64,000 nucleotides of DNA from Bacteroidota bacterium (lineage in GTDB: Bacteria > Bacteroidota > Bacteroidia > 2-12-FULL-35-15). Positions 1 to 64,000 of the stretch are shown here, one piece after another (position 1 is the stretch's first letter; every line of letters starts with the position of its first letter). The notes beneath the pieces were generated by a model, which saw nothing but the letters and a program-made list of their open reading frames with translations, made no database searches and had not been told where the DNA came from. Both the position numbers and the translations under genes were made by a program. Location of the stretch: contig JAFLBF010000012.1 in NCBI GenBank assembly GCA_017303895.1, positions 1 to 64,000 of the forward strand, given 5' to 3'.

Positions 1-380
1 CCGGCACGCACTTTTGTCTTTTTGTTGCTCTTTAATTCATTGTACATTTTTTTACTTACAATAAATCCGGGCAACACATCGCTCAACTCATCATCATTAG
101 AATTAATTGGAAAGGAGAAGATGATATTGATCGCATTTTCTAAAGCTGATTTAAGGATCAAGAATGTTCCTTTATCATCATACTTATTCTTTTTATTCCA
201 GGTGATCTTCATTGGATATGCCAATGAAGTAAGTGTTACCGTTTGATCAACCGGGCCATCATACTCTGCTAATTTATAAACCAGGGTTTGACCTTCTTTG
301 ATCTTAACCGGCTCTTGCGCCAAAGCAACAGTGCAGATCAATAATGCAACGAATGTTGATACGAATTTTATCTTTTTCAT
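1..380 (-). CDS. Secreted protein of unknown function (3' end outside window)
   Basis: Reading on the minus strand from ATG at 380, an open frame of 126 codons runs off the left edge, so the C-terminus is missing. The first 22 residues form a clear Sec signal peptide (MKKIKF, hydrophobic core, ending ALAQ before EPVK). The mature part is polar and probably beta-rich (segments such as VTLTSLAYPMKITWNKK). I do not recognise a family. It lies 8 bases upstream of nothing else on its strand: the ugd stop is at 389, so it may be read through from ugd. Function unknown; export to the periplasm or surface is the only supported statement. Confidence 0.7.
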   Translation of the reverse strand, partial: MKKIKFVSTFVALLICTVALAQEPVKIKEGQTLVYKLAEYDGPVDQTVTLTSLAYPMKITWNKKNKYDDKGTFLILKSALENAINIIFSFPINSNDDELSDVLPGFIVSKKMYNELKSNKKTKVRA

Positions 381-388
381 AGTATAAA

Positions 389-1699
389 TTATTTAACTGT
401 TTCTCTACCAATGCTGGAATAAAAATATCCCAATTCTCTCATTTGTTGTATCCCATAAAGATTACGTCCATCGAAGATGGCTTTGTTCTTTAATAAAGAA
501 GTTACTTTATCAAAATCCGGAGTGCGGAACAAGCTCCACTCTGTTGCGATCAATAATGCATCTGCATCACGCAATGCATCGTATTCATCCATCGCATACG
601 TGATCTTGTCGCCAATTAAATTTCGAACATTGTTCATTGCTTCAGGATCATAAGCAGCAACTGTTGCGCCTGCTTTTGTTAATTCATCAATGATGTATAA
701 TGCAGGAGCTTCGCGAATATCATCTGTATCAGGCTTAAATGCCAATCCCCATAGAGCAATCTTTTTCCCTTTCAGATCGTTATTGAAATACGACTTAATT
801 TTTGGAACGATGATGGTCTTTTGTTTTTCATTGATATCCATTACCGAATCCAGGATCTTAAAATCATACTTTACTTCAGATGCAGATTTAGCCAGCGCTT
901 GAACATCTTTTGGAAAGCAGCTTCCGCCATAACCAATTCCCGGGAATAAGAAACGTTTACCAATGCGATCATCGCTACCAATACCGATACGAACCGAATC
1001 TACATCCGCACCTAATAGTTCGCATAAATTAGCGATCTCATTCATAAAGGTGATCTTCGTGGCAAGAAATGCATTCGCTGCATATTTTGTTAATTCAGCA
1101 GATTTTTCATCCATGAAGATGATCGGATTACCTTGACGGACATATGGCTTGTATAATTCTTCCATGATCTTTCTTGCTTTATCGGAACTTGTTCCAATAA
1201 CCACACGATCAGGTTTCAAGAAATCATCTACTGCAAAACCTTCACGTAAAAACTCCGGGTTAGAAACTACATCAAATTCAACTTTAGCATTCTTAGCCAT
1301 CGCTTCACGTACTTTATCCGCAGTACCTACAGGCACCGTGCTCTTATCAACGATCACTTTGTAATCTTTGATGATTTTGCCTAGATCATTCGCTACACCA
1401 AGGATATAGCTAAGGTCAGCCGAACCATCTTCCCCCGGAGGAGTTGGCAATGCCAAAAAGATGATCTTGGCATTTTCAATGGCATCGGCTAATTTCGTGG
1501 TAAATGTCAAACGACCTTGTTTGATGTTTCTTTCAAACAATACATCCAAATGTGGTTCATAAATAGGCACGATGCCTGATTGCATCTTCTTCACTTTGTC
1601 TTCATTGATATCAACACAGATAACATGATTTCCTGTTTCTGCTAAACAAGTACCGGTCACCAAACCAACATAACCTGTTCCTACAACTGCTATATTCAT
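389..1699 (-). CDS. ugd: UDP-glucose 6-dehydrogenase family (nucleotide-sugar dehydrogenase)
   Basis: 436 residues, full length for the UDP-glucose/GDP-mannose dehydrogenase family, which oxidises the C6 alcohol of a nucleotide sugar to a uronate in two NAD+-dependent steps. The N-terminal Rossmann motif GTGYVG is at 7-12 with the NAD-ribose Asp at 30. The catalytic cysteine is in GGSCFPKD (C261) and K205 in ELTKYAANAF fits the conserved lysine. The C-terminal UDP-binding third is present (WGLAFKPDTDDIREAP). It follows a DegT aminotransferase with a 15-base gap, so both probably make a uronate-derived or amino sugar for surface glycans. Substrate (UDP-Glc, UDP-GlcNAc or another) cannot be decided from sequence alone. 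Confidence 0.93.
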   Translation of the reverse strand: MNIAVVGTGYVGLVTGTCLAETGNHVICVDINEDKVKKMQSGIVPIYEPHLDVLFERNIKQGRLTFTTKLADAIENAKIIFLALPTPPGEDGSADLSYILGVANDLGKIIKDYKVIVDKSTVPVGTADKVREAMAKNAKVEFDVVSNPEFLREGFAVDDFLKPDRVVIGTSSDKARKIMEELYKPYVRQGNPIIFMDEKSAELTKYAANAFLATKITFMNEIANLCELLGADVDSVRIGIGSDDRIGKRFLFPGIGYGGSCFPKDVQALAKSASEVKYDFKILDSVMDINEKQKTIIVPKIKSYFNNDLKGKKIALWGLAFKPDTDDIREAPALYIIDELTKAGATVAAYDPEAMNNVRNLIGDKITYAMDEYDALRDADALLIATEWSLFRTPDFDKVTSLLKNKAIFDGRNLYGIQQMRELGYFYSSIGRETVK

Positions 1700-1714
1700 A
1701 TAAAAAAATTAAGA

Positions 1715-2857
1715 TTATCGATTAACAAATTCTAAAACACTGGTAGTAATATATTTCAATGTTTCCTCATCCAACTCCGTATGCATAGGAAGAGAAACAA
1801 CGCAAGCACATAATTTTTCAGTAACAGGAAAATCACCTTCCTTGTAACGTGGATCCAAATATGCTTTTTGCAAATGCAATGGTATCGGATAATAGATCAT
1901 AGCCGGAATATCCTTGCCCGCTAAATATTCACGCAAAGCCGTACGATCAACACCATTTAATTGCAAAGTATATTGATGAAATACATGGTTGGAGAATTTA
2001 GCACGGGCAGGCGTTTTTAATTTTGGATTATTCGCAAATGCTTTATCGTAGTAGTCTGCTGCTTTATTTCTTGCTTTTGCATAATTATCCAGATCACGCA
2101 GTTTTATACGCAGGATAGCCGCTTGAATACTATCCAGACGTGAATTTACACCAATAGAATCATGTACATACTGAACCGATTGACCATGATTAGCGATCAT
2201 TCTGATCTTAGCAGCCAAAGCATCATCATTGGTAAAAATAGCACCACCATCACCATAACATCCTAAATTCTTAGAAGGGAAAAAAGAAGTACAACCGATC
2301 GTACCAATAGTACCGGCTTTCTTCTTTGAACCATCTGCACTGTAGTACTCAGCACCAATAGCTTGAGCTGTATCTTCGATCACATACAAATTATGCTTTT
2401 TAGCTAAAGCCATGATCTTATCCATATCAGCACATTGACCAAATAAATGAACGGGCACAATGGCTTTTGTTTTAGGTGTGATAGCCTTTTCAATAGCAGC
2501 CACATCAATATCAAATGTGTCTGGAACAACATCCACCAACACAGGCTTTAATCCTAACAAACCGATCACCTCAGCTGTAGCAACATATGTAAAATCGGCC
2601 GTGATCACTTCATCACCCGGCTTCAGATCCAATGCCATCATCGCAATCTGTAAGGCATCCGTACCATTTGCGCAAGGAATAACATGTTTTACACCCAAAT
2701 ACGTTTCCAATTCTTTTTGAAACTCTTTTACTTCAGGACCGTTAATAAAAGCTGTATTATTCAACACATTCTGAATGGCAGCATCTACTTCTGTTTTTAT
2801 TTTTTCATATTGACTTTTCAAGTCAACCATTTGAATTTTTTTGGCGATCTTTTCCAT
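1715..2857 (-). CDS. DegT/DnrJ/EryC1 family sugar aminotransferase
   Basis: 380-residue PLP-dependent aminotransferase of the DegT/DnrJ/EryC1/StrS family, which transfers an amino group from glutamate to a keto sugar nucleotide. The PLP-binding lysine is in SFFPSKNLG (K196), the cofactor-ring Asp is in EDTAQAIGA (D162), and the substrate-side motif NSRLDSIQAAIL is intact. This combination resembles WbpE/WlbC-type enzymes that aminate UDP-3-keto-glucuronate sugars, and the neighbouring nucleotide-sugar dehydrogenase fits that; the exact sugar is inference. ATG at 2857 is the only good start. No exact TAnnTTTG element was found upstream; a TATATTCG variant lies about 30 bases before the start. 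Confidence 0.9.
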   Translation of the reverse strand: MEKIAKKIQMVDLKSQYEKIKTEVDAAIQNVLNNTAFINGPEVKEFQKELETYLGVKHVIPCANGTDALQIAMMALDLKPGDEVITADFTYVATAEVIGLLGLKPVLVDVVPDTFDIDVAAIEKAITPKTKAIVPVHLFGQCADMDKIMALAKKHNLYVIEDTAQAIGAEYYSADGSKKKAGTIGTIGCTSFFPSKNLGCYGDGGAIFTNDDALAAKIRMIANHGQSVQYVHDSIGVNSRLDSIQAAILRIKLRDLDNYAKARNKAADYYDKAFANNPKLKTPARAKFSNHVFHQYTLQLNGVDRTALREYLAGKDIPAMIYYPIPLHLQKAYLDPRYKEGDFPVTEKLCACVVSLPMHTELDEETLKYITTSVLEFVNR

Positions 2858-2969
2858 CTAAAAATATTTCGGTTATAAGAATGCGAATATACATAAAATA
2901 AGGATAAAATCGGGACAATTTTTGGATTAAAACTTCGTTAAAAAATGCTTACATTAGCACGTTTTTTAT

Positions 2970-3722
2970 ATGAAAAAGATATACCTCATTTCCTGTTTCT
3001 GTTTGGCCATTTTTCTTTCGGCAAGATCGCAAGTGAGCGTTAAGGACTCATCCGTTGCAAGCCCAATGATTTCAGCATCTTACGGGTATTATTTTTCTGC
3101 AGGCGACTTAAGTAAACGCTTTGGAAACAACTCTACCCTTCAACTTAGCGTGGATTTCAAATCTAAATACAACTGGATCGTTGGCCTTAACGGAAGCTAT
3201 TTTTTTGGAAAAACAGTTAAAGAAAGCCTATTCGACAGCATCGCCTCTCCTGATGGCTTCATAATTGACAAACTTGGTGGATTTGCAGATATTCGCCTCT
3301 ATGAAAGAGGGTTTACTGCTTCAGCGACCTTAGGCCGTTTGTTCCCATTTAAAAGATCCAATCCAAATTCGGGAATCGTCTTTAATATTGGATTAGGATT
3401 CATACAGCATAAGATACGAATTGAAACCATAGGAAACAACGTTCCACAACTAGATAGCGACTACAAAAAGGGCTATGACCGCCTGACCAATGGCTTTCTT
3501 TTAAGTCAAAACTTAGGCTATATGTATCTAAGCAACAATCGTATTGCCAATTTTTATATTGGATTTGAATGTATGCAAGGATTTACTCAAAACAGACGTA
3601 GCTACAACTTTGACCAAATGAAACAGGATACAGAAAAACGGGTGGATATCCTTTACGGAGGGAAAGTTGCCTGGATACTACCTTTATACAGAAAAGCACC
3701 TAAAGAATTCTATACTTATTAG
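2970..3722 (+). CDS. Putative outer-membrane beta-barrel protein, secreted
   Basis: 250 residues with a signal peptide (MKKIYL, hydrophobic stretch to about residue 20, ARSQ cleavage region). The mature protein alternates polar and aromatic/hydrophobic residues in strands (ISASYGYYFSAGDLS, WIVGLNGSYFFG, GIVFNIGLGFIQH, NLGYMYLSNNR) and ends near KEFYTY, consistent with a small outer-membrane barrel. I recognise no named family. It ends 13 bases before waaA on the same strand, so the two may be co-transcribed and the barrel may have an outer-membrane or LPS-related role; that is inference. Confidence 0.75.
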   Translation: MKKIYLISCFCLAIFLSARSQVSVKDSSVASPMISASYGYYFSAGDLSKRFGNNSTLQLSVDFKSKYNWIVGLNGSYFFGKTVKESLFDSIASPDGFIIDKLGGFADIRLYERGFTASATLGRLFPFKRSNPNSGIVFNIGLGFIQHKIRIETIGNNVPQLDSDYKKGYDRLTNGFLLSQNLGYMYLSNNRIANFYIGFECMQGFTQNRRSYNFDQMKQDTEKRVDILYGGKVAWILPLYRKAPKEFYTY

Positions 3723-3735
3723 GATAAGCTCTTGC

Positions 3736-4980
3736 ATGAATCTTATCTATAACATATCCATTTCCCTCTATAGAATTGCAATCGCTATTAGTTCTCTGTT
3801 CAACAAAAAAGCTCAGCTTTGGATCGATGGAAGAAAAGACATTTTCAATAAACTACAAACAGCCTTTTCAAAAAGCACAACACCTCTTATCTGGATACAT
3901 TGTGCTTCTTTAGGAGAATTTGAACAAGGCAGACCGATGATCGAGGAGATAAAAAGAAAACACCCAAACTACTCCATTCTACTTACTTTTTTCTCACCAT
4001 CGGGTTATGAAGTAAGAAAAAACTATCAAGGAGCAGATCATATTTTTTATCTTCCGATCGACACTCCGGCAAATACCAACAAATTTCTAGACATTGTAAA
4101 ACCGCAGTATGCATTTTTTGTGAAATATGAATTTTGGTTCAATTACCTTAATGCTTTAAAAAGAAGAAAAATCCCCACCTATCTTGTCAGCGGTATTTTC
4201 AGAGATGATCATCATTTTTTCAAACCCTACGGTAAATGGTCGAGAGCACAACTAGCCTGCTTCGATCACTTTTTTGTTCAGAACAAACATTCTGAAGAAC
4301 TACTTCGATCCATAGGTTACACAAACACCACCATCACAGGCGACACGCGCTTTGATAGAGTTTCTGAAATTGCTAAAACAGTAAAACGATTTGACCTCAT
4401 TGAGCAGTTCTGTAAGGATCATCCTGTTTTCATTGCAGGAAGTACATGGAATGAAGACGAACAGATATTAGCTAAAAGCACTATTCTTAGTCAGGGATAT
4501 AAATTAATCATTGCACCACACGAAATTGATAAAAAACACATTGATTCGATCATCCAGCAATTTAAAAACGGTTCACCTGAAACTCAATGCATCCGCTATT
4601 CTGAACTGAGCGAAAAAAACTATTCCCTTGCCAGCATCCTGATCATTGACAATATTGGAATGTTGTCTTCGCTATATCAATACGGTAAAATAGCCTACAT
4701 CGGTGGCGGCTTTGGAAAAGGCATACACAATATTTTGGAAGCAGCCACTTTTGGTTTGCCCGTGATCTTCGGTCCGAATTATCAAAAATTTACAGAAGCC
4801 AAAGAATTGATCGAGCAAAAAGGAGCGTTCAGTATTTCCTCAGAAGCCGGAGTAAACAACATACTCAGCTCCTTAAATAACGAAAGTGCCCTCAAAAATG
4901 CTTCTACTATTGCCAAAAATTATGTAGAGTCGAATACAGGTGCCACTTCAAAGATACTTTCTCATATCCGGTTGAAGTAA
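3736..4980 (+). CDS. waaA: 3-deoxy-D-manno-octulosonic acid (Kdo) transferase
   Basis: 414 residues, normal for WaaA/KdtA, the inner-membrane GT30 enzyme that transfers Kdo from CMP-Kdo to lipid A precursor. An N-terminal membrane anchor (LIYNISISLYRIAIAI) is followed by HCASLGEFEQG (about 55-66), holding the family's catalytic Glu (E61 here). The C-terminal half has TGDTRFDRV, AGSTWNEDE and the CMP-Kdo-binding stretch GGGFGKGIHNILEAA with FGPNYQKFTEA. The frame is open further upstream to 3667, inside the preceding gene, but ATG 3736 gives the correct N-terminus and a 13-base gap. Housekeeping LPS gene. Confidence 0.94.
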   Translation: MNLIYNISISLYRIAIAISSLFNKKAQLWIDGRKDIFNKLQTAFSKSTTPLIWIHCASLGEFEQGRPMIEEIKRKHPNYSILLTFFSPSGYEVRKNYQGADHIFYLPIDTPANTNKFLDIVKPQYAFFVKYEFWFNYLNALKRRKIPTYLVSGIFRDDHHFFKPYGKWSRAQLACFDHFFVQNKHSEELLRSIGYTNTTITGDTRFDRVSEIAKTVKRFDLIEQFCKDHPVFIAGSTWNEDEQILAKSTILSQGYKLIIAPHEIDKKHIDSIIQQFKNGSPETQCIRYSELSEKNYSLASILIIDNIGMLSSLYQYGKIAYIGGGFGKGIHNILEAATFGLPVIFGPNYQKFTEAKELIEQKGAFSISSEAGVNNILSSLNNESALKNASTIAKNYVESNTGATSKILSHIRLK

Positions 4981-5068
4981 TTAACCATCCCCTGCTGAAA
5001 ACCTATTTCGCTTTTTCTTTTCCATATTTTGATTTATCGTATTTTCGATACAAATCAACATCACACTC

Positions 5069-6508
5069 ATGAGCAATAAAAGCAATTCTTCATCACTTTT
5101 AGTGTTAATATCCGTTTTCTTTTTTTGGGGCTTCGTAGCTGCCAGTAACGATATTTTGATCCCTGTATTCAAAGACAAATTGAATCTGGAACAGTGGCAG
5201 TCGCAAATGATCTCCTTTGCATTTTACGTAGCTTATACAGTAGGCTCGCTGATCTATTATTTTGCATCCAAAGCATCGGGTGGTGACATATTGAACAAGA
5301 TCGGCTACAAAAATGGGATCGCATTAGGCTTGAGCATTTCTGCTATGGGTACCTTACTTTTTTATCCTGCAGCACAAACAGCATCATTCCCTTTAATGAT
5401 CTCCGGTTTATTTATTGTTGGATTGGGATTCTCATTGCAACAAACAGCAGCAAATCCTTTAGCTATTGTAATGGGCGACCCTAAAAAAGGGTCGCAACGG
5501 CTTAGTTTGGCCGGAGGCGTCAACAATGTGGGAACAACCATCGGACCATTGCTGGTAAGCTTCGCCATCTTCGGTTCTATTTCATCGGGGAATACCTTAG
5601 CAAGTATAGAAAGTATTAAAACACCTTATTTGATTCTAGGAGCAGCATTCATTATTGTAGCTGTGATCTTTAAATTTTCTTCTATCCCGAATAAACTAGA
5701 ACACATTAATGATGAGCAAGAAACTGCAAACACAAATACAAGAAAGAGCGCATTGAATTACCCTCAACTTATTCTGGGGATGATCGCCATATTTGTTTAT
5801 GTAGGAGTTGAAGTCTCTACTGCCAGTAACTTGCCGGAGTTTATGAAACAAAAATTAAATACTCCAACTGAACAGATCGCTCCATATGTTTCACTTTTCT
5901 GGGCTAGTTTAATGATCGGCCGATGGACCTCATCGGTAGGCGCATTCAACTTAAGTGGAGGATTAAAGTCTATCATGAATTTTCTGATGCCATACATTGC
6001 ATTTGGAGTTTTCCTGGCCGTAAACAAAATTGCAAGTCATGATCTTACACCATTTTATGTATATGCATTTGTGATCATTGCATTGATCATTGCTGATATA
6101 TTAAGTAAAGGTAATCCAGCCCGTCAGTTATTGATCTTTTCATTCGCAGGTATCACTGCTTTATTTATAGGAATGCTGTCATCAGGAATGGTAAGTGTAT
6201 ACGCATTCATCAGTGTAGGATTATTTTGCAGTACACTATGGCCTTGCATTTTTACTTTGGCCATAGCCGGTTTAGGGAAACACACCAATGAAGGCTCCAG
6301 CTTTTTGATCATGATGATCATGGGTGGAGGATTCATCAGTTTATTACAAGGAGTGGTTGCCTCTGATAATATTTTAGGGATCCAGTGGAGCTATCTGGTG
6401 GGCGTTGCCTGCTTTGCATACCTGGCATTTTATGCATGGAAAGTAACCCGGATATTAAAAGATCAGGGAATCGATTATGACAAGCCAAGCGGGAATGGCG
6501 GACATTAA
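5069..6508 (+). CDS. FucP/GluP-type sugar MFS transporter
   Basis: 479 residues with about 12 hydrophobic segments, a major facilitator of the fucose/glucose/galactose:proton symporter family. Family-like motifs are FFFWGFVAASNDILIPV in helix 1 and GLGFSLQQTAANPLAI before the middle of the N-terminal half; the corresponding GVNNVGTTIGPLL follows. Substrate is probably a hexose or deoxyhexose. It stands alone between waaA and a convergent gene and is closed by a strong bidirectional terminator at 6511-6531. Confidence 0.88.
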   Translation: MSNKSNSSSLLVLISVFFFWGFVAASNDILIPVFKDKLNLEQWQSQMISFAFYVAYTVGSLIYYFASKASGGDILNKIGYKNGIALGLSISAMGTLLFYPAAQTASFPLMISGLFIVGLGFSLQQTAANPLAIVMGDPKKGSQRLSLAGGVNNVGTTIGPLLVSFAIFGSISSGNTLASIESIKTPYLILGAAFIIVAVIFKFSSIPNKLEHINDEQETANTNTRKSALNYPQLILGMIAIFVYVGVEVSTASNLPEFMKQKLNTPTEQIAPYVSLFWASLMIGRWTSSVGAFNLSGGLKSIMNFLMPYIAFGVFLAVNKIASHDLTPFYVYAFVIIALIIADILSKGNPARQLLIFSFAGITALFIGMLSSGMVSVYAFISVGLFCSTLWPCIFTLAIAGLGKHTNEGSSFLIMMIMGGGFISLLQGVVASDNILGIQWSYLVGVACFAYLAFYAWKVTRILKDQGIDYDKPSGNGGH

Positions 6509-6510
6509 AA

Positions 6511-6536
6511 AAGGCGGGCATAGCCCGCCTTTTTTA
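6511..6536. terminator. Bidirectional rho-independent terminator
   Basis: GC-rich hairpin with arms GGCGGGC (6513-6519) and GCCCGCC (6523-6529), a three-base loop, and A-runs on one side and T-runs on the other. It sits between the stops of the converging sugar transporter and the secreted protein gene at 6537, so it can stop transcription from both. Confidence 0.9.
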
Positions 6537-8135
6537 TTACTTAATATCAATTGAAAAGAGAATATTCTTTTTCTTTTTACGCTCTACATCGATCAAATTA
6601 TTATTTCTTCCATCAATAAAGTCACGAATATAAAAATTGGTCTCGAACAACTTTACATCCGCCAAATTATACTTTCTGATCATTCCTGTTTCATTGATAT
6701 TCAAACCTACTAGAAAACCACCCGCGTTATTCATGTGTGTGCGAGGGGCCTCATTCTCCGGCAGATCAAAGTTTTCAATATGATCGATATAAAACAAATG
6801 CACATCGTTTCCAATTGCATAAGAATTGATAGATAAGCCACTTCCGGAAGCATCATTACTTCTTTGGCGTTTGGGGATCTTTTTCACCCAAGCTAATTTT
6901 CCATTCGCATCAATATTCATTACAAAAATATCATTTGCAAAAGTTTTATATGTAGTCGTTGTGGTTTTGCCATTATAGTGCGTATACACTTCTACCCAAT
7001 ATTGTTCAGCAATGATAGTGGAGGATCCATTTTGCATAGCATAGATATCACGTATCCTCAAATTATTGATCCCTAACTCTTTGGTTTCATCGTCTTTATT
7101 CTTTTTCTCTTTCTTCTCAATCTTTTCTTTTTGGCGATCGGTCATATAGGATTTGATCACATCAGAAGGGATCTCGTAATATCCTCCAAGTAGTTTTGAA
7201 ATGGTTCCATTTGCTACATCTAACTTTACCATATAAGCTCCATCTGTAGGAGAATTAACACCTTTGGAATAAAATCCTGCTACCACTATATTGTGATTTA
7301 CATCTTCATAGATGTAAGTATCTTCCGGAAAATAATTCTCTAACTTGATCTCAACAATTTTGGGTTGAGCCTGTCCCTTTTCAAAGACAAGTACTTCATA
7401 GTGATAGTTTGGTTTTTTATCTTTTGTTGCTTCTTTTTTACGATCATCTTCGTAAACCTTTATCATCTGATAATATTTTCCATCATCGCCCAATGTTGAA
7501 CTTTCGAAATTCATTTTCGCTTCCGTATAAGGCATTTTAAATTCATCACCCCACAGCTTATTTAAATTCTCATCATATACATAGATCCCAACTATGTGAG
7601 TATTAAGCTTATCGTTTCGTTCGGCAGCAACGAGTGTATAGTTGTAGGCTATCTTCGATCTGTCTTCAGAAATCCTACTGGTATGTATTCCCCATGTAAC
7701 TTTATCGGAAGATGTATATAGCTTGATGGGTTCTCCCACAACATCTAATTTTTCAGGAGAAAATTCAATCGCAGAGATCCCCTCCGTTTTTGTTTCTTTA
7801 TATACTTCTCTAACAAAGACATAGGTTTTCTCCTTCATCTTATAGATCCAATCCAGACTTACTTTGGGATTGGTAAACTTTGATTTAATGTCAACCGTAT
7901 TTTGTTTTTGAAACTCCAACTCTTTTGAAAACAACTGAAAATTAACTGACTCTAAACCATCTTCATTGATCTGAACAATACCATTTGCGCCATAAGGAAT
8001 CGCTTTATATAAACGATGACCTTTCGGTGATTCAAATTCGGCCGAATGACGAATAGTATACGGACCTGTTGTTTGTCCGAATAAAGTTATTGGAAGCGAA
8101 GAAGCTGCAATAAATAGTTTAAATAGCTGTTTCAT
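6537..8135 (-). CDS. Secreted propeller-like protein of unknown function (paralogue A)
   Basis: 532 residues from ATG 8135. A signal peptide (MKQLFKLFIAASSLPITLFGQ) precedes a long beta-rich region with repeated blocks of the type 'D-x-N-x-N-K-L-W' and 'ANGKLAWVKKIPK', suggestive of a beta-propeller. A lysine/glutamate-rich stretch lies near residues 335-350. No family name is recognised. It aligns by eye with the protein at 11040-12581 over several blocks, so they appear to be diverged paralogues. The frame is open 12 codons further upstream to a TTG at 8171, but that lies within a terminator hairpin, so ATG 8135 is preferred. Confidence 0.75.
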   Translation of the reverse strand: MKQLFKLFIAASSLPITLFGQTTGPYTIRHSAEFESPKGHRLYKAIPYGANGIVQINEDGLESVNFQLFSKELEFQKQNTVDIKSKFTNPKVSLDWIYKMKEKTYVFVREVYKETKTEGISAIEFSPEKLDVVGEPIKLYTSSDKVTWGIHTSRISEDRSKIAYNYTLVAAERNDKLNTHIVGIYVYDENLNKLWGDEFKMPYTEAKMNFESSTLGDDGKYYQMIKVYEDDRKKEATKDKKPNYHYEVLVFEKGQAQPKIVEIKLENYFPEDTYIYEDVNHNIVVAGFYSKGVNSPTDGAYMVKLDVANGTISKLLGGYYEIPSDVIKSYMTDRQKEKIEKKEKKNKDDETKELGINNLRIRDIYAMQNGSSTIIAEQYWVEVYTHYNGKTTTTTYKTFANDIFVMNIDANGKLAWVKKIPKRQRSNDASGSGLSINSYAIGNDVHLFYIDHIENFDLPENEAPRTHMNNAGGFLVGLNINETGMIRKYNLADVKLFETNFYIRDFIDGRNNNLIDVERKKKKNILFSIDIK

Positions 8136-8154
8136 AATTTGATTTTGGTGCAAT

Positions 8155-8188
8155 GTAAAAAAAAATCCCAAGCGAAATCGCTTGGGAT
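8155..8188 (-). terminator. Rho-independent terminator after the gene at 8210
   Basis: Perfect 10-bp hairpin (8165-8174 pairing with 8179-8188, loop AAAT) followed on the minus strand by a run of nine T's. It closes the small secreted protein gene at 8210-8836 and lies only 20 bases before the ATG of the next gene at 8135. Confidence 0.88.
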
Positions 8189-8209
8189 CTATATATAACA
8201 GGAAAACTA

Positions 8210-8836
8210 TTACTTTTTAGGTTTCAAAGCTTTTGCCATTTTACCACCCACCATTTTGCCTGCTTTAGCAAAACATTCTTTGATACGGTTAGAAGGGTCA
8301 AAGTCCCAATCATTATCATTAACAACCACACCTTGAACGTTGTTCAAAAATGCTTTCGCCATTACCTTACCTGTAGCTGTTTCAACGAAAGAAACTTCAA
8401 AATCACAATAAGGATTTACCTTCATTGCGAAAGAATTAAATCCCGGCTCTAACATTACTGTTTTAACTACGATAGTGTATTTTGCATCTTTTTGATTTTT
8501 TGCAGCAGAAGCATTTGTTTTTCCTTTGAACAACATCTTATTGATCAATTCTTCAAACATTGGCTCATAAACAGCAGAACGGCTATTCACCCACTTCTCT
8601 GCCCAACGATCACCTTTTCCCGGTTGCTTTTTGTTGTAAGCATCAATCTTTTCAGCTTTATAATCTGCCTCAGCCTTTTTACCTACCATCATTCCATCAT
8701 ATACATATTCGATGTTAAATTTTGTCTCACCAGCAAGAAAAGACAATGATTCATCTCCTTCAGTAAATTTTTGAGCCTTTGCAGTCATTGCTGTAACAGC
8801 AATAAAACCTGCGATCAATAACATTTTTGCTTTCAT
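8210..8836 (-). CDS. Secreted protein of unknown function
   Basis: 208 residues from ATG 8836. Signal peptide MKAKMLLIAGFIAVTAMTAKAQ is followed by a mature protein containing KYTIVVKTVMLEPGFNSFAMK and PYCDFEVSFVETATGKVMAKAFL, a beta-rich pattern, and a basic, glycine-containing C-terminus (GKMVGGKMAKALKPKK). I do not recognise the family. A TATATTTG -7 element lies at 8864-8871 and a strong terminator at 8155-8188, so the gene is an independent transcription unit. The frame opens ten codons upstream without an ATG; the TTG-type start there would spoil the signal peptide. Confidence 0.8.
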   Translation of the reverse strand: MKAKMLLIAGFIAVTAMTAKAQKFTEGDESLSFLAGETKFNIEYVYDGMMVGKKAEADYKAEKIDAYNKKQPGKGDRWAEKWVNSRSAVYEPMFEELINKMLFKGKTNASAAKNQKDAKYTIVVKTVMLEPGFNSFAMKVNPYCDFEVSFVETATGKVMAKAFLNNVQGVVVNDNDWDFDPSNRIKECFAKAGKMVGGKMAKALKPKK

Positions 8837-8863
8837 TTTATTTAGTTTTAGTTTGTTCTTGTA

Positions 8864-8871
8864 CAAATATA
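8864..8871 (-). promoter_or_regulatory. Bacteroidota -7 promoter element
   Basis: TATATTTG on the minus strand matches the TAnnTTTG consensus, 27 bases before the ATG at 8836. No good -33 TTTG is visible at the usual spacing. Confidence 0.5.
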
Positions 8872-8932
8872 AAATAATTAGGTTCTATATGGAAATTTTC
8901 ATCAAATAGATTTCTTCTAACCCAAACCGTGC

Positions 8933-11032
8933 CTACTTCCGAAGATTTACAATACAATCAAATGCATCATCCACGTAATCAGACACCTTTAATCCCAAAT
9001 CAGGCTTGTAGGACTTAATATCTTTATCAAAGATAATTGCACCTGTTTCAATATCAAATAGTACGGCATAATAATATGTTAAATCAAATGCAGGAGAAGT
9101 CTTTGTACTTTTTAATTTTACGCTAAATACACCATTCCATAGAAAGTATTTTGTCCCATATTTTTTCACAAGAAGTGTTATTTCATCAGTATTCAAAATC
9201 GGACAGCTCTGAACTCTGCCTCCTTCCATTCTTTCATTGAACCAATCATTAAAAACTGAAAAATCATCATACTTGACAGTATTACTAGACAAAAATTTAT
9301 TAGGATCAATGATTTCACAGTCTATTTTAATCTTTCGAGCATTCATCTCTATTATATCTAAAAAGTCAGACTTTCTTTTTTCATTAATGCTATATATACC
9401 AACATCAGATACAGTTTCATCAATTCTTTTATAATAAGGATCAATTACTACAATTTTATCAATCGTAATTTTCTCTACGTCCTTTGATTTTTCTTCTGTT
9501 TTAGATTTTTTTTTATCAGGTAATACAAAAGGTTTCATTGCAGTAGCAGTAGCTCCCTTCGAAATGCCTTTGGAATAATTGGAAAATTTATTACAAAATT
9601 CAGGGTCAGTATTCATATAATCCCAAAAGGCTGTTAGAAAATAGTTATCCTTGTTAATTGTCACTAATTGATCACTATTTTTTACAAAATCATTATTGGT
9701 TAAACGAAATTGTGTTGTTAAACGAAACATTAAAGAATCAGATAAAGAAGAAAATAAAGGCTCATCTTTATATTTTAAATGGTTCTTCCATGCATATTTC
9801 AATGTTAAAACACTAATCTCCTTCTGGGGTATTCGATCCAACATGAAATTTAATTGCTGGCTGCAGCCTTCTGTTTTTGTAAAATCTGGGATTGGGGCTT
9901 TCCTGTAAGAATCTTCGCCATATTTTAACTCTCCATTTTTATACAATGTCATAGCGTAAAGAGACTTGACAATTATTTTTTCTAAAAATATATTATTTGG
10001 ATACTTTTGTTTTAGAACATACGCTGTATATAAAGAATTGAGATAACTCCTTTCGATTAGAAAAACCCTACACAATTCAAAGCGACAAACATCCCTAACA
10101 TAATCAAAGTGTGATTCAGAAATTAAGAACTTACTCCCTTGATCGTCTAACAAAAAAAGACTATCTTCAATATTCTCTTTTCTATTTCTAATATTGGGAT
10201 GGGTACTTCTCGAATCATCATAATTTTCATTATCACTAATAGGCAAAACACTTGAAAGAAAATATCTTTGAGGTATTTTATAGTACTTATCATTAAAAAA
10301 AGTTGAATCGAACAAAATGTTCTCAATTGGCAAATAAGAATACTTTAAAACATCAAAAGTTGGAATAATTTCCCCTTTTGAATACTTTGATTTCTTGAAC
10401 AACTCCAAACCATACAAATCCGCTTCACTTTCATTTTCTTTCGAAAAAGCTATTTTTTCTAAAAAACGGTCATCAAAAGTCTTTTTTTTATATTCAGAAT
10501 CAATTCGTTTATGCTCTTTAAATGTATTAATATTATGCTTTTTAACATAATGAGAAATTTCGTGCGATAAAACAAATGCTAATTGAGCTTCATTTTTCAA
10601 GTGTGCAATTAATCCAATGTTAACAAAAATGTATCCATTACTCATACAATATGCATTTACATCCGGCAACTTTGCTACAAAAAAATGCAATTCTTTACGA
10701 AGCTTCAAATCATCCTTCAATAACTCGTCAGCAACTCTATTAACAAAAACACTAATTGTATCACCATAAACAACACAGCCGCTTTTCAACAATTCGTTCA
10801 AAGCAAAATTTGAAACGTAAGAATACAACTCCCTGTCTTTTTGATTATTAATTTCGGATTTGTCAACTTGTAATAAACTTCTTTGAACTTTTTCTTTAAG
10901 AGAAAATTCAAATTCGGAAGCAGGCAGCTCTTTGACTGATTTCAATACTGTATAATCAAGATTCAGACTCTGAGAATACGAATTCCATACAGCAAAAAAA
11001 ATAAATAAAAATGACACAAAAAAACGCTTCAT
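8933..11032 (-). CDS. M48 family zinc metalloprotease, secreted
   Basis: 699 residues with signal peptide (MKRFFVSFLFIFFAVWNSYSQ). The zinc motif HEISH is at 157-161 and the third ligand motif ESEAD at 201-205 (E201), the HExxH...ExxAD pattern of M48 peptidases (HtpX/Ste24/BepA type). It lacks membrane helices beyond the signal, so it is probably periplasmic, like BepA. Residues about 240-700 are a long extension of unknown fold, with a lysine-rich linker near 505-520 (KKKSKTEEKSKD) and a C-terminal beta-rich segment. The start lies 7 bases after the stop of the upstream secreted protein (11040), so they form a pair. The stretch is noticeably more AT-rich than flanking genes. Confidence 0.87.
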   Translation of the reverse strand: MKRFFVSFLFIFFAVWNSYSQSLNLDYTVLKSVKELPASEFEFSLKEKVQRSLLQVDKSEINNQKDRELYSYVSNFALNELLKSGCVVYGDTISVFVNRVADELLKDDLKLRKELHFFVAKLPDVNAYCMSNGYIFVNIGLIAHLKNEAQLAFVLSHEISHYVKKHNINTFKEHKRIDSEYKKKTFDDRFLEKIAFSKENESEADLYGLELFKKSKYSKGEIIPTFDVLKYSYLPIENILFDSTFFNDKYYKIPQRYFLSSVLPISDNENYDDSRSTHPNIRNRKENIEDSLFLLDDQGSKFLISESHFDYVRDVCRFELCRVFLIERSYLNSLYTAYVLKQKYPNNIFLEKIIVKSLYAMTLYKNGELKYGEDSYRKAPIPDFTKTEGCSQQLNFMLDRIPQKEISVLTLKYAWKNHLKYKDEPLFSSLSDSLMFRLTTQFRLTNNDFVKNSDQLVTINKDNYFLTAFWDYMNTDPEFCNKFSNYSKGISKGATATAMKPFVLPDKKKSKTEEKSKDVEKITIDKIVVIDPYYKRIDETVSDVGIYSINEKRKSDFLDIIEMNARKIKIDCEIIDPNKFLSSNTVKYDDFSVFNDWFNERMEGGRVQSCPILNTDEITLLVKKYGTKYFLWNGVFSVKLKSTKTSPAFDLTYYYAVLFDIETGAIIFDKDIKSYKPDLGLKVSDYVDDAFDCIVNLRK

Positions 11033-11039
11033 ACTTTAA

Positions 11040-12581
11040 CTAATTAATCTTATAACTAGCGAATTGAATTTGGTTATTCTTTGTATTTTCCAGCAATACA
11101 ACTAACACCTTACCTGGTGCTAAAATGCAATTGTTATTCTTAGGCGTTAATCGAGGTAAGCTATTGATATTTTCTCTTAACTTGATTTTTTGAAGTTTGC
11201 CAGCTTGGAATTTAGCGATTACAACATTATGCTTGTCCTTTTTAGGAGAGTCCATACTAACAGATTCATATTCTGAAAAATTTTTATTCTCCAATATCGT
11301 ACTTTCTTGCAACAAAATATTAGCCTCGTCTTCATTTGTGAGTATATCAACATCCATTTTAGAATAGGTAATAAAATCCTTATGTTTAGGTATTATAGTA
11401 GAATATTTTAAATTACCTTCAAAATCAAGATCAAAGCATATCGCATCTTTAAACTGAATAAATCCAGATATTTTACCTACATTATAAAAAACATCTTGTA
11501 TCAAATAAAAAAAACCGCTATTGTAAACCGATACAATTGGACCATTAAACTGACTATGAGGAACGGCAGTTGGACTTGGCTTCCCTTGATCTCGTCCTTG
11601 AGACAGCTTTGAAACAATGTCCATGCTAAAAGGATAGTCTTTATTAGTCTTAACTAACAATGTGTTGGGGTCAACTACTCTAACAAAAAGGCTAGGATCA
11701 CTGTGGAAACCTTTTATTTTTTTTATCTTATCCTCAAAAACACCGGCAAGCAGTACATTACCGTTTGGCAGTATACTAATGGATAAAGCCGAATATTCAT
11801 ATTCGTGCAACAATAAATCAGAAAACTTCTTAATAGTTGGTGAAGCTCTTTCAATTACTGACAAAACTGGAGCTTTATAATCTTCATTGATCAAGAAATA
11901 CAAATTTCCATTATTATCAGTTTGTAAATTTGAAACTCGATAACTCTTCCCTTCTACATATTTTGAAATATTCTTTTCCCACAATAGATTTAAGCTCTCG
12001 CTCTCATACAATGCAGTCTTTAATTCAATCAAGGGTTTCCCATTCGGATCAAAAGGATTTAAATACTCGCTTGCTGCGTTTGGCGCAACTAAAAATTGTT
12101 TCCCATCAGGAGAAAATTTTATATCGGCAGAAGCAAAGGTATTTCTGGTATAAACTTTTAATACATTATACATATCAGACACAACACCCCCTTCCGTTAC
12201 AGTCTGGAGCATTACATACATTGTATCTTTTTCATTATCAATATAATTGTAAAAACAATAAACTTTTTTATTAACAAAAAAAGTTTCAATGTATGGATTT
12301 GACCTTCTTACTAATTCTTGCAATTTACTGTAGCCGATAAGTTCTTGAGAAAACATCGTTTCCAGAGACTCTAAACTTCTTTTTTCGATATATAAATGGG
12401 GAACACCTGCAACATTATTTACTCTATAATTGTAGAAACCAGAAATATCACTTGCTATTATTCCATTTGTCTCATGATTAGAGCTTATTATTTTCGATTC
12501 TTTAAGCAATTGCGCTTGAGAGAATAAATTAATTGAATAAAAAAACAAAGCGAGTAAAACAATTTTTCTTACAGGTATCAT
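11040..12581 (-). CDS. Secreted propeller-like protein of unknown function (paralogue B)
   Basis: 513 residues with signal peptide (MIPVRKIVLLALFFYSINLFSQ). Propeller-like blocks include IKFSPDGKQFLVAP, LQTDNNGNLYFLI, ISILPNGNVLLAGVF and DFEGNLKYSTIIPK. These match in order blocks in the protein at 6537-8135, which suggests common ancestry. It is 7 bases upstream of the M48 protease on the same strand and probably co-transcribed. Function unknown; a substrate, chaperone or surface partner of the protease is possible but only inferred. AT-rich like the protease gene. Confidence 0.77.
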   Translation of the reverse strand: MIPVRKIVLLALFFYSINLFSQAQLLKESKIISSNHETNGIIASDISGFYNYRVNNVAGVPHLYIEKRSLESLETMFSQELIGYSKLQELVRRSNPYIETFFVNKKVYCFYNYIDNEKDTMYVMLQTVTEGGVVSDMYNVLKVYTRNTFASADIKFSPDGKQFLVAPNAASEYLNPFDPNGKPLIELKTALYESESLNLLWEKNISKYVEGKSYRVSNLQTDNNGNLYFLINEDYKAPVLSVIERASPTIKKFSDLLLHEYEYSALSISILPNGNVLLAGVFEDKIKKIKGFHSDPSLFVRVVDPNTLLVKTNKDYPFSMDIVSKLSQGRDQGKPSPTAVPHSQFNGPIVSVYNSGFFYLIQDVFYNVGKISGFIQFKDAICFDLDFEGNLKYSTIIPKHKDFITYSKMDVDILTNEDEANILLQESTILENKNFSEYESVSMDSPKKDKHNVVIAKFQAGKLQKIKLRENINSLPRLTPKNNNCILAPGKVLVVLLENTKNNQIQFASYKIN

Positions 12582-12638
12582 AAATTAAGTTTTAATTATA
12601 AATATACAAATTATGCAAATTAGGTTACTACAAAAATC

Positions 12639-13928
12639 TTACCTTTTATCAAAAAACACGATCGGCTTACGGCTCAATTCAGGAAACTGTAGCTTATTGA
12701 TCACATCAACCTCCTCAAACTTTACCTGTGGAGCCACGCGCAGTTTCGCTCTAAAATGGTCTTTAATATCTTTTTCGAAATTTTCCGGAATAGTATCACA
12801 TCCCACTCTGATCAAGATCTCATCGGTTCCGATATCATTGGTAAATACTTCTACTACATAGTTCTTTACTCCTTCAATGTTATTCAATATGTCATACAAT
12901 GCAGGTGGATACAGGGTTGTTCCTTTGTATTTGATCATTTGCTTTCTTCTTCCAACAATAGGACCTAAACGGATCGTCTTTCTTCCGCAAGCGCATGGTT
13001 CAGAGTAGTGATAACACAGATCGCCAGTTTTAAAACGCAATAAAGGCATTCCTTCCACCCCCAATGTCGTAATGGTCACCTCGCCTGCATCTCCTTCTTT
13101 CACAGGTTGATCATTGTCATCTAAAAACTCCACGATCACTAATTCCGGATGATGGTGTCCGCCTTTCCCTTCGGAACATTCCGTAAAAGCAGCACTCATT
13201 TCGGTGCTAGCGTAGGTTGAATACAATTTAATATTCCATTTATCTTGTATACGCTGTCCCAAGGTGGTCAATGAAAAATCCTGATTACGTAAAGATTCTC
13301 CAATACAGATCGCTTTTGAAATGGACGTATTCTTATAATCAATTCCATTCGCTTCGGCATATTCGATTAGTTTCAATAAAAATGAAGGCACGGTTACAAA
13401 TGCTGTCGGATTGATACGCTTGATCGTATCCCATTGTAATTCGGGAATACCACCTCCTACACGTACTACACCCGCACCTAATTTTCTGATCCCTAAAAAA
13501 TAAGCCAAACCGGCCATAAAGCGTTTGTCGAGCGTGGTCATCAATTGAAATACATCATCCTTTGTAGAATCGGCACATTCAAAAGAAATACATTCATTGT
13601 ATGCCAGACGGTCCAGGTCTTTATCGGTCATTGGAAACAACACCGGATCGCCCAATGTTCCTGAAGTAGTAATATAATCAATGATCTTGCTCGGAGCTAC
13701 ACAAATAAAATCCTGGTTCCTGTTCTGGATATCATCTTTAGTAGTTACAGGGATCTTCTGAAGATCTTCTATCGTTTTAATAGAAGTGATGTCAATATTA
13801 TTCTTTTGAAATAACTCCGAATAAAATCTGGAACGTTCCGAAATATATTGCAACATCTCTGGCAATCGTTCTTCCTGATATTTTTTCTGTTCACTTAAAG
13901 ATCTTGTTTCTATGTCGGGTATCATCAT
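12639..13928 (-). CDS. PaaK-like adenylate-forming enzyme (phenylacetate-CoA ligase family)
   Basis: 429 residues, the size of phenylacetate-CoA ligase (PaaK), which activates a carboxylate with ATP and usually transfers it to CoA. The ATP-binding loop TSGTLGDP is at 88-95, the adenylate-forming motif YASTEM lies in the middle, RFKTGDL follows, and a four-Cys-free CACGRKT segment and GRRKQMIKYKG mark the family's C-terminal part. Translation starts at ATG 13928 (or 13925); the open frame continues upstream without an ATG into acpS. The gene follows acpS by 28 bases. Its substrate is unknown; coupling to an acyl carrier protein instead of CoA is possible given the neighbour. Confidence 0.85.
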   Translation of the reverse strand: MMIPDIETRSLSEQKKYQEERLPEMLQYISERSRFYSELFQKNNIDITSIKTIEDLQKIPVTTKDDIQNRNQDFICVAPSKIIDYITTSGTLGDPVLFPMTDKDLDRLAYNECISFECADSTKDDVFQLMTTLDKRFMAGLAYFLGIRKLGAGVVRVGGGIPELQWDTIKRINPTAFVTVPSFLLKLIEYAEANGIDYKNTSISKAICIGESLRNQDFSLTTLGQRIQDKWNIKLYSTYASTEMSAAFTECSEGKGGHHHPELVIVEFLDDNDQPVKEGDAGEVTITTLGVEGMPLLRFKTGDLCYHYSEPCACGRKTIRLGPIVGRRKQMIKYKGTTLYPPALYDILNNIEGVKNYVVEVFTNDIGTDEILIRVGCDTIPENFEKDIKDHFRAKLRVAPQVKFEEVDVINKLQFPELSRKPIVFFDKR

Positions 13929-13956
13929 TCGAAAGCAGATTTTATACTTTTTATTC

Positions 13957-14328
13957 TTAATCTTCCAAAACAACTGTTGCCATGGCCACATCTTTAATAT
14001 GCGATAACGACACATGAATGATCCGGATCTTTTTATCCTTTAACATTTCAGCTGTTTGTCCTAATACATTTATCGTTGGTTTGCCCAAATCATCATTCTC
14101 CACTTCCACCTCATTAAATGCCATTCCACCTCTCCATCCGGTTCCTAAAGCTTTAAAAAAAGCTTCTTTTGCTGCAAAGCGGGCAGCAAAACTTTCTGCC
14201 TTATTTGCCTTGGTTTCGCAATAGGAAATTTCCTTTGCCGAAAACACTTTCTCCTTAAAGCTATTGTTCTCAATGCTTTTGGCAATTCGTGTCACTTCTG
14301 CTATGTCAGTTCCTATTCCGATTATCAT
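13957..14328 (-). CDS. acpS: Holo-[acyl-carrier-protein] synthase
   Basis: 123 residues, normal for AcpS, which transfers 4'-phosphopantetheine from CoA to the serine of acyl carrier protein. The magnesium ligands are in GIGTDIAEV (D8) and FAARFAAKEAFFKALG (E55), both intact, with GWRGG following. ATG 14328 is 5 bases after the stop of the C45 hydrolase gene, and the PaaK-like gene follows, so all three are likely one operon. Confidence 0.95.
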   Translation of the reverse strand: MIIGIGTDIAEVTRIAKSIENNSFKEKVFSAKEISYCETKANKAESFAARFAAKEAFFKALGTGWRGGMAFNEVEVENDDLGKPTINVLGQTAEMLKDKKIRIIHVSLSHIKDVAMATVVLED

Positions 14329-14333
14329 ATAAG

Positions 14334-16055
14334 TTAAAATTGAAAATGAACAAGCTCAATAGGAATATTGTCTATTTCAAACTGGATCATATCCCTATCT
14401 TGTTGTGTGGTTATTTCTTTTGTTAAGGCCTTTCTAAAGTATTGCCATGCATTGTAATTATCCCCTTGCAATTTATAATAATTAGCCAAATAAACATAGG
14501 TCTCAAAGTATTCCGGATTGCAATTTATAAATTTTTGAATTAGGGTATCCTCTATCGCATATTTTAACTCATACTTTTGAATAAAGCGAAAAAGGCTTCT
14601 CATCTGTTTATAGGCGTTAAACTTCTTGAAATCAGTAGAATTCAAAAATGGATCAGCAGGAATATTCAATTCCTTTTCATATAGCTCCTTTTTCTCCTTC
14701 AAAACAGGTGCTTCTGCAAATACTTTATTCAGATCATAACAAACAAATTGTCCCAACTGAAAGGGATTCGTAGAGATCCACATCTGCAATTTTTCTGGCT
14801 TGAAAACAACTGCATGGTGCGCGATCAACTGATTCAAACTTTTTTCATTCCCCATTCCAATGTTCTTGTCGTTCAATCCTCCCCTGTTGCGCATCATGGC
14901 AACAGCCTCCGGCACGGTGACCTGCGGTTCTTTCGTTATCAATTCCACTAGTCGCTTTAACCTGTAATTTGAAGATGACTTTTCTATATTCTCCATATTA
15001 ACAGGATCATTCGCGAATGCTTTTCCCTGGTAATGATTCGCACAGATCAAATATTCAGGTTGAGGGGCTGTAAACAATTCAGTTTTAGAAGGCGTTTTTT
15101 CGATCGTGGCACTTCGCTTGTCTTCTTTCGAACCAATAAGAATAGATTCCGAAACAAAGGTTTTCCGTTTTTGTGCGATAGCGAATGCTTCATCAATATT
15201 TTTTGCATATTGCAGGATCTCCCTTGCCAATAAGGAGATTGGAGTTGCTGCACCCGTAGGAATTTCCGATTTGGAAGCATTGATCGTTACCGTCAATCCT
15301 TTTTTATTCATCCCCGAAACGGTTCCTATCATTCCCGCCCAGCTAACCATGATCAATTTGTATCCATTTTTAGGAGCAACAAAATTGATGAGTTTATCTT
15401 CTGCAAATTTATCTCCAACATAAAAATCAAAGTTCCGGGCGATCAACAATGTACTATCTTCAGTTTTAGAACCCCATGCACCAAAGGCGGTACAACCCAC
15501 AGTCATGTTTTTATCCTGCAAGGCATGTCCGATATCATGTGCGGCATGATAATTCAGCATGCGGTAATATTTGGGAGCAACAAAATCAAACTTATCGGAT
15601 GCAAAAAGTGATTCTCCGTAGATCTCCTCTTTGTATTCGTCAGTTATGTGCTTATCAAGATCTCTATTAAAAAAAGCAATGAAAAATTTCAAATAATTCA
15701 ACATGGCGCGTGAAGGGATCATCACCTGTATCTGCTCAAGAAATGCGATCTCTTGTTTCTCGGCTAGTTCCTTGTTCAGCTTTCCTTCTATCACTCCCCG
15801 CTCAAAACCATCGCCTTCAATATATATTTCCCACAATCCCGTATCACTCTTTTTGATCCAATTATTATTGATCGTATAAAAATCAGTTTCCACTTTTTTA
15901 CGCTCCAACTGCAAAGAGGAGCGGTCTTTGATCTCCGGAATACTAACAGTTACCGTAATGATAAAAGCAACAAAACCTATGGAGAGTAGATCAATGAATG
16001 TAAAAAATGAGAAAAATAAGCCTCTAAGCAAAGAGGTCAAAAAGCGTTTAAACAT
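14334..16055 (-). CDS. C45/NTN-hydrolase family acyltransferase or amidohydrolase, membrane-anchored
   Basis: 573 residues from ATG 16055. A long N-terminal hydrophobic anchor (about 12-40) is followed by a domain with VGCTAFGAW (C188 as the candidate N-terminal nucleophile after self-cleavage), LIARNFDF, VSWAGMIGTVSGMNKKGLTVTINA and SLLAREIL, the pattern of the acyl-CoA:6-APA acyltransferase-like C45 family of NTN hydrolases. The last 120 residues look TPR-like (YVYLANYYKLQGDNYNAWQYFRKAL). Likely an extracytoplasmic amidase or acyltransferase; substrate unknown. A TTG three codons upstream lies within the -7 element TATCTTTG, so ATG is chosen. Confidence 0.83.
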   Translation of the reverse strand: MFKRFLTSLLRGLFFSFFTFIDLLSIGFVAFIITVTVSIPEIKDRSSLQLERKKVETDFYTINNNWIKKSDTGLWEIYIEGDGFERGVIEGKLNKELAEKQEIAFLEQIQVMIPSRAMLNYLKFFIAFFNRDLDKHITDEYKEEIYGESLFASDKFDFVAPKYYRMLNYHAAHDIGHALQDKNMTVGCTAFGAWGSKTEDSTLLIARNFDFYVGDKFAEDKLINFVAPKNGYKLIMVSWAGMIGTVSGMNKKGLTVTINASKSEIPTGAATPISLLAREILQYAKNIDEAFAIAQKRKTFVSESILIGSKEDKRSATIEKTPSKTELFTAPQPEYLICANHYQGKAFANDPVNMENIEKSSSNYRLKRLVELITKEPQVTVPEAVAMMRNRGGLNDKNIGMGNEKSLNQLIAHHAVVFKPEKLQMWISTNPFQLGQFVCYDLNKVFAEAPVLKEKKELYEKELNIPADPFLNSTDFKKFNAYKQMRSLFRFIQKYELKYAIEDTLIQKFINCNPEYFETYVYLANYYKLQGDNYNAWQYFRKALTKEITTQQDRDMIQFEIDNIPIELVHFQF

Positions 16056-16061
16056 GATAGA

Positions 16062-16069
16062 CAAAGATA
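16062..16069 (-). promoter_or_regulatory. Bacteroidota -7 promoter element, close to start
   Basis: TATCTTTG on the minus strand fits TAnnTTTG and lies only 6 bases before ATG 16055. If used, the mRNA would be leaderless or nearly so. No -33 TTTG is visible at normal spacing. Confidence 0.45.
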
Positions 16070-16122
16070 ATAAATATAAAATTTCGGTAGGAGAATTTAT
16101 TTTTCCGAATTCGCCCTCATAA

Positions 16123-16149
16123 TGAACAAAAAATAGTACTTTTAGTTCA
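16123..16149. repeat. Imperfect palindrome in divergent promoter region
   Basis: Arms 16123-16135 and 16137-16149 are inverted copies with two mismatches around a single central base, outermost arms TGAAC/GTTCA. It lies between the divergent C45 hydrolase and acyltransferase genes and ends 19 bases before ATG 16169. Could be an operator; no regulator is known. Confidence 0.4.
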
Positions 16150-16168
16150 CTTTTTTAAAGACAAAATA

Positions 16169-17311
16169 ATGGCGGAAAAATACGATTTTGAAGATATAAG
16201 ACCCTTTTATGATCATGAAGCAAATGATGCTTTAACGAGAATGAGCAAAGACCCTCTTTTCGACAAATTGATCAATTACTTTTGGCCGGGGATGAGTGCC
16301 GAACAAGTTCAGGAAAAGGTAAACAGCGTTCAAAACGTTCATGATTTCCAGGAACATTTTATGGATGGCGCCATCCGCACCATCGTAAAAAGAAGTTCTA
16401 CAGGTCTTACCAATAGTGGATTTGAAAATCTAGAACCTAACTCCAGATATTTGTTCATTGCCAATCACAGAGATATTCTACTCGACTCAGCTATATTACA
16501 GATCCTTCTTTTTGAACACGGACACGATACCTCTGAGATCACTTTTGGCGACAATCTGATGGAACAAGGGTTTATCACTGACTTTGGTCGATTAAACAGA
16601 ATGTTCACAGTAAAAAGAGAAGGTACAGCCAGAGAATTATACGACATCTCTAAAAAGCTATCTGCTTATATCCGTCACACCATACTCGAAAAAAAAGTTT
16701 CGGTCTGGATCGCGCAACGAAACGGAAGAACAAAAGATGGATTTGATCAAACCCAAACAGGTTTATTAAAAATGATCAACATTAGTGGTAATGGAAATTT
16801 TGTAGAAAGCTTTAAAGAAGTGAAGATCGTTCCATTAACCATCTCCTATGAATACGAGCCTTGTGATGCACTAAAAGTCCAGGAATTATACCTATCGTCA
16901 TTACATACAAAATATGTGAAAGCACCGGGAGAAGACCTCAATAGTATTATCACCGGGATCGTTCAGCCTAAAGGCAGGATCCACATGACCGTTGGTAAGC
17001 CGATCATTGAAGAATTAGATGAGATCAATAAAAGCGAAAATGAGAATGACAAGATCAAACAATTAGCGAACTTGATCGACAAACAGATCTATTCCGATTT
17101 TAAACTTTGGCCGGTGAACTATATAGCCTACGACTTATTAGCGAATGGCAGTAAATATGAAAAACACTATTCTGCTGAAGAAAAAGAAAATTTTATTCAG
17201 TATATCAAAAATAACATTGAAAAGTTAAAAGGAGAAAAAGATGCACTTTATACTCTTTTTGTAAAAATGTATGCTGCGCCTGTTCTCAACAAAGAATCAA
17301 TTACAAAATAA
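16169..17311 (+). CDS. PlsB/PlsC-like glycerol(phosphate) acyltransferase
   Basis: 380 residues. The acyltransferase block is FIANHRDILLDSAI (about 96-109), followed by TFGDNLMEQGF, FTVKREG and a WIAQRNGRTKDG segment like the substrate-phosphate-binding motif of glycerolipid acyltransferases, then VPLTISYEYEPCD. The catalytic histidine would be H100 with Asp at 102 or 106; note HX5D instead of the usual HX4D. No strong membrane segments are seen, so it is probably a peripheral inner-membrane enzyme of phospholipid synthesis. It is followed by hutH after 20 bases. Confidence 0.83.
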   Translation: MAEKYDFEDIRPFYDHEANDALTRMSKDPLFDKLINYFWPGMSAEQVQEKVNSVQNVHDFQEHFMDGAIRTIVKRSSTGLTNSGFENLEPNSRYLFIANHRDILLDSAILQILLFEHGHDTSEITFGDNLMEQGFITDFGRLNRMFTVKREGTARELYDISKKLSAYIRHTILEKKVSVWIAQRNGRTKDGFDQTQTGLLKMINISGNGNFVESFKEVKIVPLTISYEYEPCDALKVQELYLSSLHTKYVKAPGEDLNSIITGIVQPKGRIHMTVGKPIIEELDEINKSENENDKIKQLANLIDKQIYSDFKLWPVNYIAYDLLANGSKYEKHYSAEEKENFIQYIKNNIEKLKGEKDALYTLFVKMYAAPVLNKESITK

Positions 17312-17331
17312 AAATTACAATCATCAAAGAA

Positions 17332-18813
17332 ATGCATAAGATCAGCACTGCCCAAATTGACCTGAATACGATCCACACAATTTTATATTCCAATTCCAAA
17401 ATTGAATTATCAGAGGAAGCAAAGAATAATATCCTTGCTTGCCGTAATTACCTCGACCATAAAATGGCATCGCAAAAAGAACCGATCTACGGTATCAATA
17501 CCGGATTTGGTTCCTTATGTAATGTTTCTATCTCTGACAATGACCTGGAACAGTTGCAAAAAAATCTGGTGATGTCACATGCTTGTGGCACCGGAGATGA
17601 AGTTCCTCAAGAGATCGTTAAATTGATGCTACTGCTAAAAGTTCAAGCATTGTCCTATGGAAAATCAGCTGTTCAGTTGCAAACAGTAGAGCGACTAGCC
17701 TTTTTCTTTAACAACAACATTGTGCCGGTGGTATATCAACAAGGTTCATTAGGCGCTTCGGGCGACCTTTCGCCATTGGCACATATGTGCTTACCATTAT
17801 TGGGATTAGGAGAAGTATATTTTGAAGGCAAAAAGCAAAATAGTGAAGACGTGCTAAAGAAACTCGAATTAACTCCTATTCAATTAAAATCAAAAGAAGG
17901 ATTAGCATTATTAAACGGCACACAATTCATGATCGCTTATGGTGTGTGGTGTTTGCTACAAACAAAGAAGATCAGTGCTGCAGCTGACGTTATCGGAACG
18001 ATCTCACTGGAAGCTTTTGATGGTCGAATTGACCCATTCAAACCACACATTCACACGATCAGACCACATAAAGGCCAAATTAAAACGGCTGAAACGATCC
18101 GCAAATTATTAGAAGGAAGTGAGTTGATCCAAAGAAAAAAAGAACATGTTCAGGATCCCTATTCATTCCGCTGTATGCCACAAGTACATGGCGCTTCAAA
18201 AGATACTTTTGAATATGTGGAAAGCGTATTCCTGACTGAGATCAATTCAGTGACCGATAATCCAACTGTGTTTCCGCAAGAAGATGAGATCATTTCAGGA
18301 GGGAACTTTCATGGTCAACCATTAGCATTGGCATTGGATTTTTTAACGATCGCATTGGCTGAATTAGGAAATATTTCAGAAAGAAGAACCTATCAATTGA
18401 TCTCAGGCTTACGTGGATTACCACCTTTTTTAGTAGCTACACCCGGTCTCAACTCCGGATTCATGATCCCGCAATATACGGCAGCAAGTATTGTTAGTCA
18501 GAACAAACAATTATGTACTCCGGCATCGGCCGACTCGATCGTTAGCTCAAACGGTCAGGAAGACCACGTTTCGATGGGAGCCAATGCTGCCACCAAATGC
18601 TATAAAGTGGTTGAAAATGTACAACGAATATTGGCGATTGAACTATTCAATGCATCGCAAGCAATTGAATTTAGAAGACCCGCAAAATCGTCTCCTCAAT
18701 TGGAGAAACACATTGCTGATTTTAGAGCAAGTGTTCCATTTATCGAACAAGATAAGATCATGTTTACTGAGATCGAAAAAAGTGTACAATTCCTGAAGCA
18801 CCATATTTTTTAA
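17332..18813 (+). CDS. hutH: Histidine ammonia-lyase
   Basis: 493 residues, typical for the MIO-dependent aromatic ammonia-lyases. The self-cyclising triad A142-S143-G144 sits in GSLGASGDLSPLAHM; the catalytic Tyr is in YGINTGFG (Y53). The selectivity pair is S82-H83, as in histidine rather than tyrosine or phenylalanine lyases, so deamination of L-histidine to urocanate is the best call. Other hut genes (hutU, hutI, hutG) are not in the window. The gene lies 20 bases after an acyltransferase and 3 bases before a secreted protein gene, in a run of same-strand genes to ppa. Confidence 0.92.
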   Translation: MHKISTAQIDLNTIHTILYSNSKIELSEEAKNNILACRNYLDHKMASQKEPIYGINTGFGSLCNVSISDNDLEQLQKNLVMSHACGTGDEVPQEIVKLMLLLKVQALSYGKSAVQLQTVERLAFFFNNNIVPVVYQQGSLGASGDLSPLAHMCLPLLGLGEVYFEGKKQNSEDVLKKLELTPIQLKSKEGLALLNGTQFMIAYGVWCLLQTKKISAAADVIGTISLEAFDGRIDPFKPHIHTIRPHKGQIKTAETIRKLLEGSELIQRKKEHVQDPYSFRCMPQVHGASKDTFEYVESVFLTEINSVTDNPTVFPQEDEIISGGNFHGQPLALALDFLTIALAELGNISERRTYQLISGLRGLPPFLVATPGLNSGFMIPQYTAASIVSQNKQLCTPASADSIVSSNGQEDHVSMGANAATKCYKVVENVQRILAIELFNASQAIEFRRPAKSSPQLEKHIADFRASVPFIEQDKIMFTEIEKSVQFLKHHIF

Positions 18814-18816
18814 CAC

Positions 18817-19410
18817 ATGAAAAAAAGTCTTTTTTTTACTTTTTTCATTTTCAGCAACTACTTGTTCGCATGTATTTGCGAGCCACTTGCTCCTTTGTCG
18901 AAGGAATCATTCAAAGAGTATGATGTTATTTTTTACGGCAAAGTAGATTCTATTTCATATAGTAAATCAAAAGAAAATATTGTCCATTTTAGTGTGTTAG
19001 AACTCTACAAAGGAAATAGCGAAGAGCATGCTCAACTTATTTACGATGGATCGAGTTCTTGCATGATGAACTTTATAAATAATGAAGAGTGGATCATTTA
19101 TGCAACTTATTCCAATTTCGACAAATTAAATGTTCATCTGTGTAGTCATTCGAGAAAAAGATTCAGCGATACGACAAAAGATCCTTATACAGCAGCATCG
19201 GGCAGGTCTTTTGACGATGAATTAGGATTATTAAGAACGCAATTACAAGTGCAACAATTGATCAAAAGAAACGAATTGAGCAAAACTCAATCGGAGTTTA
19301 AACCACATAACGAACAGCCCAGCAATATCAATAAAGTTATATTACTAACCATTTCACTATTAGTAATGGTAGCCGTTTATTTTATTTCCAAATTTTTCAA
19401 GAAAAAATGA
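18817..19410 (+). CDS. Secreted CxC protein with C-terminal membrane anchor (NTR/TIMP-like N-terminus)
   Basis: 197 residues. A signal peptide ends right before CICEPL (C19, C21), so the mature chain would begin with or near a CxC motif, then EYDVIFYGKVDSIS and FSVLELYKG. This start resembles bacterial proteins with an NTR/TIMP-like OB fold, in which the N-terminal CxC forms disulfides with downstream cysteines (here around residues 72 and 110). A C-terminal hydrophobic helix (about 170-190) with KKK end anchors it, facing the periplasm. It overlaps ppa by 4 bases (ATGA). Function unknown. Confidence 0.72.
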   Translation: MKKSLFFTFFIFSNYLFACICEPLAPLSKESFKEYDVIFYGKVDSISYSKSKENIVHFSVLELYKGNSEEHAQLIYDGSSSCMMNFINNEEWIIYATYSNFDKLNVHLCSHSRKRFSDTTKDPYTAASGRSFDDELGLLRTQLQVQQLIKRNELSKTQSEFKPHNEQPSNINKVILLTISLLVMVAVYFISKFFKKK

Positions 19411-20027
19411 CAAAATCCTACAAAGCACATCCATGGCATGGAATATCGATCGGAATGCATGCTCCAGAAATTGTAACGGCATTCATCGAGATCGTACCAA
19501 CCGATACGGTTAAATATGAGATCGACAAAGAAAGCGGCTACTTAAAAATAGATCGTCCACAAAAATTTTCCAATGTAGTGCCTGCATTGTATGGATTTAT
19601 TCCACAAACCTATTGCGATAAAGAAGTAGCAGCATTTGCATCGGAACGTTCCGGACGTAAGGTAGAAAAAGGAGATTGGGATCCTTTAGATATTTGTGTG
19701 TTAAGCGAACGAAGTATTACACATGGAAATATTATTCTCCAAGCCATTCCAATTGGAGGAATAAGATTGATAGACAAAGGAGAAGCAGATGATAAGATAA
19801 TTGCAGTAATGCAAGGCGATGAAGTTTATAAAGAATGGAAAGACATCAATGACTGTCCAACTGCTATCATCAATCGATTAAAACACTATTTCCTGACCTA
19901 TAAAAATATTCCGGGCACCGGAACAGCCACCTGCGAGATAAGCGGAATATACGGACGGGATGAAGCGCTGGAAGTGATCAAAAGAAGCGTAATCGATTAT
20001 CAAAATAGTTACAAAAAAAGATCATAG
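19407..20027 (+). CDS. ppa: Inorganic pyrophosphatase (soluble, family I)
   Basis: 206 residues of the family I inorganic pyrophosphatase fold, which hydrolyses PPi to two phosphates. The magnesium-binding signature GDWDPLDICV is complete, preceded by VPALYGFIPQTYC and followed by IGGIRLIDKGEADDKIIAV and FLTYKN. ATG overlaps the preceding stop by four bases. Its 3' end overlaps that of the convergent peroxidase gene by 6 bases, with no terminator hairpin visible. Confidence 0.94.
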   Translation: MTKSYKAHPWHGISIGMHAPEIVTAFIEIVPTDTVKYEIDKESGYLKIDRPQKFSNVVPALYGFIPQTYCDKEVAAFASERSGRKVEKGDWDPLDICVLSERSITHGNIILQAIPIGGIRLIDKGEADDKIIAVMQGDEVYKEWKDINDCPTAIINRLKHYFLTYKNIPGTGTATCEISGIYGRDEALEVIKRSVIDYQNSYKKRS

Positions 20028-20591
20028 ACCGGAAACAATCTGATCATCTAAAGGCGAAACAGAGGAAGAGAATACCTTCACTAGTTCGCCTTTTTCATTA
20101 ACAAGGTATTTTGAGAAATTCCATTGTGGCTCATCGGTATTCCAGCCATTTTGAGATTTATCTGTAAGCCATTTAAAAACCACATTTTTATTATCCCCTA
20201 CTACATCCGACTTTTTAAATAGTTGAAATGTAACCCCAAAATTTTTCTCACAAAATGCAGCAATGTCTTTATCCGACCCAGGCTCCTGAGCACCAAAGTT
20301 ATTCGCAGGAAATCCGAGTACAACCAATTTATCGCCATATTGCTCATGCAACTTCTGTAATTCTTTGTACTGAGGAGTATAACCACATTCAGAAGCCGTA
20401 TTGACTATTAAAATTCGTTTCCCTTTGTATCTTGAAAAATTGATCTCGGATCCATCGATAGATGTCATAGAAAGATCATAAAAACTGGTAGTATTCATAG
20501 TTGTTGAAACATTAGCAGGTTTATTTTTTATTTCCTTACAGGAAAAAAGCATTAAAAACGGGTAAAATACAGTAAGTAGAATTTTTCGCAT
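20022..20591 (-). CDS. Glutathione peroxidase-family thiol peroxidase, lipoprotein
   Basis: 189 residues. The N-terminus ends in LMLFSC, a lipobox with C18, so the enzyme is probably a lipid-anchored periplasmic protein, unlike cytosolic GPx. The catalytic tetrad is C69 (TASECGYTP, cysteine not selenocysteine), Q102 (FGAQEPG), W157 and N158 (WNFSKYLV). C114 (AAFCEKNFG) is at the place of the resolving cysteine in thioredoxin-dependent members. It probably reduces hydroperoxides in the envelope using a thioredoxin-like donor. Confidence 0.92.
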   Translation of the reverse strand: MRKILLTVFYPFLMLFSCKEIKNKPANVSTTMNTTSFYDLSMTSIDGSEINFSRYKGKRILIVNTASECGYTPQYKELQKLHEQYGDKLVVLGFPANNFGAQEPGSDKDIAAFCEKNFGVTFQLFKKSDVVGDNKNVVFKWLTDKSQNGWNTDEPQWNFSKYLVNEKGELVKVFSSSVSPLDDQIVSGL

Positions 20592-20636
20592 AAGAATGTT
20601 TACTCTATAACAGCGGTGTTGATCAATTTGTTTAAA

Positions 20637-20888
20637 TCACTTACTCTGTTCTTGATCAGGCTTTCCTTGAGCCGCTTCTTCCTTCTCAAGAACTTCTATC
20701 AACACAACCGTCAAAAGCAATATCAGCAATATTATCAAAAATACTTTTTTGTTTTTATATAAAGGAGTTTTATACAAAGGTTTTGTAGCCTGCTGATAAT
20801 TGTAATACAATTTTTTAAAATCCTTATGCTTATCTATTTGCTCATCAGGCAAACCGGGCTTATCAATATTGAAGTGTAGTTTCGACAT
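20637..20888 (-). CDS. Small single-pass membrane protein next to sigma factor
   Basis: 83 residues with a hydrophilic N-terminal half (about 1-48), one transmembrane segment (VFLIILLILLLTVVLIEVL, about 49-67) and a short charged tail. Its ATG follows the sigma factor stop with no gap, so the two are translationally coupled. The topology, cytoplasmic N-domain plus one helix, is that of ECF anti-sigma factors, but it is far shorter and I see no ZAS (HxxxCxxC) motif. Role as a miniature anti-sigma is inference; otherwise unknown. Confidence 0.75.
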   Translation of the reverse strand: MSKLHFNIDKPGLPDEQIDKHKDFKKLYYNYQQATKPLYKTPLYKNKKVFLIILLILLLTVVLIEVLEKEEAAQGKPDQEQSK

Positions 20889-21455
20889 TTATAATGGGTT
20901 TCCTTTCATCATTTTTTTTAATTTATCTAAGATACGATAAACTTTTACTTTAGAATTATTTTCTGTTATTCCACAGATCACACCAATTTCCGCAAAAGAC
21001 CGCTTCTCAAAATAGCGCAACTCTAACAATTGTACATCTTCTTCATCCAGCTCTTGCATTTTTTGTAGTAAATATTGATAAGCACTCTCTTTTTCATTCG
21101 TCTCCAGATCGTTTACCAAAAAGTTCATTCCCTCTTTTTCAATATTGACATGACATACTTTATTGCTTTTTCTGAAATATAGATTGACCTCATTAAAGGC
21201 AATTCGATAAAGCCATGCCGAAAAAGGCACTCCTCTGAATTGAAACTTCTGAATATTGATCAATGCTTTTAAAAAAACCTGCGAAGTAATATCTGCAGTT
21301 AATTCTTCATCGTCCGTTCTTTTATAAATAAACACAAAAACAGAACGGTAATAGTGATTATAGAGAACATCAAAACGCGCAGGATCTTCTTGCGCAGCTT
21401 TAATCAGAAGCTGCTCTTCAATTAATTCCTTCTCATTTTTATGATACTTCTCCAA
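20889..21455 (-). CDS. ECF-type RNA polymerase sigma factor
   Basis: 188 residues with sigma-70 region 2 (YNHYYRSVFVFIYKRT, then ELTADITSQVFLKAL, PFSAWLYRIAFNEV) and region 4 (LRYFEKRSFAEIGVI with a helix-turn-helix and SKVKVYRILDKL). No ATG is available: an in-frame TGA lies ten codons upstream, and the first internal Met is near residue 109, beyond region 2. TTG at 21455 is therefore the likeliest start, which may keep expression low. It is coupled to the small membrane protein at 20637. Confidence 0.88.
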   Translation of the reverse strand: MEKYHKNEKELIEEQLLIKAAQEDPARFDVLYNHYYRSVFVFIYKRTDDEELTADITSQVFLKALINIQKFQFRGVPFSAWLYRIAFNEVNLYFRKSNKVCHVNIEKEGMNFLVNDLETNEKESAYQYLLQKMQELDEEDVQLLELRYFEKRSFAEIGVICGITENNSKVKVYRILDKLKKMMKGNPL

Positions 21456-21618
21456 ATTAGATCTTGTTTTATATGTAATAATTCAAATTCATTAAAAAAG
21501 ATACAGCGATACTTCTTTTTTCTCAAAAAAGCACTTTAAGGCATTAAAATACTGATAAAAATCATAGGGCTTCAAGCATTTTTTTGAATAAACAACTTAG
21601 CCTTTGGGAATTATTAAT

Positions 21619-21626
21619 TAAATTTG
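21619..21626 (+). promoter_or_regulatory. Bacteroidota -7 promoter element
   Basis: TAAATTTG fits TAnnTTTG and lies 55 bases before ATG 21682 in the 226-base divergent gap between the sigma factor and halogenase-like genes. Nothing else was recognised in this gap. Confidence 0.45.
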
Positions 21627-21681
21627 TGATGCCCATAAACTTTTTTTATTGATTGCTGTTTATGGAAAAAATATACCCCAC

Positions 21682-22929
21682 ATGAATACAGAAAATACTG
21701 ATGTACTGGTTATAGGAGCCGGTCCATCCGGAAGCATTGCTGCTTCCCTCATTAACAAACAAGGATTTAAAGTAAAAATTGTAGAAAAAGAAAAATTTCC
21801 ACGATTTGTGATCGGTGAAAGTCTTCTACCCCGTGTCATGGATCATTTAGATGAAGCCGGACTGTTAGAGGCAGTAAAAAAGGCCGGCTTTCAAGAAAAA
21901 TTCGGAGCTAAATTCGTTCGAGGCGAAGAGGTTTGCGATTTCAACTTTGGGAATCAATTCACTGACGGCTGGAAATGGACCTGGCAAGTACCACGTGGTC
22001 AGTTCGACCAATTAATTGCCAGCGAAGTAGAAAAAATGGGCGTACCGGTTGAATATCAAACGGCTGTTACCAATATTGAATTCAACGGCACCAATTCTAC
22101 AACCACTGTGGTTGATAAAGATGGTAACCAGAAACAGATAAAAGCAAGATACATTGTAGATGCAAGTGGCTATGGTCGTGTGATTCCAAGAATGTTCGGA
22201 TTAGACAAACCATCCAATTTTGAACCTCGAAAAACACATTTCACACATTTCAAAGATCTAAAACGCCCGGGCGGGATTGATGGTAACCGTATCACTGTTG
22301 TTATTCATCAGCAACGTACATGGATCTGGATCATTCCATTCTCTAATGGAGTAACCTCCGTAGGTTTTGTGGCTGACCCTGAATTTTTCCTTGACCATCC
22401 TGAAAATCCTACTGAAAGAATGAGATCGATCATTGCAACCGATCCTCATACAAAAGAACGTTTTGCTGATGCTGAAATGATGTTTGAACCTAGAACGATT
22501 GAAGGCTATGCGATCTCAACCAAACAATTGTTTGGCGATGGCTTTGTCCTTTGCGGAAATGCAACAGAATTCCTGGATCCGGTATTTTCTTCGGGGGTAA
22601 CATTCGCTATGGAATCTGGTGCTAAAGCTGCCAAATTAGTTTGCGAACAATTAAAAGGCAATTCAGTGGACTGGCAAAAAGAATATACCGACTATATGAT
22701 GCAAGGGATCAACACATTCAGAACCTATGTAGCAGGATGGTATAATGGAGATCTACACGAGATCTTCTTCTCAAAAAATCAGGATGAGGAGATCAAAAAG
22801 CAGATCTGTTCTGTATTAGCAGGCTATGTATGGGATTTAAATAATCCATTTGTAAAGAAACATGACAGAGCTGTAAAATCATTGGCAGACATCATCCGCA
22901 TGCGCAAAACGGCCGGAGCTATATCCTAA
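21682..22929 (+). CDS. Flavin-dependent halogenase-like FAD monooxygenase
   Basis: 415 residues from ATG 21682; a frame extension to TTG 21649 adds nothing plausible. The FAD motif GAGPSG is at 12-17 and FPRFVIGESLLP follows. Two motifs that mark flavin-dependent halogenases are present: WIWIIP (W214-P219, WxWxIP) and FLDPVFSSG (FxxPxxSxG). K73 in EKFGAKF sits where variant-B halogenases such as CmlS and PltA keep the catalytic lysine. These enzymes use FADH2, O2 and halide to make HOX; a reductase partner is not seen here. The same fold includes geranylgeranyl-reductase-like oxidoreductases, so true halogenation is unproven. Followed by a terminator. Confidence 0.75.
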   Translation: MNTENTDVLVIGAGPSGSIAASLINKQGFKVKIVEKEKFPRFVIGESLLPRVMDHLDEAGLLEAVKKAGFQEKFGAKFVRGEEVCDFNFGNQFTDGWKWTWQVPRGQFDQLIASEVEKMGVPVEYQTAVTNIEFNGTNSTTTVVDKDGNQKQIKARYIVDASGYGRVIPRMFGLDKPSNFEPRKTHFTHFKDLKRPGGIDGNRITVVIHQQRTWIWIIPFSNGVTSVGFVADPEFFLDHPENPTERMRSIIATDPHTKERFADAEMMFEPRTIEGYAISTKQLFGDGFVLCGNATEFLDPVFSSGVTFAMESGAKAAKLVCEQLKGNSVDWQKEYTDYMMQGINTFRTYVAGWYNGDLHEIFFSKNQDEEIKKQICSVLAGYVWDLNNPFVKKHDRAVKSLADIIRMRKTAGAIS

Positions 22930-22951
22930 CAATCTATTTACAAGAAAATTT

Positions 22952-22984
22952 AAAAGAGATGTTCCGTTGAACATCTCTTTTTGT
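22952..22984 (+). terminator. Rho-independent terminator
   Basis: Perfect 13-bp hairpin, 22952-22964 pairing with 22969-22981, four-base loop CGTT, with A's before and T's after. It closes the halogenase-like gene and separates it from the next oxidoreductase, so the two are not a simple operon. Confidence 0.9.
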
Positions 22985-23010
22985 TTTATATTAGCTCCAC
23001 AAAATCAAAC

Positions 23011-24543
23011 ATGAAGATCAATATTATAGGTGCAGGAGTATCAGGGTTAACAACAGGTTGTTATCTGCAAATGAATGGATTTGAGACCCAGATTTTCGAA
23101 AAGCACTCAATCCCCGGTGGACTTTGTACAAGTTGGAAAAAAGGAGAATACACCTTCGATGGCTGTGTTCATTGGATACTGGGAACAGACGAAGGCAGTT
23201 CCTTCTACAAAATGTGGAGTGAACTACTTGATATGAAGAACATTCCTTTTCACAATCATGAGATCCGCATGGATATTGAACTGAAAAAGAATGTCAATAA
23301 ATACGGAGAAAAAATATTTCATCTCTATACTAATGTTAACCGGCTGGAAGAATACATGCTTGATCTGGCTCCAGAAGATGAAATTCAGATCAAACGCCTA
23401 ACAAACTCTATCCGGGTAATGCAGCAGTTTGATCTACCCCCTGTAATGGACGACCTTCCATTTATTCAATCCACCATCCGGGGAATCAAAATGGCTCGAT
23501 ACCTAAAGTTCCTGTATGTACTTTTTCAATGGAGAAATGATACGAACCGGACCTTTGCGCAAAAATTAAAGAATCCATTTTTAAGAGAAAGCTTTGAGTT
23601 ACTTTACGATGATCAGGATGTCAACATGGTTGTAATGACCATGCCTTTAGCTTCGTTTGATAAAAAAAGTGCAGGTTATCCCATTGGTGGCTCTTTACAA
23701 TTCGCTAAATATTTGGAAGAAGCCTACATAAAACTGGGAGGTAAGATCCATTACAATACACCTGTAAAAAAAGTAATTGTAGAAAATGATACAGCCAAAG
23801 GTTTATTAGTACGAAACAATGTTAGTCACTATTCTGATGCTATTATTTCGGCTGCCGACTGGAACTGGACCATCTTTGAGGCATTAGAAGGAAAGTATAC
23901 CGACAAAAAAATATTTGAATTAAAAGAACTTAAAAAATTAAAAGTGTTCTATAGTGTGTTGCAGTTTTCTTTTGGCATCAACAAAGACCTGAGTGATCAG
24001 CCACACTTTTCCAGGTTTCCATTAGCAACACCTATCCTGTCACCGGATGGGACTCAGTATGAACGACTGGAAGTACACGTATATAATTATGACCCAACCT
24101 TAGCACCCAAAGGAAAAACATCCGTTGTTGTGAGCTTTTATACCGAAAAAGCGGACTACTGGATCGAGCTTCGCAAGAACGACCGACCAAAATACCGTGA
24201 AGCAAAAAAACAAATGCTCGAAACAATTACAGAGCTACTTGATAAACGATTAGGTGGGATAAAAGAATTTATCGAAGAAAGGGACTTTGCAACTCCTGCT
24301 ACCTATTTAAGATATACCAACAACTGGAAAGGCAGTACACAAGGCTGGTTGCCGGGAGAAAATCTAATTGCACTTTCCCCTGTAAAGTTTACCTTACCAA
24401 CATTAAAAAACTTCTACATGGGTAGTCACTGGAATCAACCGGGAGGCGGGCTGCCAATTGCAATCAGCACGGGAAGAGATCTCACCAAGAAAATTTGCAA
24501 AGAACAAAAGAAAAAGTTTATTTCTAAAAAAGTCAACCCTTAA
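23011..24543 (+). CDS. Phytoene desaturase/carotenoid isomerase-like FAD oxidoreductase
   Basis: 510 residues from ATG 23011. The N-terminal dinucleotide-binding motif GAGVSGLTTG (about 7-16) is followed by EKHSIPGGLCTSW and FDGCVHWILG, the pattern of the CrtI/CrtISO/retinol saturase amine-oxidase superfamily. The C-terminal FAD-contact motif GSHWNQPGGGLPIAISTGRD is intact. Members desaturate, isomerise or saturate polyenes; the substrate cannot be assigned and no other carotenoid gene is nearby. The last 11 bases overlap the convergent iron-sulfur protein gene. Confidence 0.85.
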   Translation: MKINIIGAGVSGLTTGCYLQMNGFETQIFEKHSIPGGLCTSWKKGEYTFDGCVHWILGTDEGSSFYKMWSELLDMKNIPFHNHEIRMDIELKKNVNKYGEKIFHLYTNVNRLEEYMLDLAPEDEIQIKRLTNSIRVMQQFDLPPVMDDLPFIQSTIRGIKMARYLKFLYVLFQWRNDTNRTFAQKLKNPFLRESFELLYDDQDVNMVVMTMPLASFDKKSAGYPIGGSLQFAKYLEEAYIKLGGKIHYNTPVKKVIVENDTAKGLLVRNNVSHYSDAIISAADWNWTIFEALEGKYTDKKIFELKELKKLKVFYSVLQFSFGINKDLSDQPHFSRFPLATPILSPDGTQYERLEVHVYNYDPTLAPKGKTSVVVSFYTEKADYWIELRKNDRPKYREAKKQMLETITELLDKRLGGIKEFIEERDFATPATYLRYTNNWKGSTQGWLPGENLIALSPVKFTLPTLKNFYMGSHWNQPGGGLPIAISTGRDLTKKICKEQKKKFISKKVNP

Positions 24544-24958
24544 AATTGATTTTTGTATGACTGCCATCGCAGTATGGCTTATTCCCTGACTGTCCACAAC
24601 GACAAAATGCCGTTACCTTATTTTTCACCACTTCCTCTCCGCCATCTTTCTTTACAGTGATATTGCCATAAACCAATAAGGGACCATTCTCCATTACCTC
24701 CACAATATTCTCAGTTTTCACCTGAATATTCTCCTCTTCCTTGTTATTATAATAACTTAAAGCTCCAGATGGGCATTTATCGATCTGCTCCATAATACGC
24801 TCCGTACTTGCCCCTTTGGGATCAACCCATGGTCGTTTAGCCGGTTTAAAAACTACTCCCAATTGTTTCCAACATAACTTTGAATGAATGCACATCTTCG
24901 GTTTCCAAACAATTGTAATATCATCATTTTTATATTTTATGACTGCTTCTTTTTCCAT
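24533..24958 (-). CDS. YjdI-type (4Fe-4S) domain fused to CDGSH iron-sulfur domain
   Basis: 141 residues from ATG 24958. Residues about 8-68 match the YjdI/Fer4_19 mono-cluster domain (cysteines 23, 29 and 62, KCPSGAL). Residues about 112-134 form a CDGSH motif: C119, C121, C130 and H134 in CRCGQSGNKPYCDGSH, the 3Cys-1His ligand set of a 2Fe-2S cluster. Two different clusters in one small protein suggest an electron-transfer or cluster-delivery role, which is inference. It follows a GNAT gene by 11 bases, the same pairing as yjdI-yjdJ in E. coli. Confidence 0.9.
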   Translation of the reverse strand: MEKEAVIKYKNDDITIVWKPKMCIHSKLCWKQLGVVFKPAKRPWVDPKGASTERIMEQIDKCPSGALSYYNNKEEENIQVKTENIVEVMENGPLLVYGNITVKKDGGEEVVKNKVTAFCRCGQSGNKPYCDGSHTKINFKG

Positions 24959-24969
24959 GATCAAATTAT

Positions 24970-25251
24970 TTAAAATAATACATCGGCATACTCATTCATT
25001 TTATCGAAAACTGCTCTTGCAAAAGGACACAAGGGCATAATTTTTATTTTGTTTTTTCTTGAAAAAGCTACTGCTTCTGCAAGCAATAATTTACCCAAGC
25101 CTTTTCCTTCAAATTTTCCTGAAACCTCTGTATGATCAATGATCATCTTATCATTCCCTGCCATTACATAAGTCATTTCTGCCACTCGTTCTCCATCCTC
25201 TTCTATAAAGAACACTCCTTTATTTTCAACGATCGTATGTTTTATTTCCAT
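24970..25251 (-). CDS. YjdJ-type GNAT N-acetyltransferase
   Basis: 93 residues, a short GNAT fold of the N-acetyltransferase (YjdJ/GTT1) family. The acetyl-CoA-binding stretch is [17 protein letters not shown] (Q/RxxGxG/A-like), followed by [12 protein letters not shown], which carries the CP signature common in this subfamily. The target is unknown. Its start overlaps the end of the threonine aldolase gene by 10 bases, and the YjdI-CDGSH gene follows, so it is inside a tight operon. Confidence 0.87.
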
Positions 25252-26267
25252 GTCATATTTTTTAGCGTTTCTTCCACTTTCATTAGCATATCGTCTGTAA
25301 AATCGAGATGAGTCACAAAACGAATAGCCTGCTGACCAAAACCAGCAGCTTTTATTCCTTGTTCAGACAAACTAGTTAAAAAAGAGTCGGGAGAAACAGA
25401 ACTCTTCAAATTGAAAATAACAATGTTCGTATCAACAGGTAAAATAGAATCAACATAACTCAATTTTGAGAGAACTTCGGATAAATGCTTCGCTCTGTGA
25501 TGGTCTTCATTTAAACGATCGACATGATGATCCAGGGCATATATACCGGCTGCGGCTAAATATCCGGCCTGACGCATTCCTCCTCCAAATACTTTTCTAA
25601 CTCTTCGTGCTTTTGTAATAAATTCACGATCACCAACTAAAAGAGAACCAACAGGTGCTCCCAAACCTTTTGACAGACAAATGGAAACGCTATCGAATAA
25701 AGGCCCAATATCCGCTGGAGTATAATCATTCTCTACAATTGCATTAAAGATCCTTGCACCATCTAAATGAAAATTCAATTTATAAGATTTGCATACTTCC
25801 GATAATTCTTTCATCTGTTGCAAAGAATAATAACTTCCACCGGCTCTGTTTCCTGTATTTTCTATGCAAACTAAACTTGTATTTGTTAACCAATCATACG
25901 AAGGGTTAATATTTTGCTTTACCTGTTCAACACTTATTCTACCTCTATCACCTTGCAGCAACTTCGCCTGAACGCCCGAATTGGAAGCCATTCCTCCTCC
26001 TTCATAATTGTAGATATGAGCTGTAACATCACATAATACTTCATCACCGGGTTGTGTATGAACTTTTATCGCGATCTGATTGGTCATTGTACCAGAAGGA
26101 CAAAACAAAGCCGCTTCTTTGCCAAACATAGCAGCAACTTTTTTTTCCAGAGCATTTACTGTCGGCTCTTCGCCAAATACATCATCTCCAACTTCGGCTT
26201 GCATCATAGCATCCAACATTTCCTTTGTCGGTTTTGTCACCGTATCACTTCGTAAATCAATTATCAT
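25242..26267 (-). CDS. ltaE: Low-specificity L-threonine aldolase
   Basis: 341 residues from ATG 26267. A fold-type I PLP enzyme that cleaves L-threonine or allo-threonine to glycine and acetaldehyde. Family motifs are [11 protein letters not shown] at the N-terminus, [32 protein letters not shown] (D169) and the PLP lysine in [14 protein letters not shown] (K200). The start is one base after the O-methyltransferase stop and the end overlaps the GNAT gene. A TTG six codons upstream is inside the upstream gene and is not needed. Confidence 0.92.
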
Positions 26268-26268
26268 A

Positions 26269-26910
26269 TTATTTTTTTCTAACAATCATTAAACCATCTC
26301 TCAAGGGCAAGAGCATATGTTCCACTCTTTCGTCCTGATGCACTTTCTTATTAAAAGCATCTATCAATAGTGTGTCGGTATCTTTATTCTTTTGAAGATC
26401 TAACACCTTTCCACTCCACAACACATTATCAGCAATGATATATCCACCTGTCTTTACTTTATCAAATATCAAGTCATAATAATTAGCGTAATTCTTTTTG
26501 TCTGCATCAATGAATACTATATCAAACTGTTCTTTTAAAGAAGGAATGATCTTCATTGCATCACCAATCATAATATTTATTTTACTATCCAGACTAGCTT
26601 CCTTTACATATTTTCTCACCATCCCTTCCAATTCTTCATTAACATCAATCGTATACAGCTTTCCATTATCGTTTAGGCCTTGTGCCAAACAAATAGCAGA
26701 ATAACCCGTATAGGTTCCGATCTCTAAAACACGATCGGGCTTCACCATTTTACTGATCATTGCCAAAAAGTTCCCTTGCATATGTCCGGATAACATACGT
26801 GGCTGCATCACTTTTGCATGTGTTTCTCTGTTAAGTTTGCTTAAAACAGAATTTTCCGGTTGAGAATGCGCTAAAGCATATTGCTCTATATTTTCGTCTA
26901 TAAATTCCAT
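26269..26910 (-). CDS. SAM-dependent O-methyltransferase (caffeoyl-CoA OMT-like)
   Basis: 213 residues from ATG 26910, the size of the class I, metal-dependent catechol/caffeoyl-CoA O-methyltransferase family (Methyltransf_3). The SAM motif [19 protein letters not shown] is intact; [18 protein letters not shown] holds the acidic metal ligands, and DNVLWSGKV completes them. The acceptor is probably a vicinal hydroxyl compound. First gene of a four-gene operon. Only a degenerate -7 element (TATTTTCG) is seen upstream. Confidence 0.9.
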
Positions 26911-27130
26911 ATTTTTTGTACCACGAAAATACACATTTATTTTAGCATAAAAAAGACACAAGAACTCCCCTAAAATGCCTAAAAAACAAGTAATCTACTC
27001 AAAAGCAACAACGGTTATTAACCACTTAGTGTTTATAAATTCAACAAGACTTCCGCGATTCACTTTTGTATTATTTAGACTTTTAACACTATTAATAGTA
27101 GGAGTGTATCCTGGTATCAACAATATGCCT

Positions 27131-29944
27131 ATGAAAAGAATTACAGCATTACTGATCGTTCTGTTATCATCATCCATCCTTTGCTTCTCCCAAAAAGGGA
27201 GTACATTTGGAGTTGATCTTAAAAAACTTTCAAAAGAAGAAAAGAAAAAGATTGAGACAGCTGAGCTCTTATATTCCGAAGGCAGCTATTTAAGGGCTTT
27301 ACCTTTATATGCAGAAGTATTCAATGTTCATCAGGATGAAGTCTACCTTAAATACAGAACAGGTATCTGCTATCTCTATAAAAGTGATGAAAAAGAAAAG
27401 GCCATAGAGCTCCTGAAACAAGTTAAAGCCTCTAATCCTAAAGCTCCGGATATTAATTTTTACATCGGCAGAGCCTATCATTTAAACTATAAATTTGACG
27501 ATGCGATCAATGCTTTTAATGAATATTTAGCAGAAGCGCCTTCTATCAATCAACGATTACTAACTCAGCGATACATCGATAACAGCAAAAATGGAAAAGC
27601 ATTTGTTGAATTAAAAGTTCAGTGCGAAATACAAAATGCAGGAAACACCGTAAATACAGAGAATCAAGAATACGTTCCGGTTATTTCATCAGATGAGTCG
27701 ATCATGATCTTTACATACACCGGACCGAATAGTACAGGCGGATTAATGGATGACGACTTTAATCCGGATCCCAATGGCTACTACTACGAAGATGTGTTCA
27801 TCTCCTACCGTGTAGGAAGTGAATGGCAAACACCACAAAGTATCGGATCAAGTATTAATACCAAAAATCACGATGCTAGTATTGCTCTCTCTGCTGATGG
27901 ACAAAAGCTATTCTTATTTCACAGTACCGAAGCCGATGGGGGTGACATATATATGAGTACGTTAAAAGGAGATGTATGGGAGACTCCTGTGCCTTTAAAT
28001 TCTAATATCAATACAAAATATTGGGAAGGTAGCGTTTCTCTAGCTGCTAATGAGCAAACACTTTATTTTGCCAGTGAACGTCCTGATGGATACGGAGGAA
28101 GAGATATTTATGTTTCTAGAAAGCAAGCAGATGGAACTTGGGGCAAAGCAGAAAACTTAGGACCTGCAATAAATACTAAATATAATGATGATTCACCTTT
28201 TATTCATCCGGACGGTATCACTCTGTACTTTAGCTCTGAAGGTCATAATAGTATTGGTGGATATGACATCATGTATTCTACTTTCAAAAACAATCAATGG
28301 GAAACTCCTACAAACTTAGGAAATCCGATTAACACAACCGAGGATGAGCGTTTTTACGTACTTTCAGCTGATGGTGAGCATGGTTATTTCTCTTCCGATA
28401 GAAAAGGAGGATTTGGTCAGCAGGATATTTACAAAGTAAGCCCTGGCTTTGAAGGAGAAAAACCGGTATTAGCTCTTGTTGTTGGTGTAGTAACTGCCGA
28501 TGACAAGCCTGTTGATGCAAAGATCAATGTAACGAATGCCGAAACAGGTGAGCAGCAAGGCACTTATCATTCCAACTCTTCAACAGGTAAATACCTGATC
28601 GCATTAACTCCGGGAAGTAATTATAAAGTAGCTATTGAAGTAGAAGGATATGAATCACAATTTCAATATGTAAATGTTAAGAGTTTAGAAACTTTCGTTC
28701 AAGTTCAGAATGACATTAAACTGGTAGCAAAAGGAACCAACCCGGAAGGAACTGCGGTGAAAGATAATACCAATGTCATCCAAGAACAGATCAACGAACA
28801 AGTCAAAAAATATAATGAGGAGAAGAAAGCTGAAGTTTACGAAGCAAGAGTATATCAATCATTATTAAAGAAATACGGAGATCTAAAAACGGATAGCACT
28901 GAATTTAATGTAGAAATTGGGACGTTTGAAAATCCATCCGACTTTAATCCCGAGAAATTAAAGGGACTTGGAGAAATTAAAACTAGAGTTGATGAAAATG
29001 GAAATACCACCTATTCAATTGGTCCATTTAAAAGTCTTTTAGAAGCCGAAATCTTCAAATACAAAGTCATGGACAAAGATACATCACAGCATAATATTGT
29101 TGTAACTGTTACTGATAAAGGGAAAAGGAAAATCATTCAACAATATTATTCCACGGAATACACTCGCAGAGATTACGTAAAACCAACTGATACAAAAGTG
29201 ATCAAGAAAAAAGAAAGAGTGATCGATCTTACATCAGGTGAAGAATTAAAAGGATTACAAAAAGATGAAGGCAAATCTGAAATTGCAGGCTTAACCTACA
29301 AGGTAGAGATTGGAGCATTTGAGAACCCTTCTGATTTCAAGTTGCAACATTTGGAAAAATATGGCAAAATTGAAGCTAAAAAATATCCTGATGGCAAAAC
29401 TCGCTATACATTCGGCCCTTTCAAAACATTAGCGGAAGCAGAAGCATTCAAGAAAAATTTAGTGGAAAAAGAGGCGGATGCAGCGAAATCATTTGTTACG
29501 GTGTTCTTCTTTGGCGCTAGAAAAACATTGGAAGAGCATCAAAACCCTTGTAATCCGAATGGGCCAACAGACTTTTCTTTCTTTGTTGGAAAAGACCTGA
29601 ATGATAAAGCCATTTACACCCAATTGATCGAACAGGCTGGTAACACGTGCGCTGAAGGTTTAACTTTCCGTGTACAGATCGGTGCCTACAGAAAGCCGCA
29701 AAACTTCAAACATAAAAACTTAAACAGTCTGGAACCACCTCCTGCACTGGTAACTCCATATCCGGATGGTATCACTCGTTTCACTATGCGTGAGTTTACG
29801 ACCATTAAAGATGCTGAGATATTCCGTCAAGAATGTATCCGTTTAGGAACAACAGATGCATGGATAACAGCCATGTACCAAGGAAAGAGAATGTTATTGC
29901 AAGAGTTGATCGCAAATAACTTCTTCAACAAAAAGATCAATTAG
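27131..29944 (+). CDS. Large envelope protein: TPR, PD40 propeller, carboxypeptidase-like domain and three SPOR-like repeats
   Basis: 937 residues from ATG 27131 (27125 also possible); upstream frame to 26975 lacks sense as a leader. Signal peptide MKRITALLIVLLSSSILCFSQ; TPR-like helices about 35-155; PD40/WD40-like propeller about 170-430 with repeats such as ALSADGQKLFLF, SLAANEQTLYFAS and FIHPDGITLYFSS; a carboxypeptidase regulatory-like beta-sandwich about 448-525; then three related repeats near 593-673, 723-790 and 845-926, each with (V/Y)xIG(A/T)(F/Y)xxPxxF and a later FGPF or REF segment. The first part copies the T9SS PorE layout, but the OmpA-type end is replaced by SPOR-like units. 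Probably periplasmic, outer-membrane-associated and peptidoglycan-binding. Confidence 0.87.
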   Translation: MKRITALLIVLLSSSILCFSQKGSTFGVDLKKLSKEEKKKIETAELLYSEGSYLRALPLYAEVFNVHQDEVYLKYRTGICYLYKSDEKEKAIELLKQVKASNPKAPDINFYIGRAYHLNYKFDDAINAFNEYLAEAPSINQRLLTQRYIDNSKNGKAFVELKVQCEIQNAGNTVNTENQEYVPVISSDESIMIFTYTGPNSTGGLMDDDFNPDPNGYYYEDVFISYRVGSEWQTPQSIGSSINTKNHDASIALSADGQKLFLFHSTEADGGDIYMSTLKGDVWETPVPLNSNINTKYWEGSVSLAANEQTLYFASERPDGYGGRDIYVSRKQADGTWGKAENLGPAINTKYNDDSPFIHPDGITLYFSSEGHNSIGGYDIMYSTFKNNQWETPTNLGNPINTTEDERFYVLSADGEHGYFSSDRKGGFGQQDIYKVSPGFEGEKPVLALVVGVVTADDKPVDAKINVTNAETGEQQGTYHSNSSTGKYLIALTPGSNYKVAIEVEGYESQFQYVNVKSLETFVQVQNDIKLVAKGTNPEGTAVKDNTNVIQEQINEQVKKYNEEKKAEVYEARVYQSLLKKYGDLKTDSTEFNVEIGTFENPSDFNPEKLKGLGEIKTRVDENGNTTYSIGPFKSLLEAEIFKYKVMDKDTSQHNIVVTVTDKGKRKIIQQYYSTEYTRRDYVKPTDTKVIKKKERVIDLTSGEELKGLQKDEGKSEIAGLTYKVEIGAFENPSDFKLQHLEKYGKIEAKKYPDGKTRYTFGPFKTLAEAEAFKKNLVEKEADAAKSFVTVFFFGARKTLEEHQNPCNPNGPTDFSFFVGKDLNDKAIYTQLIEQAGNTCAEGLTFRVQIGAYRKPQNFKHKNLNSLEPPPALVTPYPDGITRFTMREFTTIKDAEIFRQECIRLGTTDAWITAMYQGKRMLLQELIANNFFNKKIN

Positions 29945-29959
29945 ATAATTTGTAATCAT

Positions 29960-29998
29960 AAAAAGAAAAGGCGCATAAATCATGCGCCTTTTCTTTTT
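29960..29998. terminator. Bidirectional rho-independent terminator
   Basis: Perfect 17-bp hairpin, 29960-29976 pairing with 29982-29998, with loop AAATC, A/T-rich ends and GGCGCAT core. It separates the envelope protein from the converging TauE/SafE gene, whose stop codon lies at the hairpin edge (29997-29999), so this is also the end of the polysaccharide operon. Confidence 0.93.
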
Positions 29999-30719
29999 AT
30001 GAAATTTTGATCAGTGAGACACATCCAATAACCAGGATCATGAACAGAACAATCGTTTTAAATGTTTGCTGTGGTATATAATTAAGAACCTTCTTGCCTA
30101 TATATGTTCCTAAGAAGCCAACTCCAAATAAGAAAGGGATAAGATAAAGATCATTTTTGTGGACATAGCCATTATACACATAAACTCCACTCCTACTCAA
30201 ATCTATCGCAAAATCTATAAGGGCAGAAGTTGCAATAAATGCATCTTTCTCCATGTTAAATGCCGCTAATGTCATCCCCCTAATGGCACCACCTGTGCCA
30301 ACTAATCCTGCTACAAATCCAGAAATCCCCCCTCCAAGCAAAGAATTTGTTTTGGTAGGTTTTACAACCCAATTCCTGAAGAGTAAAAACAAAACACTTA
30401 AGACGATGAGAAAGATGGAAAGACTAAATTCCAACACTTTGCTGTCAAACTTATTGCTTAACCATGCGCCAAAAATTACAAACAAAACAGCCGGAACACC
30501 AAAATTGATCAAAAGCTGCTTATCGATCCCTTTTCTGAATAAAGCGATCTTAGAAATATTACTTGACAAATGGAATATCGCAGTAATTCCAAGTACAGAA
30601 TGAAAATCAAGATAAAAGCCGGCAATAGGAACAAAAAAAACCGAAGATCCAAACCCTCCAATAGTGCCGAGAATTTCAGAGAATAAAGATAGAACAAGAA
30701 AAAAGGAAAGATCTTTCAC
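29997..30719 (-). CDS. TauE/SafE family membrane permease
   Basis: 240 residues with 7-8 hydrophobic helices and the two repeated half-motifs of the TauE/SafE family (GTIGGFGSSVFFVPI near the start and AGLVGTGGAIRGM in the middle). Members export sulfite, sulfoacetate or other organic anions. The start is GTG at 30719; no ATG precedes the first conserved helix. It lies 17 bases after the sugar transferase gene at the end of the polysaccharide cluster, where a transport role is unclear; it may simply share the transcript. Confidence 0.85.
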   Translation of the reverse strand: MKDLSFFLVLSLFSEILGTIGGFGSSVFFVPIAGFYLDFHSVLGITAIFHLSSNISKIALFRKGIDKQLLINFGVPAVLFVIFGAWLSNKFDSKVLEFSLSIFLIVLSVLFLLFRNWVVKPTKTNSLLGGGISGFVAGLVGTGGAIRGMTLAAFNMEKDAFIATSALIDFAIDLSRSGVYVYNGYVHKNDLYLIPFLFGVGFLGTYIGKKVLNYIPQQTFKTIVLFMILVIGCVSLIKIS

Positions 30720-30736
30720 TGGTTATAGGTTTAAAA

Positions 30737-31327
30737 TTATGAAAGGATCTTGACAAAGGTCATCCAAATAATTTTGAGATCGGTGAACACTCCTTGCTCA
30801 GCAATATATTTTAAATTCAATTTTAATTTTGCAGGCATGATCTCCTCGATATATACTTTTTCAGGATCAGATGCTTTTCCTAAAAGTTCATTCTCATTAC
30901 TATATTCAATGCTTGCATAATCAGTAATTCCCGGCTTAACGGATAATACTTTTTGCTGCTCAGAATTATATAGATCGGTGTATCGTCTAACCTCTGGTCG
31001 AGGTCCGACTAAACTCATATCTCCTATCAGTACATTAATAAGCTGAGGAAGTTCATCCACCTTATACTTCCGGATATAGTAGCCTACACGAGTAATTCGA
31101 CTATCCTTCCCTCCAACGGTCAATAAACCTTTTTTATCCGCATCGGTGCGCATCGACCTGAATTTAAACAAACGAAAATCTTTCGCATCTTTACCGACTC
31201 TCGTTTGACGGTAAAACACACCGCCTCTTGAATCGGCAACAATAATAATGGCAATCAGGAAAAATACCGGAAGCAATAAGATCAGCCCTATAAGTGAGAA
31301 AAAGATATCGAATAAACGTTTGATCAT
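30737..31327 (-). CDS. Initiating phosphoglycosyl transferase (bacterial sugar transferase, PglC-like)
   Basis: 196 residues, the minimal monotopic phosphoglycosyl transferase that moves a sugar-1-phosphate from a UDP-sugar to undecaprenyl phosphate, starting repeat-unit synthesis. One N-terminal re-entrant membrane helix (about 8-30), FKFRSMRTDADKK, the catalytic Asp-Glu dyad D91-E92 in KVDELPQLINVL, and GDMSLVGPRPEV are all present. The size is that of PglC and not of the long WbaP/WcaJ. Its ATG is one base after the stop of a DegT aminotransferase, a pairing that fits an amino-sugar at the reducing end. Confidence 0.92.
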   Translation of the reverse strand: MIKRLFDIFFSLIGLILLLPVFFLIAIIIVADSRGGVFYRQTRVGKDAKDFRLFKFRSMRTDADKKGLLTVGGKDSRITRVGYYIRKYKVDELPQLINVLIGDMSLVGPRPEVRRYTDLYNSEQQKVLSVKPGITDYASIEYSNENELLGKASDPEKVYIEEIMPAKLKLNLKYIAEQGVFTDLKIIWMTFVKILS

Positions 31328-31328
31328 A

Positions 31329-32543
31329 TTATTTTGAAGTGATTACTTTTTCAACCGAAGAAACAATTGCATGAAAAACCGTTTCTACCATTTCATCTGT
31401 AAGATCATAAAAAACAGGCAATGAGATCTCACGGGAATAATTATCAAATGTTACCGGATAATTCTTTACATCGTATCCCAATCCCACATAATAACTCATC
31501 ATTGGAACCGGAATAAAATGTACATTCACAGAAACATCGTGATCAAAAATCTCTTTAATGATCATATCTCTTTGAGCTTCAGAAACCCCTTTTATTCTTA
31601 ATGGATAAAGATGATAACAACCTTCTACATCATTCGATCGCATAATAGGTACTTGTGCCCAAGCATATTTAGAAAGTGCTTCTGAATAACGATCACATAT
31701 TTGCTTTCTTTTCGGCAATGTTTCACTATCGTAACGTTCTAACTCCACTTGTCCAATAACAGCCATAATATCCGTCATATTGCATTTATATCCCGCCTCC
31801 ACAATATCGTATCTCCAATTGCCTTTTTGAGTCTTTGCTAAGGCATCCTTATTCTGTCCGTGAAGCGTTTTCACACATAAATATTTATACACTTCCTCAT
31901 TATCAAATGGAGCTGGTAAATTTAAAGCTACTGCACCGCCTTCGGCAGTTGTAAGATTCTTTACAGCATGAAATGAAAACACTGATACATCTGTTAATGA
32001 ACCAGCTCTTTTTCCTTTATACCAGGCACCAAACGAATGAGCGGAGTCAGATAAAACCAATATTCTACCCAATTCTTTTTGCTCCTTTGTTTTTGCAATA
32101 AACAGATCTTTTTTTCTTTTTACAAGATCATTAATAGCATCGTAATCGCATGGAAAACCACCAAAGTCTACCGGCATGATCACCTTTGTATGGGAACTGA
32201 TCGCTTTTTCAATGTTAGATACATTAATATTAAAATCATCCGCATTCACATCAACAAATACAGGTTTAGCTCCACAATGCATCACTACATTCGCGGTGGC
32301 AGAATAGGTATAAGCAGGCAAAATAACTTCATCCCCTTCACCCACACCATACCAGCGTAAAATGATCTCCAATCCAGCTGTTGCACTGTTTAAGCATAAA
32401 GTAGATTGATTCCCGCAATAAGCAGTGATCTCTTTCTCAAACTGCTTGGTTCGTGGACCGGTTGTGATCCAACCCGATTTTAGCACTTTTGTTACTTCAT
32501 CTATTGCTTTCTGATTAATATGGGGCGGAGAAAATGGGATCAT
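31329..32543 (-). CDS. DegT/DnrJ/EryC1 aminotransferase (PglE/ArnB-like)
   Basis: 404 residues from ATG 32543 (the frame extends to TTG 32573 inside the ligase gene). PLP lysine K195 in FSFHAVKNLTTAEGG and the Asp in SDSAHSFGA mark the DegT family; TAEGGAV after the lysine is typical of 4-keto-sugar aminotransferases that make UDP-4-amino sugars. It has an extra charged insert near 143-158. Directly upstream of the phosphoglycosyl transferase, so it may produce the first sugar of the repeat unit, e.g. a bacillosamine-type sugar; that is inference, since no dehydratase is seen. Confidence 0.88.
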   Translation of the reverse strand: MIPFSPPHINQKAIDEVTKVLKSGWITTGPRTKQFEKEITAYCGNQSTLCLNSATAGLEIILRWYGVGEGDEVILPAYTYSATANVVMHCGAKPVFVDVNADDFNINVSNIEKAISSHTKVIMPVDFGGFPCDYDAINDLVKRKKDLFIAKTKEQKELGRILVLSDSAHSFGAWYKGKRAGSLTDVSVFSFHAVKNLTTAEGGAVALNLPAPFDNEEVYKYLCVKTLHGQNKDALAKTQKGNWRYDIVEAGYKCNMTDIMAVIGQVELERYDSETLPKRKQICDRYSEALSKYAWAQVPIMRSNDVEGCYHLYPLRIKGVSEAQRDMIIKEIFDHDVSVNVHFIPVPMMSYYVGLGYDVKNYPVTFDNYSREISLPVFYDLTDEMVETVFHAIVSSVEKVITSK

Positions 32544-32547
32544 AATT

Positions 32548-33822
32548 TTAATTTTTAAATTTTCCGGAAACAAAGGTAGAACATAATAATGTATTTAAGA
32601 ACACATAAAATATAACACCTGCTTGGCGTTCAAACATCGATTCAAACAACAGATTGATCGAAACGAGCACAACAAATCCGATAACCAAAATATTTTTAAC
32701 TCGTAAAGCTTTGAAAAAAGGGACAACAAAACAAGCCAGCAAAAGCAATAACCCAAGTAATCCCAGGGAGACTGTAGTATTTAGAAACTGATTATGTGAG
32801 TTTAGACCAAACTCATACTCCGTCTTCATTTGCTTCTCCAGATACTTTTCCAGCATCTTATCACGTGAATCACCTGTCCCCACCCCCAACAAAAAATTAT
32901 CTTTTATGACATCCACCGATGCTTTCCAAACAAATATTCTGCTACCCGTTCCATCAGAACTTGTTGTTACAGCATTATTATGCTCATCTTTTTCTTTTAT
33001 TGCATTTTCAATCGTTTCAACTTTTGGAATACGCTGGGCATAAGTTGGTGCAAAACGAACATTAATTAAATAAAACAATGCACCTAAACCAATCACAACC
33101 AATAGACCAAGTAGGTATTTTGACTGCCTGAACAATTCAAATAAATAAACCAAAAACACAAGAAATAAACCGATCCAACCGGCCTTTGAACTCAAAAACA
33201 AAGCATATACACTCAGCACAACGATCACACTTATCCATTTCCAATTGAATTGAACAATACTTTTTTTATTTAAATAATAAATAGAAAGTAAAGCAATCAC
33301 TGTGTACATGGATGTGTAACTCGGATGAAAGATGGAAGACAAATAAGAATAGTAAAAATAATTATAACCCAGATCGTATAAAACACCATACAGATCGGTA
33401 TAAACCGGCTTGTAAAAAGCATAGAATGCATATCCAAAACAAAACAAAGCATAGGCTACACATCCATACACAAAAGCTAAAAGGTAGTGATAGAGCTTTT
33501 CTGAGGTTTCATTTGTATAAGCAGAATAAACAAGAGGCAACAATAAAAATGAGAATTTCGTCTCTAAAATTTCAGCAGCAAACTTAAAATTGCTGGTATA
33601 GAGTAAACCTACCAGATAGGCAACATATAACAACAGCATAAAAAGTAAGGCTGCATTCTTTCTGATGTTTTGAAAACTGATCTTGATATTCTTATAATAG
33701 ATCAACCAATTTAGTGCCAACAAAACGATCAAAACAGGAAGTGCATTCGGAAAAGAAGGGATCAAAAAGGCTAAAATAGTGGTCAGCACCACATGGATCT
33801 TCTTATTTAACTGCTCTGTCAT
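32548..33822 (-). CDS. O-antigen ligase/polymerase family membrane protein (Wzy_C)
   Basis: 424 residues with about 10-12 transmembrane segments and one large periplasmic loop (about 265-345) holding RIFVWKASVDVIKDNFLLGVGTGD and GLNSHNQFLNTTVSLG, the WaaL/Wzy_C signature with the conserved His in SHNQ. Such proteins ligate O-antigen to lipid A-core or polymerise repeat units. As a second polymerase-like protein occurs at 40205, this one is the better ligase candidate. Start overlaps the preceding stop (TAATG). Confidence 0.87.
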   Translation of the reverse strand: MTEQLNKKIHVVLTTILAFLIPSFPNALPVLIVLLALNWLIYYKNIKISFQNIRKNAALLFMLLLYVAYLVGLLYTSNFKFAAEILETKFSFLLLPLVYSAYTNETSEKLYHYLLAFVYGCVAYALFCFGYAFYAFYKPVYTDLYGVLYDLGYNYFYYSYLSSIFHPSYTSMYTVIALLSIYYLNKKSIVQFNWKWISVIVVLSVYALFLSSKAGWIGLFLVFLVYLFELFRQSKYLLGLLVVIGLGALFYLINVRFAPTYAQRIPKVETIENAIKEKDEHNNAVTTSSDGTGSRIFVWKASVDVIKDNFLLGVGTGDSRDKMLEKYLEKQMKTEYEFGLNSHNQFLNTTVSLGLLGLLLLLACFVVPFFKALRVKNILVIGFVVLVSINLLFESMFERQAGVIFYVFLNTLLCSTFVSGKFKN

Positions 33823-34466
33823 TATTGATGAGATGTCAATCCGGAATTAAATTTACTATCCTTGATCAAAGTTCTGTCATAGTATGTATTTGTATCGCCA
33901 CCATTCTGAAAATATTTTTCATCGGCAACACGTGTATCCCCAACTATCTTAGCAGGATTACCAACCACAATGGAATAATCGGGATACTCTCCTTTAACAA
34001 CACTTCCTGCCCCTACAACACAACCTTTACCTAAACGTGTACCTGGCAAAATGATACAACCTGTACCAATGAATGTATATTCTCCTATATAAACTGGTTC
34101 AATAATGTAACCGGGACGTTTATGAGCGGGCACATCAATGAATTTATCCCCCAGTAAACGAACGGAATTTTGACTACTATGCGTATATATACACGTATGA
34201 GAGGCAATATTTACCCCTTTTTCAATAGTTATACCCCCGATTCCATCTAACAAGCTATAGTGACCTATCCAAACATGATCTTTGATATCAATATTCTTCT
34301 TATCAACCAGCTTAACAGTTGAACCTAAACGTGTTCTTTTGTAAAAATTTCCGCTTTTACGATTAAAGAAACCGTAAACCATAAATGGTTTTTGAATAAA
34401 TGACAAGCAATTCAAAACCAAAGAAATGAAGATCCCGACCGGTGATAGATATATTTTTCTAAACAT
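33822..34466 (-). CDS. Left-handed beta-helix acyltransferase (WcaF-like)
   Basis: 214 residues. A hydrophobic N-terminus (about 8-30) precedes hexapeptide-repeat turns: DIKDHVWIGHYSLLDG, GITIEKGVNIASHTCIYTH (with a likely catalytic His), VYIGEYTFIGTGCIILPG, RLGKGCVVGAGSVVKG and IVVGNPAKIVG. This is the LbH family of O-acetyltransferases that modify sugars of surface glycans. It lies between a glycosyltransferase and the ligase. The stop shares one base with the next ATG. Confidence 0.9.
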   Translation of the reverse strand: MFRKIYLSPVGIFISLVLNCLSFIQKPFMVYGFFNRKSGNFYKRTRLGSTVKLVDKKNIDIKDHVWIGHYSLLDGIGGITIEKGVNIASHTCIYTHSSQNSVRLLGDKFIDVPAHKRPGYIIEPVYIGEYTFIGTGCIILPGTRLGKGCVVGAGSVVKGEYPDYSIVVGNPAKIVGDTRVADEKYFQNGGDTNTYYDRTLIKDSKFNSGLTSHQ

Positions 34467-34468
34467 CT

Positions 34469-35629
34469 TTATTGGTTTTTACTACAAATATAATCATAAT
34501 AAACGTTTGCATTGGCAGGGGTAAAGTCGAAAGAGGCTGCTCTCGCATTCTTCTTTAGCTGCTCCAATCCATATCTATCTTCCAATTGCAACAAAATATA
34601 ATCGGCTATTTCCTGAGTCGTAGCATTATCGAATACTTTCCCACATTTATATTCCTCTACCAACAGCCCTAACTCTGATTCTTTTGCAGCTAAAGCCAAC
34701 ACTGCTGATCCTGCTGCTAAGGTATAATAGGTCTTACTAGGCACCGAAATACTTTCTGCTCCCTGACTTAATGAAACAACTCCAATATCGGCTGATGTCA
34801 AGGAATATGGCAACATCTCTTTGTCTTGATAAGGAAGCATCAGCACATTGCTTAAGTTTTTATCTTTTACCATCGATTCGATCTTTGCTCTTTTGGCTCC
34901 ATCACCAATGAGTACAAAATGAATACGGGAATTTGCTTTTAGTAGCTCGGCTGCCATAACGATCGATTCGATATCATGCGTTAAACCCATATTTCCGGAA
35001 TACATCACCACCAATTTCTCTTCTAATCCATGTGCTTTTACAAAAGGATTTTCAAAACGTGCCACCGGCTTCACAAAATCAGCATTTACCCAATTAGGGA
35101 TAATTACGACTTCATTAGAAGTATATGCCTTTACGGCATCCTGCAAATGTTTTCCAAGCGTAAAAAGGCTATTCGAATTATCAAAACATTTGCGATTCAT
35201 ATTGCTCCAAGTCCTAATAATAAATGACTCTTTTTTAGCTACACCAAAATTGACTAACACATCAGGATATAGATCCCAAATGATCAAATGGTATTTCTGC
35301 CCGCGTATCCTTTTAAAAAATGAACCAATAAAAAAAATAAACGGTGGTGTACTGATCAAGATCAACTCTTTTTTTCGACTTCTGAAGAGCACATAAAAAA
35401 AAGTAAAAAATGTAAATACCGACCAGGTAAACATTCGTTTAAAGGTGGAAGTATTATCGTATCTATTGAAGTATTTTATTTTAACCCGGGAATCGAGTGT
35501 TGCATAATTGGGTTCTACACTACCCGTTACTAATTCTATCTCCGCCCCTTCCTTTACAAACGCATTAATAATATCAATCGACAATTGGCGGGTAACCTGA
35601 ACTATAAAAATATATTTCCCCTTGCTCAT
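34469..35629 (-). CDS. GT4 family glycosyltransferase (WbuB-like)
   Basis: 386 residues from ATG 35629, a GT-B fold enzyme. N-terminal half has a membrane-associated hydrophobic patch (VFTFFTFFYVLF and PPFIFFIGSFF). The C-terminal half has VVMYSGNMGLTHDIESIV, IHFVLIGDGAKR and the nucleotide-sugar Glu region SISVPSKTYYTLAAG, as in WbuB-type transferases. Donor and acceptor are unknown. It follows the preceding gene by 8 bases; TTG 35641 upstream overlaps that gene and is rejected. Confidence 0.9.
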   Translation of the reverse strand: MSKGKYIFIVQVTRQLSIDIINAFVKEGAEIELVTGSVEPNYATLDSRVKIKYFNRYDNTSTFKRMFTWSVFTFFTFFYVLFRSRKKELILISTPPFIFFIGSFFKRIRGQKYHLIIWDLYPDVLVNFGVAKKESFIIRTWSNMNRKCFDNSNSLFTLGKHLQDAVKAYTSNEVVIIPNWVNADFVKPVARFENPFVKAHGLEEKLVVMYSGNMGLTHDIESIVMAAELLKANSRIHFVLIGDGAKRAKIESMVKDKNLSNVLMLPYQDKEMLPYSLTSADIGVVSLSQGAESISVPSKTYYTLAAGSAVLALAAKESELGLLVEEYKCGKVFDNATTQEIADYILLQLEDRYGLEQLKKNARAASFDFTPANANVYYDYICSKNQ

Positions 35630-35637
35630 GCCTTTTA

Positions 35638-36651
35638 TCAATTATGTAACTGACCATATTTTGCGATCAGTTTCTTTGTATTGAATACATTGTAACGGTA
35701 AACAACTTTTAATAGATATTTGATCTTATCTTTCAAACCTCTCTTGGTGATCAATTTGAATTCCTGTAAAGGAATATGAAAACTTGGATCAATCGCTTTT
35801 ACTTTACTTTCAATTGCCGTCAATCCCATCATGTAGGGCACATATAAATTAGCAACAACAGGCATTGTTGGGTGTCGCCATCCTAAATCAACCACATCAT
35901 TCCTAAAGAAGCGCACATGATGAAAATGGTAGAATACAGCCTCGAAATTGGTATTCGTTGACTTATCTAAAAACAAGATCTTATTTCCTTTTCTACTCAC
36001 AAATGGCCATTGCTCCACATTCCAGGAAGCTAAACCTCCTCCTAAATGATTCAAAACATGAACTCCCTTGAATCGCGTTGTCCAATCATCCAGATATTTC
36101 TGGTCACCAAACTTACCATCCTCATAACGGTCGTAGCACCAATCGATACAAGCATCACGCCACCAGTTCAACGCCTCCAATCCTTCTTTGTTATTCAGAA
36201 AAGTAATGAATTGAACACAATAGATTCCGGAGGTATTACTTCTATTAAATTTAGGTGGGTAGCGATGTAAGGTCAACAATATCGACTTATCTCCCATCTC
36301 ATCAAAAAGGATCTTTGGATCCTGATAAAAATAGAGATCAGCATCCACATAGGTACAGCTGGGCACATTGAAGTTTTTGATCACATACAAAATAGTAGAT
36401 GAAGTAGATGTCCAACAATATTCTGCTTTAGAACGGGTTGGCTTAACAGTCAATAACTTTTCATCTTCAAATTCTTTTAATGAAATGATCGTTGCATGCT
36501 TTAAATTCAAGGCTTTCAAAATAGCATAACTCTTATCATCAAAAGCAAAAATATATAAATGGAAATTCGGACATACCATTTCCAGTGACTCGTACATTAA
36601 TAAGCCACGAGTAAGATAAAACGAATCGAATAGCGTACAGAAATTATACAT
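35638..36651 (-). CDS. Putative GT-A glycosyltransferase (GT8-like)
   Basis: 337 residues beginning MYNFCTLFDSFYLTRGLLMYESL, a GT-A style nucleotide-binding start with 'free-ranging' donor strand. A DxD metal motif is in YVDADLYFYQDP (D103, D105), followed by GIYCVQFITFLNN and the acceptor-side FGDQKYLDDW, where D-Q-K-Y-L-D resembles GT8 and related families. Likely adds one sugar of the repeat unit; specificity unknown. It is 4 bases after the FdtB-like gene. Confidence 0.78.
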   Translation of the reverse strand: MYNFCTLFDSFYLTRGLLMYESLEMVCPNFHLYIFAFDDKSYAILKALNLKHATIISLKEFEDEKLLTVKPTRSKAEYCWTSTSSTILYVIKNFNVPSCTYVDADLYFYQDPKILFDEMGDKSILLTLHRYPPKFNRSNTSGIYCVQFITFLNNKEGLEALNWWRDACIDWCYDRYEDGKFGDQKYLDDWTTRFKGVHVLNHLGGGLASWNVEQWPFVSRKGNKILFLDKSTNTNFEAVFYHFHHVRFFRNDVVDLGWRHPTMPVVANLYVPYMMGLTAIESKVKAIDPSFHIPLQEFKLITKRGLKDKIKYLLKVVYRYNVFNTKKLIAKYGQLHN

Positions 36652-36655
36652 TCAG

Positions 36656-37741
36656 TTAAAATTTATTCATCACCTCAATAACTTTATTCACATCATCGGC
36701 AGTATGAAAAAAAGAAATAGGCAAACTTAGTGTTGTACGATGGATCTCTTCACTGATAGGAAAATCGTACTTGTCTAACATGCCTTGCAGTGCTTTTTGT
36801 TTGCTTGGTGAAACAGGGTAATGGATCTCCGTTTTGATATCATTTTTTAACAGATACTCTTTCAAGGTATCGCGTTTTTGATGACGAATATTGAAAATAT
36901 GATATACATCAAAATAATCAACGTGAACTACAGGTTTTATAAAATCAGATTTTAACCCTTTCAAATAAAGAGCAGCTAATGATCGTTTATGTGCATTGAT
37001 GTCATCCAGGCGTTTCAATTTAACAGATAAGAAAGCTGCTTGAACTTCATCCAAACGGGAATTGTATCCAACTACTTCATTGTAATATTTTACATCTGAA
37101 CCGTAATTGCGAAGTCTTCTGATGATCTTATCCAAAGAAGCATCGTTACAAACAACAGCACCCGCATCACCCAATGCCCCCAAGTTCTTTGTAGGATAAA
37201 AACTAAATGCTCCAAATTCACCAAATGTTCCGGTAAATTTTCCCTTATAGGTTGCTCCATGCGATTGTGCACAATCTTCGATCAATTTCAAATTATACTT
37301 TTTGCACAAAGCTATGATAGGATCCATATCGCATGCTTTTCCATACAAATGCACCACAACAATTGCCTTTGTTTTCGAAGTAATTGCTGCTTCAATTTTA
37401 GCAGGATCGATATTATACGTATGAATATCCGGTTCCACTAAAACCGGCTTCATATTATTTTGCATCACACTTAGGATCGTAGCAATGTAGGTATTGGATG
37501 GAACAATGATCTCACTTCCTTTTTCAAAATTAAATGCTCCGATTGACAATGTGATAGCATCCAATCCGGAAGCCAAGCCAATACAATGTGCTGCTTTGTT
37601 ATAAGCAGCAAATTCTTCTTCAAACTGTTTTACACTGGTTCCCAATATATACCAACCCGACTTCAAAACCTTGTCAAAGTTTTTGGAATACTCCTCAAAA
37701 AAAGGAGCATTTAAACGGGCTAAGCTTTCATATTCGATCAT
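36656..37741 (-). CDS. FdtB-like dTDP-3-keto-6-deoxyhexose aminotransferase (DegT family)
   Basis: 361 residues. PLP lysine K185 in [14 protein letters not shown] and EDCAQSHGA mark the DegT family; the neighbour FdtA-like cupin 11 bases upstream makes the FdtA-FdtB pair of dTDP-3-amino-3,6-dideoxyhexose synthesis. FdtB aminates C3 of dTDP-3-keto-6-deoxy-galactose (or glucose, for QdtB). Assignment to Fuc3N or Qui3N is not possible here. RmlA/RmlB, which supply the precursor, are not in the window. Confidence 0.87.
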
Positions 37742-37752
37742 TGAACTATATT

Positions 37753-38115
37753 TTAATATTTATCATGAATATAATCGGCTGCATCAAAATTCTCGGATGC
37801 TAAAACCATTAAAATAGCATCTGGCGTAAAACTATGCATCTGATGCCAATCCTTTGGCTCTAATATCAAGCACTTATCAGGTGAATCAAGTACAAACTCT
37901 TCCTGCTTTACTCCATCATCATTGTAGATCACACAACTTCCTTTGATACATATAGCAGCTTGAATGGTCTTTACATGACGGTGTCCGCCTCTAACAGAAT
38001 CATCCACTCCATAGATGTAAAAGATCCGTTTGATATCAAAAGGGATCACTTTTTCGATCACTGTTAAATTCCCTCTTTTATCCGTAAAGGTTTTCAAACT
38101 TAATAAATGTGCCAT
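37753..38115 (-). CDS. FdtA/QdtA-like sugar 3,4-ketoisomerase (cupin)
   Basis: 120 residues from ATG 38115, a WxcM/FdtA-type single cupin domain that shifts the keto group of dTDP-4-keto-6-deoxyglucose from C4 to C3. The catalytic histidines are in GGHRHVKT (H45, H47); RGNLTVIEK and [10 protein letters not shown] are family-typical. TTG 38121 two codons upstream is not needed. The size fits a stand-alone isomerase without the fused acyltransferase found in some members. Confidence 0.9.
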
Positions 38116-38148
38116 ATTCAATATTTTCCCCGAAATTACTAAAAAAAA

Positions 38149-38949
38149 CTATGCTTTTCTCTTAAAAAAGAAGGCTTTATACGCAGCATGACCGACATTG
38201 ATCGACTCCTCCAATTCCGTATCAAACAACAATTCATATTGAAAAAGGAATTTATCTTTCAAATTATTTTCATTCAGCAACCAGCAGGGATACTGTGCCT
38301 CATAAATATTCTTAGGAACAGTTTGAATAGTGATCCTATCTTTCCCCTCCAACAAAAGTGGTGTGCGGTCGATCAGTATATATTTAAAATTCTTTCCCAA
38401 AAGAAAATCGATCAACTCATAAGGTTTTTCTATGTATTGAATAACAGAGGATAGCAGCAAAACATCAATTTGCTGCTCTTTCAAACAGGAATCGATATCA
38501 TAGTAAAATTTAAGATGTTCGTCAGAAAACGTTTTTATCCCTTCTGTTACAAAATGCTTTTGTTCAACAATGCACCAATTAAATGCGTTGGTATCCTTAA
38601 AAAAGTTGCGGTTTTGATAATAACTACTTCCCAAAGAACCACCAAAATCGAGTACGCTGAGACGATTCTGATTTCGGGCTGCAACAAAGGAAAGTGCTGA
38701 CAATAAAGGAAATGAATAATATACCTTATCGAAAATAACCGAGTCGCGCTCATACACCGCTTCTCCGTTTTTCACTTTTAATAGTGAAGCCTTCACTTTC
38801 TGAATGATCACCTCACTATCGTATCCACTGCATTTCGATGCAGCCTGTTGCCATGTATCGTAATTGCCCGACCAGCCATAGAACAAAGAACTCAACTTCT
38901 TCACTATCAATGGTGGAATAAGATCCTTAATAATTGATTTTAATGCCAT
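38149..38949 (-). CDS. Putative methyltransferase, TIGR04325 family
   Basis: 266 residues. VLDFGGSLGSSYYQNR (about 98-113) is the SAM-binding motif I form seen in TIGR04325 putative methyltransferases, which occur in polysaccharide clusters. WCIVEQKHFVTEG and DVLLLSSVIQYIEKPYELI complete a class I fold; FKYILIDRTPL follows. Probable role: O-methylation of a glycan residue or chain end. Lies 33 bases before the FdtA-like gene. Confidence 0.86.
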   Translation of the reverse strand: MALKSIIKDLIPPLIVKKLSSLFYGWSGNYDTWQQAASKCSGYDSEVIIQKVKASLLKVKNGEAVYERDSVIFDKVYYSFPLLSALSFVAARNQNRLSVLDFGGSLGSSYYQNRNFFKDTNAFNWCIVEQKHFVTEGIKTFSDEHLKFYYDIDSCLKEQQIDVLLLSSVIQYIEKPYELIDFLLGKNFKYILIDRTPLLLEGKDRITIQTVPKNIYEAQYPCWLLNENNLKDKFLFQYELLFDTELEESINVGHAAYKAFFFKRKA

Positions 38950-38964
38950 TTGTAAGTTCTTTGA

Positions 38965-40194
38965 TTATTTTGTTCTCAATTTTTCTAAAAATAAACCATT
39001 CAGCTCTGCTGCTCTTTTCTTTACTGTATGATCTTTCAAAGTTCTTTGTTGCCCCGCTTTGGCAATTTCCGATGCCTTCACCGGATTATTCAACAGCCAT
39101 TTCACCTTCTCAACACACTCCTCCATGCTATTGTACACAACGATCTCTTTATCTACAGCAAACAGATCCGGCATATTCTTCTTATTATCTGTCACTAAAC
39201 ACGTTCCGGCTCCAGTCGCTTCAAACAAACGAATGTTTCCACCACAAACTTTTGCGATCTCTCCATGAATATTGAAACAGATCTTTGAATGCTGAAGTAA
39301 TTTAAACATATCCAAACCAAACACGGGCTCACGAATTGAATTGATCAATTGTTTTGAATAATTATTGATCTCTGCATCAGCATATTTTTTATACTTTTTC
39401 AAAAATGAATTTCCGTCAACAAGTCCTTCCATCCCTAAGCTCAACATTGTCTTGATGGTATAATGCAGCAACTGTTTCATACGGATCGTTTTTTGAGATT
39501 CAATATTTCCGTATATGGTCAGATTAATATCGCTCCTTAAAAATTCCTCCAGATATTCGATCCTTGTTTTATGCAAACCGTAGCCGGTCAATAAAGAACC
39601 TGTAAAAACAAAATCATTCTCAGGGAAGGAATTCGCTTCTGCCGCCAATGTCTTTAAAACCTGATCATCAAAAGAATGATACAAAAGATAAGGATTCCCG
39701 CCTTGTTCTTCAATCTCTTTTACAAAGCATGGAGTACAAGTAAACATAATATCGAAATGCGAAAAAGAAGATCCGATCACATTATTATAGGGAGCACAAA
39801 TATGCCCTACGATCAGTTTCAATCCTTTGATCTCGTTCTTGATCCTATTTACCCATTCTTTATTTAAAAAAACGGTGGTATCCAACCAAATGATCTCCGG
39901 ACGATAAAATTTCAATTGCTCAAAAATGATCTCTGCATCACTTGCATTCTCCTTTACGTCATGTTCTTTAGCCCAAGTGCTTTGCAATACTTTATCATTG
40001 GAAATGATCTCAAACGCATCTACCCCCAATTCACGCAAACATCTTCCAAAAGAACTGACGATCTCAATAGAATGGTTCGTGATTGCCTTATATTGCTCAT
40101 CATACGACAGCAAATGCGCCTGCTTATTCTTTTCGTAATACGATTGAATATATTGAGGATAATTATCTGTTACTCTGATGAAACGATACGACAT
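38965..40194 (-). CDS. GT-B glycosyltransferase (CgeB/GT1_2-like)
   Basis: 409 residues. N-terminal domain with LRELGVDAFEIISND and FYRPEIIWLDT; C-terminal domain with FTGSLLTGYGLH, KICFNIHGE and the nucleotide-sugar-binding segment GGNIRLFEATGAGTCLVTDNKKNMPDLF, the pattern of glycosyl transferases group 1 with CgeB-like N-terminus. No membrane helices. Adds an unknown sugar in repeat-unit assembly. Confidence 0.83.
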   Translation of the reverse strand: MSYRFIRVTDNYPQYIQSYYEKNKQAHLLSYDEQYKAITNHSIEIVSSFGRCLRELGVDAFEIISNDKVLQSTWAKEHDVKENASDAEIIFEQLKFYRPEIIWLDTTVFLNKEWVNRIKNEIKGLKLIVGHICAPYNNVIGSSFSHFDIMFTCTPCFVKEIEEQGGNPYLLYHSFDDQVLKTLAAEANSFPENDFVFTGSLLTGYGLHKTRIEYLEEFLRSDINLTIYGNIESQKTIRMKQLLHYTIKTMLSLGMEGLVDGNSFLKKYKKYADAEINNYSKQLINSIREPVFGLDMFKLLQHSKICFNIHGEIAKVCGGNIRLFEATGAGTCLVTDNKKNMPDLFAVDKEIVVYNSMEECVEKVKWLLNNPVKASEIAKAGQQRTLKDHTVKKRAAELNGLFLEKLRTK

Positions 40195-40204
40195 AAAAAG
40201 GCAA

Positions 40205-41491
40205 TTATAATTGGTCTTTCTCTCTTAATATAAAAATAGCTAAAAATATAAATAACAGGATCCCGCCTGTAATAAAACAGCTCAATAAAGGCGCACTTAG
40301 TATCATATAGATATAGCTAAAGAACAATCCATAATACCCAACATGAAGCTTTAATGAATTAAAAACCGCAAATAAAACGGAGAATATCAATGAGAATAGC
40401 CCTACTCCCCAATATCCTAAATTCATAAATCCATCCGACACAATCCCATTATTAGCATAAGTATCGGTTGTATTCAAATAGGTTTTAGAGATCAAAAATC
40501 CAACCGGCATATCATATGGGCTTTTCACAAATTGGTTAAAAAAATGACTCTCGGCAAAATAAAAAGGTTGTCCATCAAAGAAATCGAAATACCACTGCGT
40601 GAGCAATGCGGGTATAAACAGAAAACGATTCACAAATGTTCCGGCTAAAATAGGCTTTTCAGCTTTTATAAAACTATAGTCAAGTAGCGGAAAGATCAAG
40701 AACAATAAAAATGTGAATAAAAAGAAATATTGAATTTTTGCTGCATAATCTTTTCCGACATAATAAAAATACACCAGGATAATAGAGGTAAAATAAACAA
40801 ACTTATTTCCGGAAATCACAAATAAATACAAGAGAATAAAAAAGTACAATGCAATAAATACAGGCTTCTTCCGGATCATAAAAAAGATCAATGAAATTGG
40901 CAAAATTGTTTTTACAGATATATGGTAAAAGTAATTGACCATGCCAGAAAGTTTTTCTGAAAAAACGGCTCTCGTTTCATAGATATCTTTCAACAATAAT
41001 GTATTCAAATTAATAGAAGAACGATAAGTGTAGATGATCGGCAAGAGTAGTAATAGTGATAACCCTATCAGGATCCAGGATGAATAACCGCTGATCCTAT
41101 TAAAAACAGGCAATCGGATAGGAATGTATATGCTTAACAAAAAAGATGAAACAAAAAACAAATTAGATAAGAATGGTGCGAATTCTCCACCTCCAAAAGC
41201 AAACAAGATGGCATTCGGAATGTAGAAGAAAAAAATCAACAAGAGATAGATCGTGTATAAAAATTGGCTTCGATTATAAAACAGCCATGAGAGCAGGAAA
41301 AGTGCTAATAGAGCGATCTTTGAGATCAAAAAATTTAGTCCATTAAAATCAGATCGAAAACCTAAATGTGCATACTCGGGCACGATCAAAAAATGGTAAT
41401 ACAACTCCAACACCACCATCAATAGTAGTAACAATAATTTGGAACGGATAAAACCTTTTTGTTTGAATATGTCAGTGATCCAATTTTTCAT
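40205..41491 (-). CDS. Putative Wzy-type polysaccharide polymerase
   Basis: 428 residues, almost wholly hydrophobic with about 11-12 predicted transmembrane segments and one longer extracytoplasmic loop (about 280-345) that includes the FDGQPFYFAESHFFNQF and YDMPVGFLISK stretches. No Wzy_C motif is visible. Position beside the flippase and the overall topology are those of a Wzy repeat-unit polymerase; sequence identity alone does not prove it. It starts immediately after the flippase stop. Confidence 0.75.
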   Translation of the reverse strand: MKNWITDIFKQKGFIRSKLLLLLLMVVLELYYHFLIVPEYAHLGFRSDFNGLNFLISKIALLALFLLSWLFYNRSQFLYTIYLLLIFFFYIPNAILFAFGGGEFAPFLSNLFFVSSFLLSIYIPIRLPVFNRISGYSSWILIGLSLLLLLPIIYTYRSSINLNTLLLKDIYETRAVFSEKLSGMVNYFYHISVKTILPISLIFFMIRKKPVFIALYFFILLYLFVISGNKFVYFTSIILVYFYYVGKDYAAKIQYFFLFTFLLFLIFPLLDYSFIKAEKPILAGTFVNRFLFIPALLTQWYFDFFDGQPFYFAESHFFNQFVKSPYDMPVGFLISKTYLNTTDTYANNGIVSDGFMNLGYWGVGLFSLIFSVLFAVFNSLKLHVGYYGLFFSYIYMILSAPLLSCFITGGILLFIFLAIFILREKDQL

Positions 41492-42760
41492 TTATCTCTT
41501 TTTCTCGTATTGATCTATTACCCAATAGATCATAGCACAATAGGTCAAATGCATCAACACTTCAATCCCTACATATATTTTCAAAAAATCATTGATGGAT
41601 AATCCTTTAAAAAAGAATAGACTACAGATCGCTGCAAAATAACAGATCTGCCAAACACTGTTCATCTTTATCCTGTTAAAGGTCATGAATACCGAAGAAA
41701 AAGTAGATCCAATAAAATTCAATACAAAGCTAAAGATCAGGATCTGCGAAAACGCTCCTGACAAAGCATATTGTTCACCAAATACCCATGCAAAAAGAGG
41801 TGGTCCTAAAAACTGGATCACAACGATCTCAAAAATGGCAACTGCTAATAATAGAAAAAGAATATTCCTTACATCGTTCTTTACACTTTGTGACTCATGC
41901 TTCTTAGCCGTTATCTGCTGGAACAACACCTGCGAAATAGTCGAAGAAATGAAAATCAATGGAATGGACAAAACTAATTTTGACAGATCCAGATAACCGA
42001 CCGTTTCAGTTGAATAGATTTTATTGATGATCAGAAAAGGTAATACATTGGCTACACTGCTCATCAAGGTAGGAATTACATTGTATTTTGGATATTCAAT
42101 ATACTTCTTAAACACAAAGGCCATCTTTTTTACAGACACCTGTTTAAAATGAAAGTTATTTTTGAATGCCTGTCTAAATCCGGCCAGCACATTCGCTAAA
42201 TTCCCTAGAAGATCTCCTACGAACAATCCTCCCGGAATACGCAATAATCCAAAAGTAGTTTGAACACCACCTTCAACTACTCTTCTCACCACCTTATTGG
42301 AAGTTGAAGCCTTGAATGCTTTTTGCCTGATCAACCAATAATTGATACTCTGATAAATTCCAAATACGGAACTCGCCAATGGCAAGATGTATAAATAATT
42401 GGCATATTGAACAGGGAAATTCAGAAACAGAACAATACGATCCTTAAATAAAAGCAATGCGATTAGCAAAATAGCGCTGATCAATAAATTGATAAAAAAG
42501 GTAAGCGACAAAATATTAGCCGATTCATTATCATTTTTGGGCAATACAATGGCTGCTTCGTAACGAAGAGCAGAAATGATCGTGATCACACCAAATATGT
42601 TCAGATAAACAGCCATAGCACCAAAATCTTCGGCTGAATACAATCGTCTCAAAAAAGGATGTAAAATAAAGGGGATAGCCTGTGCAATAACTGTCCCGAC
42701 AACCAGTGTAAGAGTGTTTTTGGTAAAATCGGATGACAATGAAAATCGCTTTTTTAACAT
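41492..42760 (-). CDS. wzx: Wzx-type oligosaccharide flippase
   Basis: 422 residues from ATG 42760, with about 12 hydrophobic segments of the polysaccharide-exporter MOP superfamily (LTLVVGTVIAQAIPFILHP, RRLYSAEDFGAMAVYLN, RYEAAIVLPKNDNES). It would flip the undecaprenyl-linked repeat unit. A further ATG at 42796 adds 12 residues, but that codon is in the rny terminator hairpin, so 42760 is preferred. First gene of the polysaccharide cluster, with no visible promoter between terminator and ATG. Confidence 0.85.
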   Translation of the reverse strand: MLKKRFSLSSDFTKNTLTLVVGTVIAQAIPFILHPFLRRLYSAEDFGAMAVYLNIFGVITIISALRYEAAIVLPKNDNESANILSLTFFINLLISAILLIALLLFKDRIVLFLNFPVQYANYLYILPLASSVFGIYQSINYWLIRQKAFKASTSNKVVRRVVEGGVQTTFGLLRIPGGLFVGDLLGNLANVLAGFRQAFKNNFHFKQVSVKKMAFVFKKYIEYPKYNVIPTLMSSVANVLPFLIINKIYSTETVGYLDLSKLVLSIPLIFISSTISQVLFQQITAKKHESQSVKNDVRNILFLLLAVAIFEIVVIQFLGPPLFAWVFGEQYALSGAFSQILIFSFVLNFIGSTFSSVFMTFNRIKMNSVWQICYFAAICSLFFFKGLSINDFLKIYVGIEVLMHLTYCAMIYWVIDQYEKKR

Positions 42761-42763
42761 GCT

Positions 42764-42808
42764 ATAAAAAAAATGATAGCACAAAACGAAGAACATTTTG
42801 TGCTATCA
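42764..42808 (-). terminator. Rho-independent terminator after rny
   Basis: Perfect 13-bp hairpin, 42774-42786 pairing with 42796-42808, nine-base loop, followed on the minus strand by eight T's. Ends 4 bases before the flippase ATG at 42760, so it stands between rny and the polysaccharide operon. Confidence 0.9.
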
Positions 42809-42828
42809 GCGTTATCTATTTTTTGTTT

Positions 42829-44370
42829 TTACTTCGCATAGTTTACGGCTCTGGTTTCACGTATCACCGTTACTTTTACCTGACCCGGATAGGTCATTTC
42901 TGTTTGAATACGTTGTGAAATATCAAACGATAATGTCTCTGCATCTTTATCTGTTACTTTATCACTTGCAACGATCACACGTAATTCACGACCTGCTTGA
43001 ATTGCATACGTTTTTTCAACACCTTGATACGATAAAGCAAGTGCTTCCAGATCTTTCAAACGTTTGATGTATTGTTCTACTACTTCACGTCTAGCTCCAG
43101 GACGGGCACCACTGATAGCATCACACACTTGTACGATAGGAGCGATCAATGTATTCATCTCTATCTCATCGTGGTGAGCACCGATCGCATTACAAACTTC
43201 CGGCTTCTCTTTATATTTCTCAGCCAACTGCATACCTAAGATCGCATGTGGTACTTCCGGCTGATCATCAGGCACTTTACCAATATCATGTAATAAACCT
43301 GCACGCTTCGCTAGTTTCACATTCAAGCCTAATTCAGCTGCCATAGTAGCACATAAATTAGCTACCTCACGAGAGTGTTGTAATAAATTTTGTCCATAAG
43401 AAGAACGATACTTCATACGTCCCACCATACGGATCAACTCCGGATGTAATCCATGAATACCCAAATCTATAGCAGTACGTTTACCGATCTCAATGATCTC
43501 TTCTTCAATTTGTTTCTTCACTTTTTCTACCACCTCTTCAATACGTGCCGGATGAATACGACCATCGGTCACCAATTGATGCAATGATAAACGTGCGATC
43601 TCTCTACGCACAGGATCAAATCCTGATAAAATGATCGCCTCAGGAGTATCATCCACAATTATCTCAATTCCTGTTGCTGCTTCCAATGCACGGATATTTC
43701 TTCCTTCACGTCCAATGATACGACCTTTGATCTCATCATTTTCGATATTGAAAACAGAAACAGAATTTTCAATGGCATGCTCTGTTGCTACACGCTGAAT
43801 GGTTTGAATCACCACTTTTTTAGCTTCCTTATTCGCATTGATCTTCGCTTCTTCCACAATATCCTTGATATGTGCCATAGCATCGGTTTTAGCCTCTGCT
43901 TTCAAACTTTCTACCAATTGTGTTTTTGCATCTTCAGCCGATAATCCACTGATCGTTTCCAATTGCTCCACTTGTCTGCGGTGCATTTTATCGATCTCCT
44001 GCTGTTTTGCGGCAACGATCTCCAGCTGATGTGTTAAATTCTGACGAACGGCATCCAACTCCTGATCTTTACGCTGTACTTGTTCCTGTTTTTGAGAAAG
44101 CGACTGTTCCTTTTGTTTGATCTTATTCTCGGCAACCTGCATTGCCTGATTTCGTTCACTGATCGCTTTTTCGTGCTCTGCTTTTAATTGCAAAAATTTC
44201 TCTTTTGCTTGAAGGATCTTGTCTTTTTTGATCACTTCGGCTTCAGCTTCTGCTTCTTTGATAATGTTGTTTGCTTTGTTTTCGTTCGACTTTTTGATCA
44301 GTATAAATGCAACCAATGCACCCAGAACCAATCCTCCCAAAGCGGCTACTATAATTAGTATAATGTCCAT
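42829..44370 (-). CDS. rny: Ribonuclease Y
   Basis: 513 residues, standard size for RNase Y, the membrane-anchored endoribonuclease that starts mRNA decay. N-terminal transmembrane helix (about 3-24), long coiled coil (about 28-190), KH domain with [15 protein letters not shown] (about 215-230), and an HD domain with H361-D362 in GLLHDIGKV and AHHDEIE. It forms part of a minus-strand block with zapA and a coiled-coil gene; 134 bases separate it from zapA. Confidence 0.97.
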
Positions 44371-44504
44371 AAATTAAAGTTTAAATTGTTGTTTGTAATC
44401 GCCTCGCATCACATAATTCACAATGCCAAAGTATGTTTTTGCGAAACACTAAAAACCGGCACAAGATTTTTTTTGTTTACAGTAGGATGTTAACAACCGT
44501 AAAC

Positions 44505-44792
44505 CTAAGAATTGCTCTCTTTGGATAGATAATCGGAAACAAATAGATCGAGTTGGTTTAACTCATCAAATTCTGGCGTTTTTTTAGGAGTATTTTGTTG
44601 CATGGCAAGCAAATTCAGCGCACTCATGGCTATTAAATCCTGCTTATCACGCACGGAATAATTCTGTTCAAATTCCTTCACCTTTTCATTAATTAATTTA
44701 GCTGCCTGATGTACCGCCTCCTCATCCTCTTTCTTCACAGTCAAAGGGTAAGTACGTCCTGCAATCACTATTTTTAATGAAACATCTGCCAT
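44505..44792 (-). CDS. zapA: Cell division protein ZapA
   Basis: 95 residues, typical ZapA: N-terminal beta strands (SLKIVIAGRTYPLTV) and a helical C-terminal region (AVHQAAKLINEKVKEF, MSALNLLAMQ) that dimerises and bundles FtsZ filaments at the division site. It lies 50 bases after a small coiled-coil protein on the same strand, which could be its ZapB-like partner. Confidence 0.9.
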   Translation of the reverse strand: MADVSLKIVIAGRTYPLTVKKEDEEAVHQAAKLINEKVKEFEQNYSVRDKQDLIAMSALNLLAMQQNTPKKTPEFDELNQLDLFVSDYLSKESNS

Positions 44793-44842
44793 TCTATTAT
44801 TGTTTCAGGCTTATGGCTACGACCATAAACACATAGACGATC

Positions 44843-45130
44843 TTATTTATTTAAGAGAGCAATGCAATTGTCAATTTCCTGCACCAGCTCGTTTATTTTA
44901 AGTTTTGTATCTGTTACTATTTTATCCTGTTGTAAATTATTGTTGTTGATTATTTCTTGGTTATTTTTTTGCAAATTTTCAATCGTAAGCTTCTGTTCTT
45001 CAATCGTTTTAGTTAAATTTTGATTATCCAAAACCAATTTATCATAGTCGCCCTTTAATTGAGAATGTAAAGTTACTAATTTTTCTATTTTAGTTTTAAA
45101 CTCGGCAATTGTTGCTGTTAAATCACTCAT
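44843..45130 (-). CDS. Small coiled-coil protein upstream of zapA (ZapB-like)
   Basis: 95 residues from ATG 45130. Almost entirely a coiled coil with heptad pattern and asparagine/glutamine-rich stretches (LTKTIEEQKLTIENLQKNNQEII), no membrane segments. Similar in size and nature to ZapB, the coiled-coil partner of ZapA, and the position next to zapA supports that, but homology was not tested. It is the first gene of the zapA unit, preceded by a good promoter at 45165-45196. Confidence 0.8.
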   Translation of the reverse strand: MSDLTATIAEFKTKIEKLVTLHSQLKGDYDKLVLDNQNLTKTIEEQKLTIENLQKNNQEIINNNNLQQDKIVTDTKLKINELVQEIDNCIALLNK

Positions 45131-45164
45131 ATTCAAAGTTTAAGTTCTGTAATTCAATATTTTA

Positions 45165-45196
45165 CAAATATAACATTCCATCGCCTAATTCCCAAA
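45165..45196 (-). promoter_or_regulatory. Promoter of the coiled-coil/zapA genes
   Basis: On the minus strand, -33 TTTG (45193-45196) and -7 TATATTTG (45165-45172) are separated by 20 bases, the best full match to the Bacteroidota promoter in the window, and the -7 ends 34 bases before ATG 45130. Confidence 0.65.
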
Positions 45197-45283
45197 AATT
45201 AAGCAATAATTCAGCATGCTTTCGTTAATAACTTTAATACTACCCGCCAAATCGGACGGCAATAATGCTTTTTTTTGTAAAAC

Positions 45284-47038
45284 ATGTTCTCAAAAGGGCT
45301 CCATATTCTTCTATTATTACTACTGATCCAGCAGCTATATGGGCAAACAGAGTATCCGAAAGGATATTTCAGTTCGCCCATGAACAAGTCCATGGAATTA
45401 TCGGGTAATTTCGGAGAGATACGTCCCAATCATTTTCATGCCGGCTTTGACCTAAAAACCAATGGCAAAGAGAATATTCCTGTTTTTGCAGTAGCGGAAG
45501 GCTACATTTCCCGCATCAAGATCAGTACTGGTGGATACGGAAAAGCACTTTACCTTACCCATCCCAATGGATTTACTTCTGTATATGCTCATCTTAATTG
45601 CTTTGACATCGACATTGAATACTTTGTTAAGAGAATGCAGTACAAATTGGAAACATTTGAACTGGATACCATACTTGCTCCTCATCTTATTCCGGTACAA
45701 AAAGGCGAATTAATCGCTCTTTCCGGCAACACGGGTGGCTCACAAGGTCCACACCTCCACTTTGAGATACGTGATTCCAAAACAGAAATGCCTGTGAATC
45801 CTTACTATTTTGGCTATCTGATCAATGATACCATCAAACCTCGAGTGACTGAATTGGCCATCTACCCTTTAGAAAACACTTCCAGTGTCAACGGTAAACA
45901 AAGCTTAAAAAGAATAATTCCTGTTTATAAAAAAGGAAACTACTCCTTCAAAAAAACAGATACGATCACCGTACATGGCCTCATCGGATTTGGAGTAGAA
46001 TGTTTTGATCTCGAAACGCAGTCAACCAATCCCAATGGTGTATTCAGCATTGAATTGTTACATAATAATAAAAGAGTGTATTATCACGAACTGGAAAAGT
46101 TCACATTTGAATACTCTCGCTTTGTCAATGCACACATCGATTATGCAGAAAAACAAAAGCATGGAGATAAAATTCAAAAATGTTTCCTTTCAAAAAACAA
46201 TCAGCTAGGTATTTATAAAGATGTGATCGATGATGGGAAGATCCTCTTCAATGATGATTCATTGCATACGATCAACTATATTTTAAAAGATTTTGCAGGT
46301 AACAGTACCGAAATACAGTTAAATGTTCGTAGTGTCATCAAACCTGTTAATGCAATTAAGGAAGAAGCACGCATTATCCACAGTTGCCTTGAAGATAAAA
46401 CATTCAACTTCAACGAAGCTAAAATTTTAATTCCCGGCAATGCCATGTATGATGATTATAGCTTTAGTTATTCGAAAACTTCTGCCGGAAAAGGTTTTTA
46501 TTCCAATCTGCACAAGATAATGAATACAGAAACAGCATTACAAAAAGCCATCTCTATCGCAATCAAACCGACAGCATTACCGGAATCATTACAAACAAAA
46601 GCTTGCATCGTATCGGTATCTGACAAAGGAAAAAAGAATTATATAGGTGGAACGTTTGACAATGGCTGGATAAAAGCCAACACTAAATCATTTGGAAATT
46701 TCGGAGTGTGCATCGATACGATTCCTCCTAAACTGAAACCGGCATTTAAGTTTCATAAAGATTCGCTGATCATCGACCTCAACAAAGAAAATTATATTGG
46801 CATTATTGCAAATGATGATCTTTCAGGAATAAAAAATTATAGAGCTACCATAGATGGGAAATGGGTGTTGTGCGAATTTGAGACAAAAAAAGATCTGCTT
46901 TTTTACACCTTTGACGAACGCTATACACCCGGCATTCACACTTTTCATATTGAAGTTTGGGATGATAAAGACAACAAAAGTGAATATACCTTTAGTTTCA
47001 AAAAGGACCCAATTATTTCTCCTCCCCCAACCAGGTAA
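45284..47038 (+). CDS. M23 family (LytM) metallopeptidase, secreted
   Basis: 584 residues with signal peptide (MFSKGLHILLLLLLIQQLYG). The LytM zinc site is H52 and D56 in NHFHAGFDLKT plus GPHLHFEIR (H157, H159), with SVYAHLN between. Active-site residues are intact, so it should cleave peptidoglycan cross-links or act as a hydrolase. The C-terminal 350 residues are beta-rich repeats (DTIPPKLKPAF, DDLSGIKNYRA, YTPGIHTFHIEVWDDKDNKSE), looking like Ig-type domains. The last 26 bases overlap the convergent LOG gene. Confidence 0.88.
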   Translation: MFSKGLHILLLLLLIQQLYGQTEYPKGYFSSPMNKSMELSGNFGEIRPNHFHAGFDLKTNGKENIPVFAVAEGYISRIKISTGGYGKALYLTHPNGFTSVYAHLNCFDIDIEYFVKRMQYKLETFELDTILAPHLIPVQKGELIALSGNTGGSQGPHLHFEIRDSKTEMPVNPYYFGYLINDTIKPRVTELAIYPLENTSSVNGKQSLKRIIPVYKKGNYSFKKTDTITVHGLIGFGVECFDLETQSTNPNGVFSIELLHNNKRVYYHELEKFTFEYSRFVNAHIDYAEKQKHGDKIQKCFLSKNNQLGIYKDVIDDGKILFNDDSLHTINYILKDFAGNSTEIQLNVRSVIKPVNAIKEEARIIHSCLEDKTFNFNEAKILIPGNAMYDDYSFSYSKTSAGKGFYSNLHKIMNTETALQKAISIAIKPTALPESLQTKACIVSVSDKGKKNYIGGTFDNGWIKANTKSFGNFGVCIDTIPPKLKPAFKFHKDSLIIDLNKENYIGIIANDDLSGIKNYRATIDGKWVLCEFETKKDLLFYTFDERYTPGIHTFHIEVWDDKDNKSEYTFSFKKDPIISPPPTR

Positions 47039-47786
47039 ATGCCTTCGGAACGGTTCGCTTACGTAGATCAAATTGTTTAATAGCATGCTTTTCTACATGT
47101 GCAATCGCTTCTTCTACCGAATCCGTGACCATCAATAATTTCATATCTTCTTTATGAATCGTACCATGATGAGCCATGTGCTCAAAGTGTTCACACAATA
47201 ATTTATGAAACTCTTTATCCATTAAAACGATCGGAAAACGTTTCATAGAATTGGTTTGAATAAGTGTTAAAGCCTCAAAGAATTCATCTAATGTTCCAAA
47301 ACCACCCGGTAATACAATAAATGCATAGGAATATTTCGACAACAATACTTTTCTAACAAAAAAATAACGGATACTCACCCATTTATCTAAATAAGGATTA
47401 GGGTGCTGTTCATGCGGCAATACAATATTGCATCCTACCGATCGTCCACCCGCTTCCTTTGCTCCTCTGTTGGCTGCCTCCATAATTCCGGGACCACCAC
47501 CGGTCATAACTGTAAATCCAAGATTAGCTATTCCTGCTCCTACTTTACGTCCCATGATATAGGAATGATGAGTTTCAGGAAAACGTGCTGAACCAAATAT
47601 TGTAACACATGGTCCCACAAAATGCAGGGCTCGAAAACCTTTAATAAACTCCAACATCACTTTTACAACAAACACGAACTCTCTCCAGCGTGACTGCGGA
47701 CCTTCCAAAAACACTCTTTCTCCATTACCATTCAATGGTTTCGGAGCACTCGTTATTTTTTCTGCTGGCTTTTCAATTGTTTCCAT
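47013..47786 (-). CDS. LOG-family protein (TIGR00730, lysine decarboxylase-like fold)
   Basis: 257 residues from ATG 47786. Rossmann-like fold with the paired motifs GGGPGIMEAANRGA and VLPGGFGTLDEFFEAL, the PGGxGTxxE signature of the cytokinin riboside 5'-monophosphate phosphoribohydrolase (LOG) family, frequently misnamed lysine decarboxylases. Probably hydrolyses nucleoside 5'-monophosphates to base and ribose phosphate. The N-terminal 45 residues are an extra charged segment. TTG 47795 is in the -7 element and is rejected. Confidence 0.9.
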   Translation of the reverse strand: METIEKPAEKITSAPKPLNGNGERVFLEGPQSRWREFVFVVKVMLEFIKGFRALHFVGPCVTIFGSARFPETHHSYIMGRKVGAGIANLGFTVMTGGGPGIMEAANRGAKEAGGRSVGCNIVLPHEQHPNPYLDKWVSIRYFFVRKVLLSKYSYAFIVLPGGFGTLDEFFEALTLIQTNSMKRFPIVLMDKEFHKLLCEHFEHMAHHGTIHKEDMKLLMVTDSVEEAIAHVEKHAIKQFDLRKRTVPKAFTWLGEEK

Positions 47787-47792
47787 CCGGCA

Positions 47793-47800
47793 CAAAAGTA
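47793..47800 (-). promoter_or_regulatory. Bacteroidota -7 promoter element, close to start
   Basis: TACTTTTG on the minus strand fits TAnnTTTG and lies 6 bases before ATG 47786, so transcripts could be nearly leaderless. No -33 element was found. Confidence 0.45.
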
Positions 47801-47849
47801 CTTATTATTGCTATTCTAAAATTTATATTTTTACAGCCAATTCAGATCT

Positions 47850-48530
47850 ATGGAACAACTTTTACTTTTACACGGTGCCATTGGGGCAAAAGATCAGCTG
47901 GAGCCATTAAAGCTACAGTTAAACAGTCAATTCATAGTTCATAACATCAATTTCAGCGGTCATGGAAGCGAAGCCCTTCCACAGCAATTCTCTATTGAGC
48001 AGTTTGCAAAAGATGTGATCACCTATTTAGATAAACATGCCATTCAAAGGGTAAATATATTCGGTTACAGTATGGGAGGTTACGTTGCACTATATCTCGC
48101 TAAACATTATCCTGAGCGTGTAAAAAAGGCAATGACATTGGCTACCAAATTTTTATGGACCGCGGAGATCGCACAAAAAGAAGTGAAGATGCTTAACCCG
48201 GAAGTAATAGCAGAAAAATTACCGGCATTTGCCAAAACACTGGAAAGCAGACATCAGCCAAATGATTGGAAAGTAGTTCTCCAAAAAACAGCCGCAATGA
48301 TGTTAAAATTGGGTGAACAGAATACACTCTCACTAACGGATTACTCTTCTATTGATCAACCTGTAATGATTAGCATTGGAGATAAAGACAGCATGGTCAC
48401 CTTAGAAGAAACAATTGCTGTTTACAGACAACTAAAAAATGCTCAGTTCATGGTGTTGCCAAACACACAACATCCAATTGAGAAAGTGGACATAAATAGA
48501 TTATCAGCCGAAATAAGATCCTGGTTTTAA
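47850..48530 (+). CDS. Alpha/beta hydrolase
   Basis: 226 residues, short alpha/beta hydrolase. The nucleophile elbow is GYSMGG (S74), Asp near 194 in SIGDKDSMVTLEE and His near 211 in NTQHPIEK complete a triad; LLLHGAIG gives the oxyanion hole. MenH-like and esterase-like family members look similar; substrate unknown. The stop is 2 bases from that of the convergent rlmH, with no terminator. Confidence 0.88.
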   Translation: MEQLLLLHGAIGAKDQLEPLKLQLNSQFIVHNINFSGHGSEALPQQFSIEQFAKDVITYLDKHAIQRVNIFGYSMGGYVALYLAKHYPERVKKAMTLATKFLWTAEIAQKEVKMLNPEVIAEKLPAFAKTLESRHQPNDWKVVLQKTAAMMLKLGEQNTLSLTDYSSIDQPVMISIGDKDSMVTLEETIAVYRQLKNAQFMVLPNTQHPIEKVDINRLSAEIRSWF

Positions 48531-48532
48531 TT

Positions 48533-49006
48533 TTATTGATGATGATAGGGTTCATTTTTCAAGATGGTCATTGCTCTGTACACCTGCTCTACAAAGAATA
48601 AGCGAACCATCTGATGTGAGAAGGTCATTTTAGATAAAGAAAGCTTCCCGTTGGCTCGTTTATAAACCTCATCACTAAATCCATAAGGACCGCCCACCAC
48701 AAATACCAGGTTTTTGATCCCTGAATTCATCTGCTGTTGTATGAATTCAGAAAAACCTACTGAGTGGTATTCCTTGCCATTTTCATCCAACAATATTAGT
48801 TTATCGGAGGATTGTATGTGTTTAAACAGCAGCTCTGCTTCTTTTTGTTTCTGCTGCTCCACCGATAAAGCTTTGATATTTTTAAGAGCCGGTATCACGA
48901 TCGTTTCAAAAGAAATATAATGTTTCAAACGCTGCTCATAGATGGCAAAGCCTTTAATAATGTGATCATCTTCCGTCTTCCCGTTCAGGACAAGTGTAAT
49001 TTTCAT
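48533..49006 (-). CDS. rlmH: 23S rRNA (pseudouridine1915-N3)-methyltransferase
   Basis: 157 residues, the size of RlmH (SPOUT fold). FVVGGPYGFSDEVY and LSLSKMTFSHQMVRLFFVEQVYRA form the knot that binds SAM and the C-terminal ILKNEPYHHQ matches the family's terminal residues. It methylates the ribosomal pseudouridine 1915 in helix 69. Divergent from the DUF4783-nadC unit. Confidence 0.97.
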   Translation of the reverse strand: MKITLVLNGKTEDDHIIKGFAIYEQRLKHYISFETIVIPALKNIKALSVEQQKQKEAELLFKHIQSSDKLILLDENGKEYHSVGFSEFIQQQMNSGIKNLVFVVGGPYGFSDEVYKRANGKLSLSKMTFSHQMVRLFFVEQVYRAMTILKNEPYHHQ

Positions 49007-49012
49007 CTTTAA

Positions 49013-49044
49013 TTGATATTCAATGTAAAAAAACTATATTTTTG
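49013..49044 (+). promoter_or_regulatory. Promoter of the DUF4783-nadC-brkB genes
   Basis: TTG at 49013-49015 and TATTTTTG at 49037-49044 are 21 bases apart, near the Bacteroidota consensus. Transcription would start about 70 bases upstream of ATG 49120. Confidence 0.5.
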
Positions 49045-49119
49045 TAAGACCACAAAATTGCTGGAAATATATTTTGATCTTTATTAGTAATGTGGCTTAA
49101 TTATTGCTTCTTTTAGATC

Positions 49120-49527
49120 ATGAATTATAAAAAAATGAGAACTAGGTCTTTTGTCATACTTTTATTCGTATCTGTTTTGTCTTTTTCATTCACATTAGAC
49201 ATTATAGATGACATTGCTGCTGCTATCCGTTCAGGAAATCCTAAAAACATTTCCAAGTATTTCATCGAGAACGTGGATCTAAAAGTGATTGAAAAAGAAG
49301 ATGTTTATAGCAAGCAACAAGCCGAAATGATCCTTAAAGACTTCTTCACCAAACATCCCGTAAAATCCTTTACGGTTGCGCATAAGAGTCAGCCCAAAAG
49401 CGGATCACAATATGTAATAGGCACCCTGGAAACATCCAATGGTAAATTCAGAACCTATTTTTTGATCAAGGCTACAGGTAGTCAAACCTTGATTCAGCAA
49501 TTTAAAATAGAGACCGCGAATGAGTAA
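49120..49527 (+). CDS. DUF4783 domain protein, secreted
   Basis: 135 residues with signal peptide (a start at ATG 49135 would also give one) and an alpha/beta core of about 100 residues (IIDDIAAAIRSGNPKNISKYF, DVYSKQQAEMILKDFF). This is the DUF4783 family of Bacteroidota, small NTF2-like periplasmic proteins of unknown role that often precede nadC. It overlaps nadC by 8 bases, so translation is coupled. Confidence 0.9.
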   Translation: MNYKKMRTRSFVILLFVSVLSFSFTLDIIDDIAAAIRSGNPKNISKYFIENVDLKVIEKEDVYSKQQAEMILKDFFTKHPVKSFTVAHKSQPKSGSQYVIGTLETSNGKFRTYFLIKATGSQTLIQQFKIETANE

Positions 49528-50389
49528 GAAGCTATTCCCTGAAAAGAACTATCATTTCAACGTTAAACAATTCATAAAACAAGCCATTGCCGAGGATATT
49601 GGAGATGGCGATCACACCTCTCTTTCTTGTATTCCTTCAAAAGCAAAAGGCAAAGCTAAACTTTTGGTAAAAGAAAATGCAGTCATTGCCGGAGTGGAAT
49701 TAGCCGTTGAAATATTCAAACAAGTAGATAAGTCATTAAAAGTAAATGTACTTATCAATGATGGGAAAAAAGTAAAAGTAGGCGATGTTGTTCTCACAGT
49801 TGAAGGCAATTCACAATCCATATTATTAGCAGAACGCCTAGTATTAAATTGTATGCAACGCATGAGTGGTATTGCAACCAAAACCAATCAACTTGTAGCG
49901 CTTTGTAAAGGAACAAAAACAAAAGTGATCGATACACGAAAAACTACTCCCAATATGCGTGGACTCGAAAAATGGGCTGTGGTGATCGGTGGTGGAGCGA
50001 ATCATCGTATCGGACTATATGATATGATCTTGATAAAAGACAATCATATTGATTATGCCGGTGGTATTCCACAGGCGATTAAAGCCGCCAATAAATACCT
50101 GAAAGCAAAAAAGAAAAAACTAAAGATAGAGATCGAAGCAAGGAATCTGGACGAGGTCAAACAAATTTTAGCTATAGGAAATGTGCATCGCGTAATGTTT
50201 GATAACTTTAGCTATGCGAACATAAAAAAGGCGATCAAATTAATTGATGGCAAATATGAAACAGAAGCATCGGGTGGTATTACAGAAAAAACCATCGGTG
50301 AATATGCAAAATGTGGCGTTGATTTTATTTCAGTGGGAGCACTAACACATCACATCAAAAGCATCGACTTGAGCTTAAAAGCATACTAA
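49520..50389 (+). CDS. nadC: Nicotinate-nucleotide pyrophosphorylase (carboxylating)
   Basis: 289 residues, full length. NadC converts quinolinate and PRPP to nicotinate mononucleotide in de novo NAD synthesis. Family motifs: EDIGDGDHTS, LNCMQRMSGIATKT, DTRKTTPNMRGLEKWAV with GGGANHRIGLYDMILIKDNH, and EIEARNLDE. The start overlaps the DUF4783 gene and BrkB follows 1 base later. Confidence 0.96.
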   Translation: MSKKLFPEKNYHFNVKQFIKQAIAEDIGDGDHTSLSCIPSKAKGKAKLLVKENAVIAGVELAVEIFKQVDKSLKVNVLINDGKKVKVGDVVLTVEGNSQSILLAERLVLNCMQRMSGIATKTNQLVALCKGTKTKVIDTRKTTPNMRGLEKWAVVIGGGANHRIGLYDMILIKDNHIDYAGGIPQAIKAANKYLKAKKKKLKIEIEARNLDEVKQILAIGNVHRVMFDNFSYANIKKAIKLIDGKYETEASGGITEKTIGEYAKCGVDFISVGALTHHIKSIDLSLKAY

Positions 50390-50390
50390 C

Positions 50391-51332
50391 ATGCAAGTAA
50401 AACAGGTAAAACGATTGATCCGGATAAAGCCCGTTTACAGAGTAATGAAAGGGAGTCAGCGCTTAAAACTCCCTGGATTCGAAGGCTTGTCGTTTTATGT
50501 GGTATCAAAATTTTTTATTGAAGGTTTAAAGAATGGAGCCTTGAATATGCGGGCATCTTCTCTGGCATTCAGTTTCTTTTTAGCCTTATTCCCAACCATT
50601 ATTTTCCTGTTTACACTTATCCCCTACATTCCTATCGATAATTTTCAGGATTATCTATTTAACCTATTGCAAAACATCATGCCTAAATCGGCATTTGAAG
50701 CAACAGAAGGAACGATTGCCGATATTATCAAAAATCAAAGAGGAGGATTACTATCATTCGGTTTTCTATCAGCATTGTATTTTTCTACCAATGGTTTTAA
50801 TGCCATGATCAATGCCTTCAACGAAACGTATCATGAAATTGAAACACGAACTGCTATCGGGCAGCGACTAGCCTCATTTTATATGTTATTCATTACTGTA
50901 ATCCTAATATCCACAGCAATTGGTTTAGTTATTGGAACTGAGATCGGCTTTAAATACTTAATTCATAAGGATAAAAGCCTGTATTATATTTTAAACACAG
51001 GTAAGTGGATCATTTTGGCCGGTCTATGCTATTCACTCATATCATTTCATTACTACCTGGGACCAAAAGAAAAAAAAGGATGGCGTTTTTTTTCAGCAGG
51101 ATCTATGTTCGCTACCGTTCTGATCATCATTGCCTCACTGGCATTTGGTTACTACGTAAACAACTTCGGAAATTACAATAAACTATACGGCTCGATCGGA
51201 ACCTTGATCGTGATCATGATGTGGATCTACATCAATTCACTGATATTACTATTGGGCTTTGATCTGAACGTAAGTATTCACAGTGCGAAGAAGCAGTCAC
51301 TGATCAGATTACATCTCTTGGGTCATCATTAG
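50391..51332 (+). CDS. YihY/BrkB family inner-membrane protein
   Basis: 313 residues with six hydrophobic segments, the YihY/BrkB (UPF0761) family, once called RNase BN, now of unknown transport function. Family pieces: NMRASSLAFSFFLALFPTIIFLF, GLLSFGFLSALYFSTNGFNAMI with YLGPKEKKGWRFFSAGSMF and MWIYINSLILLLGFDLN. Follows nadC by one base; the last 29 bases overlap the convergent terC gene. Confidence 0.92.
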   Translation: MQVKQVKRLIRIKPVYRVMKGSQRLKLPGFEGLSFYVVSKFFIEGLKNGALNMRASSLAFSFFLALFPTIIFLFTLIPYIPIDNFQDYLFNLLQNIMPKSAFEATEGTIADIIKNQRGGLLSFGFLSALYFSTNGFNAMINAFNETYHEIETRTAIGQRLASFYMLFITVILISTAIGLVIGTEIGFKYLIHKDKSLYYILNTGKWIILAGLCYSLISFHYYLGPKEKKGWRFFSAGSMFATVLIIIASLAFGYYVNNFGNYNKLYGSIGTLIVIMMWIYINSLILLLGFDLNVSIHSAKKQSLIRLHLLGHH

Positions 51333-52065
51333 TATCACCCTTCCCAACCTTTTTACGCATACGAATATTCAGCACCTCAACAAATAAGGAGAATGCAATG
51401 GAAATATAAACGATCGTTTTATCGACATGCTGATGTAATGATTCAAGCACTAAGATAATTCCGATCATCAATAAGAATGAAAGTGCTAATATTTTTATCG
51501 TTGGATTTTCATTGATAAAATCACTCACTTTTCCGGAGAAAAGTATCATAATGATCATTGCTATGATTACAGCAAGTATCATCACTATTAAATTGGTAAC
51601 CAAACCTACCGCAGTCAAAATAGAATCGAATGAGAAAACAATGTCGATCAACACGATCTGCATCACAATACCACGGAAGCTATTCCTATTCGATTTCATC
51701 TCATCTTCTTCATATCCCTGAACTTTATTGTGCAATTCGATCGTTGTTTTATATAATAGGAATACCCCACCTGCAAAAAGGATCAGATCTCTTCCTGTCA
51801 CACCAAAATCACCGATATGAAACAAAGCCTCTTTTAATCCAACGATCCAGGAAATACTGAACAATAAAGTAACACGCATAATCAAAGCCAACATCAAGCC
51901 AATAGTACGGGCTTTAGGCTGTTTGGCTTTGGGTAATTTACCGGCTACAATGGAAATAAATATAATGTTATCAATACCTAAAACGATCTCTAATATGGAA
52001 AGGGTAAGTAAACTGATCAATGAAGCAACAGTAAAGAGTTCATTAAAGTCCTGAGCTAGATGCAT
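51304..52065 (-). CDS. TerC family integral membrane protein
   Basis: 253 residues from ATG 52065 with about 7 helices. Signature acidic motifs are ILEIVLGIDNIIFISIV near the start and LIDIVFSFDSILTAVGL in the middle. TerC-type proteins act in metal (manganese) export or tellurite resistance contexts; here the substrate is likely a divalent metal, by family knowledge. Overlaps BrkB's 3' end by 29 bases. Confidence 0.92.
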   Translation of the reverse strand: MHLAQDFNELFTVASLISLLTLSILEIVLGIDNIIFISIVAGKLPKAKQPKARTIGLMLALIMRVTLLFSISWIVGLKEALFHIGDFGVTGRDLILFAGGVFLLYKTTIELHNKVQGYEEDEMKSNRNSFRGIVMQIVLIDIVFSFDSILTAVGLVTNLIVMILAVIIAMIIMILFSGKVSDFINENPTIKILALSFLLMIGIILVLESLHQHVDKTIVYISIAFSLFVEVLNIRMRKKVGKGDTNDDPRDVI

Positions 52066-52080
52066 AAAATTTATTTTTTG

Positions 52081-52088
52081 CAAAATTA
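52081..52088 (-). promoter_or_regulatory. Bacteroidota -7 promoter element of terC
   Basis: TAATTTTG on the minus strand fits TAnnTTTG, 15 bases before ATG 52065, leaving a short leader. No -33 element was found at normal spacing. Confidence 0.45.
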
Positions 52089-52150
52089 CTCATTTTTTTA
52101 GATTCTATTAAAATTTTTACATTCTGAAAATCAGCAACTTATAAATTATT

Positions 52151-52177
52151 TTAGTACCATGTGATACAAGGTACTAA
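52151..52177. promoter_or_regulatory. Operator-like perfect inverted repeat upstream of padR
   Basis: TTAGTACC (52151-52158) and GGTACTAA (52170-52177) are perfect inverted copies around an 11-base spacer. The site lies just upstream of the padR -7 element (52188-52195), over the -33 position, and 57 bases before ATG 52234. PadR-type regulators commonly repress their own promoter from such palindromes; autoregulation is the inference. Confidence 0.6.
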
Positions 52178-52187
52178 TTTTTATATA

Positions 52188-52195
52188 TATCTTTG
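52188..52195 (+). promoter_or_regulatory. Bacteroidota -7 promoter element of padR-pspC
   Basis: TATCTTTG matches TAnnTTTG and lies 38 bases before ATG 52234, directly downstream of the operator-like palindrome. Confidence 0.6.
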
Positions 52196-52233
52196 CATTG
52201 TCAAATAAGTACTGATTTTAAATATTAATAGCA

Positions 52234-52560
52234 ATGAATATAGAAAACACAAAAGCACAAATGAAAAAGGGGGTTCTTGAGTTTTGTATTCTATCCATTC
52301 TTTCAAAGACCGAGCATTATCCATCGGAGATCATTGAAAAAATGAAAGAAGCGAAACTGATCGTGGTAGAAGGAACATTGTATCCGCTACTTACCCGCTT
52401 AAAAAATGATGGGCTACTAAGTTATCGTTGGGAAGAATCCACATCAGGTCCACCAAGAAAATATTACAAACTCACTCCGGTTGGCGAGCAATTTTTAAAA
52501 GAACTCAATATCACCTGGAATGAATTAGTAGAAGCTGTAAATAAAACAACACAAAATTAA
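52234..52560 (+). CDS. PadR family transcriptional regulator
   Basis: 108 residues, the short PadR type: winged helix with MKKGVLEFCILSILSKTEHYP, EGTLYPLLTRLKNDGLLSYRWEES and SGPPRKYYKLTPVGEQFL. The last is the conserved beta-wing region. It precedes the PspC protein by 30 bases on the same strand. PadR-like proteins next to PspC genes usually control that membrane-stress gene; a palindrome lies in the promoter. Confidence 0.93.
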   Translation: MNIENTKAQMKKGVLEFCILSILSKTEHYPSEIIEKMKEAKLIVVEGTLYPLLTRLKNDGLLSYRWEESTSGPPRKYYKLTPVGEQFLKELNITWNELVEAVNKTTQN

Positions 52561-52590
52561 TTTTTAACCTTCTTTAAAAACCAACATAAA

Positions 52591-54285
52591 ATGAACCGTA
52601 CAATAACAATGAATTTAAGTGGCATTATTTTTCACATTGAAGAAGATGCATACGATAAACTCAATAAGTATTTGGCTGCCATTAGAGGATATTTTTCTAA
52701 TTCGGAGAGCAAAGATGAGATCATGACTGATATTGAATCTCGAATAGCAGAAATGCTTCAATCGAAGGTAAGTCAGACAAAACAAGCTGTTTTGATGGCG
52801 GATGTAGAAAGCGTGATCGCTGTTATGGGAAAACCGGAAGACTTTGCCGAGGAGAACTCACAAGGCAATAACAATGAATCACCGAGAGCTGAAACACAAT
52901 ATCAATACTCAGGTAAAAGAAGAAGAGTGTTCCGCGATCCGGATGAAAAGATATTAGGTGGTGTGTGTTCAGGGATCGCCAATTATTTCGACTTCGATCC
53001 AATCTATCTAAGAGGAGCATTTGCTGTTAGTTTCTTTGTATTTGGAACAGGATTTTTATTGTATATCATCCTATGGATGATCATTCCAGAGGCGAAAACA
53101 ACAGCTGAAAAATTAGAGATGAGAGGAGAAAAAGTGGACATCAATAATATTGGGAAAGCCGTGTCGGAAGAATTTGATGACCTAAAAAAAAGAGTCAATA
53201 ACTGGGAACAAAAAGTAAATACGAATGAAAACAAAGAAAGGGTAAAATCGTCTGCTCAACGTGTTGGTGGCTTCATTACAGATGTATTTGAGAACCTATT
53301 CAAAGTGTTCGGTAAGATCTTTTCCATCCTATTAATTATGGTGGGCGTTGCTTTGTTAGTTGGACTTTTGGCTACTTTATTCGGAAGCGGTACGATTTCA
53401 GCATTCAGCGCACCCGGTGATACCATCCGGTTCTCATTATATGAATTCACTGATGTCATATTACCGGAATCACTTTCTCCACAACTCATTGTAATTGGAC
53501 TGATCTTATTCTTAGGCATCCCATTATCAAGCATGATATACAGTGGTATTAAATACCTCTTTGGATTCAAAGGACAAAACAAGATCGTAAAATACACAGC
53601 AAATGTTTTATGGTTATTAGGATTAGGCATCATGATCTATATCGGAATTGAGATCGGAAATGATTTTGCGGAGCATGCTACTACCAAACAAAACATCACC
53701 ATCACACAACCACAAGGACAAATCATGTATTTGGATCTAAAACCTAATACAGAAGAAGATTTTGAGGATAAACACAACTACCGAAGAAAGATCCATTTAG
53801 GAGACTGGTATATCCTTTCTAAAGATGATCAACGTTTCCGTCTGGCATACCCTAGTTTTACTGTTGTTGCAAGTGATAACAACAACTTTGAATTAGTAGC
53901 GGTAAAATCAGCTGAAGGATTCGACAAAAAAGAAGCTGCATATCGTGCAAAAAATATTGAATACAGTGTTACTCAAATCGACTCTACTATACTTTTCAAT
54001 AGTTATTACGACATTCAAGCAGCTGACAAGCTTCGTGGACAGGAGCTAAAATTGATTCTGAAAGTTCCTCTAAACAAAGTGATCTTCTTAAGTAAACGAA
54101 TGGAAAAGATCATATATGATATCGACAATGTGAACGATACATACGATGGAGACATGATCAACCGCAGATGGATCATGACCACCAGAGGTTTAGAGTGTCT
54201 GGATTGCCAAGGATTAGAAAATGTGACCAAACATGATACGATCATTATACCGGCAGCACCAACAGTTCCTGCTTTACCAAAATAA
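52591..54285 (+). CDS. PspC domain membrane protein
   Basis: 564 residues. An N-terminal cytoplasmic part (1-110) starts MNRTITMNLSGIIFHIEEDAYDKL; the PspC domain spans about 110-166 (RRVFRDPDEKILGGVCSGIANYF, then LLYIILWMIIPE). Further helices lie near 235-260, 295-315 and 335-355. The C-terminal 190 residues form a periplasmic beta-rich domain. PspC proteins sense or protect against inner-membrane stress in the Psp response; the long C-terminal domain resembles the DUF4097-type adhesin-like region found fused to PspC in Bacteroidota, but I cannot confirm it. Confidence 0.87.
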   Translation: MNRTITMNLSGIIFHIEEDAYDKLNKYLAAIRGYFSNSESKDEIMTDIESRIAEMLQSKVSQTKQAVLMADVESVIAVMGKPEDFAEENSQGNNNESPRAETQYQYSGKRRRVFRDPDEKILGGVCSGIANYFDFDPIYLRGAFAVSFFVFGTGFLLYIILWMIIPEAKTTAEKLEMRGEKVDINNIGKAVSEEFDDLKKRVNNWEQKVNTNENKERVKSSAQRVGGFITDVFENLFKVFGKIFSILLIMVGVALLVGLLATLFGSGTISAFSAPGDTIRFSLYEFTDVILPESLSPQLIVIGLILFLGIPLSSMIYSGIKYLFGFKGQNKIVKYTANVLWLLGLGIMIYIGIEIGNDFAEHATTKQNITITQPQGQIMYLDLKPNTEEDFEDKHNYRRKIHLGDWYILSKDDQRFRLAYPSFTVVASDNNNFELVAVKSAEGFDKKEAAYRAKNIEYSVTQIDSTILFNSYYDIQAADKLRGQELKLILKVPLNKVIFLSKRMEKIIYDIDNVNDTYDGDMINRRWIMTTRGLECLDCQGLENVTKHDTIIIPAAPTVPALPK

Positions 54286-54354
54286 TTTTAATACTGGTGT
54301 AACTAATTTAAAAAGTAAAACGTCACATACATAAAACAACAAAAATACATCCCT

Positions 54355-54672
54355 ATGAAAACAATAATAACGATGATCATTTGCATCTTTAGCATTACAG
54401 GTGCAGTGGCCGGAAATGGCACCGGTATCAATCAAGTAATTGGTAAGCAGCTAAAAGTTCCTGCTGAACTGAAATCATCTAAGCTAAACGAGAAGGTAAA
54501 TGTGCAGTTCAAGTTAAACAGCAATGGAACGATCGTTGTGCTTGATGTTAAAACAACAAATAAAGAGCTTAAAAACTATGTAGAAAAAGAGCTTCCAAAG
54601 ATCAACTTAAGCAATGCTGTTGAAAACAAAGAAACAGTTTACTTCGTTGATTTAAATTTTAAAGTTTTGTAA
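54355..54672 (+). CDS. Small secreted protein of unknown function
   Basis: 105 residues with signal peptide (MKTIITMIICIFSITGAVAG) and a compact alpha/beta mature part: KVPAELKSSKLNEKVNVQFKL, SNGTIVVLDVKT, NYVEKELPKINL and YFVDLNFKVL. The VxFxxxSNGTI pattern is like that in the TonB C-terminal fold of Bacteroidota secreted proteins. Follows the PspC gene by 69 bases; link to the stress module unproven. Confidence 0.75.
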   Translation: MKTIITMIICIFSITGAVAGNGTGINQVIGKQLKVPAELKSSKLNEKVNVQFKLNSNGTIVVLDVKTTNKELKNYVEKELPKINLSNAVENKETVYFVDLNFKVL

Positions 54673-54796
54673 CTTTTAACAGAGCTAGCCGTTATATCTA
54701 GCAAATGGGGTTATTATTTCCAAGAAGGGGTTTCGTGCAAAACAAAATTTAGGAGCATAAGTTTGTAGCATTTCTTATCTCCTCCCCTTTTTACTC

Positions 54797-54829
54797 AAAC
54801 AGAGCCACGTAGCTGGCTCTGTTTTTTTA
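54797..54829 (+). terminator. Rho-independent terminator
   Basis: Hairpin of 11 bp, 54797-54807 pairing with 54814-54824, with GAGCC core, six-base loop and a T-run after it. Lies 125 bases after the small secreted protein. The intergenic stretch between (54673-54796) shows no other feature. Confidence 0.85.
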
Positions 54830-54830
54830 T

Positions 54831-54838
54831 TATATTTG
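54831..54838 (+). promoter_or_regulatory. Bacteroidota -7 promoter element
   Basis: TATATTTG fits TAnnTTTG, 16 bases before ATG 54855 and right behind the terminator of the previous unit. No -33 element was identified. Confidence 0.5.
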
Positions 54839-54854
54839 TGTAAACTCAGGATCC

Positions 54855-55544
54855 ATGAAAAAGGTATTTTTTATAATATTGACAATATTTCTTTTTAATA
54901 ACTCACAAGCACAAGACACGATCATTAAACGAAGTGGCGACACCATCATCGCTAAAGTGTCGGAAATAACACCGAATGAAGTAAAGTACAAACGCTTTGA
55001 TTTTCAAGATGGTCCCAACTACATTGAATCAAAATCAAACATTCAAATGATCAAGTTTTCAAATGGGATCAAAGAAGTATTTAATCAAGAACCTGCTAAA
55101 GTTGTTACCAATACTAAATCAAACGACTACTACACAACTGAACCTGTAAAACCCAGCAATAAGATAGACACATGGGGAGTTCGATATAGATATCAGGGAC
55201 ATACCATTAGTGAAAAAGAAATGCAGGAAGTTTTAATGAAGTCAAAAAACAAACAAGTAATAGGTTTAGTAGGCCAAGCAAAAGATGCAAAAAAAATGCA
55301 GTATATTGGCTTTGCAGGTATACCTTTAGGTGTAGCTTCCGTAGTAATGTTTTGGAAAAGTACCGGCATTTTCAGCAATTCATATAATTATACCAATGGT
55401 AAATTATTCAACAGCAGCGACCTTGCCATCAGTGCTGTTTGTGCTGCTGCTGCCATTACCTGTCCTATTGTTTCAGGAATATCGAAAGGTAACCGGAATA
55501 AATACAACCGCCAGGCAATCAAAATTTACAATGAAAAGTTTTAA
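54855..55544 (+). CDS. Secreted/membrane protein of unknown function
   Basis: 229 residues with signal peptide (MKKVFFIILTIFLFNNSQAQ). Residues 21-70 have DTIIKRSGDTIIAKVSEITPNEVKYKRFD, a small beta-domain start common in Bacteroidota secreted proteins of unknown role; the middle is linker-like, and two hydrophobic stretches (about 150-165 and 190-207) suggest membrane insertion. An AT-rich hairpin directly after the stop (55548-55568) may end the transcript. Confidence 0.75.
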   Translation: MKKVFFIILTIFLFNNSQAQDTIIKRSGDTIIAKVSEITPNEVKYKRFDFQDGPNYIESKSNIQMIKFSNGIKEVFNQEPAKVVTNTKSNDYYTTEPVKPSNKIDTWGVRYRYQGHTISEKEMQEVLMKSKNKQVIGLVGQAKDAKKMQYIGFAGIPLGVASVVMFWKSTGIFSNSYNYTNGKLFNSSDLAISAVCAAAAITCPIVSGISKGNRNKYNRQAIKIYNEKF

Positions 55545-55547
55545 AAT

Positions 55548-55568
55548 TAATTGATTTTCAATCAATTA
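55548..55568 (+). terminator. Weak AT-rich hairpin after the secreted protein gene
   Basis: Arms 55548-55556 and 55560-55568 (TAATTGATT with AATCAATTA) form a 9-bp stem with a three-base loop right after the TAA. AT-rich and followed only later by a T-run (55582-55588), so termination strength is uncertain. Confidence 0.4.
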
Positions 55569-55607
55569 TATCAAATAAAACTTTTTTTCACAAATTATAA
55601 AAACCTC

Positions 55608-55647
55608 ATTCATGTGTTACAAATACTTATATTTGTAACACATGAAT
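55608..55647. promoter_or_regulatory. Perfect 18-bp inverted repeat over the E1 dehydrogenase promoter
   Basis: Arms 55608-55625 and 55630-55647 are exact inverted copies separated by CTTA. The right arm overlaps the -7 element at 55628-55635, and the repeat ends 18 bases before ATG 55666. Most likely a regulator binding site; alternatively an AT-rich terminator hairpin, since five T's follow it. Confidence 0.6.
55628..55635 (+). promoter_or_regulatory. Bacteroidota -7 promoter element inside palindrome
   Basis: TATATTTG fits TAnnTTTG, 30 bases before ATG 55666, spanning the junction of loop and right arm of the palindrome at 55608-55647. Confidence 0.55.
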
Positions 55648-55665
55648 TTTTAATTATTTCAGATT

Positions 55666-58080
55666 ATGTCAACACTTGCAAGCGGAAACACAAAAGTGAC
55701 CGAATTTATAAAGATCGTTTTGAATGACTATAAAATTGCTAACGAAAGCCGTGAAGCCAGTTTAATGGGAAGAAGAGAAGTGCTTACCGGCAAAGCTAAA
55801 TTCGGGATTTTTGGTGATGGTAAGGAGATCGCACAATTAGCAATGGCTAAAGTATTCCGTGAAGGAGACTTTCGTTCAGGATATTATCGTGATCAAACAT
55901 TTATGTTTGCAACCGGTAACTTAAACTTACAAGAATGGTTTGCCGGCTTATATGCGCATACTGATGTAGACGCAGAACCTATGAGTGCCGGTCGTCAAAT
56001 GGGAGGGCACTTTGGAACACGTAGTTTAAATCCGGATGGCACATGGAAAGATCTCACAAAGATCAAGAACTCATCAGCTGATATCTCGCCAACAGGTGGA
56101 CAAATGCCTCGTCTTTTAGGTTTGGCAATGGCCTCAAAACATTACAAACAGAATCCGGATCTACAAAAAGATAAATTCAAGATTTTTTCTAATAAAGGAA
56201 ATGAGATCGCTTTTGGAACGATTGGCGATGCCTCTACTTCCGAAGGTTTATTTTGGGAAACGATCAACGCTGCTGGTGTTATGCAGATCCCTATGCTTGT
56301 TTCGGTTTGGGATGACGGACACGGTATTTCTGTACCAAAGAAATATCAAACGACAAAAGAAAGTATCTCCGAAATTTTAAAAGGATTCCAACGTGAAAAC
56401 GGAGGAAATGGCTACGAAATATTTAAAACAAAAGGATGGGATTACGCACACCTTTGCGAAACCTATGAAAAAGCTGCAAAAGTATGCCGTGAAGAACATG
56501 TTCCTGTTCTGATCCATGTGGAAGAGGTGACTCAACCGCAAGGCCACAGTACTTCAGGCTCCCACGAACGCTATAAATCAAAAGAGCGCTTACAATGGGA
56601 AGCTGACTTTGACGGGATCAAAAAAATGCGTGAATGGATCTTACTTAATAAACTAGCAACAGAAGAACAATTAAATGAGATCGAAGAAAATGCAAAAAAA
56701 GCCGTACGTGAAGCGAAATCAGCAGCATGGACAGCTTACTTAAATCCGATCAAACAAGAGATAAAAGAAGTAAATACGATCATTGATGAGATCGCAGCAG
56801 GGAGTGAAAATGCGGTATTTATTACAAAGATCAAAACTGATCTGAATTCTATTTTAGAACCGATCCGAAAAGATGCCGTTTCAGCAGCAAAGCGAATACT
56901 ACGATTAACTAGAACTGAAAATATTGCTGCAAAAACAAAATTGATCGACTGGTTAAACGAATCGAAAATGGCGAATCATGATCGTTACAGCTCTTACCTG
57001 CATAGTGAGTCAAGTCAAAATGCACTGAATATTAAGCCGGTAAAAATTGAGTATGCTTCCGAAATGAAACAAGTGGATGGAAGAGAATTATTGCGTGAAA
57101 ACTTCGATTATATTTTAAATAAATACCCAGAAGTATTGATCTTTGGTGAGGATAGCGGACGAATTGGCGGTGTGAATCAAGGATTAGAAGGTTTGCAGGC
57201 GAAATATGGTGAAATAAGAGTATTTGATACCGGTATTCGTGAAGCTACGATTATGGGACAAGCGATTGGCCTATCAATGCGTGGATTAAGACCAATTGCC
57301 GAGATCCAATACTTGGATTATTTGCTGTACGCTTTGCAGATCATGAGTGATGATCTAGCTACCGTGCAATACAGAACAAAAGGTGGTCAAAAAGCTCCAG
57401 TGATCATCCGTACGCGCGGACATCGTTTAGAAGGGATATGGCATAGTGGCTCTCCAATGGGGATGATCATTAATTCATTGCGAGGAATTCATGTTTGTGT
57501 TCCAAGAAATATGACACAAGCGGCCGGTTTTTATAACACGCTGCTTTGTGCTGATGAACCGGCATTGGTAATTGAGCCATTGAATGGCTATCGTTTAAAA
57601 GAACAATTACCAGCTAACATCGGTGAATATAAAATGCCATTGGGTGTTGTTGAAACGATCAATGAAGGAACAGACATTACATTGGTCACCTATGGATCAT
57701 GCTGCAGAATTGCGATGGAAGCCGTAAAACAACTTGCAGAAGCCGATATTTCTGTTGAGGTTATAGATGTTCAAACATTATTACCATTCGACTTGAACCA
57801 TGACATTGTGAAGTCATTAGCTAAAACTAATCGCTTATTGATCTTAGATGAAGATGTACCGGGCGGAGCTAGTGCATACATTCTTCAAAAAGTTTTAGAA
57901 GAACAAGGAGGCTATCAATATCTTGATGCAGAACCAAGAACATTAGCAGCTAAAGAACACCGCCCTGCTTATGGATCGGATGGTGATTATTTCAGTAAAC
58001 CTAGTGCTGATGATGTTTTCGATGCCGTTTATGAAATGATGCATGAAGCTGATCCTGCTCAATTTCAAAGAATCTATTAA
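55666..58080 (+). CDS. Fused 2-oxoacid dehydrogenase E1 alpha/beta component
   Basis: 804 residues joining both halves of the thiamine-diphosphate E1 component in one chain. E1 alpha (about 1-395) has GGHFGTRS, the TPP motif GDASTSEGLFWETIN and SVWDDGHGISVPKK. E1 beta (about 465-804) has FGEDSGRIGGVNQGL, the FDTGIREATIMGQAIGLS block and RTRGHRLEGIWHSGSPMG. The fusion is common in Bacteroidota and is usually annotated as branched-chain 2-oxoacid dehydrogenase E1. E2 and E3 are not in the window. Its promoter carries a perfect palindrome. Confidence 0.94.
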   Translation: MSTLASGNTKVTEFIKIVLNDYKIANESREASLMGRREVLTGKAKFGIFGDGKEIAQLAMAKVFREGDFRSGYYRDQTFMFATGNLNLQEWFAGLYAHTDVDAEPMSAGRQMGGHFGTRSLNPDGTWKDLTKIKNSSADISPTGGQMPRLLGLAMASKHYKQNPDLQKDKFKIFSNKGNEIAFGTIGDASTSEGLFWETINAAGVMQIPMLVSVWDDGHGISVPKKYQTTKESISEILKGFQRENGGNGYEIFKTKGWDYAHLCETYEKAAKVCREEHVPVLIHVEEVTQPQGHSTSGSHERYKSKERLQWEADFDGIKKMREWILLNKLATEEQLNEIEENAKKAVREAKSAAWTAYLNPIKQEIKEVNTIIDEIAAGSENAVFITKIKTDLNSILEPIRKDAVSAAKRILRLTRTENIAAKTKLIDWLNESKMANHDRYSSYLHSESSQNALNIKPVKIEYASEMKQVDGRELLRENFDYILNKYPEVLIFGEDSGRIGGVNQGLEGLQAKYGEIRVFDTGIREATIMGQAIGLSMRGLRPIAEIQYLDYLLYALQIMSDDLATVQYRTKGGQKAPVIIRTRGHRLEGIWHSGSPMGMIINSLRGIHVCVPRNMTQAAGFYNTLLCADEPALVIEPLNGYRLKEQLPANIGEYKMPLGVVETINEGTDITLVTYGSCCRIAMEAVKQLAEADISVEVIDVQTLLPFDLNHDIVKSLAKTNRLLILDEDVPGGASAYILQKVLEEQGGYQYLDAEPRTLAAKEHRPAYGSDGDYFSKPSADDVFDAVYEMMHEADPAQFQRIY

Positions 58081-58085
58081 TCATA

Positions 58086-58116
58086 AAAGGGCGAAATTTT
58101 CGCCCTTTATTTTTTA
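58086..58116 (+). terminator. Rho-independent terminator
   Basis: Hairpin AAAGGGCG (58086-58093) with CGCCCTTT (58101-58108), followed by T's, separates the dehydrogenase from murQ. MurQ begins at 58123, 7 bases behind the T-run. Confidence 0.88.
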
Positions 58117-58122
58117 TCATTT

Positions 58123-58929
58123 ATGAAACGTACTACCGAATCGGACTCCAATTACCAATCGCTCGAAAAAATGACTGTCAAAGAACTTTTGACAAACATC
58201 AACAATGAAGATAAAACAGTTCCCATTGCTATTGAAAAAGTAATTCCCAAAATTGAAAAACTGGTAAATGCTATTGTAAAACAAATGCAACAAGGTGGTC
58301 GGCTATTTTACATGGGAGCAGGAACAAGCGGCCGATTAGGGATAGTTGATGCCAGCGAATGTCCTCCTACTTATGGAGTACCTCAGGGAATGGTTGTTGG
58401 GATCATTGCCGGTGGCGACAAAGCTATTCGCAAAGCAGTTGAATTTGCAGAGGATGATATGCAGCAAGGATGGAAAGATCTTCAAATTCATAAGATCAAT
58501 TCAAAAGATGTTGTTATTGGCATTGCGGCTTCCGGCTCTACACCTTATGTTGTTGGCGCACTAGAAAAATGCAATCAAAATGATATTTTAACAGCATGCA
58601 TCGTTTGCAACAAAGGAAGTAATGTGGCAAAAGCCGCTAAACATAAAATTGAAGTAATTGTTGGACCGGAATTTGTAACAGGAAGTACCAGAATGAAATC
58701 AGGTACAGCACAAAAACTTGTTCTGAATATGATCTCCACCTCTGTTATGATCAAATTAGGACGAGTAAAGGGGAATAAAATGGTGGATATGCAATTAAGT
58801 AACAACAAACTAGTAGATAGAGGAACGAATATGGTCATGAAAGAGTTAAAAGTTTCTTATAAAAAAGCCAATGAATTATTACTAAAGCATGGAAGTGTAA
58901 GAAAGGCTGTGGAGCAGTACAAAAAATAA
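58123..58929 (+). CDS. murQ: N-acetylmuramic acid 6-phosphate etherase
   Basis: 268 residues, somewhat shorter than the 298 of E. coli MurQ. A SIS-domain enzyme that cleaves the lactyl ether of MurNAc-6-phosphate to GlcNAc-6-phosphate and lactate in cell-wall recycling. Motifs: MGAGTSGRLGIVDASECPPTYG (E79), IGIAASGSTPYVVGAL, and FVTGSTRMKSGTAQKLVLNMIST. The terminator-to-start gap is short, so its promoter is not evident. Two unknown genes follow with gaps of 7 and 1 bases. Confidence 0.95.
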   Translation: MKRTTESDSNYQSLEKMTVKELLTNINNEDKTVPIAIEKVIPKIEKLVNAIVKQMQQGGRLFYMGAGTSGRLGIVDASECPPTYGVPQGMVVGIIAGGDKAIRKAVEFAEDDMQQGWKDLQIHKINSKDVVIGIAASGSTPYVVGALEKCNQNDILTACIVCNKGSNVAKAAKHKIEVIVGPEFVTGSTRMKSGTAQKLVLNMISTSVMIKLGRVKGNKMVDMQLSNNKLVDRGTNMVMKELKVSYKKANELLLKHGSVRKAVEQYKK

Positions 58930-58936
58930 TCCGTTC

Positions 58937-59503
58937 ATGCAGGACATAGAGCCATATTACAACTGGAGGCATCTATACATCGCTTCCGAAGATGAGCGCT
59001 CTCCTTTTTATGGCAGAGAATACAGTGAATTTGAATACACCAATGCAATTTATAATTATCTGATACATCCTCAATGGGATGACATAGACTCTCCCACATT
59101 ATACATAAAAGTATTATTTGTGGATTATGATCAAGGATATGCCATCATAGAATTAATTGGAGAATGGAACGATGCTATCAATAATGATATTATGACGCTC
59201 AAAAGAGATGTTATTGAAAAGATAATGGAATATGGTATAAGCAAATTTATTTTAATAGGTGAAAATGTTTTAAATTTTCATTATTCAGATGATTGCTATT
59301 ATGAAGAATGGTTTGAAGAAGTTGAAGACGGATGGATCGCATTTCTTAATTTCAGAGAGCATGTATTAAAAGAATTTACCCATGCAAATATTGATTATTA
59401 CATTGTATCAGGAGGGAAATTAAATGACATTGCCTGGCGAACCTCTTCTCCATTGCAATTATTTGAAAAAGTAGAATTATATGTACAAAAAAGGATCGGA
59501 TAA
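58937..59503 (+). CDS. Cytoplasmic protein of unknown function in murQ unit
   Basis: 188 residues, acidic and rich in Trp and Tyr, no signal peptide or membrane helix. Begins MQDIEPYYNWRHLYIASEDERSPF and contains LYIKVLFVDYDQGYAIIELIGEW, ISKFILIGENVLNFHYSDDCYYEEWFEE and YYIVSGGKLNDIAWR. I recognise no family. It starts 7 bases after murQ and ends 1 base before a lipoprotein gene, so co-transcription is likely; a role in cell-wall recycling is inference. Confidence 0.72.
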   Translation: MQDIEPYYNWRHLYIASEDERSPFYGREYSEFEYTNAIYNYLIHPQWDDIDSPTLYIKVLFVDYDQGYAIIELIGEWNDAINNDIMTLKRDVIEKIMEYGISKFILIGENVLNFHYSDDCYYEEWFEEVEDGWIAFLNFREHVLKEFTHANIDYYIVSGGKLNDIAWRTSSPLQLFEKVELYVQKRIG

Positions 59504-59504
59504 T

Positions 59505-61541
59505 ATGAAACACACACTGCATATATATTTTGTTTTGCTCTCCCTATTCAGCTTCAGCAGTTGTAATGGTCAAGGCACAATAGATAGCCTGGAATTTCAG
59601 ACCGGATACCCAAAAATTCAGCACAACGCATTAGAGCAATTGCGAACCTTCCCTTCACCGAGATATAAAACAAACAATGATTTTATGCGACTTTTCAATT
59701 GGATGAGCCCTCATTATATGGCAGGGAAAGGCCAAAAAGATGTACCATTAGAGAAGTCGCTAAACGATGCCGTATTGCTACAAGAAGAACTTTGCCTGAA
59801 TTGGAATTATATGATCGTACTGCCTAATCCTTCTGGCTTAAAAGATGAAACCAGTATCAATAATACAAAAATTCCTTATAGGCGTTACATCGATTTTGCT
59901 AATGCTCATCCTGAAATTCCGCTGACATTAACAACATTCTGGGTGCAATCAAACCCGAAATTATTCGGGATCGATCAAAAAGGACCAAATATAAGCAGGC
60001 AAGATCATCCTGAAGCATTTTACATTGCTGACAAAAACAAAACAATGAAATGGAAAAAGGTCAGCTATGCAGCTCCCGATTCGTTATTTATAAAAGATGG
60101 AATAATTGTAAGAAAAAATATTGAAGTAATTTTAAAAGAATTAAAACGCCCAATAGATATCATAAATGAAAATGGTGAAGAACCACCAACCGTTTTTGAC
60201 AAATCAATTTTGGAGAATGATCCGGAATTAGTGAAAGATAAAAATGCACTCAAAATAGCTGACTGGGACGACTATATTGCCATAAAAAAAACAAAGATCA
60301 GGACACTTTATTCATCTCAGTTCATGAGCCATCCACAGTTAAAAAACACCTTATTTACAGTTTATGCTGTTGAAGGAGGACCGATCAATCGATTCGACTG
60401 GCATTTTAGCAAAACAACATGTTCTAAAATAAAAGGAAATTATTATTCAACGCCTGACTTTTACCCACGCACACCCGACAACTGGAAAAATTGGAAGGGT
60501 GCATGGCATGGCTGGAAATGGATCAATGATGGACGGAAAGTAGAGATTAAAGATGGAGATAAATTCTTCTCCCCTTTTGTTGCAGCAGGATGGCACTTCA
60601 ATCCGGAAAAAGATATGCGTCCTGCACAATGGCTAGGCCTACTCAAATGTTTAGGGACTGTTGGTGCGGAATTCTATTACGCAGGCTACTTCAATTTGAA
60701 AGCCCCTTTTTCTTTACCGGAAAACTATGTGTGGCAGGCAGCAATGCCGGCTTATGCACAAGCGATCACTACACATTACGATGATGTTTTCTTTAATGGC
60801 AATGTATTGTTTGATAACAATAAAGAACCAATTATCACCTATCCTAATTCAGAAGAGGATGTGCTTGTTACTGTTAGGAAGCACGATACAAAGGAGAAAT
60901 ACGTTATTGCTACAACAGTACAACCCTCATCAAATACAGAAAGAGCGCCTATAGAAAAAGATATAGTCATTACTATTGCTAATGAAAAAATCAAATTAAC
61001 AAGCAGAAGACAAGGAAGCGTATATGTTTATGACAGATCGGTAAGTCCTGCAATAGTTTATCAACTCGATAAATGGCATCAATACGAACACCCTTCGCGA
61101 TGGAGAAAAAACTGGATATGTGAAGCAGAGGTTTGTGATAGTAGTTCATCAGCATCCGATCAATTGATCCATTCTGAATTCAAAAAGAATGATCAATTGA
61201 CCGATCTAACAAAGTTTACAACTCATATTGAATTAAAAACATCCGATTACGCTATATACAATCTAAGTGAAAGGGATGTAGAGCAGGCTAAGGGGAAAAT
61301 ATATCTACATCTATTAGTGAAGAATAAGGATAAAGCACAATTAACGATAACTGGAATTAGTGCAGAGAATACCGTTATAACAATTGCTCCACATGACTCA
61401 TGGACATGGATCAAACAAGAGATCGCAGTAAAAAAAGGCATTAAAAACCTGAAGATCGAATCCCAAAATGGCACAATACTATTGGACAAAATCATTTTGT
61501 CTAATAAGAATGATGCTCATTCAGTAGACAAAGATTACTAA
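59505..61541 (+). CDS. Large lipoprotein of unknown function, possible carbohydrate-active enzyme
   Basis: 678 residues from ATG 59505. The leader ends in FSFSSCNGQG, a lipobox. Residues 40-470 contain repeated aromatic, polar blocks (CLNWNYMIVLPNPSG, LTTFWVQSNPK, WKGAWHGWKWINDG, FVAAGWHFNPEKDMRPAQW) that look like an alpha/beta barrel active region; residues about 570-675 are beta-rich and end in a fold like a carbohydrate-binding module (YAIYNLSER, DSWTWIKQEI, GTILLDKIILS). I cannot assign a glycoside hydrolase family. Gene order murQ-unknown-lipoprotein suggests a surface enzyme feeding amino sugars to MurQ; inference. Confidence 0.77.
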   Translation: MKHTLHIYFVLLSLFSFSSCNGQGTIDSLEFQTGYPKIQHNALEQLRTFPSPRYKTNNDFMRLFNWMSPHYMAGKGQKDVPLEKSLNDAVLLQEELCLNWNYMIVLPNPSGLKDETSINNTKIPYRRYIDFANAHPEIPLTLTTFWVQSNPKLFGIDQKGPNISRQDHPEAFYIADKNKTMKWKKVSYAAPDSLFIKDGIIVRKNIEVILKELKRPIDIINENGEEPPTVFDKSILENDPELVKDKNALKIADWDDYIAIKKTKIRTLYSSQFMSHPQLKNTLFTVYAVEGGPINRFDWHFSKTTCSKIKGNYYSTPDFYPRTPDNWKNWKGAWHGWKWINDGRKVEIKDGDKFFSPFVAAGWHFNPEKDMRPAQWLGLLKCLGTVGAEFYYAGYFNLKAPFSLPENYVWQAAMPAYAQAITTHYDDVFFNGNVLFDNNKEPIITYPNSEEDVLVTVRKHDTKEKYVIATTVQPSSNTERAPIEKDIVITIANEKIKLTSRRQGSVYVYDRSVSPAIVYQLDKWHQYEHPSRWRKNWICEAEVCDSSSSASDQLIHSEFKKNDQLTDLTKFTTHIELKTSDYAIYNLSERDVEQAKGKIYLHLLVKNKDKAQLTITGISAENTVITIAPHDSWTWIKQEIAVKKGIKNLKIESQNGTILLDKIILSNKNDAHSVDKDY

Positions 61542-61545
61542 GGAT

Positions 61546-61899
61546 TTAAAAGGTTGCCCTTATATCACTTCCCCGTTCTTTATTTTGCATCGAACGGAGA
61601 ACATAACGTCTTCTCTCTTTATTACATTTCGAACAATTATACATCCACCTGTATTTCTCGCGAACACTACATCCACCACAAATGGGATGCTTGGCATGAG
61701 GAAATGCTTCGCTCCCTTTTCCTAAATGTGTCCCCGGAGCACAATAAGCTCCATATTTTACTCTCACCAAACTTTTGTGAAACTTTTTATCGTGCAGTTC
61801 ACATCTTCCGGACTCCCCTTCTATATGATTTGAAACTAAACAGCTCGAAAGTAGAGAAGATATAAGAAATATAAAAATAATCAGTTTAAGCAGATTCAT
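61546..61899 (-). CDS. Small cysteine-rich lipoprotein
   Basis: 117 residues. Lipobox LLSSC at about 16-20 gives a lipoprotein leader. The mature part has cysteines and histidines in pairs (CELHDKKFH, CAPGTH, HPICGGCS and YNCSKCNKERR), suggesting a metal-binding, zinc-ribbon-like core and a basic tail. Family not recognised. It converges on the lipoprotein gene at 59505 with a 4-base gap and has no visible terminator. Confidence 0.7.
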   Translation of the reverse strand: MNLLKLIIFIFLISSLLSSCLVSNHIEGESGRCELHDKKFHKSLVRVKYGAYCAPGTHLGKGSEAFPHAKHPICGGCSVREKYRWMYNCSKCNKERRRYVLRSMQNKERGSDIRATF

Positions 61900-61981
61900 T
61901 ATCGAAATTTAACAATTGGATCGATATAAAACAATAAAAAAAACAGTACGTTTTATCACATACATCCTCCCCCCTTTTTGC

Positions 61982-61989
61982 TATATTTG
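61982..61989 (+). promoter_or_regulatory. Bacteroidota -7 promoter element of pruA
   Basis: TATATTTG fits TAnnTTTG, 39 bases before ATG 62029. A -33 TTTG is not visible at normal spacing. Confidence 0.5.
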
Positions 61990-62028
61990 TACTTCCAAAA
62001 TCAAATAATAACATCTAAACTTATTTAT

Positions 62029-63669
62029 ATGCCAAAAGGATTTTATACTGTTCCTGTACCGGTGAACGAACCAGTAAAAAGTTATGCTGCAGGAAGTCCG
62101 GAAAGAATTGCCGTACAAGCCATGTTAAAGGAATTACGTTCAAAAGAGATGGACATTCCAATGTACATTGGAGGAAAAGAAGTCCGTAGCAATGATAAAG
62201 TTCGTTTGGCACCACCTCACGACCATAAACATACCTTAGGCCATTTCCATAAATCAACAAAAGAACATGTTGCACAGGCAATCGATGCTGCACTAGCAGC
62301 AAAACCAAAATGGGAAGCATTATCATGGGAGCACCGTGCAAGTATCTTTTTAAAGGCAGCTGAATTAATTGCCGGTCCATACCGTGCTAAATTAAATGCA
62401 GCCACCATGCTTGGACAATCAAAAAATGCTTTTCAGGCAGAAATAGACAGTGCATGCGAGATCATCGACTTTTTAAGATTCAATGTGCTTTACATGACAG
62501 AGATCTACAAGCAACAACCTCCCGTTGCAGGGACAGGATTTGGAGTTTGGAATCGTGTAGAACAAAGACCCTTAGAAGGATTTATTTATGCATTAACTCC
62601 TTTTAATTTTACTGCTATTGCAGGTAATTTGCCTACATCCTGTGCTATGATGGGCAATGTAGTGGTATGGAAACCATCCAATACGCAAGTTTATTCAGCC
62701 AACGTATTAATGGAGATCTTCATGAAAGCAGGAATTCCTGATGGAGTGATCAACCTTATTTATCCAAGTGGACCGGATGCGGCTGATGTTATTTTTGCAC
62801 ATCCTGATTTTGCTGGAATTCACTTTACCGGCTCAACAGAAGTATTCCAAAATATTTGGAAAACGATTGGTAATAATATCCATAAATTCAAAACCTACCC
62901 ACGCATTGTAGGTGAAACGGGAGGAAAAGATTTTATCATGGCTCACAAATCGGCCGATGCTAAAATTGTAGCAACAGCTATTAGTCGTGGAGCATTTGAA
63001 TACCAAGGACAAAAATGTTCTGCAGCTTCACGCGCATATATTCCTTCAAATATTTGGGAAGAAGTTAAGAATTATGTAGTGACCGACTTGAAAACATTCA
63101 AGATGGGACCTACAGAAGATTTCAGCAACTTTATCAATGCGGTGATCGATGAAAAATCATTCGATAAATTAGCGAAATACATTGATGCTGCTAAAGCTGA
63201 TAAAAATGTGGAGATCATAGCAGGTGGTAATTATGATAAATCAAAAGGATATTTCATTGAACCGACCATCATTAAAGCCAATGATCCTAAATACGTTACT
63301 ATGTGCGAAGAGCTATTTGGTCCTGTTTTAACATTGTATGTTTATGATGCTGAGAAGTATGAAGAAACATTAAAATTGGTTGACTCTACTTCTATTTACG
63401 CATTAACAGGAGCGATCATTGCACAAGACAGATATGCTATTGAATTAGGCACAAAGTTATTACGTAATGCTGCAGGTAATTTCTACATCAATGATAAACC
63501 AACAGGTGCTGTGGTGGGGCAACAACCATTTGGTGGAGCAAGAGGTTCCGGAACAAACGACAAGGCTGGTGCCATGATCAATTTATTAAGATGGGTATCA
63601 CCAAGAACAATCAAAGAAACATTTGTACCGCCAACTGACTACAGATATCCGTTCTTACAACAAGATTAA
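62029..63669 (+). CDS. pruA: L-glutamate gamma-semialdehyde dehydrogenase (PruA)
   Basis: 546 residues from ATG 62029, the size of the TIGR01236 1-pyrroline-5-carboxylate dehydrogenase group. Oxidises glutamate semialdehyde to glutamate with NAD+ in proline breakdown. The general-base Glu is in VGETGGKD (near 295) and the nucleophilic Cys in GQKCSAASRAYIP (near 330); TPFNFTAIAGNLP and HFTGSTEVF are also intact. A frame extension to 61978 crosses the -7 element and is rejected. Confidence 0.94.
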   Translation: MPKGFYTVPVPVNEPVKSYAAGSPERIAVQAMLKELRSKEMDIPMYIGGKEVRSNDKVRLAPPHDHKHTLGHFHKSTKEHVAQAIDAALAAKPKWEALSWEHRASIFLKAAELIAGPYRAKLNAATMLGQSKNAFQAEIDSACEIIDFLRFNVLYMTEIYKQQPPVAGTGFGVWNRVEQRPLEGFIYALTPFNFTAIAGNLPTSCAMMGNVVVWKPSNTQVYSANVLMEIFMKAGIPDGVINLIYPSGPDAADVIFAHPDFAGIHFTGSTEVFQNIWKTIGNNIHKFKTYPRIVGETGGKDFIMAHKSADAKIVATAISRGAFEYQGQKCSAASRAYIPSNIWEEVKNYVVTDLKTFKMGPTEDFSNFINAVIDEKSFDKLAKYIDAAKADKNVEIIAGGNYDKSKGYFIEPTIIKANDPKYVTMCEELFGPVLTLYVYDAEKYEETLKLVDSTSIYALTGAIIAQDRYAIELGTKLLRNAAGNFYINDKPTGAVVGQQPFGGARGSGTNDKAGAMINLLRWVSPRTIKETFVPPTDYRYPFLQQD

Positions 63670-63685
63670 TAATAATTTAGAAAAG

Positions 63686-63719
63686 AAAACGCCCCGACTA
63701 AACATAGCCGGGGCGTTTT
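63686..63719. terminator. Bidirectional rho-independent terminator
   Basis: Eleven-bp hairpin, 63686-63696 pairing with 63709-63719 (CGCCCCG core), A's before and T's after, between the convergent pruA and the partial gene at 63737. Confidence 0.9.
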
Positions 63720-63736
63720 ACATTTATTTAAGTTGA

Positions 63737-64000
63737 TTATTTACCTTTTTCATTGCTGGCAACTTCATCAAACTCCATCTGAATCGTTTCAGCTTTCATT
63801 TTAACAGGACTTACTTCAGCAAAAGCATCATTCCATTGTATCATCATATCCACCTTTTGCATATCCATCATTTTTCCACCTTCCATTCGTTCCCATTTTA
63901 ATTTATATGAATCAGAATCGCCTTTTACCATCATGATCGCATCTGATTTCGATTTAGCATTCGCATACGTATTTCCATCAGGCATTTTAACCGAAACTTT
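63737..64000 (-). CDS. Protein of unknown function (5' end outside window)
   Basis: The stop is at 63737 and the frame stays open to the window end (88 codons), so the N-terminus is missing. The visible part is polar and methionine-rich (IMMVKGDSDSYKLKWERMEGGKMMDMQK, MMIQWNDAFAEV), with an EVASNEKGK tail. No family recognised; an ATG at 63985 lies within the frame but need not be the real start. Converges on pruA with a terminator between. Confidence 0.55.
   Translation of the reverse strand, partial: KVSVKMPDGNTYANAKSKSDAIMMVKGDSDSYKLKWERMEGGKMMDMQKVDMMIQWNDAFAEVSPVKMKAETIQMEFDEVASNEKGK

Follow-up and report, generated by a model that had tools for sequence, protein, structure and literature searches.

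The locus considered here, within a window of 64,000 nucleotides (the whole stretch of DNA analysed), raises the question of how a PorE-like envelope protein ending in three SPOR-like repeats instead of an OmpA domain might be anchored to the cell wall, and of whether it should be counted a component of the T9SS.

Architecture of the triple-SPOR protein

The product comprises, in order, a signal peptide, a TPR region, a PD40 propeller, a carboxypeptidase-regulatory-like domain, a helical connector and three SPOR units. The gene start at 27131 is backed by homologues and by the signal peptide, an in-frame ATG being listed also upstream at 26975 among the open reading frames. The features preceding the SPOR units are as follows.

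27131..29944, + strand: whole gene, triple-SPOR PorE-like protein of 937 aa (ORF list, Pfam, homologues)
27131..27193, + strand: Sec/SPI-type signal peptide, residues 1-21, inferred cleavage between ...LCFSQ and K (read from the sequence and homologue N-termini)
27233..27610, + strand: TPR-type helical domain, residues 35-160 (Pfam TPR matches; helices in the full-length model)
27626..28441, + strand: PD40 beta-propeller, residues 166-437 (PF07676, E 9e-22; Foldseek)
28472..28723, + strand: carboxypeptidase-regulatory-like beta-sandwich, residues 448-531 (PF13620; strands in the model)
28775..28876, + strand: helical connector, residues 549-582 (full-length model)

TolB, GH43 and sialidase propellers were among the top Foldseek matches to the propeller. 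The TPR matches (best E 3.7e-6) and the CarboxypepD_reg match (PF13620, residues 452-517, E 9e-5) both fell below their Pfam cut-offs, and the full-length model supports both domains. The PorE-type order proposed in a preliminary description of this DNA was thereby recovered, as was the proposed absence of OmpA from the C-terminus, no Pfam OmpA match being obtained even at E 10. Comparison of N-termini disclosed no lipobox, the predicted mature start lying between ..SQ and KG (homologues, ...AQK).

That the layout had no established name was likewise upheld: neither a named family nor a paper was found on searching family libraries and the open-access literature, and among open-access papers on SPOR with T9SS, gliding, PD40 or Bacteroidota no such protein was described. 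The architecture is real and conserved, a variant of the PorE-like wall anchors that carries no name in the libraries and papers searched.

Fold of the C-terminal units

The C-terminal part was resolved into three units, the second and third being separated by a conserved linker.

28898..29146, + strand: SPOR unit 1, residues 590-672, with Glu in place of RlpA Gln270 and no conservation at the Arg309 equivalent (paralogue profile, model, alignment)
29291..29542, + strand: SPOR unit 2, residues 721-804, invariant Glu726 at the Gln270 position (Pfam, profile, model, alignment)
29543..29659, + strand: linker joining unit 2 to unit 3, carrying an invariant Cys807, Cys840 (>90%) and a conserved DFSxFxGKDLND stretch (alignment)
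29660..29914, + strand: SPOR unit 3, residues 844-928, Gln849 and Arg883 in 35/35, the most conserved unit (profile, model, alignment)

A disulfide between Cys807 and Cys840 is possible on the strength of the alignment. The motifs that open the units were located at residues 594 (VEIGTFENPSDF), 725 (VEIGAFENPSDF) and 848 (VQIGAYRKPQNF), as against 593, 723 and 845 in the preliminary description, whose claim of three C-terminal SPOR-like units is borne out. When the whole protein was searched, Pfam SPOR (PF05036) matched residues 722-780 above cut-off (35 bits, E 1.8e-8), unit 2 being the sole unit to pass; units 1 and 3, searched alone, returned no Pfam SPOR match. SPOR was nevertheless the commonest Pfam family matched by the homologues at E values of up to 1, being recorded for unit 1 in 8/28, for unit 2 in 24/30 and for unit 3 in 17/30. 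Against a profile built solely from the tails of single-SPOR paralogues, units 1, 2 and 3 scored 42.3, 55.4 and 70.0 bits respectively, far over the best of approximately 1000 shuffles of each unit (10.3, 8.3 and 5.8 bits), so that the three-unit match cannot be ascribed to chance. Identity among the three units was 26-42%.

An AlphaFold2 model of the C-terminal half, computed from 30 own and related sequences, gave a beta-alpha-beta-beta-alpha-beta topology in every unit with pLDDT mostly 83-94, the SPOR-type arrangement that the preliminary description had anticipated; units 2 and 3 matched solved SPOR domains. Such domains headed the VIA-align ranking, unit 3 being superposed on CwlC (1x60: Z 9.0, 73 residues, 2.1 A), and unit 2 on RlpA in complex with denuded glycan (6i09, Z 8.1), on RlpA 6i05 (Z 7.9) and on DedD (6ztg, Z 6.4); unit 2 was also covered by 6ozd, an exported protein of Burkholderia (Z 9.3). 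The match of unit 1 to FtsN (1uta, Z 4.3) was at background level, and its assignment therefore stands on sequence homology and predicted topology. Foldseek, run with the three-unit model, placed CwlC at rank 17, a low position that probably reflects the uncertain relative placement of the units in the model; RRM/ferredoxin-like structures other than SPOR were also among the structure matches. When the PDB was searched by sequence with the unit profiles, those of units 1 and 2 retrieved no SPOR chain and that of unit 3 retrieved CwlC alone, weakly (E 0.2). Taken with the profile scores, these data leave very little doubt that the units have a SPOR-type fold.

Family and locus

The triple-SPOR family numbers 35 members in eight families of the class. 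Within the genus of the host the triple form was present in 13 of 36 genomes, tail identity being 65-86% among the others, and a class-wide sample of 395 genomes yielded 22 more genomes outside the genus, from seven other families; checked frame by frame, all encoded three units. The open frame in all 35 members, spread over eight families, led to the rejection of a one-off or an assembly artefact as an explanation. One neighbour is shared.

26269..26961, - strand: O-methyltransferase-like gene, divergently transcribed (family named from the sequence, not by profile)

This divergent gene recurred in 32/35 loci (20/22 outside the genus), which marks an old orthologous locus. The host genome also encodes a single-SPOR paralogue (L012:4618-6609; 46% identity over residues 11-530) on a separate contig from the triple-SPOR gene; in nine genus loci such a paralogue is adjacent or one gene off, and where the triple form is missing it is the single-SPOR paralogue that adjoins the O-methyltransferase gene. 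Between the triple- and single-SPOR paralogues of several relatives, on the opposite strand, lies a gene that by eye is CotH-like and seems to end in a T9SS sorting tail (L036:2433-4541, L035:8709-10790 and similar).

Is the protein a T9SS component?

The preliminary description had likened the domain order to that of PorE-type T9SS/gliding proteins. Matches to named families were confined to the N-terminal half: PorE (NF052230) scored 162.8 bits against a cut-off of 600, over residues 37-520 only, and the CHU_0125 family (NF053607), the best-scoring named family, 205.4 bits against 620 over residues 41-516. Identity with PorE was ruled out by the score, by SPOR instead of an OmpA C-terminus and by a signal without lipobox; identity with CHU_0125 was ruled out by score, C-terminus and signal type. 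A probable PorE orthologue with an OmpA-type end is encoded elsewhere in the host genome (L019:4908-7016, 541.6 bits).

A working role in the T9SS, as a PorE-type anchor that uses SPOR instead of OmpA to connect a PorP/SprF barrel, with its type B cargo, to the wall, draws on the N-terminal half held in common with PorE and on a host genome equipped with SprA (2630 bits), with 16 PorP/SprF proteins, genes which the preliminary description had proposed looking for, and with at least 34 type B cargo domains above cut-off, so that a link is possible. Furthermore, two PorP/SprF barrels of that genome carry a C-terminal SPOR-like domain (L110:6747-8156, G000:C18, Pfam SPOR 25.5 bits; L111:4263-5735, G000:C32, 18.9 bits, below cut-off), each immediately following a type B cargo gene and each with Val at the ligand Gln position, which shows tails of SPOR type in use on other proteins around the T9SS of this host. 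Against such a role, none of the 35 loci showed a porP/sprF neighbour, the gene conserved beside them being the O-methyltransferase, whereas other PorE-like genes of the host do adjoin porP (at C14, C1, C8 and C12); the host has a better PorE orthologue; and the triple-SPOR protein has no lipobox. Co-occurrence with SprA was discarded as a test, since SprA is near-universal (385 of the 395 sampled genomes) and hence uninformative. Membership of the T9SS is accordingly not supported, and we regard it as doubtful.

A separate observation concerns the middle one of three tandem PorE-like genes in the host genome (L013:6444-8705, G000:C8), which looks frameshifted in its OmpA domain after ...GHTDSKGR, either a real frameshift or an assembly error.

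Ligand-site residues of the three units

In RlpA, Q270, R309 and R311 contact the glycan, holding the lactyl group of the muramic acid and the N-acetyl next to it (PMC6895207). When residues are mapped by sequence motif, not by coordinate superposition, Gln849 and Arg883 of unit 3 correspond to Gln270 and Arg309, and each is present in 35/35 sequences; Gln849, Ala852, Tyr853 and Arg883 were invariant in the 30/30 aligned unit 3 homologues. The R311 equivalent is Thr, giving unit 3 a smaller basic patch than that of RlpA. In unit 2 the Gln position is occupied by Glu in 35/35, with an adjacent Arg or His, and unit 1 has Glu or Asp there in nearly all sequences (wherever a letter aligns), the Arg being lost. 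Gln is kept in 33/33 single-unit paralogue tails, in both units of the OmpA+SPOR proteins described below and in the units of the Asn-rich relatives; as the acidic residue is limited to units 1 and 2 of the triple-SPOR family, it cannot be attributed to alignment noise.

Two wider readings of the tail have to be weighed against this pattern. Were the units protein-protein or structural modules that had lost peptidoglycan binding, the acidic residues at the ligand Gln of units 1 and 2 would be accommodated, as would the breadth of a fold class (RRM/ferredoxin-like) that serves many contacts and supplied non-SPOR members among the structure matches; such a wholesale loss is improbable given the invariant residues of unit 3, the parent architecture, where a peptidoglycan-binding OmpA domain occupies this position, and the co-occurrence of OmpA with two SPOR units in related proteins. 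Less probable still is a high-avidity multivalent anchor in which all three units bind denuded glycan, as the preliminary description implied: three homologous units of one predicted fold speak for it, as do Asn-rich relatives (L011, L104) that are also triple, with Gln in all units and Arg in units 1 and 2, but the acidic replacements and a unit 1 that lacks the Arg, and that some families have in degenerate form or not at all, speak against it.

The residues point instead to what is probably one glycan-binding terminal unit accompanied by two repurposed units, and we consider it likely that unit 3 binds denuded glycan. Pairing of Glu726 with Arg758 could close the site of unit 2. The natural pair of Gln in unit 3 and Glu in unit 2 also offers a clean probe of recognition at the SPOR ligand site.

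Origin of the SPOR tail

One related family, f23, comprises four proteins with an OmpA pattern plus two SPOR units, mostly arrayed with single-SPOR paralogues.

L101:9455-12643: OmpA-type plus two SPOR units
L102:1391-4753: OmpA-type plus two SPOR units
L105:2960-6697: OmpA-type plus two SPOR units
L106:3076-6309: OmpA-type plus two SPOR units

Of the proteins scanned with Pfam (L101, L102 and L105), all three were confirmed to have OmpA and one to have SPOR, SPOR units without a Pfam match being called by our own SPOR profile. In a midpoint-rooted tree of the N-terminal core the main SPOR clade has these four at its base, which suggests an order running from OmpA through OmpA+SPOR to SPOR alone, with f23 as the likely intermediate. 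An AU test did not reject a single clade of all SPOR-tailed forms (p 0.31), a value compatible with one or with several gains of the tail. A clade of the triple forms alone was rejected (p 0.004), because single-unit proteins of family f41 nest inside; these keep a unit-3-like tail with its linker, the other units having gone, in agreement with one binding unit and two repurposed ones.

The host also encodes an Asn-rich relative of ~2100 aa (L011:2879-9187, G000:C3) with a short propeller, a long low-complexity middle and three terminal SPOR-like units; similar relatives occur in L103 and L104.

Proposed mechanism and significance

The reading favoured here, to which we assign a probability of roughly 0.6, is that the protein serves as an outer-membrane-side scaffold tethered through unit 3 to amidase-processed, probably septal or polar, peptidoglycan. 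It would be a soluble periplasmic scaffold, whose TPR/propeller/carboxypeptidase-like part, common to PorE and the CHU_0125-type proteins, would dock by analogy with PorE on an outer-membrane partner; that this partner is a PorP/SprF barrel is a tentative suggestion. The connector and the string of SPOR units would extend into the peptidoglycan, where unit 3, to judge from its conserved ligand residues, would grip glycan strands whose stem peptides amidases have removed, thereby tying the outer membrane to remodelled wall. Units 1 and 2, acidic in place of Gln, would most likely act as spacers or protein contacts, or recognise another ligand. The host encodes an N-acetylmuramoyl-L-alanine amidase (Amidase_3; L114:1894-3189, G000:C6) that ends in a SPOR-like tail (18 bits, slightly below the Pfam cut-off), a likely source of denuded glycan; the ligand should therefore be present, the septum or poles being the likeliest sites, although for the triple-SPOR protein itself a septal location is put at even odds. 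Against the tether stand the want of a lipid anchor for the outer membrane and of a porP neighbour, together with the failure of unit 3 alone to match Pfam SPOR and its Thr at the R311 equivalent.

The states of peptidoglycan recognised by OmpA and by SPOR are not the same. It is conceivable, if somewhat unlikely, that a PorE-like branch exchanged OmpA, which engages stem peptides anywhere, for SPOR, which engages amidase-stripped glycan only, so that anchoring became limited to remodelling sites, and that units 1 and 2 acquired within this branch an acidic site for another ligand, a SPOR specificity so far undescribed. A conserved exchange on one scaffold, with intermediates carrying both domains, would show how the chemistry of the wall guides Bacteroidota in placing outer-membrane anchors, and would widen SPOR past the known division proteins.

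Comparison with known systems

PorE (PG1058) of Porphyromonas gingivalis resembles the triple-SPOR protein in its TPR/beta-propeller/carboxypeptidase-like order, its periplasmic position and its C-terminal wall-binding part (PMC9143113, PMC7192894). A lipoprotein of the outer membrane, PorE binds PorP (PMC9143113), and its OmpA domain binds peptidoglycan (PMC7192894); it has one OmpA_C-like end, in contrast to three SPOR units and a signal without lipobox. In F. johnsoniae, Fjoh_3950 has been named a PorE homologue and proposed as a static anchor of surface complexes to the wall (PMC12618676). The PorE-like proteins of that organism, found in type B cargo/SprF operons, are operon-linked to a porP-like gene, whereas the triple-SPOR gene is not. 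The OmpA-like outer membrane integrity protein of the CHU_0125 family is alike over residues 41-516 but ends in OmpA. RlpA, FtsN, DamX, DedD and CwlC (PF05036), which carry SPOR on an enzyme, a lipoprotein or a membrane anchor, share the unit fold and, in unit 3, the ligand Gln and Arg; the triple-SPOR protein differs from them all in bearing three such units on a TPR/propeller scaffold, two of them with Gln replaced by an acidic residue.
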